A DNA stretch of 64,000 bases from Anaeropeptidivorans aminofermentans. Lineage in GTDB: Bacteria > Bacillota > Clostridia > Lachnospirales > UBA5962. The stretch's first letter is position 1. Each line of letters starts with the position of its first letter. The translations under genes were made by a program, and so were the position numbers. Where the stretch lies: assembly GCF_940670685.1 (NCBI RefSeq), contig NZ_OW711693.1:2666001-2730000 (forward strand), given 5' to 3'. This document shows positions 1 through 64,000 of the stretch, in pieces. The notes under the pieces are model-generated. The model was not told the origin of the DNA. It saw only the letters and a list, made by a program, of their open reading frames with translations, and searched no databases.

Positions 1-2
1 AT

Positions 3-434
3 GTAGCAAAATTTATGATATGGGACACCCATAAATCTATTGACGATACCATTGAATGGCTGAAAATAGAAGTAGAAAATATTAACAGCAACTATCATTA
101 CGGCTGGGGATTCGTACTAAAGGAAACCGGGGAATTATTTGGTTCCGGGGGCATAAACTTTAAAGATGAACTGGACTGCTATGAACTGGGATATAATATT
201 ATGAAAAAATATTGGGGGCAGGGTCTGACAACAGAAGCAGGAAAAGCTATGTTAGACTTCGCTGTAAACACTTTAGGAGAGAAAAGGTTCTTTTGCAGGC
301 ATGCAGTTGATAATATAGGGTCAAAAAAAGTTATGACCAAGCTTGGATTTGAATATTTTGGGGACAGCTCATATACGAGTTTTAGCGGTGAAAAGCATTT
401 TTTAAGTAAGGATTACTTTCTAAATATTAAATAG
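3..434 (+). CDS. GNAT family N-acetyltransferase (RimJ/RimL type), 5' end outside window
   Basis: The frame is open from base 3 through the first in-window ATG (base 15) without a stop, and the residues before that ATG (VAKF) fit the family, so the true start lies upstream. Visible is the C-terminal part of a GNAT domain: a strand with GGINF, then GYNIMKKYWGQGLTTEA, matching the acetyl-CoA loop Q/R-x-x-G-x-G/A, then NIGSKKVMTKLGFEYFG, the usual late motif of RimJ/RimL-like enzymes. Such proteins move an acetyl group from acetyl-CoA to an amine; the substrate cannot be read from sequence. No terminator was seen directly behind it. Confidence 0.85.
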   Translation, partial: VAKFMIWDTHKSIDDTIEWLKIEVENINSNYHYGWGFVLKETGELFGSGGINFKDELDCYELGYNIMKKYWGQGLTTEAGKAMLDFAVNTLGEKRFFCRHAVDNIGSKKVMTKLGFEYFGDSSYTSFSGEKHFLSKDYFLNIK

Positions 435-623
435 CCTTGACGCTGTAACTTATATATTGTGTATCTTGAAATAATATTAGTCAAGAAGAAGTTTTGGCCG
501 GTATATTTTAATAACATAAATAAAAAGGCTAATAGCTATGATAGAAAAACAGAAGATTTTAACCCTTAAATTAATAAGGCATCCTTATCTTAAAACAATA
601 CACCGCCTCAAAGGAGAAAACAC

Positions 624-989
624 ATGGATATGCACGTAAAAGAAATTAACGGTTTAAAAATAGTCTCAATATGCAGTAATGAAAAGCTGATTGTTGATTC
701 TCAATCTGCTCTTGATTTTATAGCAAGCATAAGCTATGAAACAAGCTGCAGCCGTATCGCCATAAATAAAGAGGCCCTATCAGATGATTTCTTTATTTTA
801 AGCACAGGCCTTGCAGGAGAAGTATTGCAGAAGTTTATTAATTATCATATTAAGTTTGCTGTTACAGGGAATTTTTCAAAATATACAAGTAAACCCTTAA
901 AGGATTTTATATATGAATGCAATAAGGGCAAGGATATTTTCTTTGTCTCAACAGAAGACGAGGCTTTAGAAAAATTAAGCAGGAGCTAA
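624..989 (+). CDS. DUF4180 domain protein
   Basis: A 121-residue protein covering a whole DUF4180 domain: an N-terminal strand, the YETSCSRIAINKEALSDDFF block, the TGLAGEVLQKFINY helix and the C-terminal FIYECNKGKDIFFV block are as in that family. No catalytic residues are known for the family and no function can be assigned. The protein has no signal peptide or membrane segment and should be cytosolic. Start: ATG eight bases behind AAAGGAG. It is a single-gene unit, since its stop codon lies inside a strong terminator. The family assignment is from recognition of conserved blocks, not from a search. Confidence 0.8.
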   Translation: MDMHVKEINGLKIVSICSNEKLIVDSQSALDFIASISYETSCSRIAINKEALSDDFFILSTGLAGEVLQKFINYHIKFAVTGNFSKYTSKPLKDFIYECNKGKDIFFVSTEDEALEKLSRS

Positions 990-1005
990 CAGCTCCTGCT
1001 TTTTT
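978..1005 (+). terminator. Rho-independent terminator overlapping the DUF4180 stop codon
   Basis: AGCAGGAGCT pairs with AGCTCCTGCT across a 3-base loop, followed by a run of six T. The TAA stop of the DUF4180 gene starts at the last base of the left arm and covers part of the loop, so translation ends inside the hairpin. Confidence 0.9.
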
Positions 1006-1182
1006 AATGAAATCTTTATTATAAAAACTATAAAATACATTTATACTAAGATATTCATAGCCGTTAGGTAGTGTAGGCGTCCACCTAATGTATAATATTC
1101 CGATGATGGAAAAATCGCTTTTTCTTTGGATTTAACTATACCCGGTATATAAAGAATTCTAAAGAAAATGCGTATTTTAAAC

Positions 1183-2403
1183 TTAGCTTTCTGCAAATAA
1201 GTTAAGGTCCATCTTCCACTTAAGGACTCTTATGGCCGCCTGATTGATCATTTCTTCGTCTACTGTTCCGTCTTTTACGGCATTGATTACAGCGGGAATC
1301 TGAGTTTCATAGTCTGTTGCTATAATTAAATCGTTTCCTGCCAATATAGCTTTTACTGCGGCTTCTTCATTTCCTGTGTATTTTTTTATGGCTTCCATGG
1401 CAAGATCATCGGTCATGATTACGCCGTTAAAATTCAATTCATTTCTGAGTATTTCATGGGCCCTTTCAGAAAGTGAAGCCGGATAATCTTTATCTATGGC
1501 AGTAACAATATTATGAGAAACTAAAATGCTTCCTGCGCCGGCGGTAATTCCCGCCTTAAAGGGAAGAAAATCATTATTTTCAAATTGGGCATAGTCTCTT
1601 TCATCAACAGCAATTTCCGTATGGGTATCTATATTATTTCCGTAACCGGGAAAATGCTTAAGGGTTGCGCCTATTTTCTCTTGAGTCATGGCTGAAACTA
1701 CAGTTTTTACATATTCTGAGGTTTCCTCAGCCCCTTTTCCAAAGGAGCGCCTGTAAATAAAATTATTGGGGTCTGTAGATACATCGCATACAGGGGCAAG
1801 GTTTACATTAATTCCAAGATTTTTAAGAAACTGAGATTTTTCAACCGTATCCTTTTCTATAAGCTCATATCCCCCCTCATTATATAAGCTTTGAGATGAT
1901 TTAAAAGGAGTGGAGCGAAACGCAGGATATTTGCTTACTCTATTCACGTCTCCCCCCTCCTCGTCAACGCCTATAAGTAAAGGTATGGGGGAATTATTCT
2001 GATATTCACTTATTGTATTTTTTATGCTTTCTGCAGTCTCATTTTCAAAATCCACCCCGAAAAGAATAATTCCGCCAAGGTGATAAGCTTTTAAATCGTT
2101 TAAGGCCGTCTCTTTTTTATGCCTTACAAAAAACAATTGGCCTACCTTTTCTTCTAAGCTCATAGTCTCTAGTATTTCTTTGGCTTTATCCGGCTCTTCT
2201 GTAATTTCTGTATTCTCTGGTTCCTGGGATTGCGATTCTGTAGGCGCTTCACTATTTTCTTCTTTCTCCTGAAAATCTTCTGAAGGTTCTTCCAATGGAA
2301 GGGCTGTATTCGTCTCTTCTGAAATGCCCTTTGGATTGCTGTTGCAGCCTATAAAAATGATTTGAGCAAATATAATAAAAAGTATTAAAATAAGTTTTTT
2401 CAT
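1183..2403 (-). CDS. nagZ: Glycoside hydrolase family 3 lipoprotein, NagZ-like beta-N-acetylhexosaminidase
   Basis: A 406-residue lipoprotein. Signal peptide residues 1-19 and lipobox FIGC put Cys20 at the mature N-terminus. Residues 21-75 are a Glu/Ser/Pro-rich linker, then comes one GH3 barrel. GVDEEGGDVNR (146-156), KHFPGYGNNIDTH (249-261) and TDDLAM (331-336) are visible. The Asp259-Thr-His261 pair matches the His/Asp acid-base dyad of NagZ enzymes, and TDD carries the nucleophile. NagZ-type enzymes remove terminal GlcNAc from muropeptides; anchoring outside the membrane, as in Bacillus, points to wall turnover. It lacks the extra C-terminal domain of long B. subtilis NagZ. Expressed alone. 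Confidence 0.88.
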   Translation of the reverse strand: MKKLILILFIIFAQIIFIGCNSNPKGISEETNTALPLEEPSEDFQEKEENSEAPTESQSQEPENTEITEEPDKAKEILETMSLEEKVGQLFFVRHKKETALNDLKAYHLGGIILFGVDFENETAESIKNTISEYQNNSPIPLLIGVDEEGGDVNRVSKYPAFRSTPFKSSQSLYNEGGYELIEKDTVEKSQFLKNLGINVNLAPVCDVSTDPNNFIYRRSFGKGAEETSEYVKTVVSAMTQEKIGATLKHFPGYGNNIDTHTEIAVDERDYAQFENNDFLPFKAGITAGAGSILVSHNIVTAIDKDYPASLSERAHEILRNELNFNGVIMTDDLAMEAIKKYTGNEEAAVKAILAGNDLIIATDYETQIPAVINAVKDGTVDEEMINQAAIRVLKWKMDLNLFAES

Positions 2404-2448
2404 AGTATCTCCTGTATTAATCGTAGATTTAGTTGTGAATTTTTATGT

Positions 2449-2988
2449 TTATAATATCCCCTTAAAGACGGATTTCAAATCCTCTATAATATTCTTAACT
2501 GAATATCCGTCATTATAAAACAACCACCTTATTGTAGTCAATATCACTGAAGCATATAAGCTGCTATGATAATCTGCAATAATCTCTTCAGTTTTATGCT
2601 CTTTAAGTAAATATTCCTTGCAGCTTTCTTTAAGAAGCAATTCAAAGTCCCTGTATACATTGATTGTATCCGTCTCTATTTTCCATAAGGATAATATATA
2701 GAATTTCTGCTGAATTAAATAAGCATATATTTTTTAAACTACATAAACCAAATCCTGGTCTTCCATTTCTTTAAAGCGGTCTTTCAAATAGGATTTAGCC
2801 TGCTGAATATATTCATCAGAAAGCTGCTCCGCAAGGTCGTATTTATCCTTATAGTATTTATAAAATGTTGGACGTTTAATTAAGGCTGTATCTATAATGT
2901 TTTGGACAGTTATGTCTTTAAAGCTCTTGTTTTCAAGTAAATATACAAAGCTTTCCTTTACATTTTTCTTGGTTTTTATCACTCTCAA
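2449..2988 (-). pseudogene. TetR/AcrR family regulator interrupted by one in-frame TAA
   Basis: One continuous frame of 178 sense codons runs from ATG 2988 to the stop at 2449, broken once by TAA at 2734-2736 after residue 84. Residues 1-55 are a TetR DNA-binding domain (VKESFVYLLENKSFKDITVQ, then RPTFYKYYKDKYDL). Everything behind the stop reads on in the same frame and looks like a TetR ligand-binding domain (AYLIQQKFYIL, then LLLKESCKEYLLKE and SVILTTIRWLFYNDGYSV). The length without the stop is normal for TetR. No frameshift is needed. It may be a true nonsense mutation or an assembly error. The second half has an ATG at 2640 but no convincing ribosome binding site. Confidence 0.85.
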
Positions 2989-3257
2989 ATCTGTTTTTTA
3001 TCCATAACCGGCACCTTCATGCAATCATAATGATAGGGTTTATATGTTTGCAATATAATAAATCTGCCTGTATTTCCAATGATAAACCACAGATGCTTCT
3101 ATTCTGTTGCTTATCATATCATATACAGATATTTAATGGTTGCAGTAGTTTTTTAAATACATAATACTGTAAATAATAAAGGGCTGTCATTTAATTCACA
3201 GAATATATTTTTGTTCTTTTGGCGGTCAATAAATTATATTAATTCAGAGAGGCATCT

Positions 3258-3605
3258 ATGGTTAAAAAACTCGTATTTTTAGAGCATCTCATACTATTTT
3301 TATATCTTTTATATACATATTTTTCTTCGGGATTTAGTATTCTGCTTTTTATCGTTCTTTTCTTTCTTCCAGACGCTGCAATTATATTTTATAAGATAAA
3401 TGATAAAATAGGAAGCTTTGCTTATAATTTAATCCATACCCATTCCATACCGTTAGCGCTGCTTATTATAAATTATATATTTTTAAACACTCTATTATTG
3501 CACTCTGTTTGTATTATTTGGTTATCTCATATTGCAATGGATAGATTTTTAGGCTTTGTTTTAAAATACAAGGATTTTAAGGATATTCACATGCAAAGGA
3601 TATAA
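3258..3605 (+). CDS. DUF4260 family small membrane protein
   Basis: A 115-residue very hydrophobic protein with about four membrane-spanning stretches (roughly 5-20, 25-42, 62-78 and 80-92). Family blocks seen: LEHLILFLYLLYTYF at the N-terminus, FFLPDAA, YNLIHTHSIPLALL, and IIWLSHIAMDRFLGFVLKY near the end. The conserved PD, H-T-H and H-x-x-x-DR residues are typical of DUF4260. Function is unknown. AGAGAGG stands ahead of the ATG. It is flanked by unrelated genes and looks monocistronic. Confidence 0.8.
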   Translation: MVKKLVFLEHLILFLYLLYTYFSSGFSILLFIVLFFLPDAAIIFYKINDKIGSFAYNLIHTHSIPLALLIINYIFLNTLLLHSVCIIWLSHIAMDRFLGFVLKYKDFKDIHMQRI

Positions 3606-3759
3606 TTGCTTACATGCAGCCTTCGTTGAAGCTTCTGAATTTATTAAAAATAACAGTATTTCCATAACTTTCATTAAAGTTAAAAATTAAAACTACACAT
3701 ATATCTGTATCCTCTCATAGAATAGGTAAGAATATAAAAATTTTAAGGAGGATAAATAT

Positions 3760-4758
3760 ATGTCCACGCACTTTGAGTCTCTGGAAACAACTGTCCCTGA
3801 AAATCTTCACCGATTACCGACGGAGGTGGACACAGATTTCCAGCGTCTTATAGAATTTATAAAAGATAAGGACGTAGATGAAATTAAAAAAGCTATTATC
3901 CGTAATCTGAACCATTTTAATAAAACGAATCCCCAACTTTACAGAAATTCAATAAATTATTATAACGATTATAATAATCTTTGGGGAAAATACTATCCGG
4001 AAGAAGGTAATTATGAGCTTGTAGACAACAGAGCCGACGCACTGGTGAATCATCTTGAAGATTTCAAGTGGCTTTATCCTTTGCTTAAAGACTACCGCTC
4101 AAAAAAAATATTAGTGAACATACTCTATTATTGGCTTATGTCTGACCCTAAAAGAATAGAAGGCATATACGACAGAACTTATAGGCAGTATTTTGACCTT
4201 GACATTGTGAAATGCGATGAAAATGAAGTGTTTGTCGACATAGGCGGATATATCGGAGATAGTATTGTCGATTACACAAGGGCCTTTGGAAAGGATTGTT
4301 ATAAGAGAATTTACTCTTATGAAATCGTATCTAAAAATATTGAATATATAGAAAAAAACGTAAAGATATTTGAGCTTGATAATATTATTATCAATAAAAA
4401 AGGCGCCGGCAGCAAAAACGGAACCATGTATATTTCTTCCGATGACATATCCTCCATCAACCAGCTTGCAGAAAGCGGAAAATATGCCATTCCTGTAGTT
4501 AAAATTGACGACGATATAGAAGAAGATGTGACTTTTATAAAAATGGATATCGAAGGCGGCGAAGAAGAAGCTCTTTTAGGCTGTATCCAAAAAATAAAGG
4601 ATAACCACCCGAAGCTCGCCTTAAGCATATATCATAATCACAAGGATATGTGGAAGCTCCCAAGAATAATTTACGATGCCGACCCCACATATAATTTCTA
4701 TATCCGGTATTATGGCTCCTCTATTCTGCCGACAGAATATGTTATTTATGCCATTTAA
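3760..4758 (+). CDS. FkbM family SAM-dependent methyltransferase
   Basis: 332 residues. The C-terminal half is an FkbM methyltransferase domain: the SAM-binding glycine motif VDIGGYIGDS (159-168), the acidic end of the next strand (YSYE), and IKMDIEGGEEEALLG (260-274), which is the family signature. FkbM proteins methylate hydroxyl groups of sugars or secondary metabolites. The first 150 residues are helical, unlike the short N-terminus of simple FkbM enzymes, and may bind the acceptor. No glycosyltransferase or polyketide genes lie next to it, so the substrate is open. AAGGAGG precedes the ATG with good spacing. Confidence 0.85.
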   Translation: MSTHFESLETTVPENLHRLPTEVDTDFQRLIEFIKDKDVDEIKKAIIRNLNHFNKTNPQLYRNSINYYNDYNNLWGKYYPEEGNYELVDNRADALVNHLEDFKWLYPLLKDYRSKKILVNILYYWLMSDPKRIEGIYDRTYRQYFDLDIVKCDENEVFVDIGGYIGDSIVDYTRAFGKDCYKRIYSYEIVSKNIEYIEKNVKIFELDNIIINKKGAGSKNGTMYISSDDISSINQLAESGKYAIPVVKIDDDIEEDVTFIKMDIEGGEEEALLGCIQKIKDNHPKLALSIYHNHKDMWKLPRIIYDADPTYNFYIRYYGSSILPTEYVIYAI

Positions 4759-4800
4759 TTTGCTTATTTATATAAATCACCAAGCAAACTTAAAAAATTA

Positions 4801-4827
4801 TATAAGCGTAAGCTTATAAGCAGTTTT
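4801..4827 (+). terminator. Weak terminator-like hairpin behind the FkbM gene
   Basis: TATAAGC and GCTTATA pair across GTAA and are followed after a short gap by five T. The stem is short and A/T-rich, so this is only a possible terminator. Confidence 0.4.
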
Positions 4828-4885
4828 TAAGTGAGCATTTCCTTATAGGTAACAAACAGGTTTTCAAATTTGTTATCTATAGCAA

Positions 4886-5114
4886 ATTTGAAATTAAACA
4901 GTAATAAAAATCGTATATCTTATGCTTAGTGAACCTGGAAACACTTACAGGGAAACTGTTAAAGTATTTTCAGGCGAACGCCCCCTTATAGCCAACAAAG
5001 ATATTTTAATCTTTGTTGGCTATGAATGACTTAAACATAGCCATTCTATATGTTTAAACCGTTTATGAAAAATAGATTTTTATTGCATCCTTCTGTGAAA
5101 TTTACTTTATAAGA
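4886..5114 (+). repeat. Family B intergenic repeat, copy 1
   Basis: A modular element: a block with AAACAGTAATAAAAATCG, a stretch with ACCTGGAAAC and TTTTCAGG, a strong hairpin in which TAGCCAACAAAG pairs with CTTTGTTGGCTA (about 4986-5021), a hairpin built on TTAAACATAG and TATGTTTAAA, and an end block that reads TTTTTATTGCATCCTTCTG and AAATTTACTTTAT. Bases 5031-5113 are repeated in opposite orientation at 17286-17370 with about six mismatches. The element fills the gap between the FkbM gene and the DJ-1 gene. Confidence 0.85.
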
Positions 5115-5143
5115 CAACTTCTTGATAAAATAATACGCCTTTA

Positions 5144-5177
5144 TTTAAGCCCCCTGCTTTAAAGCGGGGGGCTTAAA
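5144..5177 (-). terminator. Perfect GC-rich hairpin behind the DJ-1/PfpI gene
   Basis: A long stem in which TTTAAGCCCCC pairs with its complement around a central TTTAAA. It lies twelve bases behind the stop of the minus-strand DJ-1 gene. The T tract on that strand is interrupted, so it may act as a terminator or as an mRNA 3'-end protector. Confidence 0.65.
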
Positions 5178-5188
5178 TTTATACCGCT

Positions 5189-5767
5189 TTAACGAACAGC
5201 ACCGTTTTGGAAATTATCAAACCATTGATTGATTTCCTCATCACTGTCAACTTTTAAAATCTTAAAAATTTCATAGGCAAATTCCACTGCCGCCGTTTCA
5301 TTGGCTGTAATAAAGCCTTGGTCATAAACTACTTGGGCAGGTATATAGAGTTTTTCTCCCTCATATCCTTTTACCCCCTGAAATAGCTCTAAAGAATCGC
5401 CTGTATGCCTTATGTTGTTAAGAAATCCCTGCTTACATAGAAAATAGGTTGCTCCGCATATGGCAGCAACGGGAATATTAAAACTTCGAACCTTTTTAAC
5501 AAACGCCCCTATTTCATCGTAATCATTTTCTTCCCATGAAAGGCCGCCGGGAATAATAAGCATAGAAAGGTGGTCAAAATTATTATAATCCTTAATACTA
5601 AAATCTACTGCGGCTTTTATGCCGCCCATGGATACCTTATTATCTGTATCTATGCCAATGGTTTTCACCTTATAATCCGAAAATGAATTTGCTACAGCAA
5701 TAGCGTAGCTTGCTTCCCAATCACACCAGCGATCTGTCAAAAGAAGCAGTATCTCATTTTTATTCAC
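5189..5767 (-). CDS. DJ-1/PfpI family protein
   Basis: 192 residues from the GTG at 5767. That start has GGAGGT five bases ahead, while the upstream ATG at 5782 lies before this ribosome binding site. The fold is a class I glutamine-amidotransferase-like DJ-1/PfpI domain: Glu18 in DWEAS, LIIPGG (70-75) and the nucleophile elbow AAICGAT with Cys104. These three features form the active site of DJ-1 superfamily members such as protein deglycases and PfpI peptidases. The exact reaction cannot be decided from sequence; DUF-type clostridial relatives are often called glutamine amidotransferases without proof. Single gene with a hairpin behind it. Confidence 0.85.
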   Translation of the reverse strand: MNKNEILLLLTDRWCDWEASYAIAVANSFSDYKVKTIGIDTDNKVSMGGIKAAVDFSIKDYNNFDHLSMLIIPGGLSWEENDYDEIGAFVKKVRSFNIPVAAICGATYFLCKQGFLNNIRHTGDSLELFQGVKGYEGEKLYIPAQVVYDQGFITANETAAVEFAYEIFKILKVDSDEEINQWFDNFQNGAVR

Positions 5768-5957
5768 GGCGCACCTCCACATTTCATCTTTATTTTCATT
5801 GTCATGCTTATTAAATCAATGGGAAATAAGCTTAACCTTTTTTAAGTTTATTTTCTATATTAAAAATCATACTACATTTTCTTCTGTTGAATCAATAAAA
5901 ATATGCATTGGGCTTGCTTTTTCCTTTCCATAAAGCCTATACTGTCTTTGCCTTTTG

Positions 5958-6111
5958 CGCTTATATAGTAAATTTAAAATTAAGCAGTAACAAAACCCTA
6001 TATTCACGCAAACCTCAAAATGTACCGTCTCCGAATAAAATTCGTGTTTTTGAGTCTATAGTGAATAGGTTTTGTTACTTCTTTATGGGAAGAGTACTAT
6101 ACTTATAAAAC
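5958..6111. repeat. Family A palindromic repeat, copy 1
   Basis: Begins with TATAGTAAATTT, the inverted end found at other copies. The outer arms GTAACAAAACC and GGTTTTGTTAC (with TATTCAC/GTGAATA next to them) enclose an inner stem CTCAAAA/TTTTTGAG and an innermost CGAAT/ATTCG. The right end is more worn. An open frame of 66 codons runs through it but is only a by-product of the palindrome. Confidence 0.85.
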
Positions 6112-6163
6112 TTGAAAGCTGCCTTTTTATTTTTAAGTTTAATAAGTTTCCCTTCAATCTATA

Positions 6164-6199
6164 AGGCAATAAACTTGGTCTTTTTCAAGTTTATTGCCT
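6164..6199. repeat. Perfect 14-bp inverted repeat (family B hairpin module)
   Basis: AGGCAATAAACTTG pairs with CAAGTTTATTGCCT across eight bases. The same AATAAACTT hairpin recurs as GCCAATAAACTT/AAGTTTGTTGGC at 17416-17441 inside family B copy 2. Apart from this and the family A copy, the gap between the DJ-1 and sigma-factor genes shows nothing else clear. Confidence 0.7.
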
Positions 6200-6298
6200 A
6201 TATATCTTCCTTCTGGGATAAATTCTAATAATAAAATAGGAATCTGTTAAAACTTTTCATAGGGGATAATGGTCTTAACAGTATAAGGAGGGAATCAA

Positions 6299-6778
6299 AT
6301 GACGACGAATAAAATGTTTGAAGACTATATATCCATAAATATTGACAGGATATACCGCTTTGCCTATACCTTTACCCGTAACAGAGAAGATGCGGAGGAT
6401 ATAGTCAACGACAGCGTAATAAAGGCTCTTAATTCTTTAAAAACCCTCAGAAACACCGACGTGATGGGCCCTTGGTTTTACCGTATCGTTACAAATACGG
6501 CAATAACCTATCTGAGAAAGAAAAACCGTATCGTATATCTGGATCCGGCGGATATGGAAGAGGCCCTTACGGAAAATGAGAATTTTGATCATTTAGATTT
6601 TGAGGAAATTATAGATAAGCTTGATTACAAATATAAAAGTGTTTTGGTCCTTAGATTCTTCGAGGATATGCCTTTATCGGATATCGCTTTTATTCAAAGT
6701 GAAAATTTAAATACAATAAAGACGAGATTATATAGAGCATTAAAGCTGTTAAAAATTGAAATGGAGGCTTCGATATGA
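6299..6778 (+). CDS. ECF-type RNA polymerase sigma factor (SigV/SigW-like)
   Basis: 159 residues. Region 2 is complete: IYRFAYTFTRNREDAEDIVND (18-38) and VMGPWFYRIVTNTAITYLRKKNR. The region 4 helix-turn-helix spans YKSVLVLRFFEDMPLSDIAFIQ to NTIKTRLYRALKLLK (about 110-152). It has no regulatory domain. The stop overlaps the start of the next gene, an RsiV-like anti-sigma factor, so the pair is translationally coupled. Such pairs usually answer cell-envelope stress and often activate their own promoter. An ATG eight bases behind AAGGAGGG sets the start. Confidence 0.92.
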   Translation: MTTNKMFEDYISINIDRIYRFAYTFTRNREDAEDIVNDSVIKALNSLKTLRNTDVMGPWFYRIVTNTAITYLRKKNRIVYLDPADMEEALTENENFDHLDFEEIIDKLDYKYKSVLVLRFFEDMPLSDIAFIQSENLNTIKTRLYRALKLLKIEMEASI

Positions 6779-7653
6779 ATAAGAAATTAGAAGACATGAA
6801 AGAAGATTATATGAATATAAAAGCGTCCGATGAATTGAAATTAAGAGTTTCTGAAACTATAAATAAATATAACAATAAAACAGTTAAAAAAAGGTCTGCG
6901 GCAGGAATTGCGGCAGGAGTTGCCATCGCATTGGTAGCGACCTTAAATTTAAATGAATCCTTTGCTTCTACCCTATCGGAAGTTCCCGGTATGAGCGGTA
7001 TCGTCAAAGTGCTTACTTTGGGCAAATACTCCTTTAAAGACGGAGGCTATGAGATTAATATCGTAACACCCAGAATCGAAGGCCTTCTTGATAAAGAGCT
7101 TGAAGATAAAATAAATCAGGATTTTAAAGAAAACGCCGATTCTGTAATTGCAGCCTTTGAAGAAGACGTAAGAGCACTTAAAGAAAAATACCCGGGAGAA
7201 AATGTTCATTTCGGAATGGACTCAGGCTATCTCATAAAAACCGATAATGATGATTACCTTGCCATAGATGTATATTTAGTGAATACTGTAGGCTCCTCCT
7301 CAACAATTCATAAATTTTATACCATAGATAAGAAAAATGGAACCGTCGTCACTTTAGAATCCTTATTTAAGCCCGATGCCGATTACGTTGAGGTTTTAAA
7401 TAAATATCTGCTGGAAGAAATGAAAAGGCAAAATGAAATAGAACCGGACACCTATTGGATAGACCATGAAAGTATGTCATCCTTTGAAAGCATCCGAAAG
7501 GACCAGGGATTTTATATTAATTCCGACGGTAAAATCGTCATTTGCTTTGATAAATACGAAATAGCCCCAGGCTATATCGGCTCTCCTGAATTTGTTATTC
7601 CTGATGAGGTTATAAAAGACATTATCAATCATAACTACCGGCTTAGCCGGTAG
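6775..7653 (+). CDS. RsiV-like membrane anti-sigma factor with DUF3298-type domain
   Basis: 292 residues. The cytosolic N-terminus (1-40) would bind the sigma factor, residues 41-58 span the membrane, and the rest is extracytoplasmic. VPGMSGIVKVLTLGKYSF follows the membrane segment as in clostridial RsiV proteins. The part after residue 150 (FYTIDKKNGTVVTLESLF, then FYINSDGKIVICFDKYEIAPG) is the DUF3298 fold, which in Bacillus RsiV binds lysozyme and triggers proteolysis. The start overlaps the sigma-factor stop by four bases. The last residues (NYRLSR) are encoded inside a hairpin that may belong to the neighbouring IS element, so the native C-terminus may have been changed. Confidence 0.88.
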   Translation: MNKKLEDMKEDYMNIKASDELKLRVSETINKYNNKTVKKRSAAGIAAGVAIALVATLNLNESFASTLSEVPGMSGIVKVLTLGKYSFKDGGYEINIVTPRIEGLLDKELEDKINQDFKENADSVIAAFEEDVRALKEKYPGENVHFGMDSGYLIKTDNDDYLAIDVYLVNTVGSSSTIHKFYTIDKKNGTVVTLESLFKPDADYVEVLNKYLLEEMKRQNEIEPDTYWIDHESMSSFESIRKDQGFYINSDGKIVICFDKYEIAPGYIGSPEFVIPDEVIKDIINHNYRLSR

Positions 7654-7724
7654 TTTGCTCTGCCCCTATAAGGGGCTCTTACTGGCATGCGTCTGAGGAC
7701 GCATCGAAGCGGTTTGCCAACCGC
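7634..7724. repeat. Tandem hairpins at the IS200 3' side, first one overlapping the anti-sigma stop codon
   Basis: Four stems follow each other: ACTACCGGC/GCCGGTAGT (7634-7654, containing the TAG stop of the anti-sigma gene), GCCCC/GGGGC (7662-7676), ATGCGTC/GACGCAT (7687-7704) and GCGGTT/AACCGC (7709-7724). One or more should be the right-end recognition hairpin of the element. The first could double as the terminator of the sigma/anti-sigma operon, although a T tract is poor. Confidence 0.7.
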
Positions 7725-7738
7725 ATTTACTTCCCAAT

Positions 7739-7754
7739 AACCGCTAAAGCGGTT
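7739..7754 (-). terminator. Hairpin directly behind the IS200 transposase stop
   Basis: AACCGC and GCGGTT pair across TAAA immediately behind the tnpA stop codon on the minus strand. It probably ends the transposase transcript or protects it; there is no T tract. Confidence 0.5.
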
Positions 7755-8227
7755 TATTTTTTATTTCCTTTCACTGGCTCCCCCGTAAACGGGTCAATAT
7801 ATTCTAACAATGAAATTTGATCTGCTACTTTATCTTCTTGTATTTGATTTCTAATGTATTCTTCTATTTTTTTCGCATTTTTACCTACTGTATCAACATA
7901 ATATCCTCTACACCAGAAATGTCTATTCCCATATTTATATTTTAAATTTGCATGTCTATCGAATATTATTAAAGAACTCTTTCCTTTCAAATATCCCATT
8001 ATCTCTGATACACTATATTTAGGTGGTATTCTGACTAACATGTGTATATGGTCACTACAACATTCTGCTTCTATTATTTCTATACCTTTTCTTTCACATA
8101 ATTCTCTAAGTATCTTTCCTATATCCGCCTTTAATCTTCCATAAATTATTTGTCTTCGATACTTTGGAGCAAATACCAGATGATATTTACATTCCCAGGT
8201 TGTATGTGATAAACTATTTTTGTCCAT
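7754..8227 (-). CDS. tnpA: IS200-type Y1 (HUH) transposase TnpA
   Basis: 157 residues from the ATG at 8227, which has GGAGG eight bases ahead; the GTG at 8236 touches the ribosome binding site and is rejected. KYHLVFAPKYRR opens the Y1 domain, DHIHMLVRIPP carries the His-x-His metal motif, and GYYVDTVG carries the catalytic tyrosine near residue 123. Length and motifs are those of a complete, likely active enzyme. It cuts and joins single-stranded DNA next to end hairpins. In IS200 elements expression is usually kept low by RNA structure at the start codon. Confidence 0.93.
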   Translation of the reverse strand: MDKNSLSHTTWECKYHLVFAPKYRRQIIYGRLKADIGKILRELCERKGIEIIEAECCSDHIHMLVRIPPKYSVSEIMGYLKGKSSLIIFDRHANLKYKYGNRHFWCRGYYVDTVGKNAKKIEEYIRNQIQEDKVADQISLLEYIDPFTGEPVKGNKK

Positions 8228-8361
8228 CGGACACACCTCCTATGATCTAATAATTGTGGTTGGCAAACCCACTTTATTTTATCACAGGGGGTATTTTTCT
8301 TGAAGCTAAAGCATTTTCCCTCCACCTGCATAGCAGGTGGTTTATTGTATGAGATACAATT

Positions 8362-8400
8362 AAAAGGTGCGGCAAAATATATTTTGCCGCACCTTTTTTT
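8362..8400 (-). terminator. Terminator behind gpr, possibly bidirectional
   Basis: AAAAGGTGCGGCAAAAT pairs perfectly with ATTTTGCCGCACCTTTT across two bases. It starts at the gpr stop codon, and T runs are present on both strands. Confidence 0.85.
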
Positions 8401-9400
8401 AATACATAAACCGATTGATATCTTCTTTTGTCACACCCTTATGCAAAGATATATTAAGCGCATTTGCTATGATGTTTGAAAGCCTGTCTATAACGGCGTC
8501 TACCTCTTTCGGGGTAACAAACATATTGCCTGAATAAGGAGTTAGAAGCTGTAATATAAGCTGATATTTTTCCTGGCTTTCAAGGCCGATTAAAGCATCA
8601 TAAAATTCATGGCCTGAACCCGTTTCTTTAATCATCTGAGAAAGGAGCAAATCCATAGTATCGTTTACAAGGGTAGCCGCGTCAACCACCGTAGGAACAC
8701 CTATGGCTATTACGGGAACACCAAGGCTTTCTTCATTGAGGGCCTGCCTTTTATTTCCCATGCCTGCTCCCGGGGCGACCCCTGTATCAGAGATTTGTAT
8801 GGTTGAGTTAATCCTGTTTACGCTTCTTGAGGCCAGTGCATCTATGGCTATAATGAGAGAGGGCCTAAGCCTTTCCACAAGACCTTTTACAGTTTCATAG
8901 GTTTCTATTCCCGTTATTCCCATAACCCCGGGAGAAAGGGCGGCAACAGGTCTTACGCGGCTGTCTATGCTGTCGGGAAGATGCTCCTTTATATGCCTTG
9001 TAATAAGCGTCTTAGATATTACTCTGGGCCCCAAGGCGTCAGGGGTGACATTCCAGTTGCCAAGGCCTATGATTAATACGGTTTCATTTTGATTTAAATT
9101 TATTATCTGAGAGAAATTATCGACCATTATTTTTATTATTTCTTCATGGGCATCTACATCATTTGTCCGCAGGGCTTCTGATTCTATGGTTATATAATTG
9201 CCTATAGGCCTTCCCATGAGCTTTTCTCCGTTTTCATTGGTAATTTTTACCCATGTGACCTTTACGCCAGAGTCTTCATTTACTTCCATCTCAACGCCGT
9301 CCAGTTCCTCCCCTTTTTCCTCTGAAACGGCCTCTTTTACTTCTAAGGCCAAGTCTGTATATATGCTTTTACTGAAATTTCCGAACTGCTTTTTCTCCAT
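8399..9400 (-). CDS. gpr: Germination protease GPR
   Basis: 333 residues. The start is ATG 9400 with AAAGGAGG four bases ahead; an ATG nine codons upstream precedes that site. GPR is made in the forespore as a zymogen, self-cleaves near its N-terminus and digests small acid-soluble spore proteins at germination. The processing-site sequence YTDLALE (about 14-20) resembles the SASP cleavage motif. Conserved blocks include IIGLGNWNVTPDALGPRV, LSPGVMGITGIET, IAIDALASRSVNRINSTIQISDTGV and VPVIAIGVPTVVDAATL. It shows that the organism forms spores. It is divergent from rpsT, a common clostridial arrangement. Confidence 0.96.
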   Translation of the reverse strand: MEKKQFGNFSKSIYTDLALEVKEAVSEEKGEELDGVEMEVNEDSGVKVTWVKITNENGEKLMGRPIGNYITIESEALRTNDVDAHEEIIKIMVDNFSQIINLNQNETVLIIGLGNWNVTPDALGPRVISKTLITRHIKEHLPDSIDSRVRPVAALSPGVMGITGIETYETVKGLVERLRPSLIIAIDALASRSVNRINSTIQISDTGVAPGAGMGNKRQALNEESLGVPVIAIGVPTVVDAATLVNDTMDLLLSQMIKETGSGHEFYDALIGLESQEKYQLILQLLTPYSGNMFVTPKEVDAVIDRLSNIIANALNISLHKGVTKEDINRFMY

Positions 9401-9423
9401 GGTTCCTCCTTTTAATATATAGT

Positions 9424-9565
9424 CCATTTGCTTTTATGATTTTATAAGTATTTGGTTTTAGTGGGTATACTTTTAAACTTCGTCGTTTTTAAGCTTCTTT
9501 TCAATACTAAATAAGGTAAAAGCAAATGAACTATGCGACTATTTCATATTTATTGAAACATTGAC
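9424..9565. repeat. Family C-like intergenic repeat upstream of gpr
   Basis: Bases around 9424-9436 read TTTGCTTTTATG and those around 9518-9528 read GTAAAAGCAAA, with a GTATAC-containing middle. This is followed by CTATTTCATATTTATTGAAAC, close to the CTATTTCATATGAATTCAAG end of other family C copies. It is worn, and it occupies the region where a gpr promoter would be expected. Confidence 0.6.
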
Positions 9566-9754
9566 TCCGCTTCTTTTACTTTAAAATTGCCTAAAGACTT
9601 TATTACTCGTATTTTTACCATAAAATTTTAAGATATTCATTGACTTTAAGACAAATATCATATACAATTATCTGTGTTTGATTTAGCAGGGTGTGATGTA
9701 TATTAATAATCATCATGCTGTTGGCAATTATTTTTTATAACGGAGGTGAGCAAA

Positions 9755-10021
9755 TTGGCAAATATTAAATCTGCTAAGAAAAGAATTAAGGTTTCTGCTA
9801 AAAAATCCTTAAGAAATAAAATGATTAAATCTAAGACTAAAACAGCAATTAAAAAAGTAATTGTTGCTTCTGAGGCAGGTAACAAAGAGGGAGCGGCAGA
9901 AGCTTTGGCAAACGCTGTTAAAACCATAGATAAGGCTGCCTCCAAGGGTATCTATCATAAGAACAACGCCGCAAGAAAAAAATCAAGACTTGCAAAATTG
10001 GTTAATAAAATCAGCGCATAG
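9755..10021 (+). CDS. rpsT: 30S ribosomal protein S20
   Basis: 88 residues, read from the TTG at 9755, giving the standard [11 protein letters not shown]-terminus; GGAGGTG stands six bases ahead, and a GTG at 9746 is part of that site. It is highly basic ([22 protein letters not shown]) and ends in the usual [18 protein letters not shown] block. S20 binds 16S rRNA during small-subunit assembly. A TTG start is common for rpsT, and weak initiation may take part in autogenous control. Monocistronic with its own terminator. Confidence 0.97.
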
Positions 10022-10034
10022 CTATTAAAATCAG

Positions 10035-10057
10035 GCTGCCTATATGGCAGCTTTTTT
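10035..10057 (+). terminator. rpsT terminator
   Basis: GCTGCC and GGCAGC pair across TATAT and are followed by six T, fourteen bases behind the rpsT stop. Confidence 0.9.
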
Positions 10058-10073
10058 ACTGTTAGGAGATTCT

Positions 10074-10991
10074 ATGAAATGGTCTGGTAAAAGCTTTCAT
10101 TCTTTGAACTTTTTCATGAAGAATAAATTCGGTGAAAAAATCGTTAAAATCCCCATAGACGCAGGCTTTACCTGCCCCAACAGAGACGGTCTTCTTTCAA
10201 CAGGCGGCTGTATTTTTTGCAGCGGCAGAGGCTCCGGCGATTTTATTGTAAATAATCCTTCTATTACGGCGCAGTTTTATGAATATATTAAATTAATTAA
10301 AAAGAAATGGCCCAAAGCTAAGTATATTCCTTATTTTCAGGCCTTTACCAATACTTATGCAGATGTTAATACCTTGCGTAAAAAATATTACGAGGCCTTA
10401 AGCCTTGAAAACATCGTCGGTCTTTCCATAGCCACAAGGCCTGATTGTTTAAATGATGAAATTATATCGCTTCTGAAAGAAATAAATGAAAAAACCTTTT
10501 TAATGGTGGAGCTGGGGCTTCAAAGTTCAAAGCCTGCAACCTCTTTCATCATAAACAGGTGCCATGACAATGAAATATTTGAAAGCGCTGTTAAAAAGCT
10601 TAAAGACGCAGGCATAAACGTAGTATGCCATGTGATTTTAGGCCTTCCCTATGAAACAAAGTCGGATATGCTAAATACGGTAAAATACGCCGTAAACACA
10701 GGCATAGACGGCATAAAGCTCCATCTTCTGTATATATGCGAAGATACAGAAATTGCAAAGATGTATAAAAGAGGAGAATTTAAGGCGCTGGAATTTGACG
10801 AGTATATAGACATCCTTATTTCCGCCATAGAAATTATTCCTGAAAACATTGTAATACACCGTATTACAGGGGACCCGCCCAGAGATAAGGTCATTGCGCC
10901 CCAATTTTCCGTTAAAAAATTCGAGCTTTTGAATGCCATAGATAGGGAATTTAAACAAAGAAATACTTATCAGGGAAAGTTTAAAGAATAG
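10074..10991 (+). CDS. Radical SAM protein, TIGR01212 (YtqA) family
   Basis: 305 residues from ATG 10074, with AGGAG five bases ahead. Cys34, Cys46 and Cys49 (Cx11CxxC, not the usual Cx3CxxC) bind the iron-sulfur cluster as in the YtqA/YhcC family; the flanking text FTCPNRDG and GGCIFCSG fits. The radical SAM barrel continues with YFQAFTNTYA, GLSIATRPDCL, VELGLQSS and HVILGLPYET. The cellular reaction of this widespread family is not firmly established. It follows rpsT but is separated from it by a terminator. Confidence 0.88.
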   Translation: MKWSGKSFHSLNFFMKNKFGEKIVKIPIDAGFTCPNRDGLLSTGGCIFCSGRGSGDFIVNNPSITAQFYEYIKLIKKKWPKAKYIPYFQAFTNTYADVNTLRKKYYEALSLENIVGLSIATRPDCLNDEIISLLKEINEKTFLMVELGLQSSKPATSFIINRCHDNEIFESAVKKLKDAGINVVCHVILGLPYETKSDMLNTVKYAVNTGIDGIKLHLLYICEDTEIAKMYKRGEFKALEFDEYIDILISAIEIIPENIVIHRITGDPPRDKVIAPQFSVKKFELLNAIDREFKQRNTYQGKFKE

Positions 10992-11141
10992 AAAAACTTC
11001 TTTTAACATACTTTTACATTATATTTTAGCTAAAATATACAGGTTTTTAAGGGTTTATTTAAAAAATATCTCTGCTTGTCTTGTTAATACCTGCATTTTA
11101 CTATATAATATTTATAATTACTCAGCTTTGAGGTGAAGTTA

Positions 11142-11765
11142 TTGGAAAATCAAGAGTATCAACAAGTAAAAAATAAACTCTTACTCATGTACTTAATAGA
11201 TAAAATGGATATTCCTCTTTCCAGCAGCCAAATTTCTCAATTTGCTTTGGAAGAGAATTTTATGGACTATTTTACCTTAAGGCAGTGTCTTGCTGAAATG
11301 GTTGAAAATAATCAGCTTGAATCCGTCAGAGAAAACAACAACACCCGATATACCATTACGGAAACCGGGCTCCAAGCATTGGATTATTTTGAAAAGCGTA
11401 TTCCTTTAAATATAAGAAACAAAATAAATAAATACGTTCTCGACAATAGAAAATGCATCAAAAAAGATTATGAAACCACGGCTAATTACTTTAAGGATAT
11501 TCACGCAGGCGATTATACGGTTAAATGCGGCATCTATGAAGACGACGCCCTCCTTATGGAAATCAACTTATCCGTTGTTTCAAGAGAGCAGGCAAAGCTT
11601 ATTTGCAGCAATTGGAAGGCAAATGTAAATAATCTCTACGGAAGTATTTTAAGTAAGCTTATAACAAAGCCTGAAGCCCCGGCAAACGCTGAAAAAGCCG
11701 AAGATGAAAATACCCCTTCCCCTTCCGAAGATATTATTAACCCCATGGAAAACAATATAAATTAA
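11142..11765 (+). CDS. DUF4364 family protein
   Basis: 207 residues from TTG 11142, six bases behind GAGGTG; the GTG at 11133 overlaps that site. The N-terminal 80 residues look like a winged helix (LLLMYLIDKMDIPLSSSQIS, then LRQCLAEMVENNQLESV and RYTITETGLQALDYF). The middle part (CIKKDYETTANYF, LLMEINLSVVSREQAKLIC) is typical of DUF4364. The last 35 residues are a Pro/Glu/Asp-rich disordered tail. The family is probably a DNA-binding regulator, but no target is known. Confidence 0.82.
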   Translation: MENQEYQQVKNKLLLMYLIDKMDIPLSSSQISQFALEENFMDYFTLRQCLAEMVENNQLESVRENNNTRYTITETGLQALDYFEKRIPLNIRNKINKYVLDNRKCIKKDYETTANYFKDIHAGDYTVKCGIYEDDALLMEINLSVVSREQAKLICSNWKANVNNLYGSILSKLITKPEAPANAEKAEDENTPSPSEDIINPMENNIN

Positions 11766-11789
11766 TATACATTATAATAATGAATACAT

Positions 11790-11836
11790 ATAGAAAAATA
11801 GATTTTTGTTATTACCTTAAAGCTATTTTACTATAA
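11790..11836 (+). repeat. Family B end fragment
   Basis: Contains AATAGATTTTTGTTATTACC and CTTAAAGCTATTTTACTATA, the same end block as the complete family B copies near 40.4 kb and 52.2 kb. Only the terminal part is present. Confidence 0.75.
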
Positions 11837-11839
11837 AAA

Positions 11840-11870
11840 CATCAAGCTTTAATACGGCTTGATGTTTTTT
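11840..11870. terminator. Shared terminator of DUF4364 and the XRE gene
   Basis: CATCAAGC pairs with GCTTGATG across nine bases and is followed by six T on the plus strand. The converging XRE gene ends two bases further on, so the hairpin may serve both. Confidence 0.85.
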
Positions 11871-11872
11871 AT

Positions 11873-12082
11873 TTAATCCGGTATATATTCCGCTATGTCG
11901 GATAATTTGCAATTCAGTATTTTACATAAGGTATTCAATGTATTTGTAGAAACTGATTCATTATTTTGAAGCCGCAGCAAAGTGGAGCCGCTGATGTTCT
12001 CCTCTCTTCCTTTATTCCTTAATGTATATGTGGTAGCCCCCTTCTCTTTCATAGTCTTCCACAGCGGAGCATATGAAATCAC
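11873..12082 (-). CDS. Small XRE (Cro/CI) family transcriptional regulator
   Basis: 69 residues from GTG 12082, with GGGGG eight bases ahead. Nearly the whole protein is one helix-turn-helix: PLWKTMKEKGATTYTLRN, ISGSTLLRLQNNESVS, NTLNTLCKILNCKLSDIAEYIPD. It resembles YozG-type single-domain regulators with no ligand domain. It diverges from a 50-codon gene whose promoter lies at this gene's start, so it may control both. The target is inferred from position only. Confidence 0.88.
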   Translation of the reverse strand: MISYAPLWKTMKEKGATTYTLRNKGREENISGSTLLRLQNNESVSTNTLNTLCKILNCKLSDIAEYIPD

Positions 12083-12094
12083 CTTATTACCCCC

Positions 12095-12122
12095 TTTACT
12101 TTTCTTCAGTATGCCCTATAAT
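12095..12122 (+). promoter_or_regulatory. SigA-type promoter of the 50-codon gene
   Basis: TTTACT, a 16-base spacer and a perfect TATAAT. The expected transcription start near 12129 leaves a leader of about 50 bases ahead of the ATG at 12178. The -35 box covers the ribosome binding region of the divergent XRE gene. Confidence 0.6.
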
Positions 12123-12177
12123 GAACATATATTGTTATGCTCAATATTGGTCATATTATGAAAGGAGATTGTAAATA

Positions 12178-12330
12178 ATGGATTATCAAAAAGCTTACTT
12201 AATTTTATTTAATGGAATTACCGACGCATTAACTGAACTTTATAGCGGAAATATCGGCTACGCAGAAAATATATTAAAAGATTTACAGACTAGAACAGAG
12301 GAAATGTATATAGAAACTGAAAATAATTAA
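12178..12330 (+). CDS. Conserved small protein (50 aa) of unknown function
   Basis: A 50-codon gene with AAAGGAG ten bases before the ATG. The product, starting MDYQKAYLILFNGITDALTE and ending with RTEEMYIE, is a predicted helical protein. Its pattern Y-x-x-L-F-N-x-I-T-D-A-L at the start and a late E-E-x-Y-I resembles a small protein often found in Firmicutes accessory regions, known only as hypothetical. No signal peptide or membrane segment. It is divergent from the XRE gene and ends in its own terminator. Confidence 0.8.
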   Translation: MDYQKAYLILFNGITDALTELYSGNIGYAENILKDLQTRTEEMYIETENN

Positions 12331-12343
12331 AATGTTATCTGAG

Positions 12344-12379
12344 AGAGTGCAGCAAGTTAAATTTGCAGCGCTCTTTTTT
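12344..12379 (+). terminator. Terminator of the 50-codon gene
   Basis: AGAGTGCAGCAA pairs with TTGCAGCGCTCT (one mismatch, one G-U pair), followed by a run of six T starting at the last stem base. Confidence 0.85.
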
Positions 12380-12396
12380 ACAATTTTCATCATTGC

Positions 12397-12425
12397 TTTA
12401 CATCTGTATATACACCTGTTATAAT
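12397..12425 (+). promoter_or_regulatory. niaR promoter with embedded NiaR-like operator
   Basis: TTTACA (12397-12402), a 17-base spacer and TATAAT (12420-12425) form a strong SigA promoter. Bases 12400-12419 read ACA-TC-TGT-ATAT-ACA-CC-TGT, an exact fit to the ACA-N2-TGT-N4-ACA-N2-TGT plan of known NiaR sites, and lie across the spacer. Bound NiaR with nicotinate would block RNA polymerase. No similar site was seen before nadA, so this one should govern the whole niaR-nadABC unit. Confidence 0.85.
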
Positions 12426-12556
12426 ATAGACAATTTTATTTTAAACATTAAGTAAGCTGTGGTTTTGTCATAGCATTAAATCAGTGAAATGAAATTATCT
12501 TATTGTTATTTGAATTGAAAATCACTGTACAAAAATACTATAAAGAGGAGGGTCCA

Positions 12557-13075
12557 ATGGATACGGAAGAAAGGCGAAAGCGGATACAGAGAATGATATC
12601 CTCTTCTGCGGCTCCTATAACAGGAAATGAGCTTGCCGCTCAGATGGGCGTTACAAGGCAGGTTGTAGTAAAAGATATAGCCCTTCTGCGGGCAGGTGGG
12701 TCTCCCATATTTGCTACGCCTTCCGGCTATGTATGGCTTGACCAGGCGGCTTCTCCAAAGGCTGTTAGAATCATATTCTGCAAACACGATACTTTAGCAT
12801 CAGCTAAGGAAGAACTTATGATTATAGTTAAATCTGGAGGAACCGTTAAAGATGTAATGATAGAGCACCCCGTCTATGGAGAGCTTACAGGCTCTCTTTT
12901 ACTTCGTACTCCTGAGGCCGTTGAAAATCTTATTGAACGCCTTGGCCGTCCGGGGACAAAAATGCTTTCCGCCATGACAGACGGTGTGCATATTCACACC
13001 ATAGAAGCGTCCAGTGAAAGTATTCTTGATGAAATAGAAAAAAAGCTTATGAAAGCCAATATCCTTATTTCTTAA
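12557..13075 (+). CDS. niaR: Nicotinate-responsive transcriptional repressor NiaR
   Basis: 172 residues from ATG 12557, with GAGGAGGG ahead; an ORF extension of 18 codons upstream is ignored. Residues 1-60 are an HTH_11 winged helix (RRKRIQRMISSSAAPITG, then GVTRQVVVKDIALLRAGG). The rest is a 3H domain, named for three conserved histidines: visible His are in FCKHDTL, IEHPVYGEL and GVHIHTIEAS, and they bind a metal and nicotinate. NiaR represses de novo NAD synthesis and niacin uptake. The nadABC genes follow at once, and an operator-like site lies in its promoter, so autoregulation is likely. Confidence 0.95.
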   Translation: MDTEERRKRIQRMISSSAAPITGNELAAQMGVTRQVVVKDIALLRAGGSPIFATPSGYVWLDQAASPKAVRIIFCKHDTLASAKEELMIIVKSGGTVKDVMIEHPVYGELTGSLLLRTPEAVENLIERLGRPGTKMLSAMTDGVHIHTIEASSESILDEIEKKLMKANILIS

Positions 13076-13139
13076 AAATTAGGCATTATTTATAAATAGA
13101 ATAACTACAAGCATATTAAATAAACCTACAGGTCTATTT

Positions 13140-13345
13140 AATATCTACATCTAGGTAAAACAGGCTAAAATTTTGATTTTACAAACAAACCCTAACGCTC
13201 TCTCCATAAAATACAGCATCGGATTTATTTTATCGGAGATAAGGCAATTTACTTTTATGACCCTGTAAGTATTCGGTTCCGGAGAGTATAAAATAAGAAA
13301 AAAGCAAATTGACAGCATTCTTATTTCATATAAATTCAAGCATGG
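13140..13345. repeat. Family C intergenic repeat between niaR and nadA
   Basis: Contains GGCAATTTACTTTTATGACC, then AGTATAAAATAAG, AAAGCAAATTGACAGC and CTTATTTCATATAAATTCAAG, the order seen in other family C copies. The preceding part (from 13140) has a TTTTATCGG/ATCGG-rich stretch and is less well defined. The remaining 100 bases before nadA show no clear operator. Confidence 0.75.
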
Positions 13346-13443
13346 TAAAAGTTTAAAGGATTTTAAATATGAATTTACCTATACTAAAAAGTTTTAACTA
13401 AGCTGCAAAGTAAATTTACTATATAAACAGAAGGGAAAGCATA

Positions 13444-14349
13444 ATGGAAGTCACAGAAAAAATTAAAAAGCTGCAAAAAGAGCGTAATGCATTGATTTTA
13501 GCGCATTTTTATCAGCCGGGGGAAGTTCAGGATATTGCTGATGTTGTGGGGGACTCTTTGGAGCTTGCAAAGGCTGCGAGAGATGCAGAAAATGACGTTA
13601 TTGTCTTTTGCGGCGTGCGCTTTATGGCAGAGACTGCAAAGATACTCAACCCTGATAAAACTGTTCTTCTTCCTGCCATTGACGCAGGCTGCCCTATGGC
13701 AGATATGATTACTGCCGAGGAAGTGATGCGCCTGAAAGAAGAAAACCCCAATGCTGCAGTTCTATGCTATGTAAATTCAGATATTGAAGTAAAGGCTGTA
13801 AGCGATATTTGCGCTACATCGTCAAACGCCGTTAAAATAGCGCAGTCTCTTAAGGAAGAAGAAATCATTTTCGTTCCTGATCAATGCCTTGGTAGCTATG
13901 TTGCCCAGTTTCTTCCTGAAAAGAAATTTATACTTCCCAAGGGCTTCTGCCCTACCCATATGAAAATTACCTCAGCCGATATAAAGGCTGCGAGAGCCGC
14001 AAAGCCCAACGCAAGGCTTCTTGTTCACCCGGAATGCGCTCCTGAGGTTGTAAAGCTTGCGGATTTTGCAGGAAGCACGGCTCAAATAATAAAGGAAGCT
14101 GTAAATTCCTCTCATAAAGAGTTTTTAATAGGAACAGAAGAAGGCATACTGCACCGTCTTGTTAAGCTATGCCCCGATAAAAAGTTTTATAATATCGGCC
14201 GCAGCCAAACATGCCCTAACATGAAAAAAACAAATATAGATTTAGTTTTAAACGCTTTAGAAAAAATGGAACACGAAATAAAAGTTAAAGAAGACCTTGC
14301 AAAAAAGGCCGTTAAAAGCCTGGAAAGAATGTTTTCGGTTCCTTTATAA
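13444..14349 (+). CDS. nadA: Quinolinate synthase A
   Basis: 301 residues. NadA condenses iminoaspartate with dihydroxyacetone phosphate to quinolinate using a [4Fe-4S] cluster. The three expected ligands are visible at Cys83 (DAGCPMA), Cys169 (GFCPTHM) and Cys257 (SQTCPNM). Other blocks: AHFYQPGEVQDIADVVGDS near the start, CYVNSD, ATSSNAV, FVPDQCLGSYVA and VHPECAP. The length is that of the short, oxygen-sensitive bacterial type. AGAAGGG precedes the ATG. It lies between niaR and nadB in the NAD operon. Confidence 0.97.
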   Translation: MEVTEKIKKLQKERNALILAHFYQPGEVQDIADVVGDSLELAKAARDAENDVIVFCGVRFMAETAKILNPDKTVLLPAIDAGCPMADMITAEEVMRLKEENPNAAVLCYVNSDIEVKAVSDICATSSNAVKIAQSLKEEEIIFVPDQCLGSYVAQFLPEKKFILPKGFCPTHMKITSADIKAARAAKPNARLLVHPECAPEVVKLADFAGSTAQIIKEAVNSSHKEFLIGTEEGILHRLVKLCPDKKFYNIGRSQTCPNMKKTNIDLVLNALEKMEHEIKVKEDLAKKAVKSLERMFSVPL

Positions 14350-14451
14350 ATTTATAAAGAGAAATTTATTATACAAAAGAAGCTCATACCTGTTTCCTAT
14401 ACATACCCAAAAGCAGCAGGAGAACTTTAAAAGCTTTTAAAATTCTTGCTA

Positions 14452-14545
14452 TCTAGCTGTAAATTTGATTTTCAGCGGTATAAAATAGGAAAAAGACAAA
14501 TTAACAATGCTCCTATTTCATATGAATTCAAGTATCAGAAATCAT
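14452..14545. repeat. Family C intergenic repeat between nadA and nadB
   Basis: Reads GTAAATTTGATTTTCAGCGG, TATAAAATAGGAAAAAG, ACAAATTAACAATGCTCC and TATTTCATATGAATTCAAGT in order, closely matching the copies at 13.3 kb and 35.9 kb. A frame open through it extends nadB upstream by 44 codons, but the nadB ribosome binding site lies behind it. Confidence 0.8.
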
Positions 14546-14577
14546 TATTCATTTTAATGATTCACCGAAGGGACAAT

Positions 14578-16119
14578 ATGAATAAGTTTATTTTAAATAC
14601 AGAAAACGCAGTATCTATAGAAACGGATATTATGATTGCAGGCTCCGGAGCCGCAGGGCTTTACGCCGCTTTAAGCCTGCCTCCTGAAATAAAATGCATA
14701 ATCCTTAATAAAGACGGAAAAGAAGTGAGCAATTCCATATTTGCCCAAGGGGGAATTTCAGCGGTTACCCAACAGGATGAATTCCTTAGAAAAGGCCATA
14801 TTGAAGACACGCTTTTAGCCGGCGCAGGGCTCTGCAATGAAGAAGCCGTCCGCATTTTAGTCAGTGAAGCCGCTGAAAACATAGAAAAACTAATAGAATT
14901 CGGCGTGCCCTTCGACAGAAAAAACGGGGAGCTTTTAAAAACCCGCGAAGGCGGTCACAGAGAAAGGCGGATACTCCACTGCGGCGGCGATGCCACAGGC
15001 CTCCATATTACAAAAACCCTTTTAGAAAAAGCAATGAAAAGGGACAATATAAAGTTTATAAATTATGCTCTGATTACGGATATCTTATCCGATGATAGGG
15101 GCGTTACCGGTGCCCTTGTTCTTAAAGAAAATAAAGAAGTTCTTTTAATCAATACCCGAAGAATCATACTTGCATCGGGAGGTATCGGGCGTATCTATTC
15201 CGGCAGCACCAATGCCCTTTCTGCCACAGGGGACGGCATGGCTCTGGCATTAAGGGCGGGGGCAGCACTTAAGGACATGGAATTTATACAATTCCACCCT
15301 ACGGTCCTTTGCGGTTCCGATTCCTCCGGCCGTTCTTTTCTTGTTTCTGAAGCCTTAAGAGGCGAAGGCGCAAGGCTTATGAACAGCAAAGGGGTCTATT
15401 TTATGGAGGGGGCCCACCCTATGGCAGACCTTGCCCCAAGAGATATTGTGGCAAGAGCCATATTCTCTGAGCTTGAAAAAAGCGGCGACAATTGCGTTTA
15501 TCTTGATATTACTCACAGAGACCGGGATTTTCTTAAAGAGCGTTTTCCTACTATATTCACTGAGTGTATGGAAAGAGGCATAGATATCTCCGAAAAACCC
15601 ATACCCGTCCACCCTCTTCAGCATTATATCATGGGAGGCATTAAAACTGGGCTCTACGGTGAAACCGCTCTCAAAGGCCTTTATGCCTGCGGAGAAACCG
15701 CCTGTACAGGCATTCACGGCGCAAACCGCCTTGCAAGCAATTCTCTTCTTGAATGCCTCGTTTTTGGAAGGAGGGCCGCACTCCACGCCTCAGCGCTTTC
15801 CCCTTCTGAAGGAAAGAAACATCATATTTCAAATTGCTCTATGGGAAGAGAAAAAGCAGATTGGAAAGAAATTTCCGAAAAGATTCAATTTATCATGACG
15901 AACTGCTGCGGCATTATCAGAGACGGTAAAGGTCTTTTAAAAGCCATAAATGAATTAAAAGCAATTTCAAATACTCTTGAAAATTCACTGTTAAATACGA
16001 AAGACGCCATCGAAACCTTTCATATGTCTTTAGTGGCCCTTGCCGTTGCGGAAGGGGCAATGAAAAGGGAAAAGAGCATAGGCGCCCATTACAGAAAAGA
16101 TAGCAAGGAGGATAAATAA
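14578..16119 (+). CDS. nadB: L-aspartate oxidase
   Basis: 513 residues from ATG 14578, with GAAGGGAC ahead; the longer frame starting at 14446 crosses a repeat. NadB oxidises L-aspartate to iminoaspartate, the NadA substrate. The FAD-binding Rossmann motif IAGSGAAGLYAA lies near residues 21-32. SIFAQGGISAV, REGGHRERRILHCGG, EFIQFHPTVL, HYIMGGIKTG and GANRLASNSLLECLVFGRRAA are the flavin and substrate motifs of the succinate dehydrogenase/aspartate oxidase family. The C-terminal helical region is shorter than in E. coli. The stop codon shares one base with nadC. Confidence 0.96.
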   Translation: MNKFILNTENAVSIETDIMIAGSGAAGLYAALSLPPEIKCIILNKDGKEVSNSIFAQGGISAVTQQDEFLRKGHIEDTLLAGAGLCNEEAVRILVSEAAENIEKLIEFGVPFDRKNGELLKTREGGHRERRILHCGGDATGLHITKTLLEKAMKRDNIKFINYALITDILSDDRGVTGALVLKENKEVLLINTRRIILASGGIGRIYSGSTNALSATGDGMALALRAGAALKDMEFIQFHPTVLCGSDSSGRSFLVSEALRGEGARLMNSKGVYFMEGAHPMADLAPRDIVARAIFSELEKSGDNCVYLDITHRDRDFLKERFPTIFTECMERGIDISEKPIPVHPLQHYIMGGIKTGLYGETALKGLYACGETACTGIHGANRLASNSLLECLVFGRRAALHASALSPSEGKKHHISNCSMGREKADWKEISEKIQFIMTNCCGIIRDGKGLLKAINELKAISNTLENSLLNTKDAIETFHMSLVALAVAEGAMKREKSIGAHYRKDSKEDK

Positions 16120-16961
16120 TGTATATACCCGGCATGGAAGAAATCGTGCATCTTGCACTTAAGGAGGACATCGGAAACGGCGACGTAACCACCCTTTCCA
16201 CAGTCCCTTCGGAAAACATCAGCTCCGGAAAGTTTATTGCCAAGGAAAACCTTATTGTATGCGGCCTTCCTGTAATTCAGTATGTATATGAAACAATAGA
16301 TTCCCGTATAAAAATCAACTTCTTAGTTAACGATGGGGATTCCGTAAGCAAGGGAGATATTATAGCCACCATTGAAGGGCCTTCTCAGGGGATACTTACA
16401 GGAGAGCGGACGGCCCTTAATCTCCTCCAAAGGCTTTCGGGGGTTGCAACAAAAACAAGAGAAGCCGTAAACCAAATAGAAGGCACCAATGCCGTAATCG
16501 TAGATACAAGAAAAACCACCCCGGGAATGCGCGCCTTAGAAAAATATGCCGTGAGAACAGGGGGCGGAACAAACCACCGTATCGGCCTTTACGACGGTAT
16601 CCTTATAAAGGATAACCATATACAGGCAGCCGGCGGAATAACACAAGCCATCAATAACGCCAGGGCATATGCCCACCATCTGCTTAAAATAGAAGTTGAG
16701 GTTGAAAATTTTATACAGCTTGAAGAAGCCCTTAACGCCAAGGCAGATATTATTATGCTGGATAATATGTCCGTATCCCATATGGCAGAGGCCGTTAAAA
16801 TAGTCCGTGGCAGGGCTTTAACCGAAGCATCGGGAAATATGGGGGAGAAAAATTTAAAAGAGGTAGCCGAAACAGGCGTAGACCTCATATCTATAGGCGC
16901 CCTTACCCACTCGTCAAGAGCCATGGATATCAGCCTGAAATTTAATGCATATAGTAAATAA
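16119..16961 (+). CDS. nadC: Nicotinate-nucleotide pyrophosphorylase (carboxylating)
   Basis: 280 residues. NadC (quinolinate phosphoribosyltransferase) turns quinolinate and PRPP into nicotinate mononucleotide, the end of the pathway encoded by this operon. Blocks seen: LKEDIGNGDVTT, GERTALNLLQRLSGVAT, DTRKTTPGMRALEKYAV, GGGTNHRIGLYDGILIKDNH, EVEVEN and MLDNM. These hold the phosphate and quinolinate ligands (Arg, His, Lys). The ATG overlaps the nadB TAA by one base, so the two are translationally coupled. Confidence 0.97.
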   Translation: MYIPGMEEIVHLALKEDIGNGDVTTLSTVPSENISSGKFIAKENLIVCGLPVIQYVYETIDSRIKINFLVNDGDSVSKGDIIATIEGPSQGILTGERTALNLLQRLSGVATKTREAVNQIEGTNAVIVDTRKTTPGMRALEKYAVRTGGGTNHRIGLYDGILIKDNHIQAAGGITQAINNARAYAHHLLKIEVEVENFIQLEEALNAKADIIMLDNMSVSHMAEAVKIVRGRALTEASGNMGEKNLKEVAETGVDLISIGALTHSSRAMDISLKFNAYSK

Positions 16962-16977
16962 ACTTAAAAAGAGAGCA

Positions 16978-17084
16978 TATTTATTTCCTATAAAGCAGTT
17001 TCATTAAGTTTCCTGCGGAAATCCGTGTTTTTAAGTCTGTGAGCGGACAGGTATTTGTTGCTTCTTTGCAAGAAATTTATTATA
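16978..17084. repeat. Family A palindromic repeat, copy 2
   Basis: Carries CCTGCGGAAATCCGTGTTTT, GTGAGCGGACAGGT and TTTGTTGCTTC followed by AGAAATTTATTATA. This matches the right half of the complete family A copies; the left half is degraded. Confidence 0.7.
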
Positions 17085-17096
17085 AAAATAGGTTAA

Positions 17097-17203
17097 ACTC
17101 AAATAAAAGTAAAATAGTAGTGTTGTAAATTTGCTTTTCCTTGATTTTATGCCTTCTTAGAGCCTGTTATTTACTGCGGAAGAAAAGCAAATTTACTATA
17201 AGC
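17097..17203. repeat. Family C-like repeat behind nadC
   Basis: AATAAAAGTAAAAT stands at the left and GTAAATTTGCTTTTCC in the middle, paired with GGAAGAAAAGCAAATTTAC at 17177-17196. The right end runs into TATAAG as in other copies. Confidence 0.7.
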
Positions 17204-17205
17204 TA

Positions 17206-17233
17206 AAAGGCATGGATAATCCATGCCTTTTTT
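17206..17233 (+). terminator. Terminator of the niaR-nadABC operon
   Basis: AAAGGCATGGA and TCCATGCCTTT pair across TAA, with six T at the end. It lies about 245 bases behind nadC, beyond two repeats. Confidence 0.85.
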
Positions 17234-17285
17234 GATCATATTGATTCACAGACCCATACCCTTTAAGAGCGTATTTATTTATATA

Positions 17286-17481
17286 CAGTAAATTTCACAG
17301 AAGGATGCAATAAAAATCTATTTTTTATAAACGGCTTAAACATATAGAATCCCTATGTTTAAGCCATTCAAAATATACGATTTTTATTACTGTTTAATTT
17401 GAAATTGACTATACAGCCAATAAACTTAAAAAGTTTGTTGGCAAGGGAACGTGCACCTGAAAACCCTTTTTCAGGTGCACT
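17286..17481 (-). repeat. Family B intergenic repeat, copy 2 (inverted and rearranged)
   Basis: Bases 17286-17370 are the reverse complement of 5031-5113 with about six mismatches; 17373-17406 match the reverse complement of the left end of copy 1 (ATTACTGTTTAATTTGAAAT). Behind these come two hairpins: GCCAATAAACTT/AAGTTTGTTGGC (17416-17441) and GTGCACCTGAAAA/TTTTCAGGTGCAC (17451-17480). The hairpin modules are outside the inverted block here, so copies differ in module order. Confidence 0.85.
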
Positions 17482-17520
17482 AAGTATAAATTATGGAATT
17501 ATAGTAAATGGGAGATTTTT

Positions 17521-18207
17521 ATGTATAAAATATTAATTATAGAAGATGACAGGGTTATTGCGGAAGAAATATCCAAGGGGCTTATGAAATGGGGCTATCA
17601 TACTGAAAAGATTACCGACTTTTCTGATATTATCAACCAATTTATTGATTTTTCTCCCCATTTAGTCTTAATGGATATTTCCCTCCCCTTTTATAACGGA
17701 TACCATTGGTGCCAGGAAATACGGAAGATTTCAAAGGCACCTGTTCTCTTTCTTTCCTCTTCCTGTGAAAATATCAATATTATTATGGCTATCAATATGG
17801 GGGGAGACGACTTTATTTCAAAGCCCTTTGATATGGACATGCTTGCGGCTAAGGTCCAGGCTCTTTTAAGGCGTTCTTATACCTTTCAGATGAATGAGGT
17901 CATTCAAGAGCATAACGGGGCAATCCTTAACATCTCAGACGGGACATTAATATATAACGGTGAAAAAATAGAATTAACCCGAAATGAATTCCGTATGCTG
18001 CAGCTTTTTTTCAGCAATAAGGGGAAAATACTTTCAAGGGAAGCTCTTATGAAGCATCTTTGGGAAAGCGACTGTTTTATTGATGATAACACTTTAACCG
18101 TAAACATCGCACGCCTTCGGAAAAAACTTGAAGAAGCAGGGCTTCCTCATTTTATATCTACTAAAAAGGGTATCGGCTATATTTTGGAGGATAACAATGG
18201 AGCATAA
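17521..18207 (+). CDS. bceR: OmpR/PhoB-family response regulator (BceR-like)
   Basis: 228 residues. The receiver domain has the acidic pair EDD (8-10), phospho-acceptor Asp52 in LVLMDISLP, Ser/Thr in LFLSS and Lys in ISKPFD. The winged-helix output domain covers about 130-225 (YNGEKIELTRNEFRMLQLFF, GKILSREALMKHLWES, TVNIARLRKKLEE, GIGYIL). It is followed by an intramembrane-type histidine kinase and a BceAB transporter, which together sense and remove peptide antibiotics such as bacitracin. Its DNA target is probably the region before the transporter genes. The gene name is by module type. Confidence 0.9.
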   Translation: MYKILIIEDDRVIAEEISKGLMKWGYHTEKITDFSDIINQFIDFSPHLVLMDISLPFYNGYHWCQEIRKISKAPVLFLSSSCENINIIMAINMGGDDFISKPFDMDMLAAKVQALLRRSYTFQMNEVIQEHNGAILNISDGTLIYNGEKIELTRNEFRMLQLFFSNKGKILSREALMKHLWESDCFIDDNTLTVNIARLRKKLEEAGLPHFISTKKGIGYILEDNNGA

Positions 18208-19219
18208 AATAAGCCGCAAAAAAATTATTCTAAGCTGGCTCAAATTCCGTTTCAGGCTTTTAATTTCAATCATGGGACTGAGCCTTTTATTTATTGTTCT
18301 TTCGATGCTTTACCATATAAATATATCGCCTTCTTTATACGGGGCTTTTCTTAGTCTTTTTATTACCTTTCTATGGTGTATTCTGGATTTTTATAAGTTT
18401 ATCCGTAAAATAAGGCAAGTTGAAGAAGCCCGTCTTAATTTTAAAATCGCCCTTTCTCCCCTTCCTGAAGCGGATCATTTAATTGAGGAACTTTATGAAA
18501 ATTTTATAGAGGATCTATACGAAGACAGGCTGGAGATAATTTCTGAAACTGAAAAAGAAAAAAGCAATCGGGAAGATTATTACACCCTTTGGGTCCATCA
18601 GATAAAAACCCCCATTGCCGCCTTAGGTCTTCTTTTACGCTCGGATCATGTTGAGGAAAACACCTTTTTTATGGAACAGGAGCTTTTTAAAATAGAGCAG
18701 TATGCTGAAATGGTTCTCCAATATATTCGGCTGGAAAGCCTCTCCTTTGATTTGATTTTAAAGGAATATGCCATATATGAAATCATAAAACAGTCTGTAA
18801 AAAAATACGCTTACTCTTTTATAGGAAAGAAGCTTTCCCTTAATCTTGAAGAATTTAAGCTTAAAGCAGTTACCGATGAAAAATGGCTTAGCTTTATTCT
18901 GGAGCAGCTTCTGTCAAACTGTATAAAATATACGGCTGAAGGGGAAATAAAAATAGCCTTGGCTCCCGATAACAGCCGCACCTTGATTATTTCCGATACA
19001 GGCATAGGCATAAAGCCGGAGGACCTGTCAAGGATATTTGACCGGGGGTTTACAGGATATAACGGGCGGATGGATAAAACCTCTACGGGAATCGGCCTTT
19101 ATCTTTGCAAAAAGGTAGCTTATAAGCTTTCCATAGAGCTTTCCGTAAGCTCTAAAGTAAATGAAGGAACAACTTACCGTATTTATTTTCCTCCTTATCC
19201 CGGAACCTTACAAAAATGA
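18197..19219 (+). CDS. bceS: Intramembrane-sensing histidine kinase (BceS-like)
   Basis: 340 residues from ATG 18197, with GGAGG six bases ahead, overlapping the regulator gene by 11 bases. Two membrane helices (about 20-37 and 47-66) are joined by a loop of under ten residues and there is no extracellular sensor domain, as in BceS. Such kinases get their signal from the transporter. His134 in WVHQIKTP is the phosphorylation site. The N box EQLLSNCIKYT, DTGIGIKPEDLSRIF and the TSTGIGLYL box form the ATPase domain. Confidence 0.93.
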   Translation: MEHKISRKKIILSWLKFRFRLLISIMGLSLLFIVLSMLYHINISPSLYGAFLSLFITFLWCILDFYKFIRKIRQVEEARLNFKIALSPLPEADHLIEELYENFIEDLYEDRLEIISETEKEKSNREDYYTLWVHQIKTPIAALGLLLRSDHVEENTFFMEQELFKIEQYAEMVLQYIRLESLSFDLILKEYAIYEIIKQSVKKYAYSFIGKKLSLNLEEFKLKAVTDEKWLSFILEQLLSNCIKYTAEGEIKIALAPDNSRTLIISDTGIGIKPEDLSRIFDRGFTGYNGRMDKTSTGIGLYLCKKVAYKLSIELSVSSKVNEGTTYRIYFPPYPGTLQK

Positions 19220-19406
19220 AAGATTGGGTGTTCAATTGTAAGATAAAGCGATGGTTTTAACAAGGCCCCCTTGATATACTGAAAAAGGCTTAAACATTTC
19301 TTGATTATAATAGGAGCGCCTAAAAAAGGCCCTTGTCAATTTATGTTAAATTTAAAGCGAAACCGGAATAAAAATAAATTGACTATAACAAAGGAGGAAT
19401 TTTCTA
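19220..19406 (+). promoter_or_regulatory. Gap between bceS-like and bceA-like genes, probable regulated promoter region
   Basis: 187 bases. It ends in a family C-like fragment (GGAATAAAAATAAATTGACT at 19364-19383) and carries TATAAT-like bases near 19308, without a good -35 box. BceR-type regulators normally act on the promoter before bceA, so this is where a binding site should lie, but no clear direct repeat was recognised. Confidence 0.35.
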
Positions 19407-20174
19407 TTGTCATTATTGGAAGTGAAAAATTTAAATAAAATATATACTGCAAGATTCGGCGGCAATTGTGTTCAGGCATTGGATAATGTAAATTTTTCCG
19501 TAGAAAACGGAGAATACGTAGCCATCATGGGAGAATCCGGCTCGGGAAAGACCACCCTTTTAAACCTGCTGGCTTCTTTGGATAAGCCTAGCGGTGGAGA
19601 GATTTACCTTGACGGGAAGGCTTTTTCTAAAATAAAGCAAAATACCCTCTGCGCTTTCAGAAGGGATAATCTTGGATTTGTTTTTCAGGATTTTAACCTT
19701 TTAGACAGCTTCTCTTTACAGGATAATATTGTTTTACCCTTAGTGCTTCAAAATACAGACCATGAAGAAATGTTTGTAAGGCTAAATGAATTGGCGTCAA
19801 AGCTTGAAATTAAAGCGCTTTTGCAAAAATACCCCTATGAGGTATCAGGCGGGCAGAAGCAAAGAGCTGCCGCTGCCCGGGCCCTTATTACAAGGCCTAA
19901 GCTTATTTTGGCAGATGAGCCTACAGGGGCTTTGGATTCAAAATCCGCTTCCCAGCTTTTAAGCTTATTTTCAGACATCAATAAACAGGGCCAGACCATA
20001 CTTATGGTTACTCACAGCGTGCCTGCTGCAAGCCATGCAAAAAGAGTGCTTTTCATTAAGGACGGGTGCCTGTTTAATCAAATATACAGAGGGGAAAGGT
20101 CCAACGAAGAAATGTTTCGCCTTATTTCGGATACGCTTTCCATCTTACAGTCGGGAGGCGGAAATAATGGATAA
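19407..20174 (+). CDS. bceA: ABC transporter ATP-binding protein (BceA-like)
   Basis: 255 residues from TTG 19407, nine bases behind AAGGAGG. Walker A GESGSGKTT (about 47-55), Q-loop FVFQDFNLLDSFS, signature VSGGQKQRAAAARAL and Walker B LILADEPTGALDS are intact, followed by the H-loop MVTHS. It belongs to the MacB/LolD/BceA subgroup, which powers FtsX-type permeases. Its stop overlaps the permease start by eight bases. The pair would free cell-wall precursors from bound antibiotic rather than pump it over distance. Confidence 0.94.
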   Translation: MSLLEVKNLNKIYTARFGGNCVQALDNVNFSVENGEYVAIMGESGSGKTTLLNLLASLDKPSGGEIYLDGKAFSKIKQNTLCAFRRDNLGFVFQDFNLLDSFSLQDNIVLPLVLQNTDHEEMFVRLNELASKLEIKALLQKYPYEVSGGQKQRAAAARALITRPKLILADEPTGALDSKSASQLLSLFSDINKQGQTILMVTHSVPAASHAKRVLFIKDGCLFNQIYRGERSNEEMFRLISDTLSILQSGGGNNG

Positions 20175-22137
20175 AATCCGTTTTCTGCCAAGGCTTGCTA
20201 TAAACAGCATTAAAAAAAGCGCCCCTGCTTATTTGCCCTATATTCTGGCAACGTCCTTTGCAGTATTTGTGTTTTTTATATTCGGCGCAATATCTTCAAA
20301 CCCTATAATGAAAACTTTTCCCCACGCAGGCTATCTTCTATTACTTATGGAAGTAGGAAAGGTTCTTCTGGGGATTATTCTTGTTCCCTTTCTTTTTTAC
20401 ACCAATAGCTTCTTAATGAAACGGCGTAAAAAGGAGCTTGGCCTTTACAGTATTTTAGGCCTTGAAAAAAGGCATATAGGATTCATCATATCCGCTGAAA
20501 CCTTTATGGTTTGCATAATATCCCTTATTTTAGGTATTGTCTTTGCTCTTGTATTTTCAAGGCTTATATTTGTGATGCTTCTTAATATAACGGGGCTTCC
20601 TGTTGAAATAGCCTTTACAGCGAACCTTGGAAGTTATATATCTACTTTAAAGTTTTTCGGGAGCATCTTCTTTTTGAACCTTATTATAAATATATTTCAG
20701 GTTTCAAAAACAAAGCCTTCGGATTTATTTCAAAGCGCACGCCAAGGGGAAAAACAGCCTAAACACCTGTGGCCGTCTACTGTTTTAGGCATTTCCTCTT
20801 TAGGCTTTGGCTATTACCTTGCAATCAATTTCGAGCTTGACAGCAATTTTATATTTGTATTTTTCGGAGCAATTCTCCTTGTCATCATTGGAACTTACTG
20901 CCTTTTTACATCAGGGATTATTACATTGCTCCGTTTTCTCAAAAAGAATAAAAATTATTACTATAAAAAAGGAAATTTCGTAACAATTTCCGGGATGCTC
21001 TACCGTATGAGAAAAAATGCCGCAAGCCTTTCAAATATCTGTATCTTCAGCACCATGGTCATTGTGACTTTAGTGTGTACGGTTTCTCTTTTTAAAGGCC
21101 TTGACCATATTGCTTCTTATAAATATCCCTATGATGTGGATATAAGGTTTTTAAAAAATGAGTTTAATCTTAAAAATGAGCTTATGGAAAAAATCGCATC
21201 CCATGCTGAAAATACAAATACAACTGTAGAAGATTTCATTGAATTTGAGTATTTCGGCATAGCTCTTGAAAAAGACGGTTCTTCTTTTAAATGGCCTGAC
21301 AACCCTGAAAAATACCCCAAAACCTACTCTTTCCGTATCCTCAGCTTAGATGAATATAATGCTATCGAAGGGACAGAGGAAACACTGTCAAATGAGGAGG
21401 CCTTGTTTTTCAGCACCGGAAAAAATCAAGGATTTAAAGAAGTTCAAATAGGAAATACGAATTATAAAATAAAAAAAGAACTTGAATCTCTTAAATTTGA
21501 GTCTAAAGAACCTTTGAATTTGAACGAAATCTATTATTTAATCGTATCGGATAAAGATGAGCAAAAAGGTCTTTACGATAAAATGAATGTTCCCGAAGAT
21601 AAATATATATATACTGTACGCTTTAATATTGCCGGAGAAAAAGAAAATAAAGAAAAATTTATTTCAAATATGTCCCTATGGGTTGAAGATGCCCCCGGGT
21701 ATTATATATTCGATAACCGTATCAGCGGCGAAAAAGATGATACTGCCATATTGGGCGGCCTTCTGTTTTTAGGGATTTTCTTCGGGATAATCTTTCTCGT
21801 CTGTATGGTCATGATAATGTATTACAAGCAATTGTCCGAAGGATATGAGGATAAAAATAATTACGACGTTATGCAGCAGGTGGGGATGAGTGAAAGCGAA
21901 GTAAAGCATACCATAAGCCGGCAGATTATAACCGTATTTTTTCTCCCCCTTATTATGGCATTTCTCCACACTTCTATGGCCTTAAGGCCTGTTGAGGTAA
22001 TGCTAAGAACATTAAATCTCTATAGTCATAAATTAATTGTTTTAAGTACCGTAGGCGTATCTATAGCTTTTGCCATAGTTTATGTTGTAAGCTATTATCT
22101 TACGGCAAAGGCATATTATAAAATAGTGCGCAGATAA
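20167..22137 (+). CDS. bceB: FtsX-type ABC permease (BceB-like)
   Basis: 656 residues from ATG 20167; the open frame reaches further up but only inside the ATPase gene. Ten membrane segments are expected: two FtsX-like blocks (LGLYSILGLEKRHIGF and the late MQQVGMSESEVKHTISRQ) with a large extracellular domain of about 200 residues between segments seven and eight (roughly 315-530). That layout is specific to BceB proteins. It senses the drug-target complex and signals to the BceS-like kinase. The ligand range cannot be told from sequence. Confidence 0.93.
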   Translation: MDKIRFLPRLAINSIKKSAPAYLPYILATSFAVFVFFIFGAISSNPIMKTFPHAGYLLLLMEVGKVLLGIILVPFLFYTNSFLMKRRKKELGLYSILGLEKRHIGFIISAETFMVCIISLILGIVFALVFSRLIFVMLLNITGLPVEIAFTANLGSYISTLKFFGSIFFLNLIINIFQVSKTKPSDLFQSARQGEKQPKHLWPSTVLGISSLGFGYYLAINFELDSNFIFVFFGAILLVIIGTYCLFTSGIITLLRFLKKNKNYYYKKGNFVTISGMLYRMRKNAASLSNICIFSTMVIVTLVCTVSLFKGLDHIASYKYPYDVDIRFLKNEFNLKNELMEKIASHAENTNTTVEDFIEFEYFGIALEKDGSSFKWPDNPEKYPKTYSFRILSLDEYNAIEGTEETLSNEEALFFSTGKNQGFKEVQIGNTNYKIKKELESLKFESKEPLNLNEIYYLIVSDKDEQKGLYDKMNVPEDKYIYTVRFNIAGEKENKEKFISNMSLWVEDAPGYYIFDNRISGEKDDTAILGGLLFLGIFFGIIFLVCMVMIMYYKQLSEGYEDKNNYDVMQQVGMSESEVKHTISRQIITVFFLPLIMAFLHTSMALRPVEVMLRTLNLYSHKLIVLSTVGVSIAFAIVYVVSYYLTAKAYYKIVRR

Positions 22138-22216
22138 ATAAAAGGGCTGTTGCAAAATTAACATTTATAACTTCAACATAGCCAGTACCCAAGGAATGCG
22201 CAGATTCTAAATTAAT

Positions 22217-22245
22217 TCCCCAATGGGCAAGCCCCATTGGGGAAA
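22217..22245. repeat. Perfect 12-bp hairpin behind bceB
   Basis: TTCCCCAATGGG pairs with CCCATTGGGGAA across CAAGC. There is no T tract, so it is more likely an mRNA stabilising stem or part of a repeat than a terminator. Confidence 0.6.
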
Positions 22246-22340
22246 ATAGCGTGTTTCGTGGCTTTATCTAAGAAAAGCGATGGAATAGCTATTTATCCCT
22301 ATAGTATCTCGTTTAAAGTACTCTTGAGCTTTAAACAAAG
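22246..22340. repeat. Family D repeat, copy 1
   Basis: AAAATAGCGTGTTTC, TCTAAGAAAAGCGATGG, TATCTCGTTTAAAG and GAGCTTTAAAC in order. The reverse complement of 37016-37095 has the same blocks, and both copies touch a strong terminator stem. Confidence 0.7.
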
Positions 22341-22342
22341 AG

Positions 22343-22379
22343 GGGTGGTTGCAAGATGAACTTTGCAACCACCCTTTTT
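22343..22379. terminator. Shared terminator of bceB and the CocE-like gene
   Basis: GGGTGGTTGCAA and TTGCAACCACCC pair across eight bases, followed by five T on the plus strand. The minus-strand hydrolase gene ends eight bases further on, so it serves converging units. Confidence 0.85.
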
Positions 22380-22386
22380 CGTTTAT

Positions 22387-24528
22387 TTACTTGCCTATTC
22401 CGTAAAGAACGGGAAGCTTCACATGAGAAGGATATGCCTTTCCGTGATAAATTCTGTTTTGGGCTACAATCGGCTTCGGGTCCTCATAGGGGTCTATACC
22501 CGTATTTGTGTTGGGGAAAAATTCATAATAATTGCTGGAGGTAATATCAACACGTATTTTATGGCCCTTTTTAAATACATAGCCGTTAAAATACATTTCC
22601 ATCTCATATTTTTCAATGGCGCCCGGCGTAAGAAGCTCGGGCTTCTCCCAGCCCTTTCTAAATTCTGCTCTGATGACATTATCAGATATTTTTCTCGCAA
22701 TGCCCTTTTCGTCCACGTCTGAAAGCCTCACGATAAAATCCGTATCTTTGGCGCTTGAAGAAGCGTAAAATTCGGCATATACATTTCCGGCCATGGCTAC
22801 GTTATTTTCTAAAGCAGGGGTATCGTACACAAGGCAGTCGTTTCGAAGCTGTATCTCATTGCAGATATAAGGCTCTACATGGCCGTCGTTACCGATAGGC
22901 TGTTCCGGGTCATAGGTATATTCGTCAAAGGCTTCGTTTTCCTCCGGTTCGAAAACAATACGGCCGTTTCCGAACATGGAATTCGCCTGCCCTTTGCTCG
23001 TAAGATAAAGATTTATAAATTTGCTTTCTTCCGGGGTCCAGTCGGCAGATTCCCGCCACTTGTTTTCCCCTACTACATAATAAATTGCCCTTGGTTTTTT
23101 ATTCTCTCCGTTTTCTATGCCTTTCAGGTAATGGTCGAACCATCTGATGATTCTTGTGTCAAAGTCGTAATCAACGGCATTGTCACCGAATTCAAGGTCC
23201 CTGCAATCTCGAAAGGCGTTTAAACCGTGAGGCCAGGGCCCAAGGACAATCCGCCTGCCGGGAGTATCGTTTTCAGTTAAGAATTTCCAGGTCTCCTGAA
23301 CTCCTAAAGCGTCTCCGTCGTACCAGCCGGATAGGATAAGCATGGGGATTTTTATGTTTTTACTGTGAACAGTGTTATCGCTGTGCCGCCAGAAATCGTC
23401 GTAATGGTAATGCTTTGCCCATAAATCCCACGGGCCGGAAGCCTTTCCGATGATTTTTTGGGGAATATCCTTAATAGGCCTGTAGGTAATGGCTTCTTTA
23501 ATATTGATAGATTCCCCTGAGAAAACCCTATGGTCTATTCTGTTGCTTACAGATTGACCCAAAGTCCAGCATAAAAGAGGCCAGGAGCATATGGTTCCGC
23601 CCCTTCTTGCGGTGTCGTAAAAAGGAGAGCCTACGTTTACTTCGCTTATGGCGGTTTTTAAATGAGGATTTCCTGAAGTGGCAGCCGATGTGGTGGTATA
23701 GCCTAAATAGCTTGCTCCCCACATGCCGATACTGCCGTTACTCCAATCCTGAGCGGCTATCCAGTCAAATAGGTCGCTTGCGTCTTCCCTTTCATTTTGG
23801 AAGGGCTCCAAGATGCCGTCGGAATCGGAACGGCCCCTTACGTCCTGAACGACATAGGCGTATCCTCTGGCCACCCAATGCCAGCAGCGGTTAATGTCTC
23901 TCGCCTTGCCGTAGCATGTTCTTACCACAATAGCCGGAACCTTTTCGCCTGCCTTAAGGCCTTCCGGAAGAAAAACCTCCGTTGCAAGATTGGTACCGTC
24001 CTTTGTGGGAACCATAATATTGCCCAAATGGTTTACGCCGTATTCCGCCTTTGATAAAAGGGGGTCGTCGTATTTCGCAAGGGGGGTAAGGCTTTCATAT
24101 CCCGGAATAACGGCAATTTCTGAATGAACCCTTCCCGGGTTATAAAAAGCGATGATTTCATTGTCAACGGTTATAATATCCGTAACCCCGTGGGATTTTC
24201 GCTGAGCCCAGATTTGGGCCGTTTTATTTTTTCCGTCAATTTCTTTTTCTATGGTACTGTATTTATGATATTGACTGCCGTTTGAAAGCACTATAACGTC
24301 TTCTTCCCATTTGCAGCCGGTATAGATTTCTATGTCTTTATAAATATGATGATAGTCTATAAGGCTCGCCTTCTTATCTTTTGTAAATGGCTTTCTTTTA
24401 AGCTGAACCTGAGTTTTTCTGTCTACATTGCAAAGCTCAAGCTCCTTTTCGCTAAAAAGCACCTGACCGTCGTAAACCCCTGATATGTAAATATTAAAGG
24501 CTTTGTTCATCAAATAATTTTCCTTCAT
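22387..24528 (-). CDS. CocE/NonD family hydrolase (peptidase S15-like) with N-terminal extension
   Basis: 713 residues. From about 160 on it is an S15/CocE alpha/beta hydrolase: Ser273 in GMWGASYLGY, Asp404 in LSGWYDGDALG and His434 in GPWPHGLN form the triad; the C-terminal jelly-roll domain (VYAEFYASSSAKDTDFIVRL, GHKIRVDITSSNY) is present. Family members cleave X-Pro peptides, cocaine-type esters or acylated amino acids. The first 155 residues do not belong to the usual fold (FNIYISGVYDGQVLF, CKWEEDVIVLSN). No signal peptide. AAGGAGG sets the start, 11 bases behind oppF, so it is the last gene of the peptide operon and probably acts on the imported compound. Confidence 0.88.
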   Translation of the reverse strand: MKENYLMNKAFNIYISGVYDGQVLFSEKELELCNVDRKTQVQLKRKPFTKDKKASLIDYHHIYKDIEIYTGCKWEEDVIVLSNGSQYHKYSTIEKEIDGKNKTAQIWAQRKSHGVTDIITVDNEIIAFYNPGRVHSEIAVIPGYESLTPLAKYDDPLLSKAEYGVNHLGNIMVPTKDGTNLATEVFLPEGLKAGEKVPAIVVRTCYGKARDINRCWHWVARGYAYVVQDVRGRSDSDGILEPFQNEREDASDLFDWIAAQDWSNGSIGMWGASYLGYTTTSAATSGNPHLKTAISEVNVGSPFYDTARRGGTICSWPLLCWTLGQSVSNRIDHRVFSGESINIKEAITYRPIKDIPQKIIGKASGPWDLWAKHYHYDDFWRHSDNTVHSKNIKIPMLILSGWYDGDALGVQETWKFLTENDTPGRRIVLGPWPHGLNAFRDCRDLEFGDNAVDYDFDTRIIRWFDHYLKGIENGENKKPRAIYYVVGENKWRESADWTPEESKFINLYLTSKGQANSMFGNGRIVFEPEENEAFDEYTYDPEQPIGNDGHVEPYICNEIQLRNDCLVYDTPALENNVAMAGNVYAEFYASSSAKDTDFIVRLSDVDEKGIARKISDNVIRAEFRKGWEKPELLTPGAIEKYEMEMYFNGYVFKKGHKIRVDITSSNYYEFFPNTNTGIDPYEDPKPIVAQNRIYHGKAYPSHVKLPVLYGIGK

Positions 24529-24539
24529 AGGCTGCCTCC

Positions 24540-25496
24540 TTAAATTTCATTGCATCTGATACAGCGGATAAAATGGTCCTCCCCTAAATCCGTTACAGGC
24601 GGTACTGCCTTTCTGCAGGCCTCTGCTGCATATTCGCACCTCGGGGCAAAACGGCATTCATTTTTAGGGTTAATAGGAGAGGTAATCTCCCCTTTCAGAA
24701 TGATTCTATCCTTCTTTTCTTTCAGGTTCGGAACAGGAATCGCTGAAAGCAAGGCTTTTGTATAAGGGTGCTTTGGATTTTTAAAAAGCTCTTTCGTCGG
24801 GGCCATTTCAACCATTTGCCCCAGATACATGACAATAATATTATTGGAAACATGCTTTACGACACTTAAATCATGGGTTATGAACATATAGGTATAGCCG
24901 AACTGCATTTGGAGCCTTTTTAAAAGATTGAGTATCTGGGCCTGTATGCTTACGTCAAGGGCGGATACCGGCTCATCGCATACAATGAATTCAGGATTCA
25001 GGGCCAGGGCTCTTGCAATGCCGATTCTCTGGCGTCTGCCCCCGTCCATTTCATGGGGATAGGCATTTATAAATCTTTCGGAAAGGCCCACAAGCTCCAT
25101 AAGCTCAAAAACTCTTTTTTCTCTTTCTTTTCTGGAAGGGTACATTCTATGGATATCAAAGGCTTCCGCAATGGCACCATACACTGTTTTTCTGGGGTTT
25201 AAGGAAGAAAAGGGGTCCTGAAATATCATCTGTATCTTTTTTCTGTATTCTTTTGTCTTACTGCGATTAATCTTGGTCAAATCCTGCCCTTCAAATAAGA
25301 TTTCTCCTCCTGTAGGCTCTAAAAGCATGGAAAGAAGCCTGCCTGTGGTGGATTTTCCACAGCCCGACTCTCCTACCACGCCGATGGTCTTTCCTTTTTC
25401 CACAGAAAAGTCAAGGCCGTCCACAGCATGGAGATTTCCTCCGGGGGTAGGAAAATATTTTTTAAGGCCCTTTACTTCAATATAAGGATTACTCAT
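24540..25496 (-). CDS. oppF: Oligopeptide/dipeptide ABC transporter ATP-binding protein OppF-like
   Basis: 318 residues. Walker A GESGCGKST (about 39-47), Q-loop MIFQDPFSSLNPRKTV, signature in MDGGRRQRIGIARAL (an unusual DGG in place of SGG), Walker B FIVCDEPVSALD. The C-terminal oligopeptide-specific domain with Cys residues (NECRFAPRCEYAAEACRKAVP) marks OppD/DppF-type proteins and may hold an iron-sulfur cluster. It pairs with the OppD-like ATPase, whose gene overlaps this one by eight bases. Confidence 0.93.
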   Translation of the reverse strand: MSNPYIEVKGLKKYFPTPGGNLHAVDGLDFSVEKGKTIGVVGESGCGKSTTGRLLSMLLEPTGGEILFEGQDLTKINRSKTKEYRKKIQMIFQDPFSSLNPRKTVYGAIAEAFDIHRMYPSRKEREKRVFELMELVGLSERFINAYPHEMDGGRRQRIGIARALALNPEFIVCDEPVSALDVSIQAQILNLLKRLQMQFGYTYMFITHDLSVVKHVSNNIIVMYLGQMVEMAPTKELFKNPKHPYTKALLSAIPVPNLKEKKDRIILKGEITSPINPKNECRFAPRCEYAAEACRKAVPPVTDLGEDHFIRCIRCNEI

Positions 25497-26487
25497 ATTT
25501 TATGACCTCCTTTACAGGAAGCTTATTTTCATATATAAAGCATCTGGTTTTATGCCCCGGTTCCCACTCTGTATCGTCTGGGGATTCCCTAGCGCAAAGC
25601 CCAGAAGCGTATTTGCATCTTGGGTGGAATTTACAGCCGGAAGGAAGGTCATGAGGGTCAGGCATAAGGCCCTCAATGGGGGAAAGAAATTCCGTCTCTT
25701 TATAAATATCCGGGATGCTTCCGAAAAGCCCGTTAGTATAGGGGTGGAGCGGATTTTCAAAAATATCTTTGATGGAGCCGGATTCCACAATCTCTCCTGC
25801 ATACATAATGGCAACCCTGTCGCAGATTTCAGACACTACCCCTAAATCATGGGTAATCAAAATCATTGAAGTTCTAAGCTTCTCCTTAAGCCCCTTCATA
25901 AGCTCAAGGACCTGGGCCTGAATGGTCACGTCAAGAGCCGTTGTAGGCTCGTCCGCTATGAGAAGCTTGGGGTTACAGGCAAGGGCCATGGCGATAACAA
26001 CTCTTTGCTTCATTCCCCCCGAAAACTGATGAGGGTATTCATAAGCCCTTTCGGCAGGGATTCTTACCAGTTCAAGCATTTCTATGGCCTTTTTTTCAGA
26101 CTCTGATTTACTTAAATTTTGATGATTTTCTATAACTTCCGCTATTTGGCTTACCACAGGAAAAACAGGATTTAAGGCGGTCATAGGGTCTTGAAATATC
26201 ATGGAGATTTCCTTTCCCCTGATTTTTCTGTAAGCCTCTTCTTTAAGGCTGAGGAGGTTCTTTTCGTTAAATAAAATTTTTCCCTTTTCTATTTTCCCCG
26301 GCGGGCAGTCAATAAGGCCCATGATGCCAAGGGCGGTAGTGGTTTTTCCTGCGCCTGTCTCTCCTACAAGGCCTAAGGTCTCTCCTTCGTTTATACTAAG
26401 GTTAACGCCGTTCACGGCATCAACCGTTCCGTCGTCAGTATGAAATTTAATGAAGAGATTTTCTATATCCAGTATTTTTTTATCCAT
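25489..26487 (-). CDS. oppD: Oligopeptide/dipeptide ABC transporter ATP-binding protein OppD-like
   Basis: 332 residues. Walker A GETGAGKTT, Q-loop MIFQDPMTALNPVFPV, signature FSGGMKQRVVIAMAL, Walker B LLIADEPTTALDVT, H-loop LITHDLG. The C-terminal oligopeptide domain (PSGCKFHPRCKYASGLC) is present. It supplies one of the two nucleotide-binding sites of the importer. Gap of 11 bases to oppC upstream. Confidence 0.95.
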   Translation of the reverse strand: MDKKILDIENLFIKFHTDDGTVDAVNGVNLSINEGETLGLVGETGAGKTTTALGIMGLIDCPPGKIEKGKILFNEKNLLSLKEEAYRKIRGKEISMIFQDPMTALNPVFPVVSQIAEVIENHQNLSKSESEKKAIEMLELVRIPAERAYEYPHQFSGGMKQRVVIAMALACNPKLLIADEPTTALDVTIQAQVLELMKGLKEKLRTSMILITHDLGVVSEICDRVAIMYAGEIVESGSIKDIFENPLHPYTNGLFGSIPDIYKETEFLSPIEGLMPDPHDLPSGCKFHPRCKYASGLCARESPDDTEWEPGHKTRCFIYENKLPVKEVIKYE

Positions 26488-26498
26488 TCCAAGGCCTC

Positions 26499-27389
26499 CT
26501 ATCGCTTCATTCTGGGGTCAAGAGCGTCCCTGAGGCCGTCCCCCATAAGGGTCAAGGCAATAATCGTAATAACGATTGCAATGCCTGGGAATGCCGTAAC
26601 ATGCCATGAATCCCTTATGACGTTTCGCCCGCTGGCAAGCATTGCACCCCATTCGGGATTTGGCGCCTGAACCCCAAGGCCGATAAAGCTTAATCCGCTT
26701 ATCTGCATAATGCCCCCTGCAACATTCATCACAAACTGGGAGATTAAGGGGCTTATGGCGTTTGGCAAAATGTGGCCTGCAATAATTCTAAAATCACTTG
26801 CCCCCTGCCCTTTTATGGCCTCAATAAACTCCTGGCCTGCAATTTGAAGAACTTGGGCCCTGATTAACCTTGCCGATGAAGGCACACTGCTGATAGCCAT
26901 AGCCATAATAAGGTTAAAAAGGGTGGGCTTCATAATGCTTACTAAAGTTATCATTAAAAGGGTGGTGGGTATGGCCATAAATACATCAAGAAAACGCATG
27001 ATTAAACTGTCGGAATACCCTCCGTAATAGCCTGCAAGAGAGCCTAAAACAGCCCCTATAATAAAGCTTATCATCATCGACGCAAAACCAATCCCTATGG
27101 AAATACGGCCGCCCCAGATGATTCTTGCGAAAATATCACGGCCGATTTCGTCGGTTCCCAGAAGCTTTCCTTCTGCCGGAAACTGAAGGGCCTGGGTAAG
27201 GTCCGGCTTTATCACCTGCTCTTCATAATTTATGTATAAAGGAGAGAGATAAACCCCAAGTAAAATAACAGCAAGCATTATCATGCCCACAACGGCGGAT
27301 TTATTTCTTTTAAGCCTCAGCCAAACATCTACCCAAAGGCTTCTTCTTTCCCCGGGCCGGCGTACTTTTATATTGTTATGCATTTGCAA
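26499..27389 (-). CDS. oppC: Oligopeptide/dipeptide ABC transporter permease OppC-like
   Basis: 296 residues with an N-terminal OppC_N segment (DVWLRLKRNKSAVVGMIMLA) and a binding-protein-dependent permease domain of five membrane helices. LLGTDEIGRDIFARIIWGGRISI and the coupling EAA-type loop (EFIEAIKGQGASDFRIIAGHILPNAI) are diagnostic. The start overlaps the oppB stop by 14 bases. Together with OppB it forms the channel. Confidence 0.95.
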   Translation of the reverse strand: MQMHNNIKVRRPGERRSLWVDVWLRLKRNKSAVVGMIMLAVILLGVYLSPLYINYEEQVIKPDLTQALQFPAEGKLLGTDEIGRDIFARIIWGGRISIGIGFASMMISFIIGAVLGSLAGYYGGYSDSLIMRFLDVFMAIPTTLLMITLVSIMKPTLFNLIMAMAISSVPSSARLIRAQVLQIAGQEFIEAIKGQGASDFRIIAGHILPNAISPLISQFVMNVAGGIMQISGLSFIGLGVQAPNPEWGAMLASGRNVIRDSWHVTAFPGIAIVITIIALTLMGDGLRDALDPRMKR

Positions 27390-28344
27390 CCGCCTCCTCC
27401 TGTGGTCTTTGGCGTCTCTTTATATAACGCGATTTGATTCTCGGGTCAACGAAAGCATAGGCAAGGTCCGTAAGAAGGTTTGCAAGAGCTATTACGATTG
27501 CCGTTATGATGACCCCCGAGAGGACTGTTGGTATATCCTTTTGCCTTAAGGCGTCAACCATCATTTTTCCCATACCATTGATGCCGAATAATGTTTCAAT
27601 AATAACGGAGCCGCCCATACAGTTTCCGATGGACATTCCGATGGCGGTTATGGTGGGCAGAAGAGCGTTTTTAAGGGCATGCCGCCTGATGACGATGCTT
27701 GGCTTAAGGCCCTTCGCCCTTGCGGTTCTGATATAATCCTGTCTTATGACATCAAGCATAGAAGCTCTTGTAAGCCTTGAATTTACCGCCCAGCCGGAAA
27801 CGGAAAGGCAAAGTACCGGCATCACAATAGCCGCCGGCGAATCAAATCCGCTTGAAGGCAGTATTCTGAGCTTTACAGAAAAAAGTATTATCAGCAAAAG
27901 ACCCAGCCAAAAGCCAGGCATTGCCGCCATGATAAGGCTCGCTATTCGCATAATATTGTCAAAAAGAGAGTTCTGCTTTACGGCAAGGGCAATACCCAAA
28001 GGTATGGATATGGCAAAAATAGCAATAAGAGAACCAAAGGATAAAACAAGAGTTGCCGGAAGCCTTGTTTTTATCATATCCGATACCTTCTGCTTCGTCG
28101 TATAAGATGTGCCCAAATCTCCTGTTACCGCTTTCTTTGCGTAATTAAAATACTGGGTAGGAAGGGGATCATTAAGCCCCAGCTCCTCCCGCATTTGATG
28201 AACCTCTGCTTCTTTGGCGTTTATGCCTAAAATCATTTTTGCCGGATCTCCGGGGCTTAATGAAAGCATAAGAAATACAATGATTGAGACCCCCAAAACA
28301 ACCGGTATCATCTGTATAAGCCTTTTGATTACGTATCTTATCAT
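27376..28344 (-). CDS. oppB: Oligopeptide/dipeptide ABC transporter permease OppB-like
   Basis: 322 residues. N-terminus MIRYVIKRLIQMIPVVLGVS, the FLMLSLSPGDPAKMILG block, PTQYFNYAKKAVTGDLGTSY and the coupling loop DYIRTARAKGLKPSIVIRRHALKNALLP are as in DppB/OppB; six membrane helices. AAAGGGGG stands ahead of the ATG. A gap of 424 bases rich in repeats separates it from the binding-protein gene upstream, unusual for such an operon. Confidence 0.95.
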   Translation of the reverse strand: MIRYVIKRLIQMIPVVLGVSIIVFLMLSLSPGDPAKMILGINAKEAEVHQMREELGLNDPLPTQYFNYAKKAVTGDLGTSYTTKQKVSDMIKTRLPATLVLSFGSLIAIFAISIPLGIALAVKQNSLFDNIMRIASLIMAAMPGFWLGLLLIILFSVKLRILPSSGFDSPAAIVMPVLCLSVSGWAVNSRLTRASMLDVIRQDYIRTARAKGLKPSIVIRRHALKNALLPTITAIGMSIGNCMGGSVIIETLFGINGMGKMMVDALRQKDIPTVLSGVIITAIVIALANLLTDLAYAFVDPRIKSRYIKRRQRPQEEAVANA

Positions 28345-28436
28345 GGTCTGTCCCCCTTTAGCTTAAGGAATCTGTAATCCCCATACCCTTACAAATATAG
28401 AAAAGGCGGATAAAATGTTTATACTGCAGTAAATTT

Positions 28437-28561
28437 CTTATAAAGAAGGAACAAATACCTATTTACAATAACCTCAAGAACACGGATTTCCTTCGGAAGC
28501 AGTATATTTTGAGGCAATGTAAACATACGGTTTTGTTCCTTCTTTTATTTTAAATTTACTA
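28437..28561. repeat. Family A palindromic repeat, copy 3, inside the opp operon
   Basis: A near-complete copy: AGTAAATTTCTTATAAAGAA at the left and TTTTAAATTTACTATAA at the right, outer stem GAAGGAACAAA/TTTTGTTCCTTC, inner stem CCTCAA/TTGAGG and a core with ACGGATTTCCTTCGGAAGC, whose UUCG-type loop would be very stable in RNA. It lies between the binding-protein gene and the permease genes. Confidence 0.85.
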
Positions 28562-28665
28562 TAATTTAAAATCAGTATAAAAGCAGAACAAAATAATGCT
28601 CCTTCTTATTTTACTGATTTATCCGCCTTGACTATGCTGCTATTTCGCATGAATTTAAGTGTGGA
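28562..28665. repeat. Family C repeat next to family A copy 3
   Basis: AATCAGTATAAAAGCAG, AATAATGCTCCTTC and TTGACTATGCTGCTATTTCG, ATGAATTTAAGTGTGG follow the family C order, with a partial duplication of the AATGCTCC part. Confidence 0.65.
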
Positions 28666-28699
28666 AGAAATTCTCTGTTTTATAAACGAAGTCTTTAAT

Positions 28700-28766
28700 T
28701 ATAGTAAAATAGCCTTAAGAGCAGCAAAAACCTATTTTCCATAAAGGGTTTTTGTTACCTTAATTA
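28700..28766 (+). repeat. Family B end fragment inside the opp operon
   Basis: ATAGTAAAATAGCCTTAAG, AAAAACCTATTTTCCATAAA and GGGTTTTTGTTACCTTAAT form a short hairpin-like copy of the B end block, just behind the binding-protein stop. Confidence 0.7.
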
Positions 28767-28768
28767 AA

Positions 28769-30289
28769 CTATTCTGCCGTAATCGAAGCATTGCGGAAGG
28801 AAATAAGCCCACTGGTTAATATTTCTACGTCCTTAAGCTCTTTTACATGAGCAAAATAGGATAAACGTGAGATGCTGGGAACAATTGGCACCTCCTGAGC
28901 CGCTATATCCTGAACTTCCTTGGCAGCTGCTATCATCTCCTCTTCGGAAGTAGTCGCCTTGGCTATATTATAAAGTTCATCTGTTCTTTCATTGCTGTAA
29001 AAGCCGATATTATTCATTCCGAAGCTTCCGGTATAATAACATTCAAAGGCTGAAAGGGGATTTCCCGTAGTGTTTCCCCAGCCGCCTGATAAAAGCTGAT
29101 AGTCTGCCCCTGCCATTTTTTCAAGGAATACGCCGAATTCAAGGTTCGTTATGGTCATTTCAACATTGATAGACCTTAATTGAGCCTGAAAGGCTTCCAT
29201 AGCAGGGTCAGAACCGGAATAGATAACGGCTTCAAATTTCAAAGGATTGGAAGCGTTATATCCTTCCGCCTCAAGAAGTGCTTTTGCCTTATCCAGATTA
29301 TATTCCAAAGTATGAGGAGAAGAATAGTATGTACTTAAGGTCTCGGGAAACATACTGTCTATGGCCTTTCTTCCGGGAGATAATGCGGCGATGCCTTCTT
29401 TATCATAAGCATGGGCAATGGCTCTTCTTACGTTTACATTGTCAAAAGGCTCTTTCGTCGTATTCATTGCAATAAAACCTGTGTAAGCCGTGGCCTTTTC
29501 CTCAAGGGTAAGCTTGCTGTTTTCTGTAGCTCTGTCTTTATCCTTTGCATCTATCAGCGCAAACTGAGCGTCTCCCGACTCAACGGCGATATATTTTGCA
29601 GCCGCTTCTGAAATGCCTTTAAAGGTAATGGTGCTTAACTGGGCTTTTTCAAAAGGATATTCAGTCCATGCTTCTAAAATGAGCTTATCCCCAGGCACAA
29701 ATTCCTTCACTTTATAAGGGCCTGTTCCGATTGGGGCATTGGCGTAGGCATCGCCTGCTTCTTCGCAGTATTTTTTATTTACGATAATAACTTCTGCAAA
29801 GTCTCTCAATATGCCGCTGTTAGGCTCTGTAAGCTTTACGATGAGCTTATTGCCCTCCGATGCAACTCCTTCTATCCCCGCCATAAAGGAAGCCTTTTTT
29901 GCTATATTTCTAAGCCTTTCAATAGAGTAAACAACATCATCCATGGTCATATCTTCGCCGTTATGGAATTTATAGCCTGTATTTATTGTAAACTCTATTG
30001 TCATATTATCCGGCTGTCTCCACTCGGAAGCCACATCAGGAATAATGTTAAAATTGTCGTCGGCTTTTATAATTCTGTCGTAAACGTGATACATCATAGA
30101 AGATGTGTCGGTATAATTTGCTTCGATAGGGTCCATATTATTGCCTATGGAGCTTACAATTACCGTAATATCTTTATTTGCCGGGCTCTCTTTTGGGTTT
30201 CCTCCGTCTGTACTTCCGCCGCCTCCGCAGGACGTAACAATCATAGACGATAATACAAGGAATAAAATCAGTGCTGATAATTTTTTCAT
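28769..30289 (-). CDS. oppA: Extracellular solute-binding lipoprotein, family 5 (OppA/DppA-like)
   Basis: 506 residues. The signal peptide ends in lipobox VTSC with Cys21, followed by a Gly-rich linker (CGGGGSTDGG), so it is anchored outside the membrane. The family 5 fold is clear: DPIEANYTDTSSMMYHVYDR, FTINTGYKFHNGEDMTMDDVVYSIER, PIGTGPYKVKEF, NVRRAIAHAYDKEGIA and YNLDKAKALLEAEGY. It captures the peptide or related solute for OppBCDF. GGAGG precedes the ATG. Distance to the permease genes suggests separate control of its level. Confidence 0.94.
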   Translation of the reverse strand: MKKLSALILFLVLSSMIVTSCGGGGSTDGGNPKESPANKDITVIVSSIGNNMDPIEANYTDTSSMMYHVYDRIIKADDNFNIIPDVASEWRQPDNMTIEFTINTGYKFHNGEDMTMDDVVYSIERLRNIAKKASFMAGIEGVASEGNKLIVKLTEPNSGILRDFAEVIIVNKKYCEEAGDAYANAPIGTGPYKVKEFVPGDKLILEAWTEYPFEKAQLSTITFKGISEAAAKYIAVESGDAQFALIDAKDKDRATENSKLTLEEKATAYTGFIAMNTTKEPFDNVNVRRAIAHAYDKEGIAALSPGRKAIDSMFPETLSTYYSSPHTLEYNLDKAKALLEAEGYNASNPLKFEAVIYSGSDPAMEAFQAQLRSINVEMTITNLEFGVFLEKMAGADYQLLSGGWGNTTGNPLSAFECYYTGSFGMNNIGFYSNERTDELYNIAKATTSEEEMIAAAKEVQDIAAQEVPIVPSISRLSYFAHVKELKDVEILTSGLISFRNASITAE

Positions 30290-30364
30290 AAATTAACCTC
30301 CAGTTCTTTTACTTATGGCAAAACAATTTAATCAGGAGAACAAAAATCTTATATTTTGAAAGGC

Positions 30365-30430
30365 TCAATACAGCGTTTTTAATACTTAAGCTCTTTATGA
30401 AAATAGATTTTTGTTCCTTAAAGTTGCCTA
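30365..30430 (+). repeat. Family B end fragment between dipeptidase-like and oppA genes
   Basis: CTCTTTATGAAAATAGATTT, TTGTTCCTTAAAG: the terminal part of family B. The rest of the 144-base gap shows no clear promoter. Confidence 0.6.
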
Positions 30431-30433
30431 GCC

Positions 30434-31594
30434 TTATTTCCATACTGCCTTAAAAACTCTTAAAAAGTTTCCGCCGAGTATGTTTTTTATATCGCTGTCA
30501 CTATAACCTCTTGAAACCAATCCTCTTGTGATATTAATTATGGATCTATAATCCTTCATACCCTTTACATATTCTATGGAAGGGCCGTCTCCCGGCTTAA
30601 AGCCCATGCCTGGGGCCACAAGCTCTTTAAACTTCAATGCCATCCACTTTGTCTGGGGCATGGGCCAGTCAGTACCTATGCCTACATGAGAAGGGCCTGT
30701 AAGCTTTGCAATATAGTCTATATGGTCCAGAAGATGCTCTATGGTGGTATTTTCAGGCTCTTCTGCGATGAACCATGGCATACAGAATACCCCTATTACG
30801 CCGCCGGTTTCTGCGATTGCTTTAATTTCTTCATCGGATTTTGCCCTGTTATGGAAATAAACCTTTTCCGCCGCCGAATGAGAAGCAATCACAGGCTTTT
30901 TAGAATATTTACAGGCATCTAAAGTAGTCTGCTTTCCACAGTGGCCCGTGTCTACCACAATACCAAGCTCATTCATCTTTTCTACGAACTTAATGCCGAA
31001 ATTTGAAAGGCCGGCATTATTTTGTTCCATACAGCCTGCGCCTAAATAATTATGATTATTGTAAGTAAGCTGTATTACTCTAAGACCGAAGCGGAAGAAT
31101 TTTTCAAGAAGGACTAAATCTTTTTCAAAGCCTAAAGTTTCCTGGCAGGTTACGATACCCGCTTTTAGATTATTTGCCTTGGCATATTCAATGTCTTCTG
31201 CTTTAAAAGCCTTAATGAGCCATGGTTTTTTATCAAATTCTTCCTGAATGGAAAGGGCCGATGCGTATAATTCTTCTTTGCTTGAAACCCCAAGCTGCCT
31301 ATTTCCTGCTGTAAGGCCGCTTTCATAGAAGCAGTCCTTATATAAGTCTGAAAGCTTACCGTCTGTAAACAAATCATGGATATATTCTTCAGTAAAATTA
31401 AGCTGTGCAATAACATTTCCCGGATATTTTTCCTGGGCAAGGTTCAGGGTTTCTTCCTCAAAGCCTTCTTCAAAAGAATATGTTCCTATGGGGCCTTGAA
31501 AAAGCATGTCTATAATAATACTTTCGTCATGCAGTTGTCTTGCTCTTTTTTCCTGTTCGTCTGTCAGCTGAAACGGATAAAGCTCCTCTAACAT
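30434..31594 (-). CDS. Membrane dipeptidase-like protein, peptidase family M19
   Basis: 386 residues of the renal-dipeptidase amidohydrolase fold. Later metal and substrate sites are present: DTGHCGKQT, VIASHSAAEKVYFHNR, GVIGVFCMPWF and HVGIGTDWPMP. The N-terminal His-x-Asp metal pair expected after the first strand is not seen; the position reads IIIDMLFQGPIG, so the metal site differs from classical M19 enzymes. Family members cut dipeptides, some with D-residues at the C-terminus. No signal peptide. The ATG follows directly on the stop of the upstream gene, with no spacer. Confidence 0.87.
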   Translation of the reverse strand: MLEELYPFQLTDEQEKRARQLHDESIIIDMLFQGPIGTYSFEEGFEEETLNLAQEKYPGNVIAQLNFTEEYIHDLFTDGKLSDLYKDCFYESGLTAGNRQLGVSSKEELYASALSIQEEFDKKPWLIKAFKAEDIEYAKANNLKAGIVTCQETLGFEKDLVLLEKFFRFGLRVIQLTYNNHNYLGAGCMEQNNAGLSNFGIKFVEKMNELGIVVDTGHCGKQTTLDACKYSKKPVIASHSAAEKVYFHNRAKSDEEIKAIAETGGVIGVFCMPWFIAEEPENTTIEHLLDHIDYIAKLTGPSHVGIGTDWPMPQTKWMALKFKELVAPGMGFKPGDGPSIEYVKGMKDYRSIINITRGLVSRGYSDSDIKNILGGNFLRVFKAVWK

Positions 31595-32557
31595 CTACTC
31601 ACCCCTTATATTTTTTTCTATAATGCCTGCGATATAGTCGGCGGAAGCCAAATCCTCTACGGCAAGCCCCAGCGCCTCAAATATGGTTGTATCCTCGTCA
31701 TTTTTCCGGCCTTCTAAATTTCCTAATATAACGTCTCCCAGTTCCCCTAAAAGATGTTCTTTCGTAATTGCGCCTTCTGAAAGCGGAATAAGAAAATCCC
31801 CTGATTCAGCAAGAGTTGACTCAATTCTGTCTCCAAATACCCGAGATTTTTTAACAATCTCCGTATCAAGCTCCCGGCAATCTGGGGTACAGGCTCCTAC
31901 GGCATTAATATGGGCGCCTTTTTTTACGTCTTTACCGAACAATATGGGATTTTTGGCAGAAGTAACGGTGCAAATAATATCTGCGTTTTCTACTGCCTTG
32001 GAGACCTCTGTACAGATATGAATAGGGATAGGAAATTTAGCACTCATTTCCTCTTTAAATTTTTTAAGGGAATCTTTGTTTATATCCCAAACGTATACTG
32101 CTTTTATATCCCGTACATAGCTTATGGCTTCAAGATGTTTCCTCGCTTGAAGACCCGAGCCTAAAATACATAATACCTCTGCGTTCTTTCTTGCAAGATA
32201 ATCTGTTGCAAGGGCGCTTACGGCTGCAGTTCTTACCCCTGTTATGGCTTCTGCCTCAACGACGGCTTTAAGAGCGCCTGTATCGGCATCAAATAAAGTT
32301 ATTAGCCCCTGGTGGGAAGGCATTCCCCTTTTAAAATTATCAGGAAAAACCGTTATAATCTTTGCCCCTGCTATTGTTCTTCCAGGAATAGACGCGGGCA
32401 TAAGGCCCAATATCTTTCTTTCCTCTATTTCCATAGCCACCCTTAGCACCTGGGACGCTTCCCCTTTTGATAAAGCACATAGGGTATCTTTCATAAGCCC
32501 TATACAGCTTTTCAGATCAAAAAGTTCTGCAACCTGCTGTTCTGAAATAAAAAGCAT
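31595..32557 (-). CDS. Ornithine cyclodeaminase / mu-crystallin family protein
   Basis: 320 residues. NAD(P)-binding domain with LCILGSGLQARKHLEAI (about 129-145), preceded by EAEAITGVRTAAVSALAT and followed by ICTVTSAKNPI and INAVGACTPDCRELD. GLMPASIPG and AGAKIITVFPDN belong to the dimer and substrate domain. Family reactions include ornithine to proline, alanine dehydrogenase and ketimine reductase, so the exact substrate is open. It is the first gene of the operon leading to the dipeptidase and the Opp transporter. GGAG lies 12 bases ahead of the ATG, slightly far. Confidence 0.88.
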   Translation of the reverse strand: MLFISEQQVAELFDLKSCIGLMKDTLCALSKGEASQVLRVAMEIEERKILGLMPASIPGRTIAGAKIITVFPDNFKRGMPSHQGLITLFDADTGALKAVVEAEAITGVRTAAVSALATDYLARKNAEVLCILGSGLQARKHLEAISYVRDIKAVYVWDINKDSLKKFKEEMSAKFPIPIHICTEVSKAVENADIICTVTSAKNPILFGKDVKKGAHINAVGACTPDCRELDTEIVKKSRVFGDRIESTLAESGDFLIPLSEGAITKEHLLGELGDVILGNLEGRKNDEDTTIFEALGLAVEDLASADYIAGIIEKNIRGE

Positions 32558-32622
32558 CAGATATCACTTCTCCATTCAATAGTTTTATGGCAATATTAAT
32601 TTTTTATTGTAAAGTAAAGTTT

Positions 32623-32688
32623 GATTTTCTGCGAAGCTTCACAACATGATATAATATGAACAAAATCAAACTTTGGTTGATTTTGTTC
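32623..32688. promoter_or_regulatory. Inverted repeats upstream of the peptide operon
   Basis: GAACAAAATCAA (32658-32669) pairs perfectly with TTGATTTTGTTC (32677-32688) across seven bases, and AAAATCAAACTTT in it also pairs with AAAGTTTGATTTT at 32616-32628. Located 100-130 bases ahead of the first operon gene. It could be an operator for the divergent regulator; no consensus promoter was recognised for the operon. Confidence 0.55.
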
Positions 32689-32844
32689 ACGAATACATTT
32701 TGCGAAGACAACTGTATGAGCAAAATTATACTTATGATATAATGATTTAATAAAAAAGATAAGCTTTTAAAAAGTGACAATATGGTGCAAACGCTTAAGA
32801 TAGATATAAACTTAACAACCTTTATCAAACTAATTATATCTTAC

Positions 32845-32890
32845 ATATACATGTCTGTATATTGACTTTAAATCGTCTTTAATATATTTT
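32845..32890 (+). promoter_or_regulatory. Promoter of the divergent regulator gene with 7-bp inverted repeat
   Basis: TTGACT (32862-32867), a 17-base spacer and TATTTT (32885-32890) make a plausible promoter. ATATACA and TGTATAT pair across TGTC at 32845-32862, ending on the -35 box: a fitting place for autoregulation. Confidence 0.55.
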
Positions 32891-32929
32891 TATATTAAAG
32901 ACCGCTTAATATTAAACGGGAGGTTTTAT

Positions 32930-34255
32930 ATGCTTTTTAAGCTGGCTGTTGTTGGACATAAGGAGTCTCTAAAAGAAATACAGAATATCATTTATTCAAA
33001 ATTCAATAATGTAGAACCTGTAGTTGTGGAATTTAACGACGATGACGAATCTGAGTCTGCCTATAATAATCTTGTGAAAATCATGCCCCTTTGCGATGCT
33101 ATTTTATATACCCGCTTTGAGCCTTATAAAATTATGGCAAGCATGCTTGAGCACACTGTTCCCGTAAGATAAGTTGACGTAGATTCTTCAAACCTTATTC
33201 ACTGCCTTTTAAAAGCCGCTTATCACTATAAAGCTGATATCAGAAACATAAGTATAGACACTCTCGACAGAGAAGCCGTTATGTCTGCCTTTACCTCCAT
33301 AGGCATAGATGAAAGTGAGGTTAAAGCTCATATCATCAATATAGATTCAGGAGATAAGCACTTTGTCCATAAAATAGATACAGAGCATAGATATAATTAC
33401 AATAAAAATTTATGCGATTTTTGTATCACAAATATCCGAAGCATTTATGTAAAAATGATTCAGGAAAATATTAAATGCGTTTTGCTTGCCCCCAGCAAAG
33501 AAACTTATATTTACGAAATAAGGCGGCTTATGATCAGCCACGGCTTAAACAAATTAAATGATAACCACAATGTAATCATAAAACTTAAGCTTTATCCGAA
33601 AAGCGATTTTTATATCTATAATAAAACCCTTTTACAAGAGGTAATGGATTTAAATAAAGCAAGGGAATATGCCGCCATTTTTTCCGAAAATGTAAGAGGG
33701 GTAATAATTTCTGCAAGCGAAATGGAATTTTATATCCTATGCAAAAGCGCCCTTTTGGAAAGCGAAACGGAAAACTTTACAAAGCTTGATTTGCTTCAAA
33801 GCATAGCCGCTCATACGGCGCTGACGGTGAATATAGCCATAGGCTATGGAAATAATTTAAAGAAAGCAAAGGCCAATGCCGAAACAGGCCTGAAACATTC
33901 AAACCCAAATTCCAATCAAGCTTATGTCGTTTATGACGCAGAAAATATTGTAGGGCCTATAGAACCAAATGAAATCATAAGCATATATGAAGAGCTTATA
34001 GACGAAAGGCTTATACAAATAAGCGAATTATCGGGCCTTAGTATTAATACCATATATAAAATAGATACTTATGTGAAGCAGAAAAGAAACAGCCCCGTTA
34101 CCTCAAAAGAGCTTTCCATACATCTTGGCATAAGCACGAGAACTGCCGACAGAATCGTATCAAGACTTGAAAAATGCGGGCTTATTATAGAAGCAGGCCG
34201 TCAGGTAATAAAGGAAAGAGGAAGGCCTACAAGAATACTTAAAATTATGTTTTGA
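32930..34255 (+). pseudogene. Winged-helix regulator with nucleotidyl-cyclase-like domain, interrupted by one in-frame TAA
   Basis: A continuous frame of 440 sense codons from ATG 32930 (GGGAGG ahead) to the TGA ending at 34255, broken only by TAA at 33170-33172 after residue 80. Codons on both sides make one protein: EHTVPVR, stop, VDVDSSNLIHCLLKAAYHY, DIRNISIDTLDREAV. Later parts hold a cyclase/GGDEF-like block (NIAIGYGNNLKKAKANAETGL) and a C-terminal winged helix (VTSKELSIHLGISTRTADRI, SRLEKCGLIIEAGRQV). It diverges from the peptide operon and is its likely regulator. The second part could restart at the ATG at 33281 but lacks a ribosome binding site. An assembly error is possible. Confidence 0.85.
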
Positions 34256-34278
34256 TTTCATATTTCGGAGGGATAAGA

Positions 34279-35670
34279 ATGGAAAAAGTTAATCAGGAAA
34301 TAGTACAGGATTTTCTTAAAGACAATAAAAGATTCTTCGAAAAAGGAATAACAAAGAATATCAGCTTTCGTCTAAAGCAGCTTAAAAAGCTGGAATCAGT
34401 CTTCCGAAGCTATGAAACGAAGTTTATGCACGCCCTTTATCAAGATTTAGGAAAAGGTAAATTTGAAGCCTATACAACAGAAATCGGATTTATTTACAAA
34501 AGCATAAGGCATATGATTAAAAACCTTCAACAGTGGTCAAAGCCTGAAAAAGTAAAAACGCCTGTTTATCTCATGCCCTCAAAAAGCTATATTATTAAAG
34601 AACCCTATGGAACGGTTCTCATTATAGGCCCCTTTAATTATCCTCTGCAGCTTATAATGGAGCCGCTTATTGGAGCCATTGCCGCAGGAAACTGCGCCGT
34701 AATCAAACCTTCGGAAAATACTCCTGCTGTTTCCTCGGTATTTGCTGAAATGATAGAAAAAACCTTTGACAAAAAATATATAAGTGTGCTCCAAGGAGGT
34801 ATGGAAACCACTTCTGCCCTTATCAACTCCCCTTTTGATTATATCTTTTTTACAGGAAGCCCTAAGGTAGGTAAAATGGTTATGGCGGCGGCAGCTAAAA
34901 ACCTGATTCCCGTAACATTAGAGCTTGGCGGAAAAAGCCCTGTAATCGTAGAAAAAACAGCCAATATCTCTCTTGCCGCAAAACGCATCGTGTGGGGCAA
35001 ATTCATAAATACTGGGCAAACATGCGTAGCACCGGATTACATCCTTGCAGATTCCCGAATAAAGAATATTTTAATAAAAGAAATGAAAAATACCATAGTT
35101 CATTTCTTCGGTACCGATTCTCTTGATAATCCCGATTATGGAAGAATAATAAACGAAAGAGCCTTTCTAAGACTTGCATCAATTATAGATATGGAAAAAG
35201 AGCATATACTTTACGGCGGAAAATATGTAAAAGCAAATCTTCATATAGAGCCGACTTTGATAGAAGTAAATTCTCTGGAAGCTCCTGTTATGGCAGATGA
35301 AATTTTTGGCCCCTTGCTTCCTATAATGGAATATAAACATTTAGACGAGGCGATTTCCATAATAAACAGCCAGCCCAAGCCCCTGGCGGCATATTTGTTC
35401 ACAGAAAACAAGGTTGCCGAGAAGCATGTTTTAAGGCATCTTTCCTTCGGAGGAGGTTGTATAAATGATACTATCACTCATATCGCAAATCCCAATCTTC
35501 CTTTCGGAGGCATTGGAAATTCAGGTATGGGCTTTTATCACGGAAAATACAGCTTTGAACTCTTCTCCCATAAAAAGTCTATACTGAAAAAAAGCACATT
35601 CATAGAAATGGGAATGACCTTCCCTCCCTATGGGAATAAAATCAATTTGATGCGTCAGATACTAAAATAA
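34279..35670 (+). CDS. NAD(P)-dependent aldehyde dehydrogenase, class 3 type
   Basis: 463 residues from ATG 34279, with GGAGGG ahead. Short class 3 ALDH without N-terminal extension. NAD-binding GPFNYPLQL and KPSENTPA, FTGSPKVGK, catalytic Glu in LELGGKSP and Cys in NTGQTCVAPDY are intact, as are EIFGPLLPI and LPFGGIGNSGMG. The C-terminal hydrophobic tail of ALDH3 membrane forms is absent. Substrates are often medium- to long-chain aliphatic aldehydes. It starts 23 bases behind the broken regulator and may share its transcript; a link to the peptide operon is possible but unproven. Confidence 0.92.
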   Translation: MEKVNQEIVQDFLKDNKRFFEKGITKNISFRLKQLKKLESVFRSYETKFMHALYQDLGKGKFEAYTTEIGFIYKSIRHMIKNLQQWSKPEKVKTPVYLMPSKSYIIKEPYGTVLIIGPFNYPLQLIMEPLIGAIAAGNCAVIKPSENTPAVSSVFAEMIEKTFDKKYISVLQGGMETTSALINSPFDYIFFTGSPKVGKMVMAAAAKNLIPVTLELGGKSPVIVEKTANISLAAKRIVWGKFINTGQTCVAPDYILADSRIKNILIKEMKNTIVHFFGTDSLDNPDYGRIINERAFLRLASIIDMEKEHILYGGKYVKANLHIEPTLIEVNSLEAPVMADEIFGPLLPIMEYKHLDEAISIINSQPKPLAAYLFTENKVAEKHVLRHLSFGGGCINDTITHIANPNLPFGGIGNSGMGFYHGKYSFELFSHKKSILKKSTFIEMGMTFPPYGNKINLMRQILK

Positions 35671-35825
35671 CCTCGATTAGTAATTCAATCTAAATTATTT
35701 ATGGTTACTCATTATACAACTTAATAATTATAAATTCAATATGTATTACGGAAAAATTAAAATCATACACCTTACTTTGTGATTTTTTATCTTTCCGTTT
35801 TCTTTTTAGTCCACTATTTGTTATT

Positions 35826-35935
35826 GATATATAGCCAACTTGCTTTTGCCTCCAGGAGACTTAATATAAAGTAAAAGTAAATTAATAATGCTATTGTTTT
35901 ATATTAATTCAAGTATGAAATAAGCTTTATTTCTT
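35826..35935. repeat. Family C repeat behind the aldehyde dehydrogenase gene
   Basis: TATAGCCAACTTGCTTTTGC, AAAGTAAAAGTAAATTAATA, ATGCTATTGTTTTATATTAA and TTCAAGTATG follow the family order. The rest of the 480-base gap is A/T-rich; besides the promoter at 36.06 kb nothing clear was seen. Confidence 0.7.
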
Positions 35936-36058
35936 ATGGTGAAGAGATTCTATTTCTTCTTTAAATTCCCTTTTGAGTATACAAAATAACGAATAGGGGG
36001 GCTTAAAGTGTCAAAGATTTGTAAAATAGCAGAAATTTGAGTAATATTGAGAAAACTC

Positions 36059-36086
36059 TTGCTATATGGAGAATTTCTGGTATACT
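36059..36086 (+). promoter_or_regulatory. SigA-type promoter of the C39-like lipoprotein gene
   Basis: TTGCTA, a 16-base spacer and TATACT, with the expected start about 60 bases before the ATG. Confidence 0.6.
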
Positions 36087-36152
36087 TTTCTCTCAGAGCA
36101 TAAAATATGCTTATAAATCCCTGAATACAGGGAACAGAAAGGTTGCTGAGTA

Positions 36153-36938
36153 ATGAAAAAAAGAGTTTTACTTATTCTTGCCATTGTGATGTCTTTAGGC
36201 ATGACCCTTAGCGGTTGCGGCGGGAACCAAGCAAAAACCGAGAAGGTGGCACAGGAGGCCACAGCCAAAATATTTTCTGACGATAACAAGATACCCTACG
36301 GGGATCGACTGGAAATTGAAGGCGCTGCTTCTGTAGAACGTCAGGGAGACGTAAAGGATTCACCCTATTATGCACAGCCGGATTTCTACAATATGAAATC
36401 TAGTGAAACCTTGACGATTCTTGAAAATTTCAAAACCATCCAGCAGGCTACAGAATGGACCTGCGGACCCACATCTGCACTTATGGTTTTGGAATATTAC
36501 GGTAAAAGAAGCGATATGAACGAAGCGGACCTCGTTAAATTAAGACAAAAAGACGAGCCGGGCGCCACAAACTTACAGCAGATGATAAATATATTTGAAG
36601 GCTTAGGCGGTTGGGATATTTATTCCACTTATGACATGGAAGACCCTGAAAATATGCCGGAGGATATGGTTCTTAACTTTTTAAAAGAAGGTAAGCCCAT
36701 TCTCATAGGCTGGGATGACTGGGGTGGTCATTGGCTTGTTATAATAGGCTATGACACCATGGGAACAGAAACCACGGCAGATGATGTTCTTATTATGGCA
36801 GACCCTTACGATACCACCGACCACAATCAGGACGGATATTTAATACAGTCCTTTGAGCGTGTATACTACAACTGGGGAAACACTTTTGACCCTGATTTTT
36901 CAAGAAATGTATTTCTCGTGCCTACACCTTCAAAATAA
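36153..36938 (+). CDS. Lipoprotein with C39-like cysteine peptidase domain
   Basis: 261 residues. Signal peptide with lipobox LSGC, Cys22. The domain from about 95 on is C39-like: Cys104 in TEWTCGPTSALMVLEYYG, His193 in GGHWLVIIGYD and Asp217 in MADPYD give the papain-like triad, so it looks active. Such surface lipoproteins are not fused to an ABC transporter and their substrates are unknown; C39 peptidases of exporters cut double-glycine leaders. No bacteriocin-like gene or transporter was seen next to it. It has its own promoter and a long terminator stem. Confidence 0.85.
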   Translation: MKKRVLLILAIVMSLGMTLSGCGGNQAKTEKVAQEATAKIFSDDNKIPYGDRLEIEGAASVERQGDVKDSPYYAQPDFYNMKSSETLTILENFKTIQQATEWTCGPTSALMVLEYYGKRSDMNEADLVKLRQKDEPGATNLQQMINIFEGLGGWDIYSTYDMEDPENMPEDMVLNFLKEGKPILIGWDDWGGHWLVIIGYDTMGTETTADDVLIMADPYDTTDHNQDGYLIQSFERVYYNWGNTFDPDFSRNVFLVPTPSK

Positions 36939-36975
36939 GAAGATAAGCTAGAGGCATAGACCCTTTTTATACATA

Positions 36976-37015
36976 AAAAGGAGGTACTGCAAATAAATTT
37001 GCAGTACCTCCTTTT
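36976..37015. terminator. Long perfect terminator stem behind the C39-like gene
   Basis: AAAAGGAGGTACTGCAAAT and ATTTGCAGTACCTCCTTTT pair over 19 bases with a two-base loop. It can work on both strands. It touches a family D repeat on its right. Confidence 0.85.
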
Positions 37016-37095
37016 CGTTTAAAGATTTCAGCTTTAAACGAGATAGTCTAAGAAAAATTATCCCTTTCCTTTTCTAAAAAACTCAAAATACGCTG
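37016..37095. repeat. Family D repeat, copy 2
   Basis: CGTTTAAAG, GCTTTAAACGAGATA, GTCTAAGAAAAAT and AAATACGCTGTTTTCC: the reverse complement of copy 1 at 22.3 kb, again joined to a terminator stem. Confidence 0.7.
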
Positions 37096-37193
37096 TTTTC
37101 CTCAAGTTACTTTAAAGCCTGCACACTTACTATGCTACATTTTAAAAGACGGTTTTTGCATTTATTTATCTGTTTTATTATAGGCGTTCTTTT

Positions 37194-37622
37194 TTATGGT
37201 AAATTAATACTTTTATTTATAACTTTTCTCATGCCGGAGCCGCAGTATTCATGAGGAATCCTTTTAAATCCAAATTTCTCATAAAATGCTTCCTTTCCCT
37301 TTTCTGCAATCAGCTGAATGCTTATCCGCCCTCCCAAAGGCGTTTGACTATAGGCATAGGTCAATAGTCTGCTTATAATCTCGCTTCCTATGCCTTTATT
37401 TTGATATTCAGGGGCTACGATTATATCTACGGCAATATAATACAGCCCGTCGCCTATAAGCCTTCCCATGGCTATTACCTTTTCATTATCAATAGCAATA
37501 ACATCATAAAGGCTATTTTCAAGAGCACGGATTGTCTGTTCCTTAGGCATGTTTTTCCACTGGACAGATTGTCTCAGATTAACATAATCTTCATATTGCA
37601 ATGAATTTTCTTTATAAATCAT
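37194..37622 (-). CDS. GNAT family N-acetyltransferase
   Basis: 142 residues, one GNAT domain. VIAMGRLIGDGLYYIAVDII, then VAPEYQNKGIGSEII with the acetyl-CoA loop Q-x-x-G-I-G, and EAFYEKFGFKRIPHE, the usual late motif. Single-domain GNATs of this type acetylate small amines or protein N-termini; the substrate is unknown. Not clearly in an operon. Confidence 0.88.
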   Translation of the reverse strand: MIYKENSLQYEDYVNLRQSVQWKNMPKEQTIRALENSLYDVIAIDNEKVIAMGRLIGDGLYYIAVDIIVAPEYQNKGIGSEIISRLLTYAYSQTPLGGRISIQLIAEKGKEAFYEKFGFKRIPHEYCGSGMRKVINKSINLP

Positions 37623-37979
37623 TTTACTTTACCCCTATTTAACCGCTAACTGTATTTAATCGTAAATTAAGAGAAAAGACCCAGATATAGCAGAAATAAG
37701 AAGCTCTAAAAGCAATGCCTTAAGCCCTTCTATACAGAATAAACACTTTTATGCGCTTGTCCTGCATAGAAGTATACATGAAAATATCCTTTTTTACAAT
37801 AAAAGTCCTGTAATATGGGGTCTCATAATTTAATTTTGTTGTACTAACTCTTACTTGATTTATTTTCATATAATTAAAGAGGCAGGTTTTAAATTGTTTA
37901 CGGCTTTATCAGCATGACTTAAAGCTGTAAATTGCACTATATAAAATTCCTATTTATATAAATAAGGAGGAGGTAATAA
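37623..37979. other. Intergenic stretch without recognised features
   Basis: 357 A/T-rich bases between the diverging GNAT and amidase genes. A CATATAAT stands near 37867, but no matching -35 box was found. No repeat of families A-D and no RNA gene was recognised. Confidence 0.5.
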
Positions 37980-38636
37980 ATGTTAGTATTTATTGATCCC
38001 GGCCATGGTGGGTCCGACCCGGGGGCCGTTTCAAACGGGCTTATGGAAAAAGACATAAATCTTCAGGTTGCCCTTAGGCTAAGAGATATACTGGAAAACA
38101 ACGGAATCGCCACTGTCATGTCCAGAGATGACGACACTTATGTGGGAATCAACCAAAGGGTGCGGATGGCAAATCAGTCCGGCGCAGATTATTTCATCTC
38201 CATACATGCAAACGCCGGCGGCGGCGAAGGTACAGAAACTCTTTACTATACGAGAGAAAGCGTTCCCTTTGCAGAAATTATTCAAAATAATTTCGTAAAC
38301 CAAATGGGCACAATCGATAGGGGAATCATATTCAGAGATAATCTGGGCGTTATAAAAAGAACGTATATGCCCTCAGTTTTACTGGAGCTTGGATTTATAG
38401 ACTCTCCTGTAGATGCCGATATGCTTCAAAACCGGCAGGAAGATATGGCCTGGGCAATCGCCAATGGCTTTTTTGAGCTTCTTGGCATGAGTCCCATGTC
38501 AAGAGCAAAAAACTCTAGAAGGCCACGGGAAACATCAAGAGACCGCGTCCATAAAGAAAGCCCCCCCTCTAAGGCTTCCAGTAAAAATTCTGTACTTCCT
38601 TTTCTGCTCTTTATGACGATTTGCGGCAAGAAATAA
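37980..38636 (+). CDS. N-acetylmuramoyl-L-alanine amidase (Amidase_3)
   Basis: 218 residues. The zinc site is visible: His9 in IDPGHGG, Glu23 in NGLMEKDINL and His76 in ISIHANAG; the catalytic Glu is in VLLELGFIDSP near residue 138. The fold is that of LytC/CwlD, which cut the bond between MurNAc and the stem peptide. There is no N-terminal signal peptide: the protein starts directly in the first strand. A basic, Ser-rich tail of about 45 residues ends in the hydrophobic FLLFMTICG, which may hold it at the membrane. AAGGAGGAGG ahead of the ATG is strong. Confidence 0.92.
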   Translation: MLVFIDPGHGGSDPGAVSNGLMEKDINLQVALRLRDILENNGIATVMSRDDDTYVGINQRVRMANQSGADYFISIHANAGGGEGTETLYYTRESVPFAEIIQNNFVNQMGTIDRGIIFRDNLGVIKRTYMPSVLLELGFIDSPVDADMLQNRQEDMAWAIANGFFELLGMSPMSRAKNSRRPRETSRDRVHKESPPSKASSKNSVLPFLLFMTICGKK

Positions 38637-38691
38637 TATACTATAAAATTAAGAAAGCAATTCAAACCTCCATAGTCAGTTAATGGATAAT

Positions 38692-38718
38692 ATCCATAAT
38701 CTGCCTATGGATTTTTTT
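38692..38718 (+). terminator. Amidase gene terminator
   Basis: ATCCATA and TATGGAT pair across seven bases and lead into seven T. Confidence 0.75.
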
Positions 38719-38734
38719 GCTTTTTAACACTATA

Positions 38735-38795
38735 TTTAAACCATTTATGAAAAATCGGTTTTTGTTCCTATCTTGTAACTGTTTTACTTTAATGC
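38735..38795 (+). repeat. Family B end fragment
   Basis: TTTAAACCATTTATGAAAAA, TCGGTTTTTGTTCC, TGTAACTGTTTTACTTTA resemble the B end block. The remaining bases up to the promoter are A/T-rich without clear features. Confidence 0.6.
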
Positions 38796-38925
38796 CTATT
38801 TTTTTGTACCATAAATGTAGGTTTTATTTATATTACATTCATTGAGAAAAAACATTTATACCTACTTTGTAAATATTGCTTTATTCATTTATAATATTTG
38901 ATTAATTTTTATCTTTAATAATATA

Positions 38926-38973
38926 TTGACTATAATTCCAAAATAAAGTATTATTGATTGAACATAATGTTCA
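38926..38973 (+). promoter_or_regulatory. Promoter and palindromic operator of the TrpX-like transporter operon
   Basis: TTGACT (38926-38931), a 17-base spacer and TATTAT (38949-38954). TGAACATAATGTTCA, a perfect 7-base palindrome around one A, lies at 38959-38973, on the expected transcription start: the position of a repressor site. The binding protein is unknown. Confidence 0.75.
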
Positions 38974-39001
38974 TGCATTTAAAGGAAAGGATGATACATA
39001 A

Positions 39002-40063
39002 ATGAAAAAAATACTTGCAGCCTGCACGGCGGCTTTCATGGCCGCCGGAATATTATCCAGCTGTTCTTCACAAGCTTCTCAGATAAATTCTAAAAGTCAG
39101 GCTGAGGCTCCCAGTTCTTCAATTGCTGTAAAAGAAACAGAACAAGAATCTCCAAACCCTGAAAAACCTTCAGATAATTCAAATGATAAAACATATAAAA
39201 TAGGAATTGTTCAATTAGTTGAGCATGATGCTTTAGATGCTTCCTATAGAGGCTTTGTAGACGGCCTTGCAGAAGCCGGATATTATGAAGGTAAAAACAT
39301 TGTAATAGACTATCAGAATGCTCAAGGCGAACAAGCCAATTGTAACACCATAGCCACAAAGCTTGTAAATGATAAAAGTGATCTTATTCTTGCCATAGCA
39401 ACCCCCGCAGCTCAAGCCGTTGCAAATGCCACAAAGGATATACCCATTCTTGTTACGGCAGTTACAGACCCTGCGATTTCAAAGCTTGTCGCAAGTAACG
39501 AAGCCCCGGGAGGAAATGTAACAGGAACCTCTGACCGCACCCCAAATGCCGAACAGATACAGCTTTTAACAGAGCTTATTCCCACTGCGGAAACCATCGG
39601 CCTTCTTTACTGCTCCAGCGAAGGCAATTCAAAAATACAAATTGATATTGCAAGAGAAGAAGCTGAAAAATTAGGCCTTAAAACAATAGAATACACAATT
39701 TCTGACCTTAATGAGTTACAGCAGGTTATGGAATCCATGGTAGGAAAGGTGGATGCCATATATACGCCTACCGATAATAAAATTGCATCAGGTATGGCAA
39801 CTGTTTCCATGATTGCAACTGAAAACAAAATACCCGTTATCGCCGGCGAAGGCGGAATGGTTGAAAACGGCGCTCTTGCTTCTTACGGCCTTGATTATTA
39901 CGAGCTGGGTAAGCTTACGGCAAATCAGGCAGTAAAAATACTAAAAGACGGCGCTTCACCTGCGGATATGCCTATAGAATATCTTGGAGATTTCGATTTC
40001 TACAGCAATGATGATATTGCAAATCAGCTTGGCATCACGATTCCCGAAGACCTTAAAAAATAA
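39002..40063 (+). CDS. ABC transporter substrate-binding lipoprotein (TrpX / COG2984 type)
   Basis: 353 residues. Signal peptide with lipobox LSSC, Cys21, then a Ser/Glu/Pro-rich linker to about 62. The fold is the ABC_sub_bind family: KIGIVQLVEHDALDASYRGF, YEGKNIVIDYQNAQG, LILAIATPAAQAVANAT, ILVTAVTDPAISKLV, NVTGTSDRTP, YTPTDN and GLDYYELGKLTANQAVKIL. This family serves TrpXYZ-type importers for aromatic amino acids and similar solutes. The matching permease and ATPase genes follow after 428 bases. Confidence 0.92.
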   Translation: MKKILAACTAAFMAAGILSSCSSQASQINSKSQAEAPSSSIAVKETEQESPNPEKPSDNSNDKTYKIGIVQLVEHDALDASYRGFVDGLAEAGYYEGKNIVIDYQNAQGEQANCNTIATKLVNDKSDLILAIATPAAQAVANATKDIPILVTAVTDPAISKLVASNEAPGGNVTGTSDRTPNAEQIQLLTELIPTAETIGLLYCSSEGNSKIQIDIAREEAEKLGLKTIEYTISDLNELQQVMESMVGKVDAIYTPTDNKIASGMATVSMIATENKIPVIAGEGGMVENGALASYGLDYYELGKLTANQAVKILKDGASPADMPIEYLGDFDFYSNDDIANQLGITIPEDLKK

Positions 40064-40140
40064 TACTACATACTTAAATAACTATGAAATGGAATGTCAA
40101 ACCTGCGGCGGTATAAAAGCGAATTGACTATAATATTAAT

Positions 40141-40177
40141 AAAATAAGGCTGGAAATTCTTCTTCCAGCCTTATTTT
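40141..40177 (+). terminator. Terminator-like stem between binding-protein and permease genes
   Basis: AAAATAAGGCTGGAA pairs with TTCCAGCCTTATTTT across seven bases, with TTTT at its end. Partial termination here would lower permease expression compared with the binding protein. Confidence 0.8.
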
Positions 40178-40256
40178 ATAATTGTGATAAAAGATTACAA
40201 ACTTAGAGAATAAGGCCGTTTCATTCCAAGATTCCTTGTGAACTTAGAAAGTGACG

Positions 40257-40442
40257 GCTTATAGTAAAATAATTTGATTACAGTAAAACACTTACAGGGA
40301 AACTAGGCGAATGTTCCCTTATAGTCAACAAAGCTCTTTTCATCTTTGTTGACTATGAATGGCTTAATATAAGCGTTTCTAATATTCGGCCATTTATGAA
40401 AAACAGGTTTTTGTTACTGCCTTAAAGCTATTTTACTATAAA
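40257..40442 (+). repeat. Family B intergenic repeat, copy 3, inside the TrpXYZ-like operon
   Basis: TTATAGTAAAATA and TATTTTACTATAA form inverted ends. Inside are CACTTACAGGGAAACT, the hairpin TAGTCAACAAAG/CTTTGTTGACTA and GGCTTAATATAAGCG, then TTTTTGTTACTGCCTTAAAG. The right 85 bases are closely repeated at 52.18-52.27 kb in the same orientation. Confidence 0.85.
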
Positions 40443-40491
40443 TCGCTGCTGCAATCCAAATTTCATTAGCTTAAATAAAGGGAGAGATTTC

Positions 40492-41409
40492 ATGAGTTTA
40501 CTGCTTGCCATATTTGTAGCCATATTAAGCGCAATACCTCAGGGCGTCCTATGGGGTATCATGACCATAGGCGTTTATCTTACATATAAAGTTCTTGACT
40601 ATGCCGACCTTACGGTAGACGGCAGCTTTGCCTTGGGAGGCGCTGTAAGCGCAATCCTAATAGTAAAGGGAATGGACCCTTTGCTTTCTTTGCTTTTTTC
40701 TGCTGTTGCAGGTATGATGGCAGGCGTCGTAACAGGCTTTCTCCATACAAAATTAAAAATTCCAGCCATTCTTTCAGGAATACTTTCCATGATAGCCCTT
40801 TATTCTGTAAATGTTCGGGTCATGGGAAAGGCCAATACCCCCCTTTTAGGGGAAGATACCATATTTGCAATCATGGCTTCTTTTATGCCCCTTTCAAAGA
40901 ATATGATTACTTTTATCATAGGCTGCATTTTTGCAGTAATTATTATAATAATCATGTATTGGTTTTTCGGCACAGAAATAGGCTCTGCCATCCGGGCCAC
41001 AGGAAATAACGAAAACATGGTACGGGCCCTTGGCGGAAATACTGACGCCATGAAAATAATAGGCCTTTTTTTAAGTAACGGCCTTGTCGCCCTTTCAGGC
41101 GGCCTTGTCGCCCAGAGCCAAGGCTATGCCGACGTAGGCATGGGAACAGGTACCATCGTCATAGGCCTTGCTTCTGTTATTATAGGAGAGGTTATTTTCG
41201 GAATTAACCGCTCCTTTGGATTTAAGCTTGTATCCGTTGTTTTTGGTTCTGTTATATACAGGGTAATTATTGCATTTGTCCTTCAAATAGGTTTAACGAC
41301 AACAGATTTAAAGCTTCTTACAGCGGTGGTTGTTGCAGGAGCCTTATCCATACCTGTCATTAAGCAAAAATTTGCTTTTAAATTTCAAAAACAAGGGGGT
41401 GTTAAATAA
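40492..41409 (+). CDS. ABC transporter permease (TrpY / COG4120 type)
   Basis: 305 residues with about eight membrane helices. YADLTVDGSFALGGAVSA, GFLHTKLKIPAILSGILSMIALYSVN, IRATGNNENMVRALGGNTD and LVALSGGLVAQSQGYADVGMGTG are the marks of the LIV-H-like COG4120 permeases paired with COG2984 binding proteins. It lacks a second permease partner and should be a homodimer. The stop shares one base with the ATPase start. Confidence 0.93.
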   Translation: MSLLLAIFVAILSAIPQGVLWGIMTIGVYLTYKVLDYADLTVDGSFALGGAVSAILIVKGMDPLLSLLFSAVAGMMAGVVTGFLHTKLKIPAILSGILSMIALYSVNVRVMGKANTPLLGEDTIFAIMASFMPLSKNMITFIIGCIFAVIIIIIMYWFFGTEIGSAIRATGNNENMVRALGGNTDAMKIIGLFLSNGLVALSGGLVAQSQGYADVGMGTGTIVIGLASVIIGEVIFGINRSFGFKLVSVVFGSVIYRVIIAFVLQIGLTTTDLKLLTAVVVAGALSIPVIKQKFAFKFQKQGGVK

Positions 41410-42206
41410 TGGTAAAGCTTACAAATGTTTGCAAAACCTTTAATTCCGGAACCGTAAACGAGAAAAATGCCCTAAATAACCTTAATTTACATATAAACCC
41501 CGGAGACTTCATAACAGTCATCGGCGGAAACGGCGCAGGAAAATCCACAATGCTTAATGTAATCGCAGGTGTCCATATTAACGAAGCCGGCCGTATCACT
41601 CTTGATAATGAGGATATTACCTATCAGCCTGAATACCTAAGGGCAAGACTTATCGGCAGAGTATTTCAGGACCCTATGCTTGGAACAGCCGCAAACATGG
41701 GCATAGAGGAAAACCTTGCCATGGCTTACCGCAGAGGAAAGAGACGAGGCTTAGGCTGGGGCATATTAAAATCCGAAAGAGTATTATATGCGGATTATTT
41801 AAAGAGCCTTGACTTAGGCCTTGAAACCCGTATGAAATCAAAGGTCGGCCTTCTTTCCGGCGGTCAAAGGCAAGCCCTTACCTTGCTTATGGCCACTTTG
41901 CAAAAGCCTAAACTGCTCCTTCTTGACGAGCATACCGCAGCCCTTGACCCAAAGACTGCACGAAAGGTTTTAGAGCTTACACAGCATATTGTTGAAAAAG
42001 ATAATCTTACGACTTTGATGATTACCCATAATATGAAAGATGCCATACGCATAGGGAACCGTCTGATTATGATGTACGAAGGAAAAATAATATACGATGT
42101 TTCCGGAGAAGAGAAGAAAAACCTAAGCACCGCCGATCTTCTGGCAAAATTCGAAACTGTAAGCGGAGAAGAATTTGCAAACGACAGAATGATTCTTGGG
42201 TCATAG
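41409..42206 (+). CDS. ABC transporter ATP-binding protein (TrpZ / COG1101 type)
   Basis: 265 residues. Walker A GGNGAGKST, Q-loop RVFQDPMLGTAANM (typical for COG1101), signature LLSGGQRQALTLLMAT, Walker B LLLLDEHTAALDPKTA (His in place of the usual Pro after DE, a COG1101 trait) and H-loop MITHNM. It energises the permease encoded one base upstream. Confidence 0.95.
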   Translation: MVKLTNVCKTFNSGTVNEKNALNNLNLHINPGDFITVIGGNGAGKSTMLNVIAGVHINEAGRITLDNEDITYQPEYLRARLIGRVFQDPMLGTAANMGIEENLAMAYRRGKRRGLGWGILKSERVLYADYLKSLDLGLETRMKSKVGLLSGGQRQALTLLMATLQKPKLLLLDEHTAALDPKTARKVLELTQHIVEKDNLTTLMITHNMKDAIRIGNRLIMMYEGKIIYDVSGEEKKNLSTADLLAKFETVSGEEFANDRMILGS

Positions 42207-42224
42207 AAATACAATTTATTAAAT

Positions 42225-42254
42225 AAGCCCCTTCTGGATATCCAGAAGGGGCTT
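42225..42254. terminator. Bidirectional terminator of the transporter and NADH oxidase genes
   Basis: AAGCCCCTTCTGGA pairs perfectly with TCCAGAAGGGGCTT across two bases between the converging genes. Confidence 0.85.
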
Positions 42255-42269
42255 TGAAATCTCGTTAGA

Positions 42270-43601
42270 TTACTTGGCTGAAAGGGCCGCCATTGTTATA
42301 TAATTATAGGGCTGATTAAAATGGGGAAGGAAGAATATATCCAGAAGCTTAAGCTTATCTATGGTCACCTTTTCCTCTATGGCAAGGGAAAACATATGAA
42401 TAAGCATAGAGATATTTTCATAAGATGCAGCCTGGGCCCCTACTATCCTTCTGGAGTCACTTTCATATATAATACGAAGTTTAACGCTTTCATTTTCCTT
42501 CATAAAGGCCGGCCTTTGAAGATCTTCATAATCTGTATGCGATACTTTTATTCCTGCTTTTTCACAAGCTGCAAGATTTAATCCTGTGGAAACCATATTA
42601 TACCCAAAAATGGAAATTCCGTTGGAGCCTTGAACACCTATGGAGGAAAGGTCTGTTCCGCAGGCATTATGGGCAGCAACAATCCCGCTTCTTACGGCAT
42701 TGGTAGCAAGGGCAATATAGGCTTCCGACTGAAGGGCGTTACTGTATATTGTGGCGCAGTCTCCCACAGCATAAACGTCTTTCATGCTCGTTTCCTGCTT
42801 CAAATTCACTTTAAAGGCATTGCCTGTTCCAAGCTCTATTTCGTTATTACCCAGTAAATTATTGGGTTTAAAGCCTATTGCCATAATTACTAAATCTACA
42901 TTATATTCCCCTTTATCTGTTACGATGGAGCTTACTCTGCCTTCGCCCAGAATCTTTGAAACCTTTTCACCGTAATAAAGCTCTACGCCGTTTTTCTCTA
43001 ATACACCGTCCATATCATGGCTAAAATCACTGTCATAATAGCTTGAAAGGCACGTTCCGCAGGCTTCAAAAAGCATGGAATGCTTTCCTCTTCTTTTAAT
43101 AGCCTCCGCGATTTCAACCCCTATATACCCTGCCCCGATTACGGCAACCTTTTTTATGGATTCATCGTCAAGCTTTTCATTTATTTTGCTTCCGTCTTGA
43201 AAAAGCTTTACAAAGCATACATTCTCAAGGTCCATGCCCTCTATTTTAGGGTTTATGGGAAGAGAGCCTGTGGCAAGGATAAGTTTATCATAGCTTTCTT
43301 CTACTGCCGCACCGTCTTTGCTATGACCGTAAACCTTTTTATTCTTATAGTCAATTTTATCTATTTCCGTTTCCATATGCACTTTTGCATTTTTATTTTC
43401 AAGGGCTTCTTTTGAACTGTAAAATAAGCCCTTATACCCGTCTATCTGGCGGCCTATCCAAAGGGCCGTTCCGCAGCCTAAATAAGATATATTGGAATTC
43501 CTATCAAATATCACGACTTCATTATCCTTATAATTATCCAATATGGTGTTTGCGGCTGCCGTTCCCGCATGGTTCGCCCCTATTAAAACGATCTTACTCA
43601 T
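42270..43601 (-). CDS. nox: NADH oxidase, flavin-dependent disulfide-reductase family (H2O-forming Nox type)
   Basis: 443 residues. N-terminus IVLIGANHAGTAAANTILDN binds FAD, the single redox Cys43 in NISYLGCGTALWIG is the Nox/Npx/CoADR active site, VAVIGAGYIGVEIAEAI binds NAD(H), and DVYAVGDCATIY is the second FAD motif. ANHAGTAA and SYLGCGTALWIG match water-forming Nox2 more than CoA-disulfide reductases. In an anaerobe this enzyme removes traces of O2 while oxidising NADH. Sequence alone cannot fully separate it from NADH peroxidase. Confidence 0.9.
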   Translation of the reverse strand: MSKIVLIGANHAGTAAANTILDNYKDNEVVIFDRNSNISYLGCGTALWIGRQIDGYKGLFYSSKEALENKNAKVHMETEIDKIDYKNKKVYGHSKDGAAVEESYDKLILATGSLPINPKIEGMDLENVCFVKLFQDGSKINEKLDDESIKKVAVIGAGYIGVEIAEAIKRRGKHSMLFEACGTCLSSYYDSDFSHDMDGVLEKNGVELYYGEKVSKILGEGRVSSIVTDKGEYNVDLVIMAIGFKPNNLLGNNEIELGTGNAFKVNLKQETSMKDVYAVGDCATIYSNALQSEAYIALATNAVRSGIVAAHNACGTDLSSIGVQGSNGISIFGYNMVSTGLNLAACEKAGIKVSHTDYEDLQRPAFMKENESVKLRIIYESDSRRIVGAQAASYENISMLIHMFSLAIEEKVTIDKLKLLDIFFLPHFNQPYNYITMAALSAK

Positions 43602-43791
43602 AAGTTTTCCCCCAGTTATAAATTATTTTATTCTTAATTATATTGTATATGATTTCACAATATAATTCAATAATAATTATCAATAAATAACTAATATCGT
43701 ATATTTCAGCTGATTTCCAATGAAAAATCCTGATTATTTATTGATTTTTCTTTACTGACCCATAAAGCTTTAATTTTTTCTGGTTAATTAA

Positions 43792-43844
43792 TTGTCTAGC
43801 ATTTCATTTTATAGTATAATGCCTTGTATAGAGTATAATATACT
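43792..43844 (+). promoter_or_regulatory. SDR gene promoter with AT-rich palindrome at the start site
   Basis: TTGTCT, a 17-base spacer and TATAAT (43815-43820). AGTATAATATACT, 6-base arms around A, lies at 43832-43844, just behind the expected start site. A regulator site is possible, but such palindromes are frequent in A/T-rich DNA. Confidence 0.65.
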
Positions 43845-43927
43845 TTATGTAAAGAATCTAGGATTGCATTAAAAAATAAACATAGTTTTTTCGGCAGAAT
43901 TTTAGGGCATATTAAAGGAGGTTTATT

Positions 43928-44668
43928 ATGAAACTAAAAGGTAAAGTCGCAATTGTTACAGGCTCCACCTCTGGCATGGGCCGTGCTACGGCGCTTCTTT
44001 TTGCAAGAGAAGGCGCAAAGGTCGTTGTAACCGGAAGAAATGAAGAAAGAGCAAAAGAAGTTGTAGACGAAATAAAAGCAGAGGGCCATGAAGCAACATA
44101 TGTGATTGTTGATATGGTTGATTTAGACAGCGTAAAGAAAATTGTCGATGTGGCAGTTGATACTTATGGAACAGTTGACATTCTTTTTAATAATGCCGGA
44201 TTATTAAGCGTTACGCCCCTTACCCAATTAACCATGAAGGAATGGCACGATGTAATGAATGTGAATCTTACGGCGCCTTTATATCTTACCCAGCTTGTAG
44301 CCCCTATTATGAAAGAAAAAGGCCATGGTATTATCATAAACACAAGCTCTGTAGCCGGAGCCCATGCCCACCATGGCATGGCTGCATATGTTACGTCTAA
44401 ACACGCCCTTTCAGGTCTTACGAAATCAATGGCATGGGAATTAGGCCCCGAAATCCGTGTAAATGCCATCCTCCCCGGCGCAATAATGACGGCAATGGTC
44501 GATAGCGTAGGCGGAGAAGCTGCCGTTAAGCATCTTGTAGACGGCGCCCCCCTTAAAAAAGCAGGGCAGCCTGAGGAAATTGCGTCCGTTGCCTTATTCC
44601 TTTCAACAGAGGAATCCTCTTTCATCACCGGTCAGCTCCTAAGAGTAGACGGGGGAATCGATATTTAA
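43928..44668 (+). CDS. Short-chain dehydrogenase/reductase (FabG-like)
   Basis: 246 residues, classical SDR. TGSTSGMGRA binds the cofactor, NNAGLL stabilises the core, Ser in IINTSSVAG with Tyr and Lys in YVTSKHA are catalytic, and VNAILPGAIMTAMV follows. Arg at the end of strand two (VVTGRNEERA) favours NADP(H). Substrate unknown; no fatty-acid genes lie near, so it is not the main FabG by context. Own promoter and terminator. Confidence 0.92.
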   Translation: MKLKGKVAIVTGSTSGMGRATALLFAREGAKVVVTGRNEERAKEVVDEIKAEGHEATYVIVDMVDLDSVKKIVDVAVDTYGTVDILFNNAGLLSVTPLTQLTMKEWHDVMNVNLTAPLYLTQLVAPIMKEKGHGIIINTSSVAGAHAHHGMAAYVTSKHALSGLTKSMAWELGPEIRVNAILPGAIMTAMVDSVGGEAAVKHLVDGAPLKKAGQPEEIASVALFLSTEESSFITGQLLRVDGGIDI

Positions 44669-44680
44669 TTTAATTAAGCC

Positions 44681-44712
44681 TAAAAGGACCGCCTGTTCAC
44701 AGGCGGTCCTTT
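44681..44712. terminator. Bidirectional terminator between SDR and alcohol dehydrogenase genes
   Basis: AAAAGGACCGCCTGT pairs with ACAGGCGGTCCTTTT across two bases between the converging genes. Confidence 0.9.
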
Positions 44713-44715
44713 TCT

Positions 44716-45819
44716 CTATTGAGCAATATAATTTTTAAGGCTTTCAAAATAAAGATTTTTAATGTCTTCAATGCTTACCTCTGCAGGGTGGTTTCTAAGT
44801 TTTGCTTTGTTTTCAAAAAATTCTTCCGCATAGCCTTCAATTTCTGCTTTGGTAATTTTTATGTCGATATCCATCAGAGAATTAAAATAACCTGCCATTT
44901 CTTCAATGTTTTCAAAGCCAAGGATTTCAAGAAGGTCCGATACTTTTTTAGCCATCGTCCTTTGGCAAAGCTTCATATAACCTTCTATAAACACATTGTT
45001 CGCGAAACCGTGGGGTACATTTTTATGGTAAGTAAGACTATAGCCCATTCCGTGAGGAAGGCTTGTTCCTGTCTGGCTTATTAAGATACCTGCTATGGAA
45101 GAGGTGATTAAAAGCTTTTCTCTTGTTTCAAGGCTTATAGTGCCTTCTTTAAGCTCTTCCATACAGTCTTTAAAACCTCTAAAGCCCCCTTCTGCTATTT
45201 TATCGCTTAGGAAATTAGCCTTTGATGAAAAATACCCTTCCATAAGATGGGTGAAAGCGTCTACTCCTGTACTTAAAGTAACCTGTAAAGGCATATTTTC
45301 CATATATTTCGGATTTAAAAAGGATATTACGGGGAAAATCTGCTGGCTTATGCCCATTTTTGTATTTTTAGCATGGACCGTAACAATTGAATAAGGAGTT
45401 ACCTCAGAGCCTGTCCCTGCCGTAGTAGCAACCGCAATAACAGGGTAATAAGGATAGCTCTTTCCGTCTATAAGGGCTTCGCCTTTTAATTCGGGATTTT
45501 TAACGAGAACACTTATGGCTTTTGAAGCATCCATAGGAGAGCCGCCGCCGATACCGATTAAAAAATCAATATTTTCATGTCTTCCAAGCTCTGCTGCCGC
45601 AAAAACATTTTCTATAGAAGGATTCTCTTCTATAGCATCAAATATTACGTAAGGGATACCTTCTTTTTTGAGGGCATTTTCCATGTCCAAAAGGGCGCCG
45701 TTCTTCTTAGATGATTTTCCAGTAACGATTAAAGCCTTTTTGCCGATTGCTTTAAGTCTTCCGCTGTTTTCGGAAATCTCCCCCACAAGCATCTCCGTAG
45801 GCATAAAAAATCTATACAT
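44716..45819 (-). CDS. Iron-containing alcohol dehydrogenase
   Basis: 367 residues, group III (Fe-ADH) fold. IGGGSPMDASKAISVL binds the nucleotide, TTAGTGSEVTPYSIV follows, and metal ligands lie in DAFTHLMEGY and HGMGYSLTYHKNVPHG. It interconverts alcohols and aldehydes with NAD(P)H; butanol, 1,3-propanediol or lactaldehyde types are possible. Single gene on the minus strand with GGGAGG ahead of the ATG. Confidence 0.93.
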   Translation of the reverse strand: MYRFFMPTEMLVGEISENSGRLKAIGKKALIVTGKSSKKNGALLDMENALKKEGIPYVIFDAIEENPSIENVFAAAELGRHENIDFLIGIGGGSPMDASKAISVLVKNPELKGEALIDGKSYPYYPVIAVATTAGTGSEVTPYSIVTVHAKNTKMGISQQIFPVISFLNPKYMENMPLQVTLSTGVDAFTHLMEGYFSSKANFLSDKIAEGGFRGFKDCMEELKEGTISLETREKLLITSSIAGILISQTGTSLPHGMGYSLTYHKNVPHGFANNVFIEGYMKLCQRTMAKKVSDLLEILGFENIEEMAGYFNSLMDIDIKITKAEIEGYAEEFFENKAKLRNHPAEVSIEDIKNLYFESLKNYIAQ

Positions 45820-45901
45820 AAATATCCTCCCTTTATAGTTGTTTTAACTTTCTTATATATAATCATAACAAAAATTGGGTATTTAGGCAATGTGAATGAA
45901 A

Positions 45902-46666
45902 TCATAATCCATTGTTGAAAATAAAATTATATACCTTATCTTTTTCTTCTTTTGAAGTATAGGCTTTATTCAGATGAAAAAGCACTTCCCCTTCCTGCCA
46001 CACGCCGCCGATATCCTTCGCCATATAATCCGCACATAATTCAAGGTAATGGAATTTTGTATCTAAGTCAGAAGCTTTAAAGTAATTTTCAAGCATATTA
46101 TAAAGGTCGCTTTCATTCTCTTTAATATATTTCAGCAAATCCTTGATTTTTCCCGGCTTCCTATTTTTTATTTTTTCATAGGACTGTAAAAAATATCTCA
46201 TGGCATCTGCCATAGAATAATTTGAATACAGCTCATCATCGTGAAGCCGGTATCTTAGTTTATCTATTACATGCTTGAATACAAATCGAAACCATAAAAT
46301 ATCTCTTTCTGCAATATCGAAAGAATTGCTCCAAGCCGTTTTAATCCGCTTTAAAAGTCCTTCCGTTATGCCTTCTCTGTCAAATAGTATTTTACAATTC
46401 AGATGAATTGTATCAAAAGGGCTCAATGGATTTTCATACAAAAAATCCGCTACAGATTTTATTATGTAATCTATGGGGATTCCTGCGATATGAAAATGCA
46501 ATCCGCCTATATCTTCTGAAATCATATTTTTTGTTATGACTGTTAAGTCATAATCTCCGCCTTTGGATAAGTCATTCCATTGCCTTCCCCCATATTCCAC
46601 TATTCCCACAATATTCTCATTGAATTTGAGGCTTTCAATAAAATCAGATATAGTAGCAAATTCCAT
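45902..46666 (-). CDS. Nucleotidyltransferase-fold protein
   Basis: 254 residues. The N-terminal third resembles a polymerase-beta-type nucleotidyltransferase: GIVEYGGRQWNDLSKGGDYDLTVI holds the G-G and D-x-D pattern (near 30-40) and IDYIIKS gives the possible third acid. The rest is helical (WFRFVFKHVIDKLRYRLHDD, MADAMRYFLQSYEKIKNRKPG), as in kanamycin- or MNT-type proteins. Relatives include antibiotic nucleotidyltransferases and toxin-antitoxin MNT proteins. No HEPN partner gene is next to it. Substrate unknown. AAAGGAGGGG stands ahead of the ATG. Confidence 0.7.
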   Translation of the reverse strand: MEFATISDFIESLKFNENIVGIVEYGGRQWNDLSKGGDYDLTVITKNMISEDIGGLHFHIAGIPIDYIIKSVADFLYENPLSPFDTIHLNCKILFDREGITEGLLKRIKTAWSNSFDIAERDILWFRFVFKHVIDKLRYRLHDDELYSNYSMADAMRYFLQSYEKIKNRKPGKIKDLLKYIKENESDLYNMLENYFKASDLDTKFHYLELCADYMAKDIGGVWQEGEVLFHLNKAYTSKEEKDKVYNFIFNNGL

Positions 46667-46737
46667 TTTGCCCCTCCTTTATGTCAATAAATATTAACAT
46701 CGAGTATAGCAAACTGTTCTTCGTAAGTCTACAAGCG

Positions 46738-46767
46738 CAAAAAAAGAGCCGGAAATATCCGGCCCTT
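46738..46767 (-). terminator. gap terminator
   Basis: On the minus strand, AAGGGCCGGA pairs with TCCGGCTCTT (with one mismatch) and is followed by a T run, shortly behind the gap stop. Confidence 0.85.
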
Positions 46768-46779
46768 GTTTATGAATAA

Positions 46780-47883
<1,104 letters not shown>

Positions 47884-47891
47884 CTATTAAA

Positions 47892-47900
47892 AGTATATCA
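47892..47900 (-). promoter_or_regulatory. Extended -10 promoter element of gap
   Basis: On the minus strand the bases read TGATATACT, a TG-N-TATACT extended -10, about 105 bases before the gap ATG. No good -35 box is needed for such promoters. Confidence 0.5.
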
Positions 47901-47929
47901 TAGAACTACTTCAATTGAAAGCACACTTT

Positions 47930-48028
47930 TTAGTAATCTCCCTTGACAAGGGATATGATAGATAATACAAGCGCTCCAGTGCTGACAAGAAGCGCAACTG
48001 AACTTAATACAAGGCTTGTTACTTTCAT
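47930..48028 (-). CDS. 32-residue single-span membrane peptide behind purL
   Basis: ATG 48028 has AAGGAGGG six bases ahead and lies 16 bases behind the purL stop; the frame ends at TAA 47930-47932. The product starts MKVTSLVLSSVALLVSTG and ends in SLVKGDY: one hydrophobic helix with a Lys near each end and no cysteine. The strong ribosome binding site argues for real translation. It would be made from the purL transcript. No known family was recognised. Confidence 0.72.
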   Translation of the reverse strand: MKVTSLVLSSVALLVSTGALVLSIISLVKGDY

Positions 48029-48044
48029 ATCAGGCCCTCCTTCC

Positions 48045-51000
48045 TTATTTGAAATAATTTACTCCTGCTTGAAAAACCTTCATGTCATAGCTGCCATGAA
48101 CATTTTTATATACATTTTTACCTATGCGTTCCGTATGACCCATTTTGCCGAAAATTCTTCCGTCTTTGCTTGTTATTCCTTCAATAGCCATTGTTGAACC
48201 GTTAGGGTTAAACTTTATGTCATAGCTTCCCTTTCCGCAGTCGTCTACGTATTGGGTCGCAATCTGATTATTTTCAATAAGGCTTTTTAATGCATTCTCT
48301 TTCGCGATAAACCTTCCTTCTCCGTGACTTACAGCTACACTGAATATATCGCCGGGATTCACATTATAAAGCCATGGAGATTTATTGGAAATAATCTTTG
48401 TTTTAACAATACAGGAGATATGCCTGTTTATTTCATTAAAGGTAAGGGTAGGCGAATCCTCGTCCTGCTCACGGATTTCGCCGTAAGGCAGAAGCCCAAG
48501 CTTAATGAGTGCCTGAAACCCATTGCATATGCCTATAATAAGGCCGTCCCTTTCGTTTAAAAGCTCGTGGATTGCATCCTTTATCTCAGGGCTTTTAAAT
48601 ACTGCCGCGATAAACTTTCCGCTGCCTTCCGGCTCGTCTCCGGCGCTAAAGCCGCCGGGCATCGCGATAATCTGACTGTTTCTTATTTCTCTTGAAATGG
48701 ATAAAATGCTTTCTTGAAGCGCTTCCTTGCTTAAATCCTTTATGATAAAGGTAGAAGCATTTGCCCCTGCCAGTTCAAAAGCCTTTTTTGTATCGTATTC
48801 GCAGTTGGTCCCTGAAAATACGGGGATAAGCACTCTCGGCTTTGCAATAGAAAAAGCGGATTTTTTCTTGTTCTTTTCTTCGTAAAGCTTAAGCTCTGGA
48901 ATATTTTTATCCGTTTTATTCAGATACCTTGTTTCAAATACGTTTTCAAGGGGCATAAGCCAGCTTTCAAGTGCTTTATTATGGTCTATCATAGTTCCGT
49001 TTACATTGAAGCTGCTGTCTGATTTAGTTTGTCCTATTATTGAAAAATTAAAGCAATTAAATAATTCTTTTAATTTTTCTTCCGAAAGGGCTGTTTCTAT
49101 GATATACCCTCCGTAAAGAGGGGTAAAAAGCATTTCCTCTTGGCAATTTATTTCAAAACCCAATTCATTTCCGAAGGCCATTTTTGAAATAGCTCCGGCA
49201 ATTCCGCCGATACCGATATTATGGGCAGATAGAATCTGTTTTTTAACTATAAGGCTGTGAATAAGCTCATTAAGCGCATTTATTTTATCAAAATCAGGCA
49301 TTCCGTATGCATCAAATTCAGTTTTAATTACTGCGATATTAGAGCCTGATTGTTTAAATTCAGGGGATATGATATCTTCCGAATCTGAAACTTTTATAGC
49401 AAAAGACACTAAAGTCGGCGGTACGTCAAGATCGTTAAAGGAGCCTGACATACTGTCCTTTCCTCCTATAGAAGGTGCTTTAAGGCCCATTTGAGCTTTA
49501 AACGCTCCTAAAAGGGCGCTGAAAGGTTTTCCCCATCTTTCAGGCTCATCTCTTAGTTTTTCAAAATACTCTTGAAATGTAAGCCTGATACCTTTCGGCT
49601 CTACTCCCGAAGCAACTAATTTTGAAACGGAGTCTATGACGGCATATAATGCCCCGTGGAAAGGGCTTTGCTCTGAAACATAAGGGTCAAAACCATAGCT
49701 CATTACTGTGGCTGAATTTGTTTCTCCTGCCGTAAGGGGAAGCTTCGCCGCCATGGCAATAGCCGGTGTAAGCTGTTTTTTTCCGCCGAAGGGCATAAGT
49801 ACCGTCCCAGAGCCTATGGTTGAGTCAAATCGTTCCACAAGGCCCTTTTGGGCACATACGTTTAAGTCTGAAAGATTATTAAGCCACTTTTCACTTATAT
49901 TATTGCCCGAAGGCATCGCATATTTTATTTTTTCAGGTTCTGTAACTGTAACGTTGGTTCTTTGCTCAGCGCCGTTCGTATCAAGAAAATCTCTTGAAAT
50001 ATCAACGATATTTTTATCATTCCATCGCATTATTAGGCGCCTTTTGCCTGTTACTCTGGCAACCTCAACAGCCTCAAGGTTTTCTTCTTCCGCGAGGGAA
50101 ATAAACTTTTCTTTATCTTCTTTGGCTATGACAACAGCCATTCTTTCCTGAGATTCGGAAATGGCAAGCTCTGTTCCGTCAAGGCCTTCATATTTCTTAG
50201 GTACTTTATCAAGGTCTATTTCAAGGCCTTCCGCAAGCTCTCCTATGGCGACTGAAACGCCGCCTGCGCCAAAGTCGTTGCATCTTTTAATCAGACGGGA
50301 AGCTTCTGGGTTTCTGAAAAGCCTTTGAAGCTTTCTTTCCGTAGGGGCATTTCCCTTTTGAACTTCCGCTCCCGATGTTAATATGGAATCTTCCGTATGC
50401 TCTTTTGAAGAGCCTGTTGCACCGCCGCAGCCGTCTCTTCCTGTTCTTCCGCCGAGGAGAATAACGATGTCGGATTCCTCAGGGCGTTTTCTGATGACGT
50501 TTTCAGCCTTTGCAGCACCTACTACAGCACCGATTTCCATGCGCTTTGCCACATATCCTTCATGATAAATTTCCGCAACATGACCTGTGGCAAGACCAAT
50601 CTGATTGCCGTAGGAGCTATAGCCCTGAGCTGCTCCGGTGGTTATTTTTCTCTGGGAAAGCTTTCCTTCAATGGTTTCGGAAACAGGGGTCCTGGGATCA
50701 CCGCTTCCGGTTACTCTCATGGCCTGATAAACATAGCTTCTGCCGGAAAGAGGGTCTCTTATGGCTCCGCCAAGGCATGTTGCTGCGCCTCCGAAGGGCT
50801 CTATTTCAGTGGGGTGATTATGGGTTTCATTCTTAAACATAACAAGCCAGTCTTCTTCCTGCCCTGATACGTTTATTTTAGCCTTTATGGAACAGGCATT
50901 TATTTCTTCCGATTCGTCTAAATCTGCTAAAAAGCCTTTTGCTTTCAATGCTCTCATGCCAATCTGCGCCAAATCCATCAGGCATACGTATTTATCGCTT

Positions 51001-51803
51001 CTGCCCTTAAGGAGTTCTTCTCTTATTTCAATATAGTCATTATAAGCTTCTTTAATGGGCTTTATAAGGCTTCCGTCTTCAAACTCAATACTTTCTATTT
51101 TCGTCAAAAAGGTGGTGTGCCTGCAATGATCTGACCAATAGGTATCAAGAACCCGAATTTCCGTAATGGTAGGGTCTCTTTTTTCAATGTCTTTGAAATA
51201 ATTGTGACATTCCTTGAGGTCTTCAAGACTCATGGCAAGACTTAGCTTTTTTCTGAGAGCTGAAAGACCGTCTTGTGAAAGGGCTATAAAACCGCCTAAA
51301 GTTTCGACCTCTTCTGGAATGGATACGGAAGGTTCAAGGCTTAAAGGCTTTTCAAGAGATATTTCGTGGGAATCCACAGGGTTTATGATGTAGCTTTTTA
51401 TCCTTGATACTTCGTCTTTACTTAAAGAGCCTTTCAGTATATAAATCTTAGAAGACTGTACAAGAGGCTCTTCAAAAGGCTCCCCTATGGCCCTTATAGC
51501 AAGCATGGCAGAATCTGCCCTCTGATCGTATTGCCCGGGAAGATACTGTACGCAGAATGCCGTTTCCTCCTTACTAAGAGAAAGCTCCTTATGGTAAATA
51601 TCAAGAGGCGGCTCCATAAATACAATTTTCAGGCTTTTCTCAAAGGTTTCGTCAGTTACGCCTTTTATGTCATAGCAGTTAAAAACTCTAATTCCTTTAA
51701 GGCTTTCAATTTGCAGATTATTCGTTATATCGGAAAATATGCTTTCAGCAAGAACGTTTGCATGAGATTTTTTCTCAATATAAATTCTCCTTATTTTATC
51801 CAT
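48045..51803 (-). CDS. purL: Phosphoribosylformylglycinamidine synthase, single-chain form
   Basis: 1252 residues: FGAM synthase domains plus a C-terminal glutaminase in one chain, as in many Clostridia and proteobacteria, replacing separate PurS, PurQ and PurL. DTYWSDHCRHTTF near 225, FKNETHNHPTEIEPFGGAATCLGG and DPYVSEQSPFHGA are synthase motifs. The glutaminase nucleophile is the Cys in IGICNGFQALIKLGLLP, with PGGFSAGDEPEGSG before it and a late His in VSHGEGRF. It performs step four of purine synthesis. No other pur gene is near, and no purine riboswitch was recognised in the leader. GGTGGG precedes the ATG. Confidence 0.96.
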   Translation of the reverse strand: MDKIRRIYIEKKSHANVLAESIFSDITNNLQIESLKGIRVFNCYDIKGVTDETFEKSLKIVFMEPPLDIYHKELSLSKEETAFCVQYLPGQYDQRADSAMLAIRAIGEPFEEPLVQSSKIYILKGSLSKDEVSRIKSYIINPVDSHEISLEKPLSLEPSVSIPEEVETLGGFIALSQDGLSALRKKLSLAMSLEDLKECHNYFKDIEKRDPTITEIRVLDTYWSDHCRHTTFLTKIESIEFEDGSLIKPIKEAYNDYIEIREELLKGRSDKYVCLMDLAQIGMRALKAKGFLADLDESEEINACSIKAKINVSGQEEDWLVMFKNETHNHPTEIEPFGGAATCLGGAIRDPLSGRSYVYQAMRVTGSGDPRTPVSETIEGKLSQRKITTGAAQGYSSYGNQIGLATGHVAEIYHEGYVAKRMEIGAVVGAAKAENVIRKRPEESDIVILLGGRTGRDGCGGATGSSKEHTEDSILTSGAEVQKGNAPTERKLQRLFRNPEASRLIKRCNDFGAGGVSVAIGELAEGLEIDLDKVPKKYEGLDGTELAISESQERMAVVIAKEDKEKFISLAEEENLEAVEVARVTGKRRLIMRWNDKNIVDISRDFLDTNGAEQRTNVTVTEPEKIKYAMPSGNNISEKWLNNLSDLNVCAQKGLVERFDSTIGSGTVLMPFGGKKQLTPAIAMAAKLPLTAGETNSATVMSYGFDPYVSEQSPFHGALYAVIDSVSKLVASGVEPKGIRLTFQEYFEKLRDEPERWGKPFSALLGAFKAQMGLKAPSIGGKDSMSGSFNDLDVPPTLVSFAIKVSDSEDIISPEFKQSGSNIAVIKTEFDAYGMPDFDKINALNELIHSLIVKKQILSAHNIGIGGIAGAISKMAFGNELGFEINCQEEMLFTPLYGGYIIETALSEEKLKELFNCFNFSIIGQTKSDSSFNVNGTMIDHNKALESWLMPLENVFETRYLNKTDKNIPELKLYEEKNKKKSAFSIAKPRVLIPVFSGTNCEYDTKKAFELAGANASTFIIKDLSKEALQESILSISREIRNSQIIAMPGGFSAGDEPEGSGKFIAAVFKSPEIKDAIHELLNERDGLIIGICNGFQALIKLGLLPYGEIREQDEDSPTLTFNEINRHISCIVKTKIISNKSPWLYNVNPGDIFSVAVSHGEGRFIAKENALKSLIENNQIATQYVDDCGKGSYDIKFNPNGSTMAIEGITSKDGRIFGKMGHTERIGKNVYKNVHGSYDMKVFQAGVNYFK

Positions 51804-51839
51804 ATTAACCCACCGTCTGTATTTATTTTTTATAATCTT

Positions 51840-51868
51840 ATTCTATCATGAAAAAAATATTATGTAAA
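51840..51868 (-). promoter_or_regulatory. SigA-type promoter of purL
   Basis: On the minus strand TTTACA, a 17-base spacer and TAGAAT. The transcription start would be about 30 bases before the ATG, too short a leader for a riboswitch. Confidence 0.75.
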
Positions 51869-52036
51869 TTTAAAAAAGGCAAAAAACGACAGAATTAATA
51901 AATTCATTTTTTATCTTTGATACAAATTGACTTATATTTAAGGCGTTTTTGCTTCTAATTCTTAAGTAATTATGCCGTATCGTCAATTGCACGTATTGTC
52001 CTTTGTTTTATATATAGTAAATTAACCTGAAAATTT

Positions 52037-52272
52037 CCAGTAAATCTACTTATAGTAAAATAAATTAACTACAGTAACAAAAACCGTGTATTTTATACTT
52101 AGTAAACCTGAAAACACTTAAAAAAAGTTTTCAGGTAAACGTTCTTTTACAGTCTGCAAAGGTCTTTTCATCTTCGTTGACTTTAAATGGCTTAATATAA
52201 GCGCTTCTATTATATTTAAACCGTTTATGAAAATAGGTTTTTGTTACTGCCTTATGGCTATTTCACTATAAA
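52037..52272 (+). repeat. Family B intergenic repeat, copy 4
   Basis: TTATAGTAAAATAAATTAAC at the left and CTATTTCACTATAA at the right. Modules: CAGTAACAAAAACCG, hairpin ACCTGAAAAC/GTTTTCAGGT (about 52106-52136), a worn form of the CAACAAAG hairpin, GGCTTAATATAAGCG, TTTAAACCGTTTATG and TTTTTGTTACTGCC. It is the most complete copy by module content. Confidence 0.85.
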
Positions 52273-52273
52273 G

Positions 52274-52407
52274 TAAATTTCATATAAAGAAGCAGCAAAA
52301 GCCTATTCCCTTAAGGTTCAAAAACACGGATTTCCTTCGGAAACGGTACATTTTTGAGCCTTCGTGAATATACGGCTTTGCTGCTGTTTAACTTTAAATT
52401 TACTATA
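52274..52407. repeat. Family A palindromic repeat, copy 4
   Basis: Starts directly behind family B copy 4. AAGTAAATTTCATATAAAG and TTTAAATTTACTATAAAG are inverted ends; AGCAGCAAAAGCC and GGCTTTGCTGCT are the outer stem, GTTCAAAA/TTTTTGAGC the inner stem, and ACGGATTTCCTTCGGAAACG the core, nearly the same as at 28.48 kb. Confidence 0.9.
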
Positions 52408-52449
52408 AAGCAAAAAGTCTTTTTTAATTTACAGCAAGGATATATAGGA

Positions 52450-52477
52450 AGAGCCGAAGGCTTGCACCTTCGGCTCT
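52450..52477 (-). terminator. codY terminator
   Basis: AGAGCCGAAGG and CCTTCGGCTCT pair across six bases, about 115 bases behind codY on the minus strand. The T tract is interrupted. Confidence 0.7.
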
Positions 52478-52591
52478 ATTGAGACTCAATCGTATATAGC
52501 AATATGCATATCCATGATAATAAGCGATTTGTAAAAATTCACTATTGCTGTTTCATGAAAATAGTGCAATGCTCGGTAATTTTCGGTTTGA

Positions 52592-53368
52592 TTAATTTCT
52601 AAGCTTATCTATTTCTTCCAAAAGCTTATCGTTAAGCACCTTTATGTAGGTTCCCTTCATTCCAAGGGAACGGGATTCTATGACCCCTGCAGATTCGAAT
52701 TTTCTTAAACCATTTACGATTACGGAACGGGTAATACCCACCCTGTCGGCAACTTTGCTTGCCACAAGAAGGCCTTCCGGCCCGTTAAGCTCCTCAAATA
52801 TATAAAGGATTGCTTCAAGCTCCGAATAGCTTAAGGTATCTATTGCACTTTTAACAATAGCGCTTTTTCTGCTGTTTTCACTATTTTTTTCGTTTCTCAT
52901 ATAGCCTGCAATAACCGTAGCCATAAGAGAGCCTACCTCTAATATTAAAGCTTCATTTGAAGTGAAGCCTTTGCTGTCTCTGTAAACAATGCAGCTTCCT
53001 ATTCTTTTGGAAGCGCTATTAAAGGGGGCTATCATGCCTACATAGCTTTTAAGGTCATTTTTCGCCTGGTTTTTAATATAAAGTTCGCTAAGCTCAATAT
53101 CTGATTTGATTTCCACGATGTTTTTTATCTGGTCGTTCAGCTGAGAATCTATATAATTTCCGTCTTGAAGCCGTCTTATGTTTAAACTGAAATCTGACTC
53201 TCTCGGCTTTGATATAATAACTTTCCCCGCTTCATCTACAAGTACTACCGACGCCCTTAATACTCGACTAAGCTCCTCGGCAATGCCCGTTAAAATTTCT
53301 TTGGCGTTATCAGTATTTTGTATTAACTCCGTTAGTCGATCAATTAACTCCCGTACTTCGTTCAACAT
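52592..53368 (-). CDS. codY: GTP-sensing global transcriptional regulator CodY
   Basis: 258 residues. The N-terminal GAF domain (LSRVLRASVVLVDEAGKVI, SYVGMIAPF, IGSCIVYRDSKGFTSNEALILEVGS) senses branched-chain amino acids and GTP in Bacillus and clostridial CodY. The winged helix at the end has the near-invariant VASKVADRVGITRSVIVNGL and RKFESAGVIESRSLGMKGTYI. CodY represses amino-acid, peptide-transport and sporulation genes in rich conditions, so the opp operon in this window is a natural candidate target. It is last in dprA-topA-codY. Confidence 0.97.
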   Translation of the reverse strand: MLNEVRELIDRLTELIQNTDNAKEILTGIAEELSRVLRASVVLVDEAGKVIISKPRESDFSLNIRRLQDGNYIDSQLNDQIKNIVEIKSDIELSELYIKNQAKNDLKSYVGMIAPFNSASKRIGSCIVYRDSKGFTSNEALILEVGSLMATVIAGYMRNEKNSENSRKSAIVKSAIDTLSYSELEAILYIFEELNGPEGLLVASKVADRVGITRSVIVNGLRKFESAGVIESRSLGMKGTYIKVLNDKLLEEIDKLRN

Positions 53369-53413
53369 AATTAGCCTCCCTTATAAAGTCAATAGGATAA
53401 TTTTATTACAAGC

Positions 53414-55489
53414 CTATTCTTCATCGGCCTCGATATTTTTAGTAAAGCCGCATTCCGTATTGGAGCAGACAACTTTTTTATTTTTTGTTCCCTTTTCCAT
53501 AAGAAAGCTTCCGCATTTAGGACAGCTTTCCCCTGTAGGCTTGCTCCATGACATAAATCCACATTGGGGATTATTTTCACAGCCATAATATTTACGGCCT
53601 TTTTTCGTTTTCTTTATGAGTACCTTTCCGCCGCATAAAGGACATTGAACCCCTGCTTCTTCAAAAAATGGCTTTGTGTTGCGGCAATCGGGAAAGTTCG
53701 GGCAGGCAAGAAACTTGCCGTATTTTCCGTATTTAATAACCATATTGGTGCCGCATTTTTCACAGAGCACGTCACTTTTTTCGTCCTCCAGGGAAATATC
53801 TCCTATTTTTTTCTCGGCGTCTTCGATACGGCTCTTAAATTCAGGATAAAATCTTCTGATGATTTCCTTCCATTCAAGTTCTCCGTCTTCTACCTTGTCA
53901 AGGTCTTCTTCTATTTTTGCAGTAAAATCAATGTCTACAATTTCTTCAAAATTATCAGCAAGTATTTCATTTACGATTTCACCGAGTTCCGTCGTATAAA
54001 ATACTTTATTTTCTTTAGTCACATAACCTCTGTTTAAAAGCGTGGTTATAATTGCAGAATAGGTACTTGGCCTGCCTATGCCAAGTTCTTCAAGGGTTTT
54101 TACTAAGGTTGCGTCTGAAAATCTTGAGGGGGGCTGGGTAAAATGCTGTGTTCCCTCAATATCCTTAACAGAAAGCTCCTGATTTTCTTCCATTACAGGA
54201 AGCTCTATGTTTTTATCTTCATCGTTTTTCTGCTTGTATACAAATAGAAACCCATCAAAAACCATTTTAGAGCCCGATGCCCTGAAATTATACTTTCCGG
54301 CGCTGATTTTCACAGTTGTTGTTTCAAAAACCGCTTCTGTCATCTGAGAGGATATAAACCTTTCCCAAACAAGCTTATAAAGCTTATATTGGTCTTTTGA
54401 TAATGAATCCTTTATGTCTTCGGGGCCTAAATCTATATAAGTAGGCCTTATGGCCTCATGAGCGTCCTGGGCCCTTCCCCTTGACTTATAAACATTCTTT
54501 TCCGGAGGAGCATATTCGTCCCCGCAGTTTTCTTTAATAAAGCTTTTGGCCTCTAAAAATGCCTCATCGGAAATTCTTACAGAGTCTGTACGTATATAGG
54601 TTAAAAGCCCTATAGTACCATGGCCTTTTACGTCTACCCCTTCATAAAGCTGCTGGGCAGTAAGCATGGTTTTATTGGTGGCAAAACCCAGGGCCTTGGA
54701 AGCCTCCTGCTGCATGGTAGAAGTTGTAAAAGGCGGCTGAGGTTTTCTTGTTCTGCGGCCTTTTTTTATTTCATTTACGATAAATTTGCTCTTTTTAAGC
54801 TCATTTATGATTTCGTCTGTCTTTGCCTTGTCGGAAAGGGTAATCTTTTCATTTTCTACCGAATGAAAATTAGCCGTAAATTCAGACTTTCCTGCTTTAA
54901 GCTCTGCGCTTATGGTGTAATATTCCTGAGGATTAAAGTTTTCAATTTCCTCCTCCCTATCACAGATCATTTTTAAAGCCGCAGACTGAACACGGCCTCC
55001 GCTTAAACGCCTTTTCACTTTTTTCCATAAAAGCGGGCTTATTTCATAGCCAACGATTCTGTCTAATATGCGCCTTGCCTGCTGGGAATTCACAAGATTC
55101 ATGTCGATTTCCCTTGCCTGCTTTATGGATTTTTTAACTGCATTTTTTGTTATTTCATTAAATGTGATGCGGCCTGTCTTTTTTTCGTCAAGCTTCAATG
55201 CATTATATAAATGCCAGCTTATGGCTTCCCCTTCGCGGTCAGGGTCAGTTGCTAAATAGACACGCTTTGCGCTTTTAACTTCTTTTCTAAGCTTGGCAAG
55301 AACTTCTCCTTTTCCTCGGATGGTAATATACTTCGGCTCGTAATCGTCTTCAAAATCTATGCCTATGGTGCTTTTAGGCAAATCTCTTACATGCCCTACA
55401 CTAGCCTCAATTTTATAATTTGAACCAAGAAACTTTTTAAGGGTCTTCGCCTTTGCCGGCGACTCTACTATAACTAAATTATCCGCCAT
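53414..55489 (-). CDS. topA: DNA topoisomerase I
   Basis: 691 residues, type IA. The Toprim domain (LVIVESPAKAKTL, ATDPDREGEAISWHL at about 80-94) is followed by the catalytic core; Tyr298 in GLLTYIRTDSVRIS forms the DNA link. HEAIRPT and LEELGIGRPSTYS are further landmarks. The C-terminus carries three four-Cys zinc fingers starting at CEKCGTN, CPLCGGK and CPKCGSF. It relaxes negative supercoils. GGAGG precedes the ATG, 18 bases behind dprA. Confidence 0.97.
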   Translation of the reverse strand: MADNLVIVESPAKAKTLKKFLGSNYKIEASVGHVRDLPKSTIGIDFEDDYEPKYITIRGKGEVLAKLRKEVKSAKRVYLATDPDREGEAISWHLYNALKLDEKKTGRITFNEITKNAVKKSIKQAREIDMNLVNSQQARRILDRIVGYEISPLLWKKVKRRLSGGRVQSAALKMICDREEEIENFNPQEYYTISAELKAGKSEFTANFHSVENEKITLSDKAKTDEIINELKKSKFIVNEIKKGRRTRKPQPPFTTSTMQQEASKALGFATNKTMLTAQQLYEGVDVKGHGTIGLLTYIRTDSVRISDEAFLEAKSFIKENCGDEYAPPEKNVYKSRGRAQDAHEAIRPTYIDLGPEDIKDSLSKDQYKLYKLVWERFISSQMTEAVFETTTVKISAGKYNFRASGSKMVFDGFLFVYKQKNDEDKNIELPVMEENQELSVKDIEGTQHFTQPPSRFSDATLVKTLEELGIGRPSTYSAIITTLLNRGYVTKENKVFYTTELGEIVNEILADNFEEIVDIDFTAKIEEDLDKVEDGELEWKEIIRRFYPEFKSRIEDAEKKIGDISLEDEKSDVLCEKCGTNMVIKYGKYGKFLACPNFPDCRNTKPFFEEAGVQCPLCGGKVLIKKTKKGRKYYGCENNPQCGFMSWSKPTGESCPKCGSFLMEKGTKNKKVVCSNTECGFTKNIEADEE

Positions 55490-55507
55490 CTAATTCCTCC
55501 ATTATCC

Positions 55508-56602
55508 CTATGACCTAATAAACCTCTGCCCCGGCTGCTTCAAGATAATTCCCATAAGCTCAAGCTTAATTAATATATATTGTATATTCGGAAGCCTCAT
55601 ATTAGTTATATGCATAATTTCATCAACTGTTACAGGGGTTAAACTGATACAATCATATACTAATTTTTCATCAGGTGCAAGTTCATTATTACCGCTTTTA
55701 ATGAAGGTATTCTCTTTTTCATCTTCAATTATTCCAAGGCAGTCAAAAATATCCGTTGCCGAAGCGGCAAGATGCGCCCCTTCTTTTATCAGCATATTGC
55801 TTCCTGCACTTAGCCTGCTTGTAATATTGCCGGGAACAGCCATAACCTCTCTGCCCTGATCAAGGGCATAATTTGCAGTTATAAGAGAGCCGCTTTTTAA
55901 AGGGGCTTCAACAATAAGGCAGCCGTGACTTAATCCGCTTATAATTCTGTTTCTCATGGGGAAAAACCATGGCTTAGGCTCTGTTCTAGGCGGAAATTCG
56001 CTTACTATAGCGCCCCTTTCAAGTATAGAGGAATAGATGTTTTTATTTTCATGAGGATAGCATATATCAACACCGCAGGCCATTACGCCTAAAGTTATCC
56101 CCTTTGCATCAAGAGCTCCCTTATGGGCCATGGCATCAATGCCTTCGGCTAAGCCGCTTACAATAACGGCATTTTTTAATGCTAGATCACGGCTTAAGGT
56201 GTAGGCGGCACTTCTGCCGTATTGGCTGCATCTTCTTGTGCCTACTACGCTTATTTTTATGCATTCATCTTTAGGCATATGCCCTATTACAAACAAGCCG
56301 AAAGGAGGATTGTCAATAGTTTTAAGGAGTTCGGGGTATTCGGCATCATAAATACTTATAAAGTCAATATTCTTTCTGTCCATGTAATCCATAACTTCAT
56401 TAATGTCAAGACTCTTTTTTAGCGCCAAAAGTTTCTCTTGAACTTTAGCCGGAATTTTCCCGATTTTTCTAAAGTCAGTGTCTTTTGCATTGTATATACC
56501 TTCGGCATCACAAAAAATCTCCATAAGAAGATAGATGTTCTTCACTCCTATATCCTGTAAGTGCGCTAGCCATAAAGTATATTTTTTATCTATGGAGGAC
56601 AT
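55508..56602 (-). CDS. dprA: DNA processing protein DprA (Smf)
   Basis: 364 residues. The Rossmann-like DprA domain is complete: ISVVGTRRCSQYGRSAAY, VSGLAEGIDAMAHKGAL, GVMACGVDICYP, GAIVSEFPPRTEP, FPMRNRIISGLSHGCLIVEAPLKSGSLITA. A C-terminal winged helix (LTPVTVDEIMHITNMRLPNIQYILIKLELMGIILKQPG) ends the protein. DprA loads RecA on incoming single-stranded DNA in transformation. The start is uncertain: AAAGGGAG touches the ATG at 56602, with no spacer, and no better ATG/GTG/TTG lies close by. Confidence 0.94.
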   Translation of the reverse strand: MSSIDKKYTLWLAHLQDIGVKNIYLLMEIFCDAEGIYNAKDTDFRKIGKIPAKVQEKLLALKKSLDINEVMDYMDRKNIDFISIYDAEYPELLKTIDNPPFGLFVIGHMPKDECIKISVVGTRRCSQYGRSAAYTLSRDLALKNAVIVSGLAEGIDAMAHKGALDAKGITLGVMACGVDICYPHENKNIYSSILERGAIVSEFPPRTEPKPWFFPMRNRIISGLSHGCLIVEAPLKSGSLITANYALDQGREVMAVPGNITSRLSAGSNMLIKEGAHLAASATDIFDCLGIIEDEKENTFIKSGNNELAPDEKLVYDCISLTPVTVDEIMHITNMRLPNIQYILIKLELMGIILKQPGQRFIRS

Positions 56603-56912
56603 CTCCCTTTATAATTGAATGTAATAGAAATGCCGTTTCAGCGGTTCGAGAAACCCTAATCCGACAATTCCTTATTTTAGTATAATCAAAAATATAAAAA
56701 CATTCAATATATAATCAATTAAAAATAGGCCGCATATGGTAGATAAAATTATGATTACAGACGAAAGGGCCTGAACTTCTTAGCATTATATACAATTTCC
56801 TGCAGTTAAATTGAAAATTTTAGCAGAATATGATATATATTATTTATATCGGCATTTACATAGTTAAAGAAATAGTATATTTTCATTAAATTTTCGCCAA
56901 CAGGAGGAATTT
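56603..56912. other. Divergent intergenic stretch dprA / yifB without recognised features
   Basis: 310 A/T-rich bases. No repeat of families A-D, no terminator and no convincing promoter pair was recognised, although promoters for both directions must lie here. Confidence 0.5.
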
Positions 56913-58448
56913 ATGGTTTCCAGAATTTTAAGCGGCGCCCTTAACGGCATCGAAGGCTACTCCGTTGAAATAGAAACTGATGTGAGCCAGGGGCTTCCCG
57001 GCTTTGATATCGTAGGCCTTCCCGGCTCTGCTGTAAAGGAATCAAGAGAAAGAGTAAAAAGCGCTATTAAAAACTCTGACATCGGTTTTCCTGTGAAGCG
57101 GATAACCGTAAATCTTGCTCCGGCCGATACGAAAAAAGAAGGCCCCTTTTTTGACCTGCCCATATCCGTGGGGATTTTAAGCGCTATAGGGATAGTCTCT
57201 TATGATTTAATAAAGGAATATTTCTTTATCGGTGAATTGTCTCTAGACGGCACCCTAAGACCCGTAAGAGGAATTTTGCCTATGGTCCATTCCGCTTTTA
57301 AAAGAGGAACGATAAATTTTATTGTCCCTTATGAAAACGCCAATGAAGCTTCCTTAATTGAAGGAGCAAATATTATCGGCATACGGAATTTAAAGGAGCT
57401 TCTGGGCCATTTTGAAAATTCCAGACTTCTTCCTTCAAGGCCCGTTAAATTTAATGAAGAAAGTATTTCAGATGAATTTTTCCCCTTGGATTTTTCCGAC
57501 GTAAAGGGCCAGGAAAGCGTTAAAAGAGCCTTGGAAATAGCCTGCGCCGGCTATCATAATATCCTTATGATCGGCCCTCCCGGTTCTGGAAAAACCATGA
57601 TGGCAAAAAGGCTCCCTTATATACTCCCTGATTTAAGCTTTGACGAAAGCGTAGAGGTTACTAAAATATACAGCGTGGCAGGGCTTATTGATGATAAAAA
57701 TTCCCTCGTTAAGAAAAGACCTTTCCGCTCTCCCCACCATACCGTATCCTATGCCGCCCTTACCGGAGGCGGAAGAATACCGAAACCCGGAGAAATCAGT
57801 CTTTCTCACAGGGGTGTGTTATTCTTAGATGAGCTTCCCGAATTCCACAGAAATGTCCTTGAGGTAATGCGGCAGCCCCTTGAAGAAAAATCCGTTACCA
57901 TTTCAAGGGCCGAAGGAACCGTTACCTATCCTTCCGATTTTCTTCTTGTAGCCGCTATGAATCCTTGCCCCTGCGGTAATTTATATAATGCCGATAAGTG
58001 TACCTGTACCGACAGACAAATAAGCAAATATCTTTCTAAAATATCAGGACCTCTCCTTGACAGAATCGATATTCATACAGAAACCACCCAAATAAGCTAT
58101 AAGGACATAAAGCATGACCCTTTGTATAAAGGAGAAAGCTCCTTTGAAATTAAGAAAAGGGTTATAAAAACCCTTGAAATCCAGAAAAAACGCTATCAGT
58201 CCGAAGGTATCACCTTTAATTCACAGCTTACGGCCCCTAAAATAGAAAAATACTGCGTCCTTAACAAAGAAGGCAATAAAATGCTGAAAGACGCCTTTGA
58301 GTTAACCGGCATGAGCGTAAGAGCATATCATAAAATATTAAAGCTTGCCCGTACCATAGCAGATTTGGAAAATGAAGAGAATATCAGCCCCCTTCATCTG
58401 GCGGAAGCCCTTCAGTACAGAAGCCTTGACAGAAAATACTGGCGATAA
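56913..58448 (+). CDS. comM: YifB/ComM family Mg-chelatase-like AAA ATPase
   Basis: 511 residues. The N-terminal ChlI domain (VEIETDVSQGLPGFDIVGLPGSAVKESRERV) is followed by the AAA core: Walker A MIGPPGSGKTM near 222-232, Walker B GVLFLDELPEF, sensor AAMNPCPCGN and the Cys-rich insert CTCTDRQISKYLSKISGPLLDRIDIH. A Mg_chelatase_C domain closes it. Relatives in Gram-negatives (ComM) are helicases that extend D-loops during natural transformation; neighbours dprA and this gene form the usual pair, here diverging. GGAGG ahead of the ATG. Confidence 0.94.
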   Translation: MVSRILSGALNGIEGYSVEIETDVSQGLPGFDIVGLPGSAVKESRERVKSAIKNSDIGFPVKRITVNLAPADTKKEGPFFDLPISVGILSAIGIVSYDLIKEYFFIGELSLDGTLRPVRGILPMVHSAFKRGTINFIVPYENANEASLIEGANIIGIRNLKELLGHFENSRLLPSRPVKFNEESISDEFFPLDFSDVKGQESVKRALEIACAGYHNILMIGPPGSGKTMMAKRLPYILPDLSFDESVEVTKIYSVAGLIDDKNSLVKKRPFRSPHHTVSYAALTGGGRIPKPGEISLSHRGVLFLDELPEFHRNVLEVMRQPLEEKSVTISRAEGTVTYPSDFLLVAAMNPCPCGNLYNADKCTCTDRQISKYLSKISGPLLDRIDIHTETTQISYKDIKHDPLYKGESSFEIKKRVIKTLEIQKKRYQSEGITFNSQLTAPKIEKYCVLNKEGNKMLKDAFELTGMSVRAYHKILKLARTIADLENEENISPLHLAEALQYRSLDRKYWR

Positions 58449-58509
58449 GGCCGGAAATTTTATATCCGATTTTGAAAGGACCGCTTCTATCTATAGAAAG
58501 GATTATTTT

Positions 58510-59343
58510 ATGAATAAAAGCATGGATATTTTAGTAACATTAGACTCCAATTATATACCGCCCCTTAAAGTAATGCTGCGTTCACTTTTTCTTACAAACC
58601 CCGGCATCTCCTTTAACATACATATAATATATTCTATAATGAAGCCGGAAGAAGTAAAGGACCTTGAAGCCTATACGAAGGCCCTTGGTGGAAGGCTCAT
58701 TCCTATCTTTGTAAACGATGAACTTTTTTCCGAGGCCCCTACTGTCATGCATTATACAAAAGCAATGTATTACAGGCTTCTGGCCCATGAGCTTCTTGAC
58801 GAAAGCCTTGATAAAATACTTTATCTCGACCCCGACATTCTTGTTATTAATCCCATAGGCGAACTTTATAATACAGATATTTCAGATTACCTTTTTGCCG
58901 CCGCTTCCCATACTTCGGTCATTCCCGTTATGGATAATATAAATAAGGTCCGCCTTAAAACATATGAGGCAAAGGGTTATTTTAATTCAGGTGTGCTTTT
59001 AATCAATCTTAAGCTTTGCAGAAAAACCATCAAAGAAAAGGATATCTTTACATTTATAGAAGAAAATAAAAATGAGCTTATCCTTCCCGATCAGGACGTA
59101 TTAAATGCCCTTTACGGAAAAATGATAAAACCTGTAGACGACAGCCTATATAATATGGATGCAAGATATACGGAAACCTACCGACTTATTTCCATGGGTA
59201 AAATTGATACGGCATGGGTAATGGAAAACACCGTAATACTCCATTTCTGCGGAAAGAAAAAGCCTTGGCTTAAAGGCTCAATCAATAAATATGCCATGCT
59301 TTACAGGCATTATATGCGGCTTACGGAAATTTTTAAATATTAA
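58510..59343 (+). CDS. Glycosyltransferase family 8
   Basis: 277 residues from ATG 58510, with AAAGGA ahead; the longer frame upstream overlaps yifB. Start MDILVTLDSNYIPPLKVMLR, the nucleotide/Mn motif Asp107-x-Asp109 in KILYLDPDILV, YFNSGVLLINLKLCR, LPDQDVLNALYG and the late HFCGKKKPW (metal His) are classical GT8. It would transfer galactose or glucose to a surface glycan. No signal peptide. It starts 61 bases behind yifB and probably shares its transcript; no polysaccharide genes lie next to it. Confidence 0.93.
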   Translation: MNKSMDILVTLDSNYIPPLKVMLRSLFLTNPGISFNIHIIYSIMKPEEVKDLEAYTKALGGRLIPIFVNDELFSEAPTVMHYTKAMYYRLLAHELLDESLDKILYLDPDILVINPIGELYNTDISDYLFAAASHTSVIPVMDNINKVRLKTYEAKGYFNSGVLLINLKLCRKTIKEKDIFTFIEENKNELILPDQDVLNALYGKMIKPVDDSLYNMDARYTETYRLISMGKIDTAWVMENTVILHFCGKKKPWLKGSINKYAMLYRHYMRLTEIFKY

Positions 59344-59354
59344 AAATTATAAAG

Positions 59355-59394
59355 AGCAGGGATTTAAAGCTATAGCTTTAAATCCCTGCTTTTT
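59355..59394. terminator. Bidirectional terminator of GT8 and YesN-like genes
   Basis: AGCAGGGATTTAAAGCT pairs perfectly with AGCTTTAAATCCCTGCT across two bases, then four T. Confidence 0.9.
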
Positions 59395-60997
59395 ATAGTT
59401 CCTTATATTTTGCCCTGTATTCCAATGGGTCTATTTTTTCATACTGCTTAAATATTGCTTTAAAATATCTTCCGTTATCATAGCCTATGTTTACGGCTAT
59501 AATATTATCGTCAAAATCCGTTTCTCTTAAAAGCCGCTTTCCTTCTTCCAGCCTTGTTCTTACGGCAAATTCATAGAAGCTGTCTTTTTCATATTCCAAA
59601 AAAAGCCTGTTTAAATGGTCAGGGGTTGTTTGAACAAAAAGAGCCGTCTTAAATATGGAAATCGTCTCATAATAACGCTTTTCAACATATTCCTTGGCTT
59701 CTTTAAATATCCTTTCGTCTTCTTTTATCCTCTGGGCATTTACATATGCACAAAAACGCTTAATGTTTTCATACAGGTATTCATATGCCCCGTCTAATGT
59801 TTTTATTTCAAGAGCCAATTGCGTTGAAAAAAACTCCGGAACCTTTGTATCGCTCATATGCCTTTGCTCAAGGACACATCTGCCTATAGAAAGCATTATT
59901 TCAACGACCATCTGGGAAAAAAGCCTTTCAGGAAGCGGCTCCGCTTTTCTAAGGTAAGAAAATATATCATCAAGCAGCCTTACGCAATTGTCAAAAAGCC
60001 CTGAAGCCGCATTAAAGGCAAGCTTCTGCTCCTTTATATAAGAGCAGTTAAAGGTAATCTTCCTGTTTGCCTGAATAAAATCAATAGGGATTACAGAATT
60101 GCTGCCGAGAGAATACCTATGATTTATGCATATGGCAGATTCATTAAAAGATAAATATATATCCTCCGGCGCTTCATAGGTCCTGCCAATGCCAATGGTT
60201 ACTTTAATATCGTTTTTATGAAGAATATTATTTTTTATGGACTCCGCTATTCTGTAGATATTTTCAATACCCTCTGTACCTGAAAGAATAACCGTTACAA
60301 TATTAAATGAGCTTATAAAGCTTCTGGCATTATATTCTATTAAGCTTGATATGACCGTATCCAGCATATTGTAAATCATCATATGCTTGTTTTCAGGGAG
60401 CATCCCCTTATTGATATCTAAAAAATTATCAATTTTTATCTGCATGACTGTAAAATCTTTGGTCATAGCCATATTAAAATATTTAAAGTTTTCTTCTATT
60501 TCTTCCCTGTCAGAAATAATGCCGTTTACAAGATTATTTAAGAAAAGCCCTTCAAATACGGCGGCATTATTTTCAAAGCTTCTTATAAGCTTCTTTGCTT
60601 CCTCTATTTTTTTAAGGGTATTTCCGAAATAATCTGAGGCCCTTTCAAGACATCTTTCAAGCTCCGACGGTTTAAAAGGCTTTATCATATAATCAATTGC
60701 TCCGTAGGAAAGATATTTTTTTAAATATTCGGCCTCGTTAAGCCCTCCGTAAAGAATAAACCTGATTTCCGGAAATTTATTATGTATATCTGAAAGTATC
60801 CTGCCTGAATGAATACCGAAAAATTTAATATCTGCAACGATTAAATCGGGCTTTTTCTTATTTATGATTCCCGTATAGTCCGGGTCCAAATCCATAGAGG
60901 TTCCTATAACTTTAAATTTATTGTTATTTGAATTAATATATCTAGATATATTTTTTATGTTTTCGCCGTCGTTATCCCATAATATAATTTTGTGCAT
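59393..60997 (-). CDS. YesN-like response regulator with AraC output domain
   Basis: 534 residues. The receiver domain has phospho-acceptor Asp56 in LIVADIKF and Lys in MIKPFKPSE; the acidic pair at the start reads WDND in place of the usual DDE. The middle (about 170-300) contains a GGDEF-like fold without a catalytic motif (FTVMQIKIDNF, VTIGIGRTY). The C-terminal AraC helices (ISIFKTALFVQTTPDHLNRLF, AVNIGYDNGRYFKAIFKQYEKIDPLEYRAKY) bind DNA. Such regulators usually sit next to a YesM-type kinase and sugar transporter genes; none is near here, so it is an orphan. Confidence 0.9.
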   Translation of the reverse strand: MHKIILWDNDGENIKNISRYINSNNNKFKVIGTSMDLDPDYTGIINKKKPDLIVADIKFFGIHSGRILSDIHNKFPEIRFILYGGLNEAEYLKKYLSYGAIDYMIKPFKPSELERCLERASDYFGNTLKKIEEAKKLIRSFENNAAVFEGLFLNNLVNGIISDREEIEENFKYFNMAMTKDFTVMQIKIDNFLDINKGMLPENKHMMIYNMLDTVISSLIEYNARSFISSFNIVTVILSGTEGIENIYRIAESIKNNILHKNDIKVTIGIGRTYEAPEDIYLSFNESAICINHRYSLGSNSVIPIDFIQANRKITFNCSYIKEQKLAFNAASGLFDNCVRLLDDIFSYLRKAEPLPERLFSQMVVEIMLSIGRCVLEQRHMSDTKVPEFFSTQLALEIKTLDGAYEYLYENIKRFCAYVNAQRIKEDERIFKEAKEYVEKRYYETISIFKTALFVQTTPDHLNRLFLEYEKDSFYEFAVRTRLEEGKRLLRETDFDDNIIAVNIGYDNGRYFKAIFKQYEKIDPLEYRAKYKEL

Positions 60998-61129
60998 ATG
61001 ATTCCTCCGCCGAATTTATCCATTATTAGATATATCGGTAAATCTGCCTGTGATATTAATATACAGGAAGCAGAGGCCAAATAAAATTAAGTAAAGCTTC
61101 ATTTATATGAAAGTAACCTTAAGACAGTA

Positions 61130-61265
61130 ACAAAAATCTATTTTACTATGTCTATACAATATGGTGAATTTTGTTTTATCGTAAAACAAAAACAAAGCAC
61201 TACAAAAACGATTCCCCACAATTTAAAAATACGGCTTTCCTTTGGAAACGCCGCATTTTTAAATT
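61130..61265. repeat. Family A-like repeat, copy 5 (divergent)
   Basis: The inner stem AATTTAAAAAT/ATTTTTAAATT flanks ACGGCTTTCCTTTGGAAACG (61228-61247), the family A core with TTTG for TTCG. The outer part is replaced by a TTTTGTTTTA/TAAAACAAAA hairpin (61168-61190). Confidence 0.75.
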
Positions 61266-61267
61266 AT

Positions 61268-61352
61268 CCCGAATATAGAGCCAATTTACTTTTATTTCGG
61301 CTGTATAAACACAGCCGGATAAGGTATAAAATAAGGTTAAGGTAAATTGATA
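61268..61352. repeat. Family C-like repeat ahead of the HAD gene
   Basis: AGCCAATTTACTTTTATTTC, a CGGCTGT/ACAGCCG stem, then GGTATAAAATAAGG and TAAGGTAAATTGATAAGG in the family order. A 65-codon open frame crosses both repeats and is rejected. Confidence 0.7.
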
Positions 61353-61361
61353 AGGAACTTT

Positions 61362-62054
61362 TTACAGTGCGCCTACTATATCAAGTATCTCTTTTAAATC
61401 AGAAATAATATATGTAGGCCGAATGCCTTCCGGAAGCTCTGTGTTATGCGGATTGTACCAGCAGGTATCTATGCCGTAATTGATACCCCCTTTTATATCT
61501 GCATTTAAAGAGTCTCCTATCATAATGACCTTGCTTTTATCGGTGCAGCCGCAGATATTTAAAGCATAATCAAAAAACCTGCCGTCCGGCTTTGGGTAGC
61601 CTATCTTTTCCGATATAGCGACATAATCGATATACGGATATATGGAAGAATTGGAAAACCGCGCCATCTGGCTTTTTTCAAAGCCGTTTGTTGCTATAAC
61701 CAAAGTTCTTTCAAAGCTAAGGCTTTTGCATACTTCTTCAGCCCCGTCAATAAGATAAGTACCTTCTCCCAGAAATGAAATATACCTGTCATTTACTTCT
61801 GTTATAGAAAGGTGGTTCAGGCCCATTTCATTCAGAAAAAGCTCAAAACGGATCGTACTTAGCCTTTCCTTATCGATTTCTCCCCTTTCAAACATATCCC
61901 ACGATAGGCGGTTATGCTTTTTATAAACATTTACATTTTCAGCAGTATACCCTATACCGTAATAATTAAAAAGCTTTTCAAGCGCTTTTTCCATAGCTTT
62001 GCCAAAGTCATAAAGAGTATCGTCGGCGTCTAGTAATATAATTTCGTAAGCCAT
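61362..62054 (-). CDS. HAD superfamily hydrolase, YjjG-type nucleotidase
   Basis: 230 residues. Asp9 and Asp11 in LLDADDTLYDF are nucleophile and acid/base, Thr/Asn in IATNGFEKSQ motif II, Lys in IGYPKPDGRFF motif III, and GDSLNADIKGGINYGIDTCWYNP motif IV. The helical cap after residue 15 (LEKLFNYYGIGY) and the DSLNADIKGG text match the YjjG/TIGR02254 group, which removes phosphate from non-canonical pyrimidine nucleotides. GGAGAAGGAG precedes the ATG. Confidence 0.9.
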   Translation of the reverse strand: MAYEIILLDADDTLYDFGKAMEKALEKLFNYYGIGYTAENVNVYKKHNRLSWDMFERGEIDKERLSTIRFELFLNEMGLNHLSITEVNDRYISFLGEGTYLIDGAEEVCKSLSFERTLVIATNGFEKSQMARFSNSSIYPYIDYVAISEKIGYPKPDGRFFDYALNICGCTDKSKVIMIGDSLNADIKGGINYGIDTCWYNPHNTELPEGIRPTYIISDLKEILDIVGAL

Positions 62055-62183
62055 TTGTTTTCTCCTTCTCCTTGCAATCGTTTTAGTAAAAATATATAAT
62101 TATATATTATACACAATTAAACTTAAAATAACTATATTGGAAATTCCCTAAGAATGAAAACAAATATATAATCGAGGTGCTAT

Positions 62184-63752
62184 ATGTCTGGATACAATGA
62201 AGCCGAACTGAAATTAAAATATATCAATCATATTAAGCTGAAGCTGAAAGCAAGCTTTTTAATGCTTTTGGATAACGCTGTAAGGCTCTGCCACGAAAGC
62301 GTTCCTTTTGAAGAAGAATTGCCTGAGGATTTAATTGTAATCAGAAAAAGAATCGTACACCATCTTAAAAACCTTCCTGACCTTCTTGATTTAAAAATGG
62401 AAGAAAGAACAGAGGCCATTAAGGAGTTTAAGGGGCTTAAGGAAGATATTATTTCCATAGGGGAATCCATCTACTGCTATCATTCGCTTAATAATATTAT
62501 TTCTGAAATTTTTCTTCGTTATCATAAGCTTCATCTTATTAGAAGCGAAAAGGAAGTAAAAATTAATCTGAATAATTTCTATAAAGATGCCATTTCCTTT
62601 GTCACAAGAGAGCAGCATACCGATACTGCCCCTTATGACATCGCATCCCTTATGAGGTGCTTTCCTTTAAAAATGGCCAGAAACAGGTATTATGATTATG
62701 TTTCAAAAGGCATCTACGCCCTTGCAGAAGGCTCCGACGAGGAATACCTTAAAGATATTATCAGCCTTTTTAAACTTAGGTTTTTCCCGGCAGGCTTTGA
62801 TTTTTACGGGAAGTATTTCCCATCGGTAAAAAATGAGCTTGATGAATACCTTAAAATAAATTTCGACGACCTTTCCCATGATGAAGTTTTAAGGCAAGCA
62901 GATTCTTTGGAAGAGAACATGGAGCTTATAGAAGAAATTTCTTCCTATGCAGGCATGCTCTATGAGAGCATAAACTACCTGCTTATTTTAACTACCTTCA
63001 CTACGAATTTTGAATATATTACGGAAGAAAATCTTATTTATAAGGACATCTACTATACTGTTTCTAAAAATATAAACACCGAAGACTTTGCCCTTTACGA
63101 AGAAAATATATATCACGACCTTGAAGAAGCTACTATAATTGTAGTAGATGAAATCATAGCTCAGGAAAAGAACGGCTTTCTTTCTCTAAGAGCAGAAGAT
63201 TTAAATGAATTAAGCGAAGACATGCTGGAACTTGCAAAAATACAGAGGCTTGAAACAGAAATATATTATGAGATGCTGTCAGACGCTGTGTTTTCCGTGA
63301 AACGCTCCCCTTCTTCCCCTGCGGCAGAAGAGAGTCTCATAAAAGATACCTTAAACTCTTTTGTGGAATATATGAAGGAAATGACCCAAAACCTTCCTCC
63401 GAAAATCCAAAAAATAATAAGACAGATATTCCTTGACGCCATTCCGTCTCCCTTTACAGTAAATGAATTTTATGAATATATGGTATACGCCTTTGAAAAC
63501 ACAGACAGCTTTGAAGAAAGGCTTCTTGCTCTTGATATGGCCGGAACAATATTTGAAGAAACAGGCTTCCTGAAAGAGCTGGAGGAAGAAGACGGTGAGC
63601 ATAGCCACCATCATCATGACTGTGGCTGCGGACACGACCATCATCACCACGACCACGACTGTAACTGCGGACATGACCATCACGACCACGACTGTAACTG
63701 CGGGCATGACCATCACCACCATGACTGTGATTGCGGGCATGACCATCACTAA
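62184..63752 (+). CDS. Uncharacterised protein with His/Cys-rich metal-binding tail
   Basis: 522 residues, not recognised. Residues 1-470 look all-helical and charged (LKLKASFLMLLDNAVRLCHE, KIQKIIRQIFLDAIPSPFTV), without signal peptide or membrane segment. From about 471 the chain changes to four repeats built on Asp-Cys-x-Cys-Gly-His-Asp-His-His, holding about 23 His and 8 Cys in 52 residues. Such tails bind Ni, Zn or Co in metallochaperones (HypB, SlyD, CooJ) but none of those folds is seen here. The tail may be a metal store or sensor arm. GAGGTG precedes the ATG; terminator directly behind. Confidence 0.85.
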   Translation: MSGYNEAELKLKYINHIKLKLKASFLMLLDNAVRLCHESVPFEEELPEDLIVIRKRIVHHLKNLPDLLDLKMEERTEAIKEFKGLKEDIISIGESIYCYHSLNNIISEIFLRYHKLHLIRSEKEVKINLNNFYKDAISFVTREQHTDTAPYDIASLMRCFPLKMARNRYYDYVSKGIYALAEGSDEEYLKDIISLFKLRFFPAGFDFYGKYFPSVKNELDEYLKINFDDLSHDEVLRQADSLEENMELIEEISSYAGMLYESINYLLILTTFTTNFEYITEENLIYKDIYYTVSKNINTEDFALYEENIYHDLEEATIIVVDEIIAQEKNGFLSLRAEDLNELSEDMLELAKIQRLETEIYYEMLSDAVFSVKRSPSSPAAEESLIKDTLNSFVEYMKEMTQNLPPKIQKIIRQIFLDAIPSPFTVNEFYEYMVYAFENTDSFEERLLALDMAGTIFEETGFLKELEEEDGEHSHHHHDCGCGHDHHHHDHDCNCGHDHHDHDCNCGHDHHHHDCDCGHDHH

Positions 63753-63763
63753 TAAGAAATATC

Positions 63764-63791
63764 AAAAAGCGGCCTTTTGGCCGCTTTTTTT
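63764..63791. terminator. Terminator behind the His/Cys-rich gene, shared with the DUF445 gene
   Basis: AAAAAGCGGCC and GGCCGCTTTTT pair across TTTT, with more T behind. The converging DUF445 gene ends three bases further on. Confidence 0.9.
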
Positions 63792-63793
63792 AA

Positions 63794-64000
63794 CTAGAGC
63801 AGTTTTATGATTTCAGGTACAAGACCTATTATAAAGCCTAAGACTCCGCCCATATACGTTATATAATTAAGCTCTTTTCTAGCTACATCTATTACGATTT
63901 TCTCTATAGTTCTTACATCCATCTCGTTTATCTTTTCTTCAACCATATGCCTTACATTTAATTTTTCAGATACGAATGAAGCCGCCTTTTCAATTAAATT
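63794..64000 (-). CDS. DUF445 family membrane protein, C-terminal part
   Basis: 68 codons of a minus-strand gene that continues past the right edge. The text VEEKINEMDVRTIEKIVIDV, ARKELNYITYMGGVLGFIIG, then a hydrophobic end (LVPEIIKLL) is the C-terminus of DUF445/YheB-type proteins: a conserved ARKEL-x-x-I block before the last membrane helix. Function is unknown in the family. The stop is TAG at 63794-63796. Confidence 0.8.
   Translation of the reverse strand, partial: NLIEKAASFVSEKLNVRHMVEEKINEMDVRTIEKIVIDVARKELNYITYMGGVLGFIIGLVPEIIKLL

Follow-up and report, generated by a model that had tools for sequence, protein, structure and literature searches.

An in-frame TAA codon interrupts a putative regulator gene divergent from an Opp/dipeptidase operon in Anaeropeptidivorans aminofermentans

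Domain architecture of the interrupted gene product

The closest described counterparts of the regulator studied here are proteins with a PrpR_N sensor domain (PF06506; structures 2pju and 2q5c). PrpR itself belongs to the sigma-54 activators and carries an AAA+ domain. For the middle part of the protein, the nearest described folds are those of GTP cyclohydrolase III (2qv6) and of the GGDEF_GdpP family (PF24898). With regard to its lesion, the gene is best compared to the single-lesion nonsense pseudogenes of bacteria, with which it shares a lone in-frame stop codon, coding signal as well as homology before and after that stop, and intact relatives.

The window, i.e., the whole stretch of 64,000 bp that was analyzed, contains the interrupted gene as a single frame of 442 codons (32930-34255, plus strand). 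A preliminary description had stated that this frame is open except for one TAA and that the residues on both sides belong to one protein. Translation confirmed a sole internal stop codon, at codon 81 of 441. The gene and its predicted domains are arranged as follows:

32918-32923, plus strand: ribosome-binding site GGGAGG, from the sequence (duplex energy -11.5 kcal/mol, within the range of real genes)
32930-33169, plus strand: N-terminal piece of 80 codons, encoding the beginning of the PrpR_N-like sensor
33170-33172, plus strand: in-frame TAA, codon 81 (aromatic at this position in 17 of the 20 relatives)
33173-34252, plus strand: rest of the frame, 360 codons, with the remaining sensor, the GGDEF/GdpP-like domain and the winged helix-turn-helix
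34253-34255, plus strand: terminal stop codon TGA
32930-33553, plus strand: PrpR_N-like sensor domain, residues 1-208, two-lobed, with the stop inside (structure match to 2pju and 2q5c)
33560-33973, plus strand: degenerate GGDEF/GdpP-like domain, residues 211-348 (structure match; GGDEF_GdpP in 6 of 21 family members)
34004-34252, plus strand: C-terminal winged helix-turn-helix, residues 359-441 (PF08279, E 2.2e-6; model)

The start codon ATG at 32930 is served by a strong ribosome-binding site, the energies of 18 neighboring genes ranging from -8.4 to -14.2. Codon-usage scores per codon were 0.227 upstream and 0.243 downstream of the TAA, both indicative of coding sequence, and the homology match within the organism's own genome spans the whole read-through query with one TAA inside. 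As judged from the sequence, this continuity of homology and coding signal across the TAA far exceeds chance, in line with the preliminary view of one protein.

A model of the read-through protein was computed with AlphaFold2 using 21 sequences (mean pLDDT 86) and subjected to structure comparison. Residues 1-208 resembled the PrpR_N structures over the whole domain, with Z scores of about 13 and an rmsd of 2.6-3.3 at only 12% identity. The match to 2pju (Z 13.1) covered 184 residues at an rmsd of 2.6 and a TM score of about 0.75 by target length, and that to 2q5c had a Z score of 13.2. The stop codon is located in strand 79-81 of this domain. PF06506 did not match the window protein and matched one of the 21 members at an E value of 0.0025. 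In contrast to PrpR, the protein lacks the AAA+ domain; in the family, no Pfam match to an AAA+ sigma-54 interaction domain or a Fis-type helix-turn-helix was obtained, and a winged helix-turn-helix is present instead. Residues 211-348 share the fold of 2qv6 (Z 11.5) and of GGDEF_GdpP. However, the catalytic GG(D/E)EF motif is missing, being SEMEF in the window protein and GRSEF or similar in the relatives, and the domain is therefore probably not a cyclase. A literature search on the combination of a PrpR_N-like domain, a degenerate GGDEF domain and a winged helix-turn-helix returned nothing on point.

Relatives and gene neighborhood

Searches with the read-through protein identified homologues in 10 of the 392 genomes of the order, the own genome included, and a profile search yielded about a dozen full-length homologues among 391 genomes of the class. 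The closest relative, from a Clostridiales MAG (L007/L041), shares 50% identity, and none above this value was found in the genome and viral contig collections searched. It reads continuously, its N-terminus being lost at a contig end, and has a tyrosine at the interrupted codon. The next-closest relatives, Clostridioides difficile among them, share about 30%, 28% or less. The relatives are unbroken at codon 81 and mostly aromatic there: the position is open in all 20 aligned relatives, with 13 tyrosines, 4 phenylalanines and one each of arginine, aspartate and proline. One further relative in another genome (L011, G302:C3), itself broken in several frames, was left out of this count. The alignment revealed one protein in the relatives, not two, and since all 20 are open at this codon, the ancestral gene encoded a single protein. 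The same genome also contains an intact paralogue of about 20% identity (L111, 7715-9049, minus strand; G000:C1, about 742700-744050), located within a few kb of an OppA-like and a PucR-like gene.

The surroundings of the interrupted gene comprise the following features:

31595-32557, minus strand: ornithine cyclodeaminase-like gene, first of the divergent operon (PF02423, E 2.7e-84)
30434-31594, minus strand: M19 membrane dipeptidase (PF01244)
24540-30289, minus strand: OppA, OppB, OppC, OppD and OppF (OppA and OppD by Pfam; OppB, OppC and OppF by sequence and order)
22387-24528, minus strand: S15 X-Pro dipeptidyl-peptidase/CocE-type hydrolase (PF02129, PF08530)
34279-35670, plus strand: aldehyde dehydrogenase, 23 bp downstream of the interrupted gene, with its own ribosome-binding site (PF00171, E 4e-89)
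32657-32725, plus strand: palindrome between the divergent genes, one of the dispersed copies of a repeat of 86-88 bp

Gene order and Pfam matches established the proposed divergence from the ornithine cyclodeaminase, M19, Opp and X-Pro peptidase genes, all of which are intact. The aldehyde dehydrogenase gene is possibly co-transcribed with the interrupted gene. The relatives lie next to beta-eliminating lyases of the tyrosine phenol-lyase type at three loci, and elsewhere next to D-aminoacylases with two-part transporters or M20 peptidases with AbgT-like transporters, where the names AbgT-like and tyrosine phenol-lyase type were assigned by reading the sequences without a subfamily test. One relative (L107) is flanked by M20 genes on one side and by OppABCDF on the other. 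The match to HTH_11 identifies the protein as a DNA-binding regulator, and its family is located beside peptide and amino-acid degradation genes, in line with the earlier assignment as a regulator. Because the relatives adjoin catabolic enzyme and Opp genes, a role of the intact gene product in regulating peptide or amino-acid catabolism appears reasonable. Its position would also suggest control of this particular divergent operon.

The intergenic palindrome was considered as a private operator and rejected, as it occurs at 36 genomic sites with at most 3 mismatches, with none in the control. As it belongs to a repeat that is dispersed over the genome, it yielded no evidence for an operator. 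In intergenic regions, the repeat forms hairpins and is arranged in tandem with a unit length of 86-88 bp (L117 has 9.8 copies); it occurs at G000:C1:1094481-1094894, 2585434-2586298, 549558-549844 and 2902144-2902348, and has no Rfam match.

Origin of the internal stop codon

We consider it probable that the regulator gene was broken recently by a real single nonsense substitution at codon 81. As in a nonsense pseudogene, the intact homologues carry a sense codon at the site of the stop (20 of 20), and a conserved protein is shortened well before its end while homology continues beyond. The segments downstream of the stop are about as similar to the 19 other members as those of the intact closest relative are; this holds for every segment, including the helix-turn-helix (30.1% compared to 28.1% identity). 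As decay is absent downstream of the stop, the lesion is either recent or an artefact. It is this lack of further decay, pointing to a recent event, that sets the gene apart from other single-lesion nonsense pseudogenes.

The artefact, a sequencing or assembly error in a gene that is intact in the organism, is a doubtful but still serious possibility. A single isolated substitution in an undecayed, strongly coding frame is what such an error would leave, and on the sequence alone a base error explains a lone lesion without decay equally well. In addition, the reading frame of another interrupted gene of the window, a TetR-like one, is broken at an A-run, as is often the case with uncorrected errors. 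On the other hand, the genome is a single contig of 3.76 Mb with only a handful of in-frame breaks in the about 1.3 Mb sampled, and in polished assemblies indels are a more common error than substitutions.

Screening about 1.3 Mb of the genome by codon usage, a coarse method whose count is a rough lower bound, revealed at least 4 other broken genes. The TetR-like gene (window 2449-3000, minus strand) has an in-frame TAA at 2734-2736 and the frame break near its start; its TetR_N match (E 1.2e-4) is just under the cut-off. A xylose-isomerase-like gene (L091, about 14730-15440) and a CAT-like gene (L076, about 13950-14580) each contain one in-frame TAA, and a further gene (L089, about 2600-4100, minus strand) has multiple lesions. 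The regulator is one of several interrupted genes and is therefore in keeping with the ordinary loss of genes, or with assembly errors that remained, rather than with a special device.

Partial function by internal initiation would require one of two start codons downstream of the TAA:

33281-33283, plus strand: ATG, the nearest canonical start downstream of the TAA (duplex energy -2.9, background level)
33530-33532, plus strand: ATG at residue 201, which would yield a sensor-less fragment (moderate pairing, -6.7)

A constitutive, sensor-less regulator consisting of the GGDEF-like and helix-turn-helix domains might be produced from either ATG, better from the second, which leaves both domains whole, and the absence of decay downstream would be in accordance with such a product. 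However, 55% of internal ATGs pair as well as the one at 33281 or better, and the value at 33530 is not unusual, as 19% of internal ATGs reach -5. Moreover, none of the relatives encodes the short form separately. We regard this reading as improbable, and slightly more so its extension, in which the truncation is tolerated by internal initiation and the stop represents an adaptive loss-of-sensing allele by which a regulator responding to peptides became constitutive.

Recoding or readthrough of the stop, by a suppressor tRNA or as programmed readthrough serving as a switch, is very improbable. The frame is open on either side of the TAA, and within the first 494 kb sampled TAA was the codon in each of the four clearest cases of an isolated in-frame interruption, for which chance would account with a probability of about 0.03-0.05. 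This apparent excess was dropped after a further 800 kb yielded just one doubtful TAA case. Among 56 Rfam tRNA hits, the loci of which were viewed with ARAGORN, no UUA anticodon was present, and TAA is the normal terminator of most long open reading frames (118 of 172). The 151 nt flanking the stop folded worse than shuffled sequences (z +1.66), and sense codons occupy the position in the relatives. Thus, of the preliminary interpretation, the interrupted regulator and the divergent operon were upheld, whereas the stop as a switch was not, as neither a suppressor tRNA, nor a recoding structure, nor a ribosome-binding site for a restart was detected.

The genome also has in-frame TGA codons in glycine/betaine-reductase-type genes as well as a tRNA-SeC gene (L077, 12494 and 14604; L091, 838; L132, 8418; L154, 8811). 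In the glycine-reductase-type genes TGA appears to be read as selenocysteine, which is irrelevant to TAA. Based on these several selenoproteins, the organism is probably a Stickland-type fermenter.

We give almost no credence to two separate genes for proteins of 80 and 324 aa: both open reading frames are mechanically present, but as an ancestral arrangement this was refuted by the one continuous protein at the codon in 20 of 20 aligned relatives, the second frame lacks a ribosome-binding site, and in the model the stop sits within one folded domain.

Implications of the interrupted regulator

The intact gene product would be a cytoplasmic transcription factor in which a PrpR_N-like ligand sensor and a degenerate GGDEF-like domain are followed by a C-terminal winged helix-turn-helix, and, as its relatives suggest, it would control peptide or amino-acid catabolism. 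If the nonsense substitution is real, translation from ATG 32930 would stop within the sensor, leaving an 80-residue stub devoid of the DNA-binding domain, and the Opp/dipeptidase operon on the opposite strand would be deprived of this regulator. Each of these steps, from the reality of the base through the loss of function to the consequences for the operon, is our inference. With a real stop, the Opp/dipeptidase genes of this strain should be expressed independently of the regulator.

As a broken gene, the interrupted regulator is an ordinary case. The family to which it belongs, combining a PrpR_N-like sensor, a degenerate GGDEF domain and a winged helix-turn-helix, occurs in Clostridia including Clostridioides difficile and is apparently uncharacterized; its intact members would be the ones to study for the control of amino-acid fermentation.
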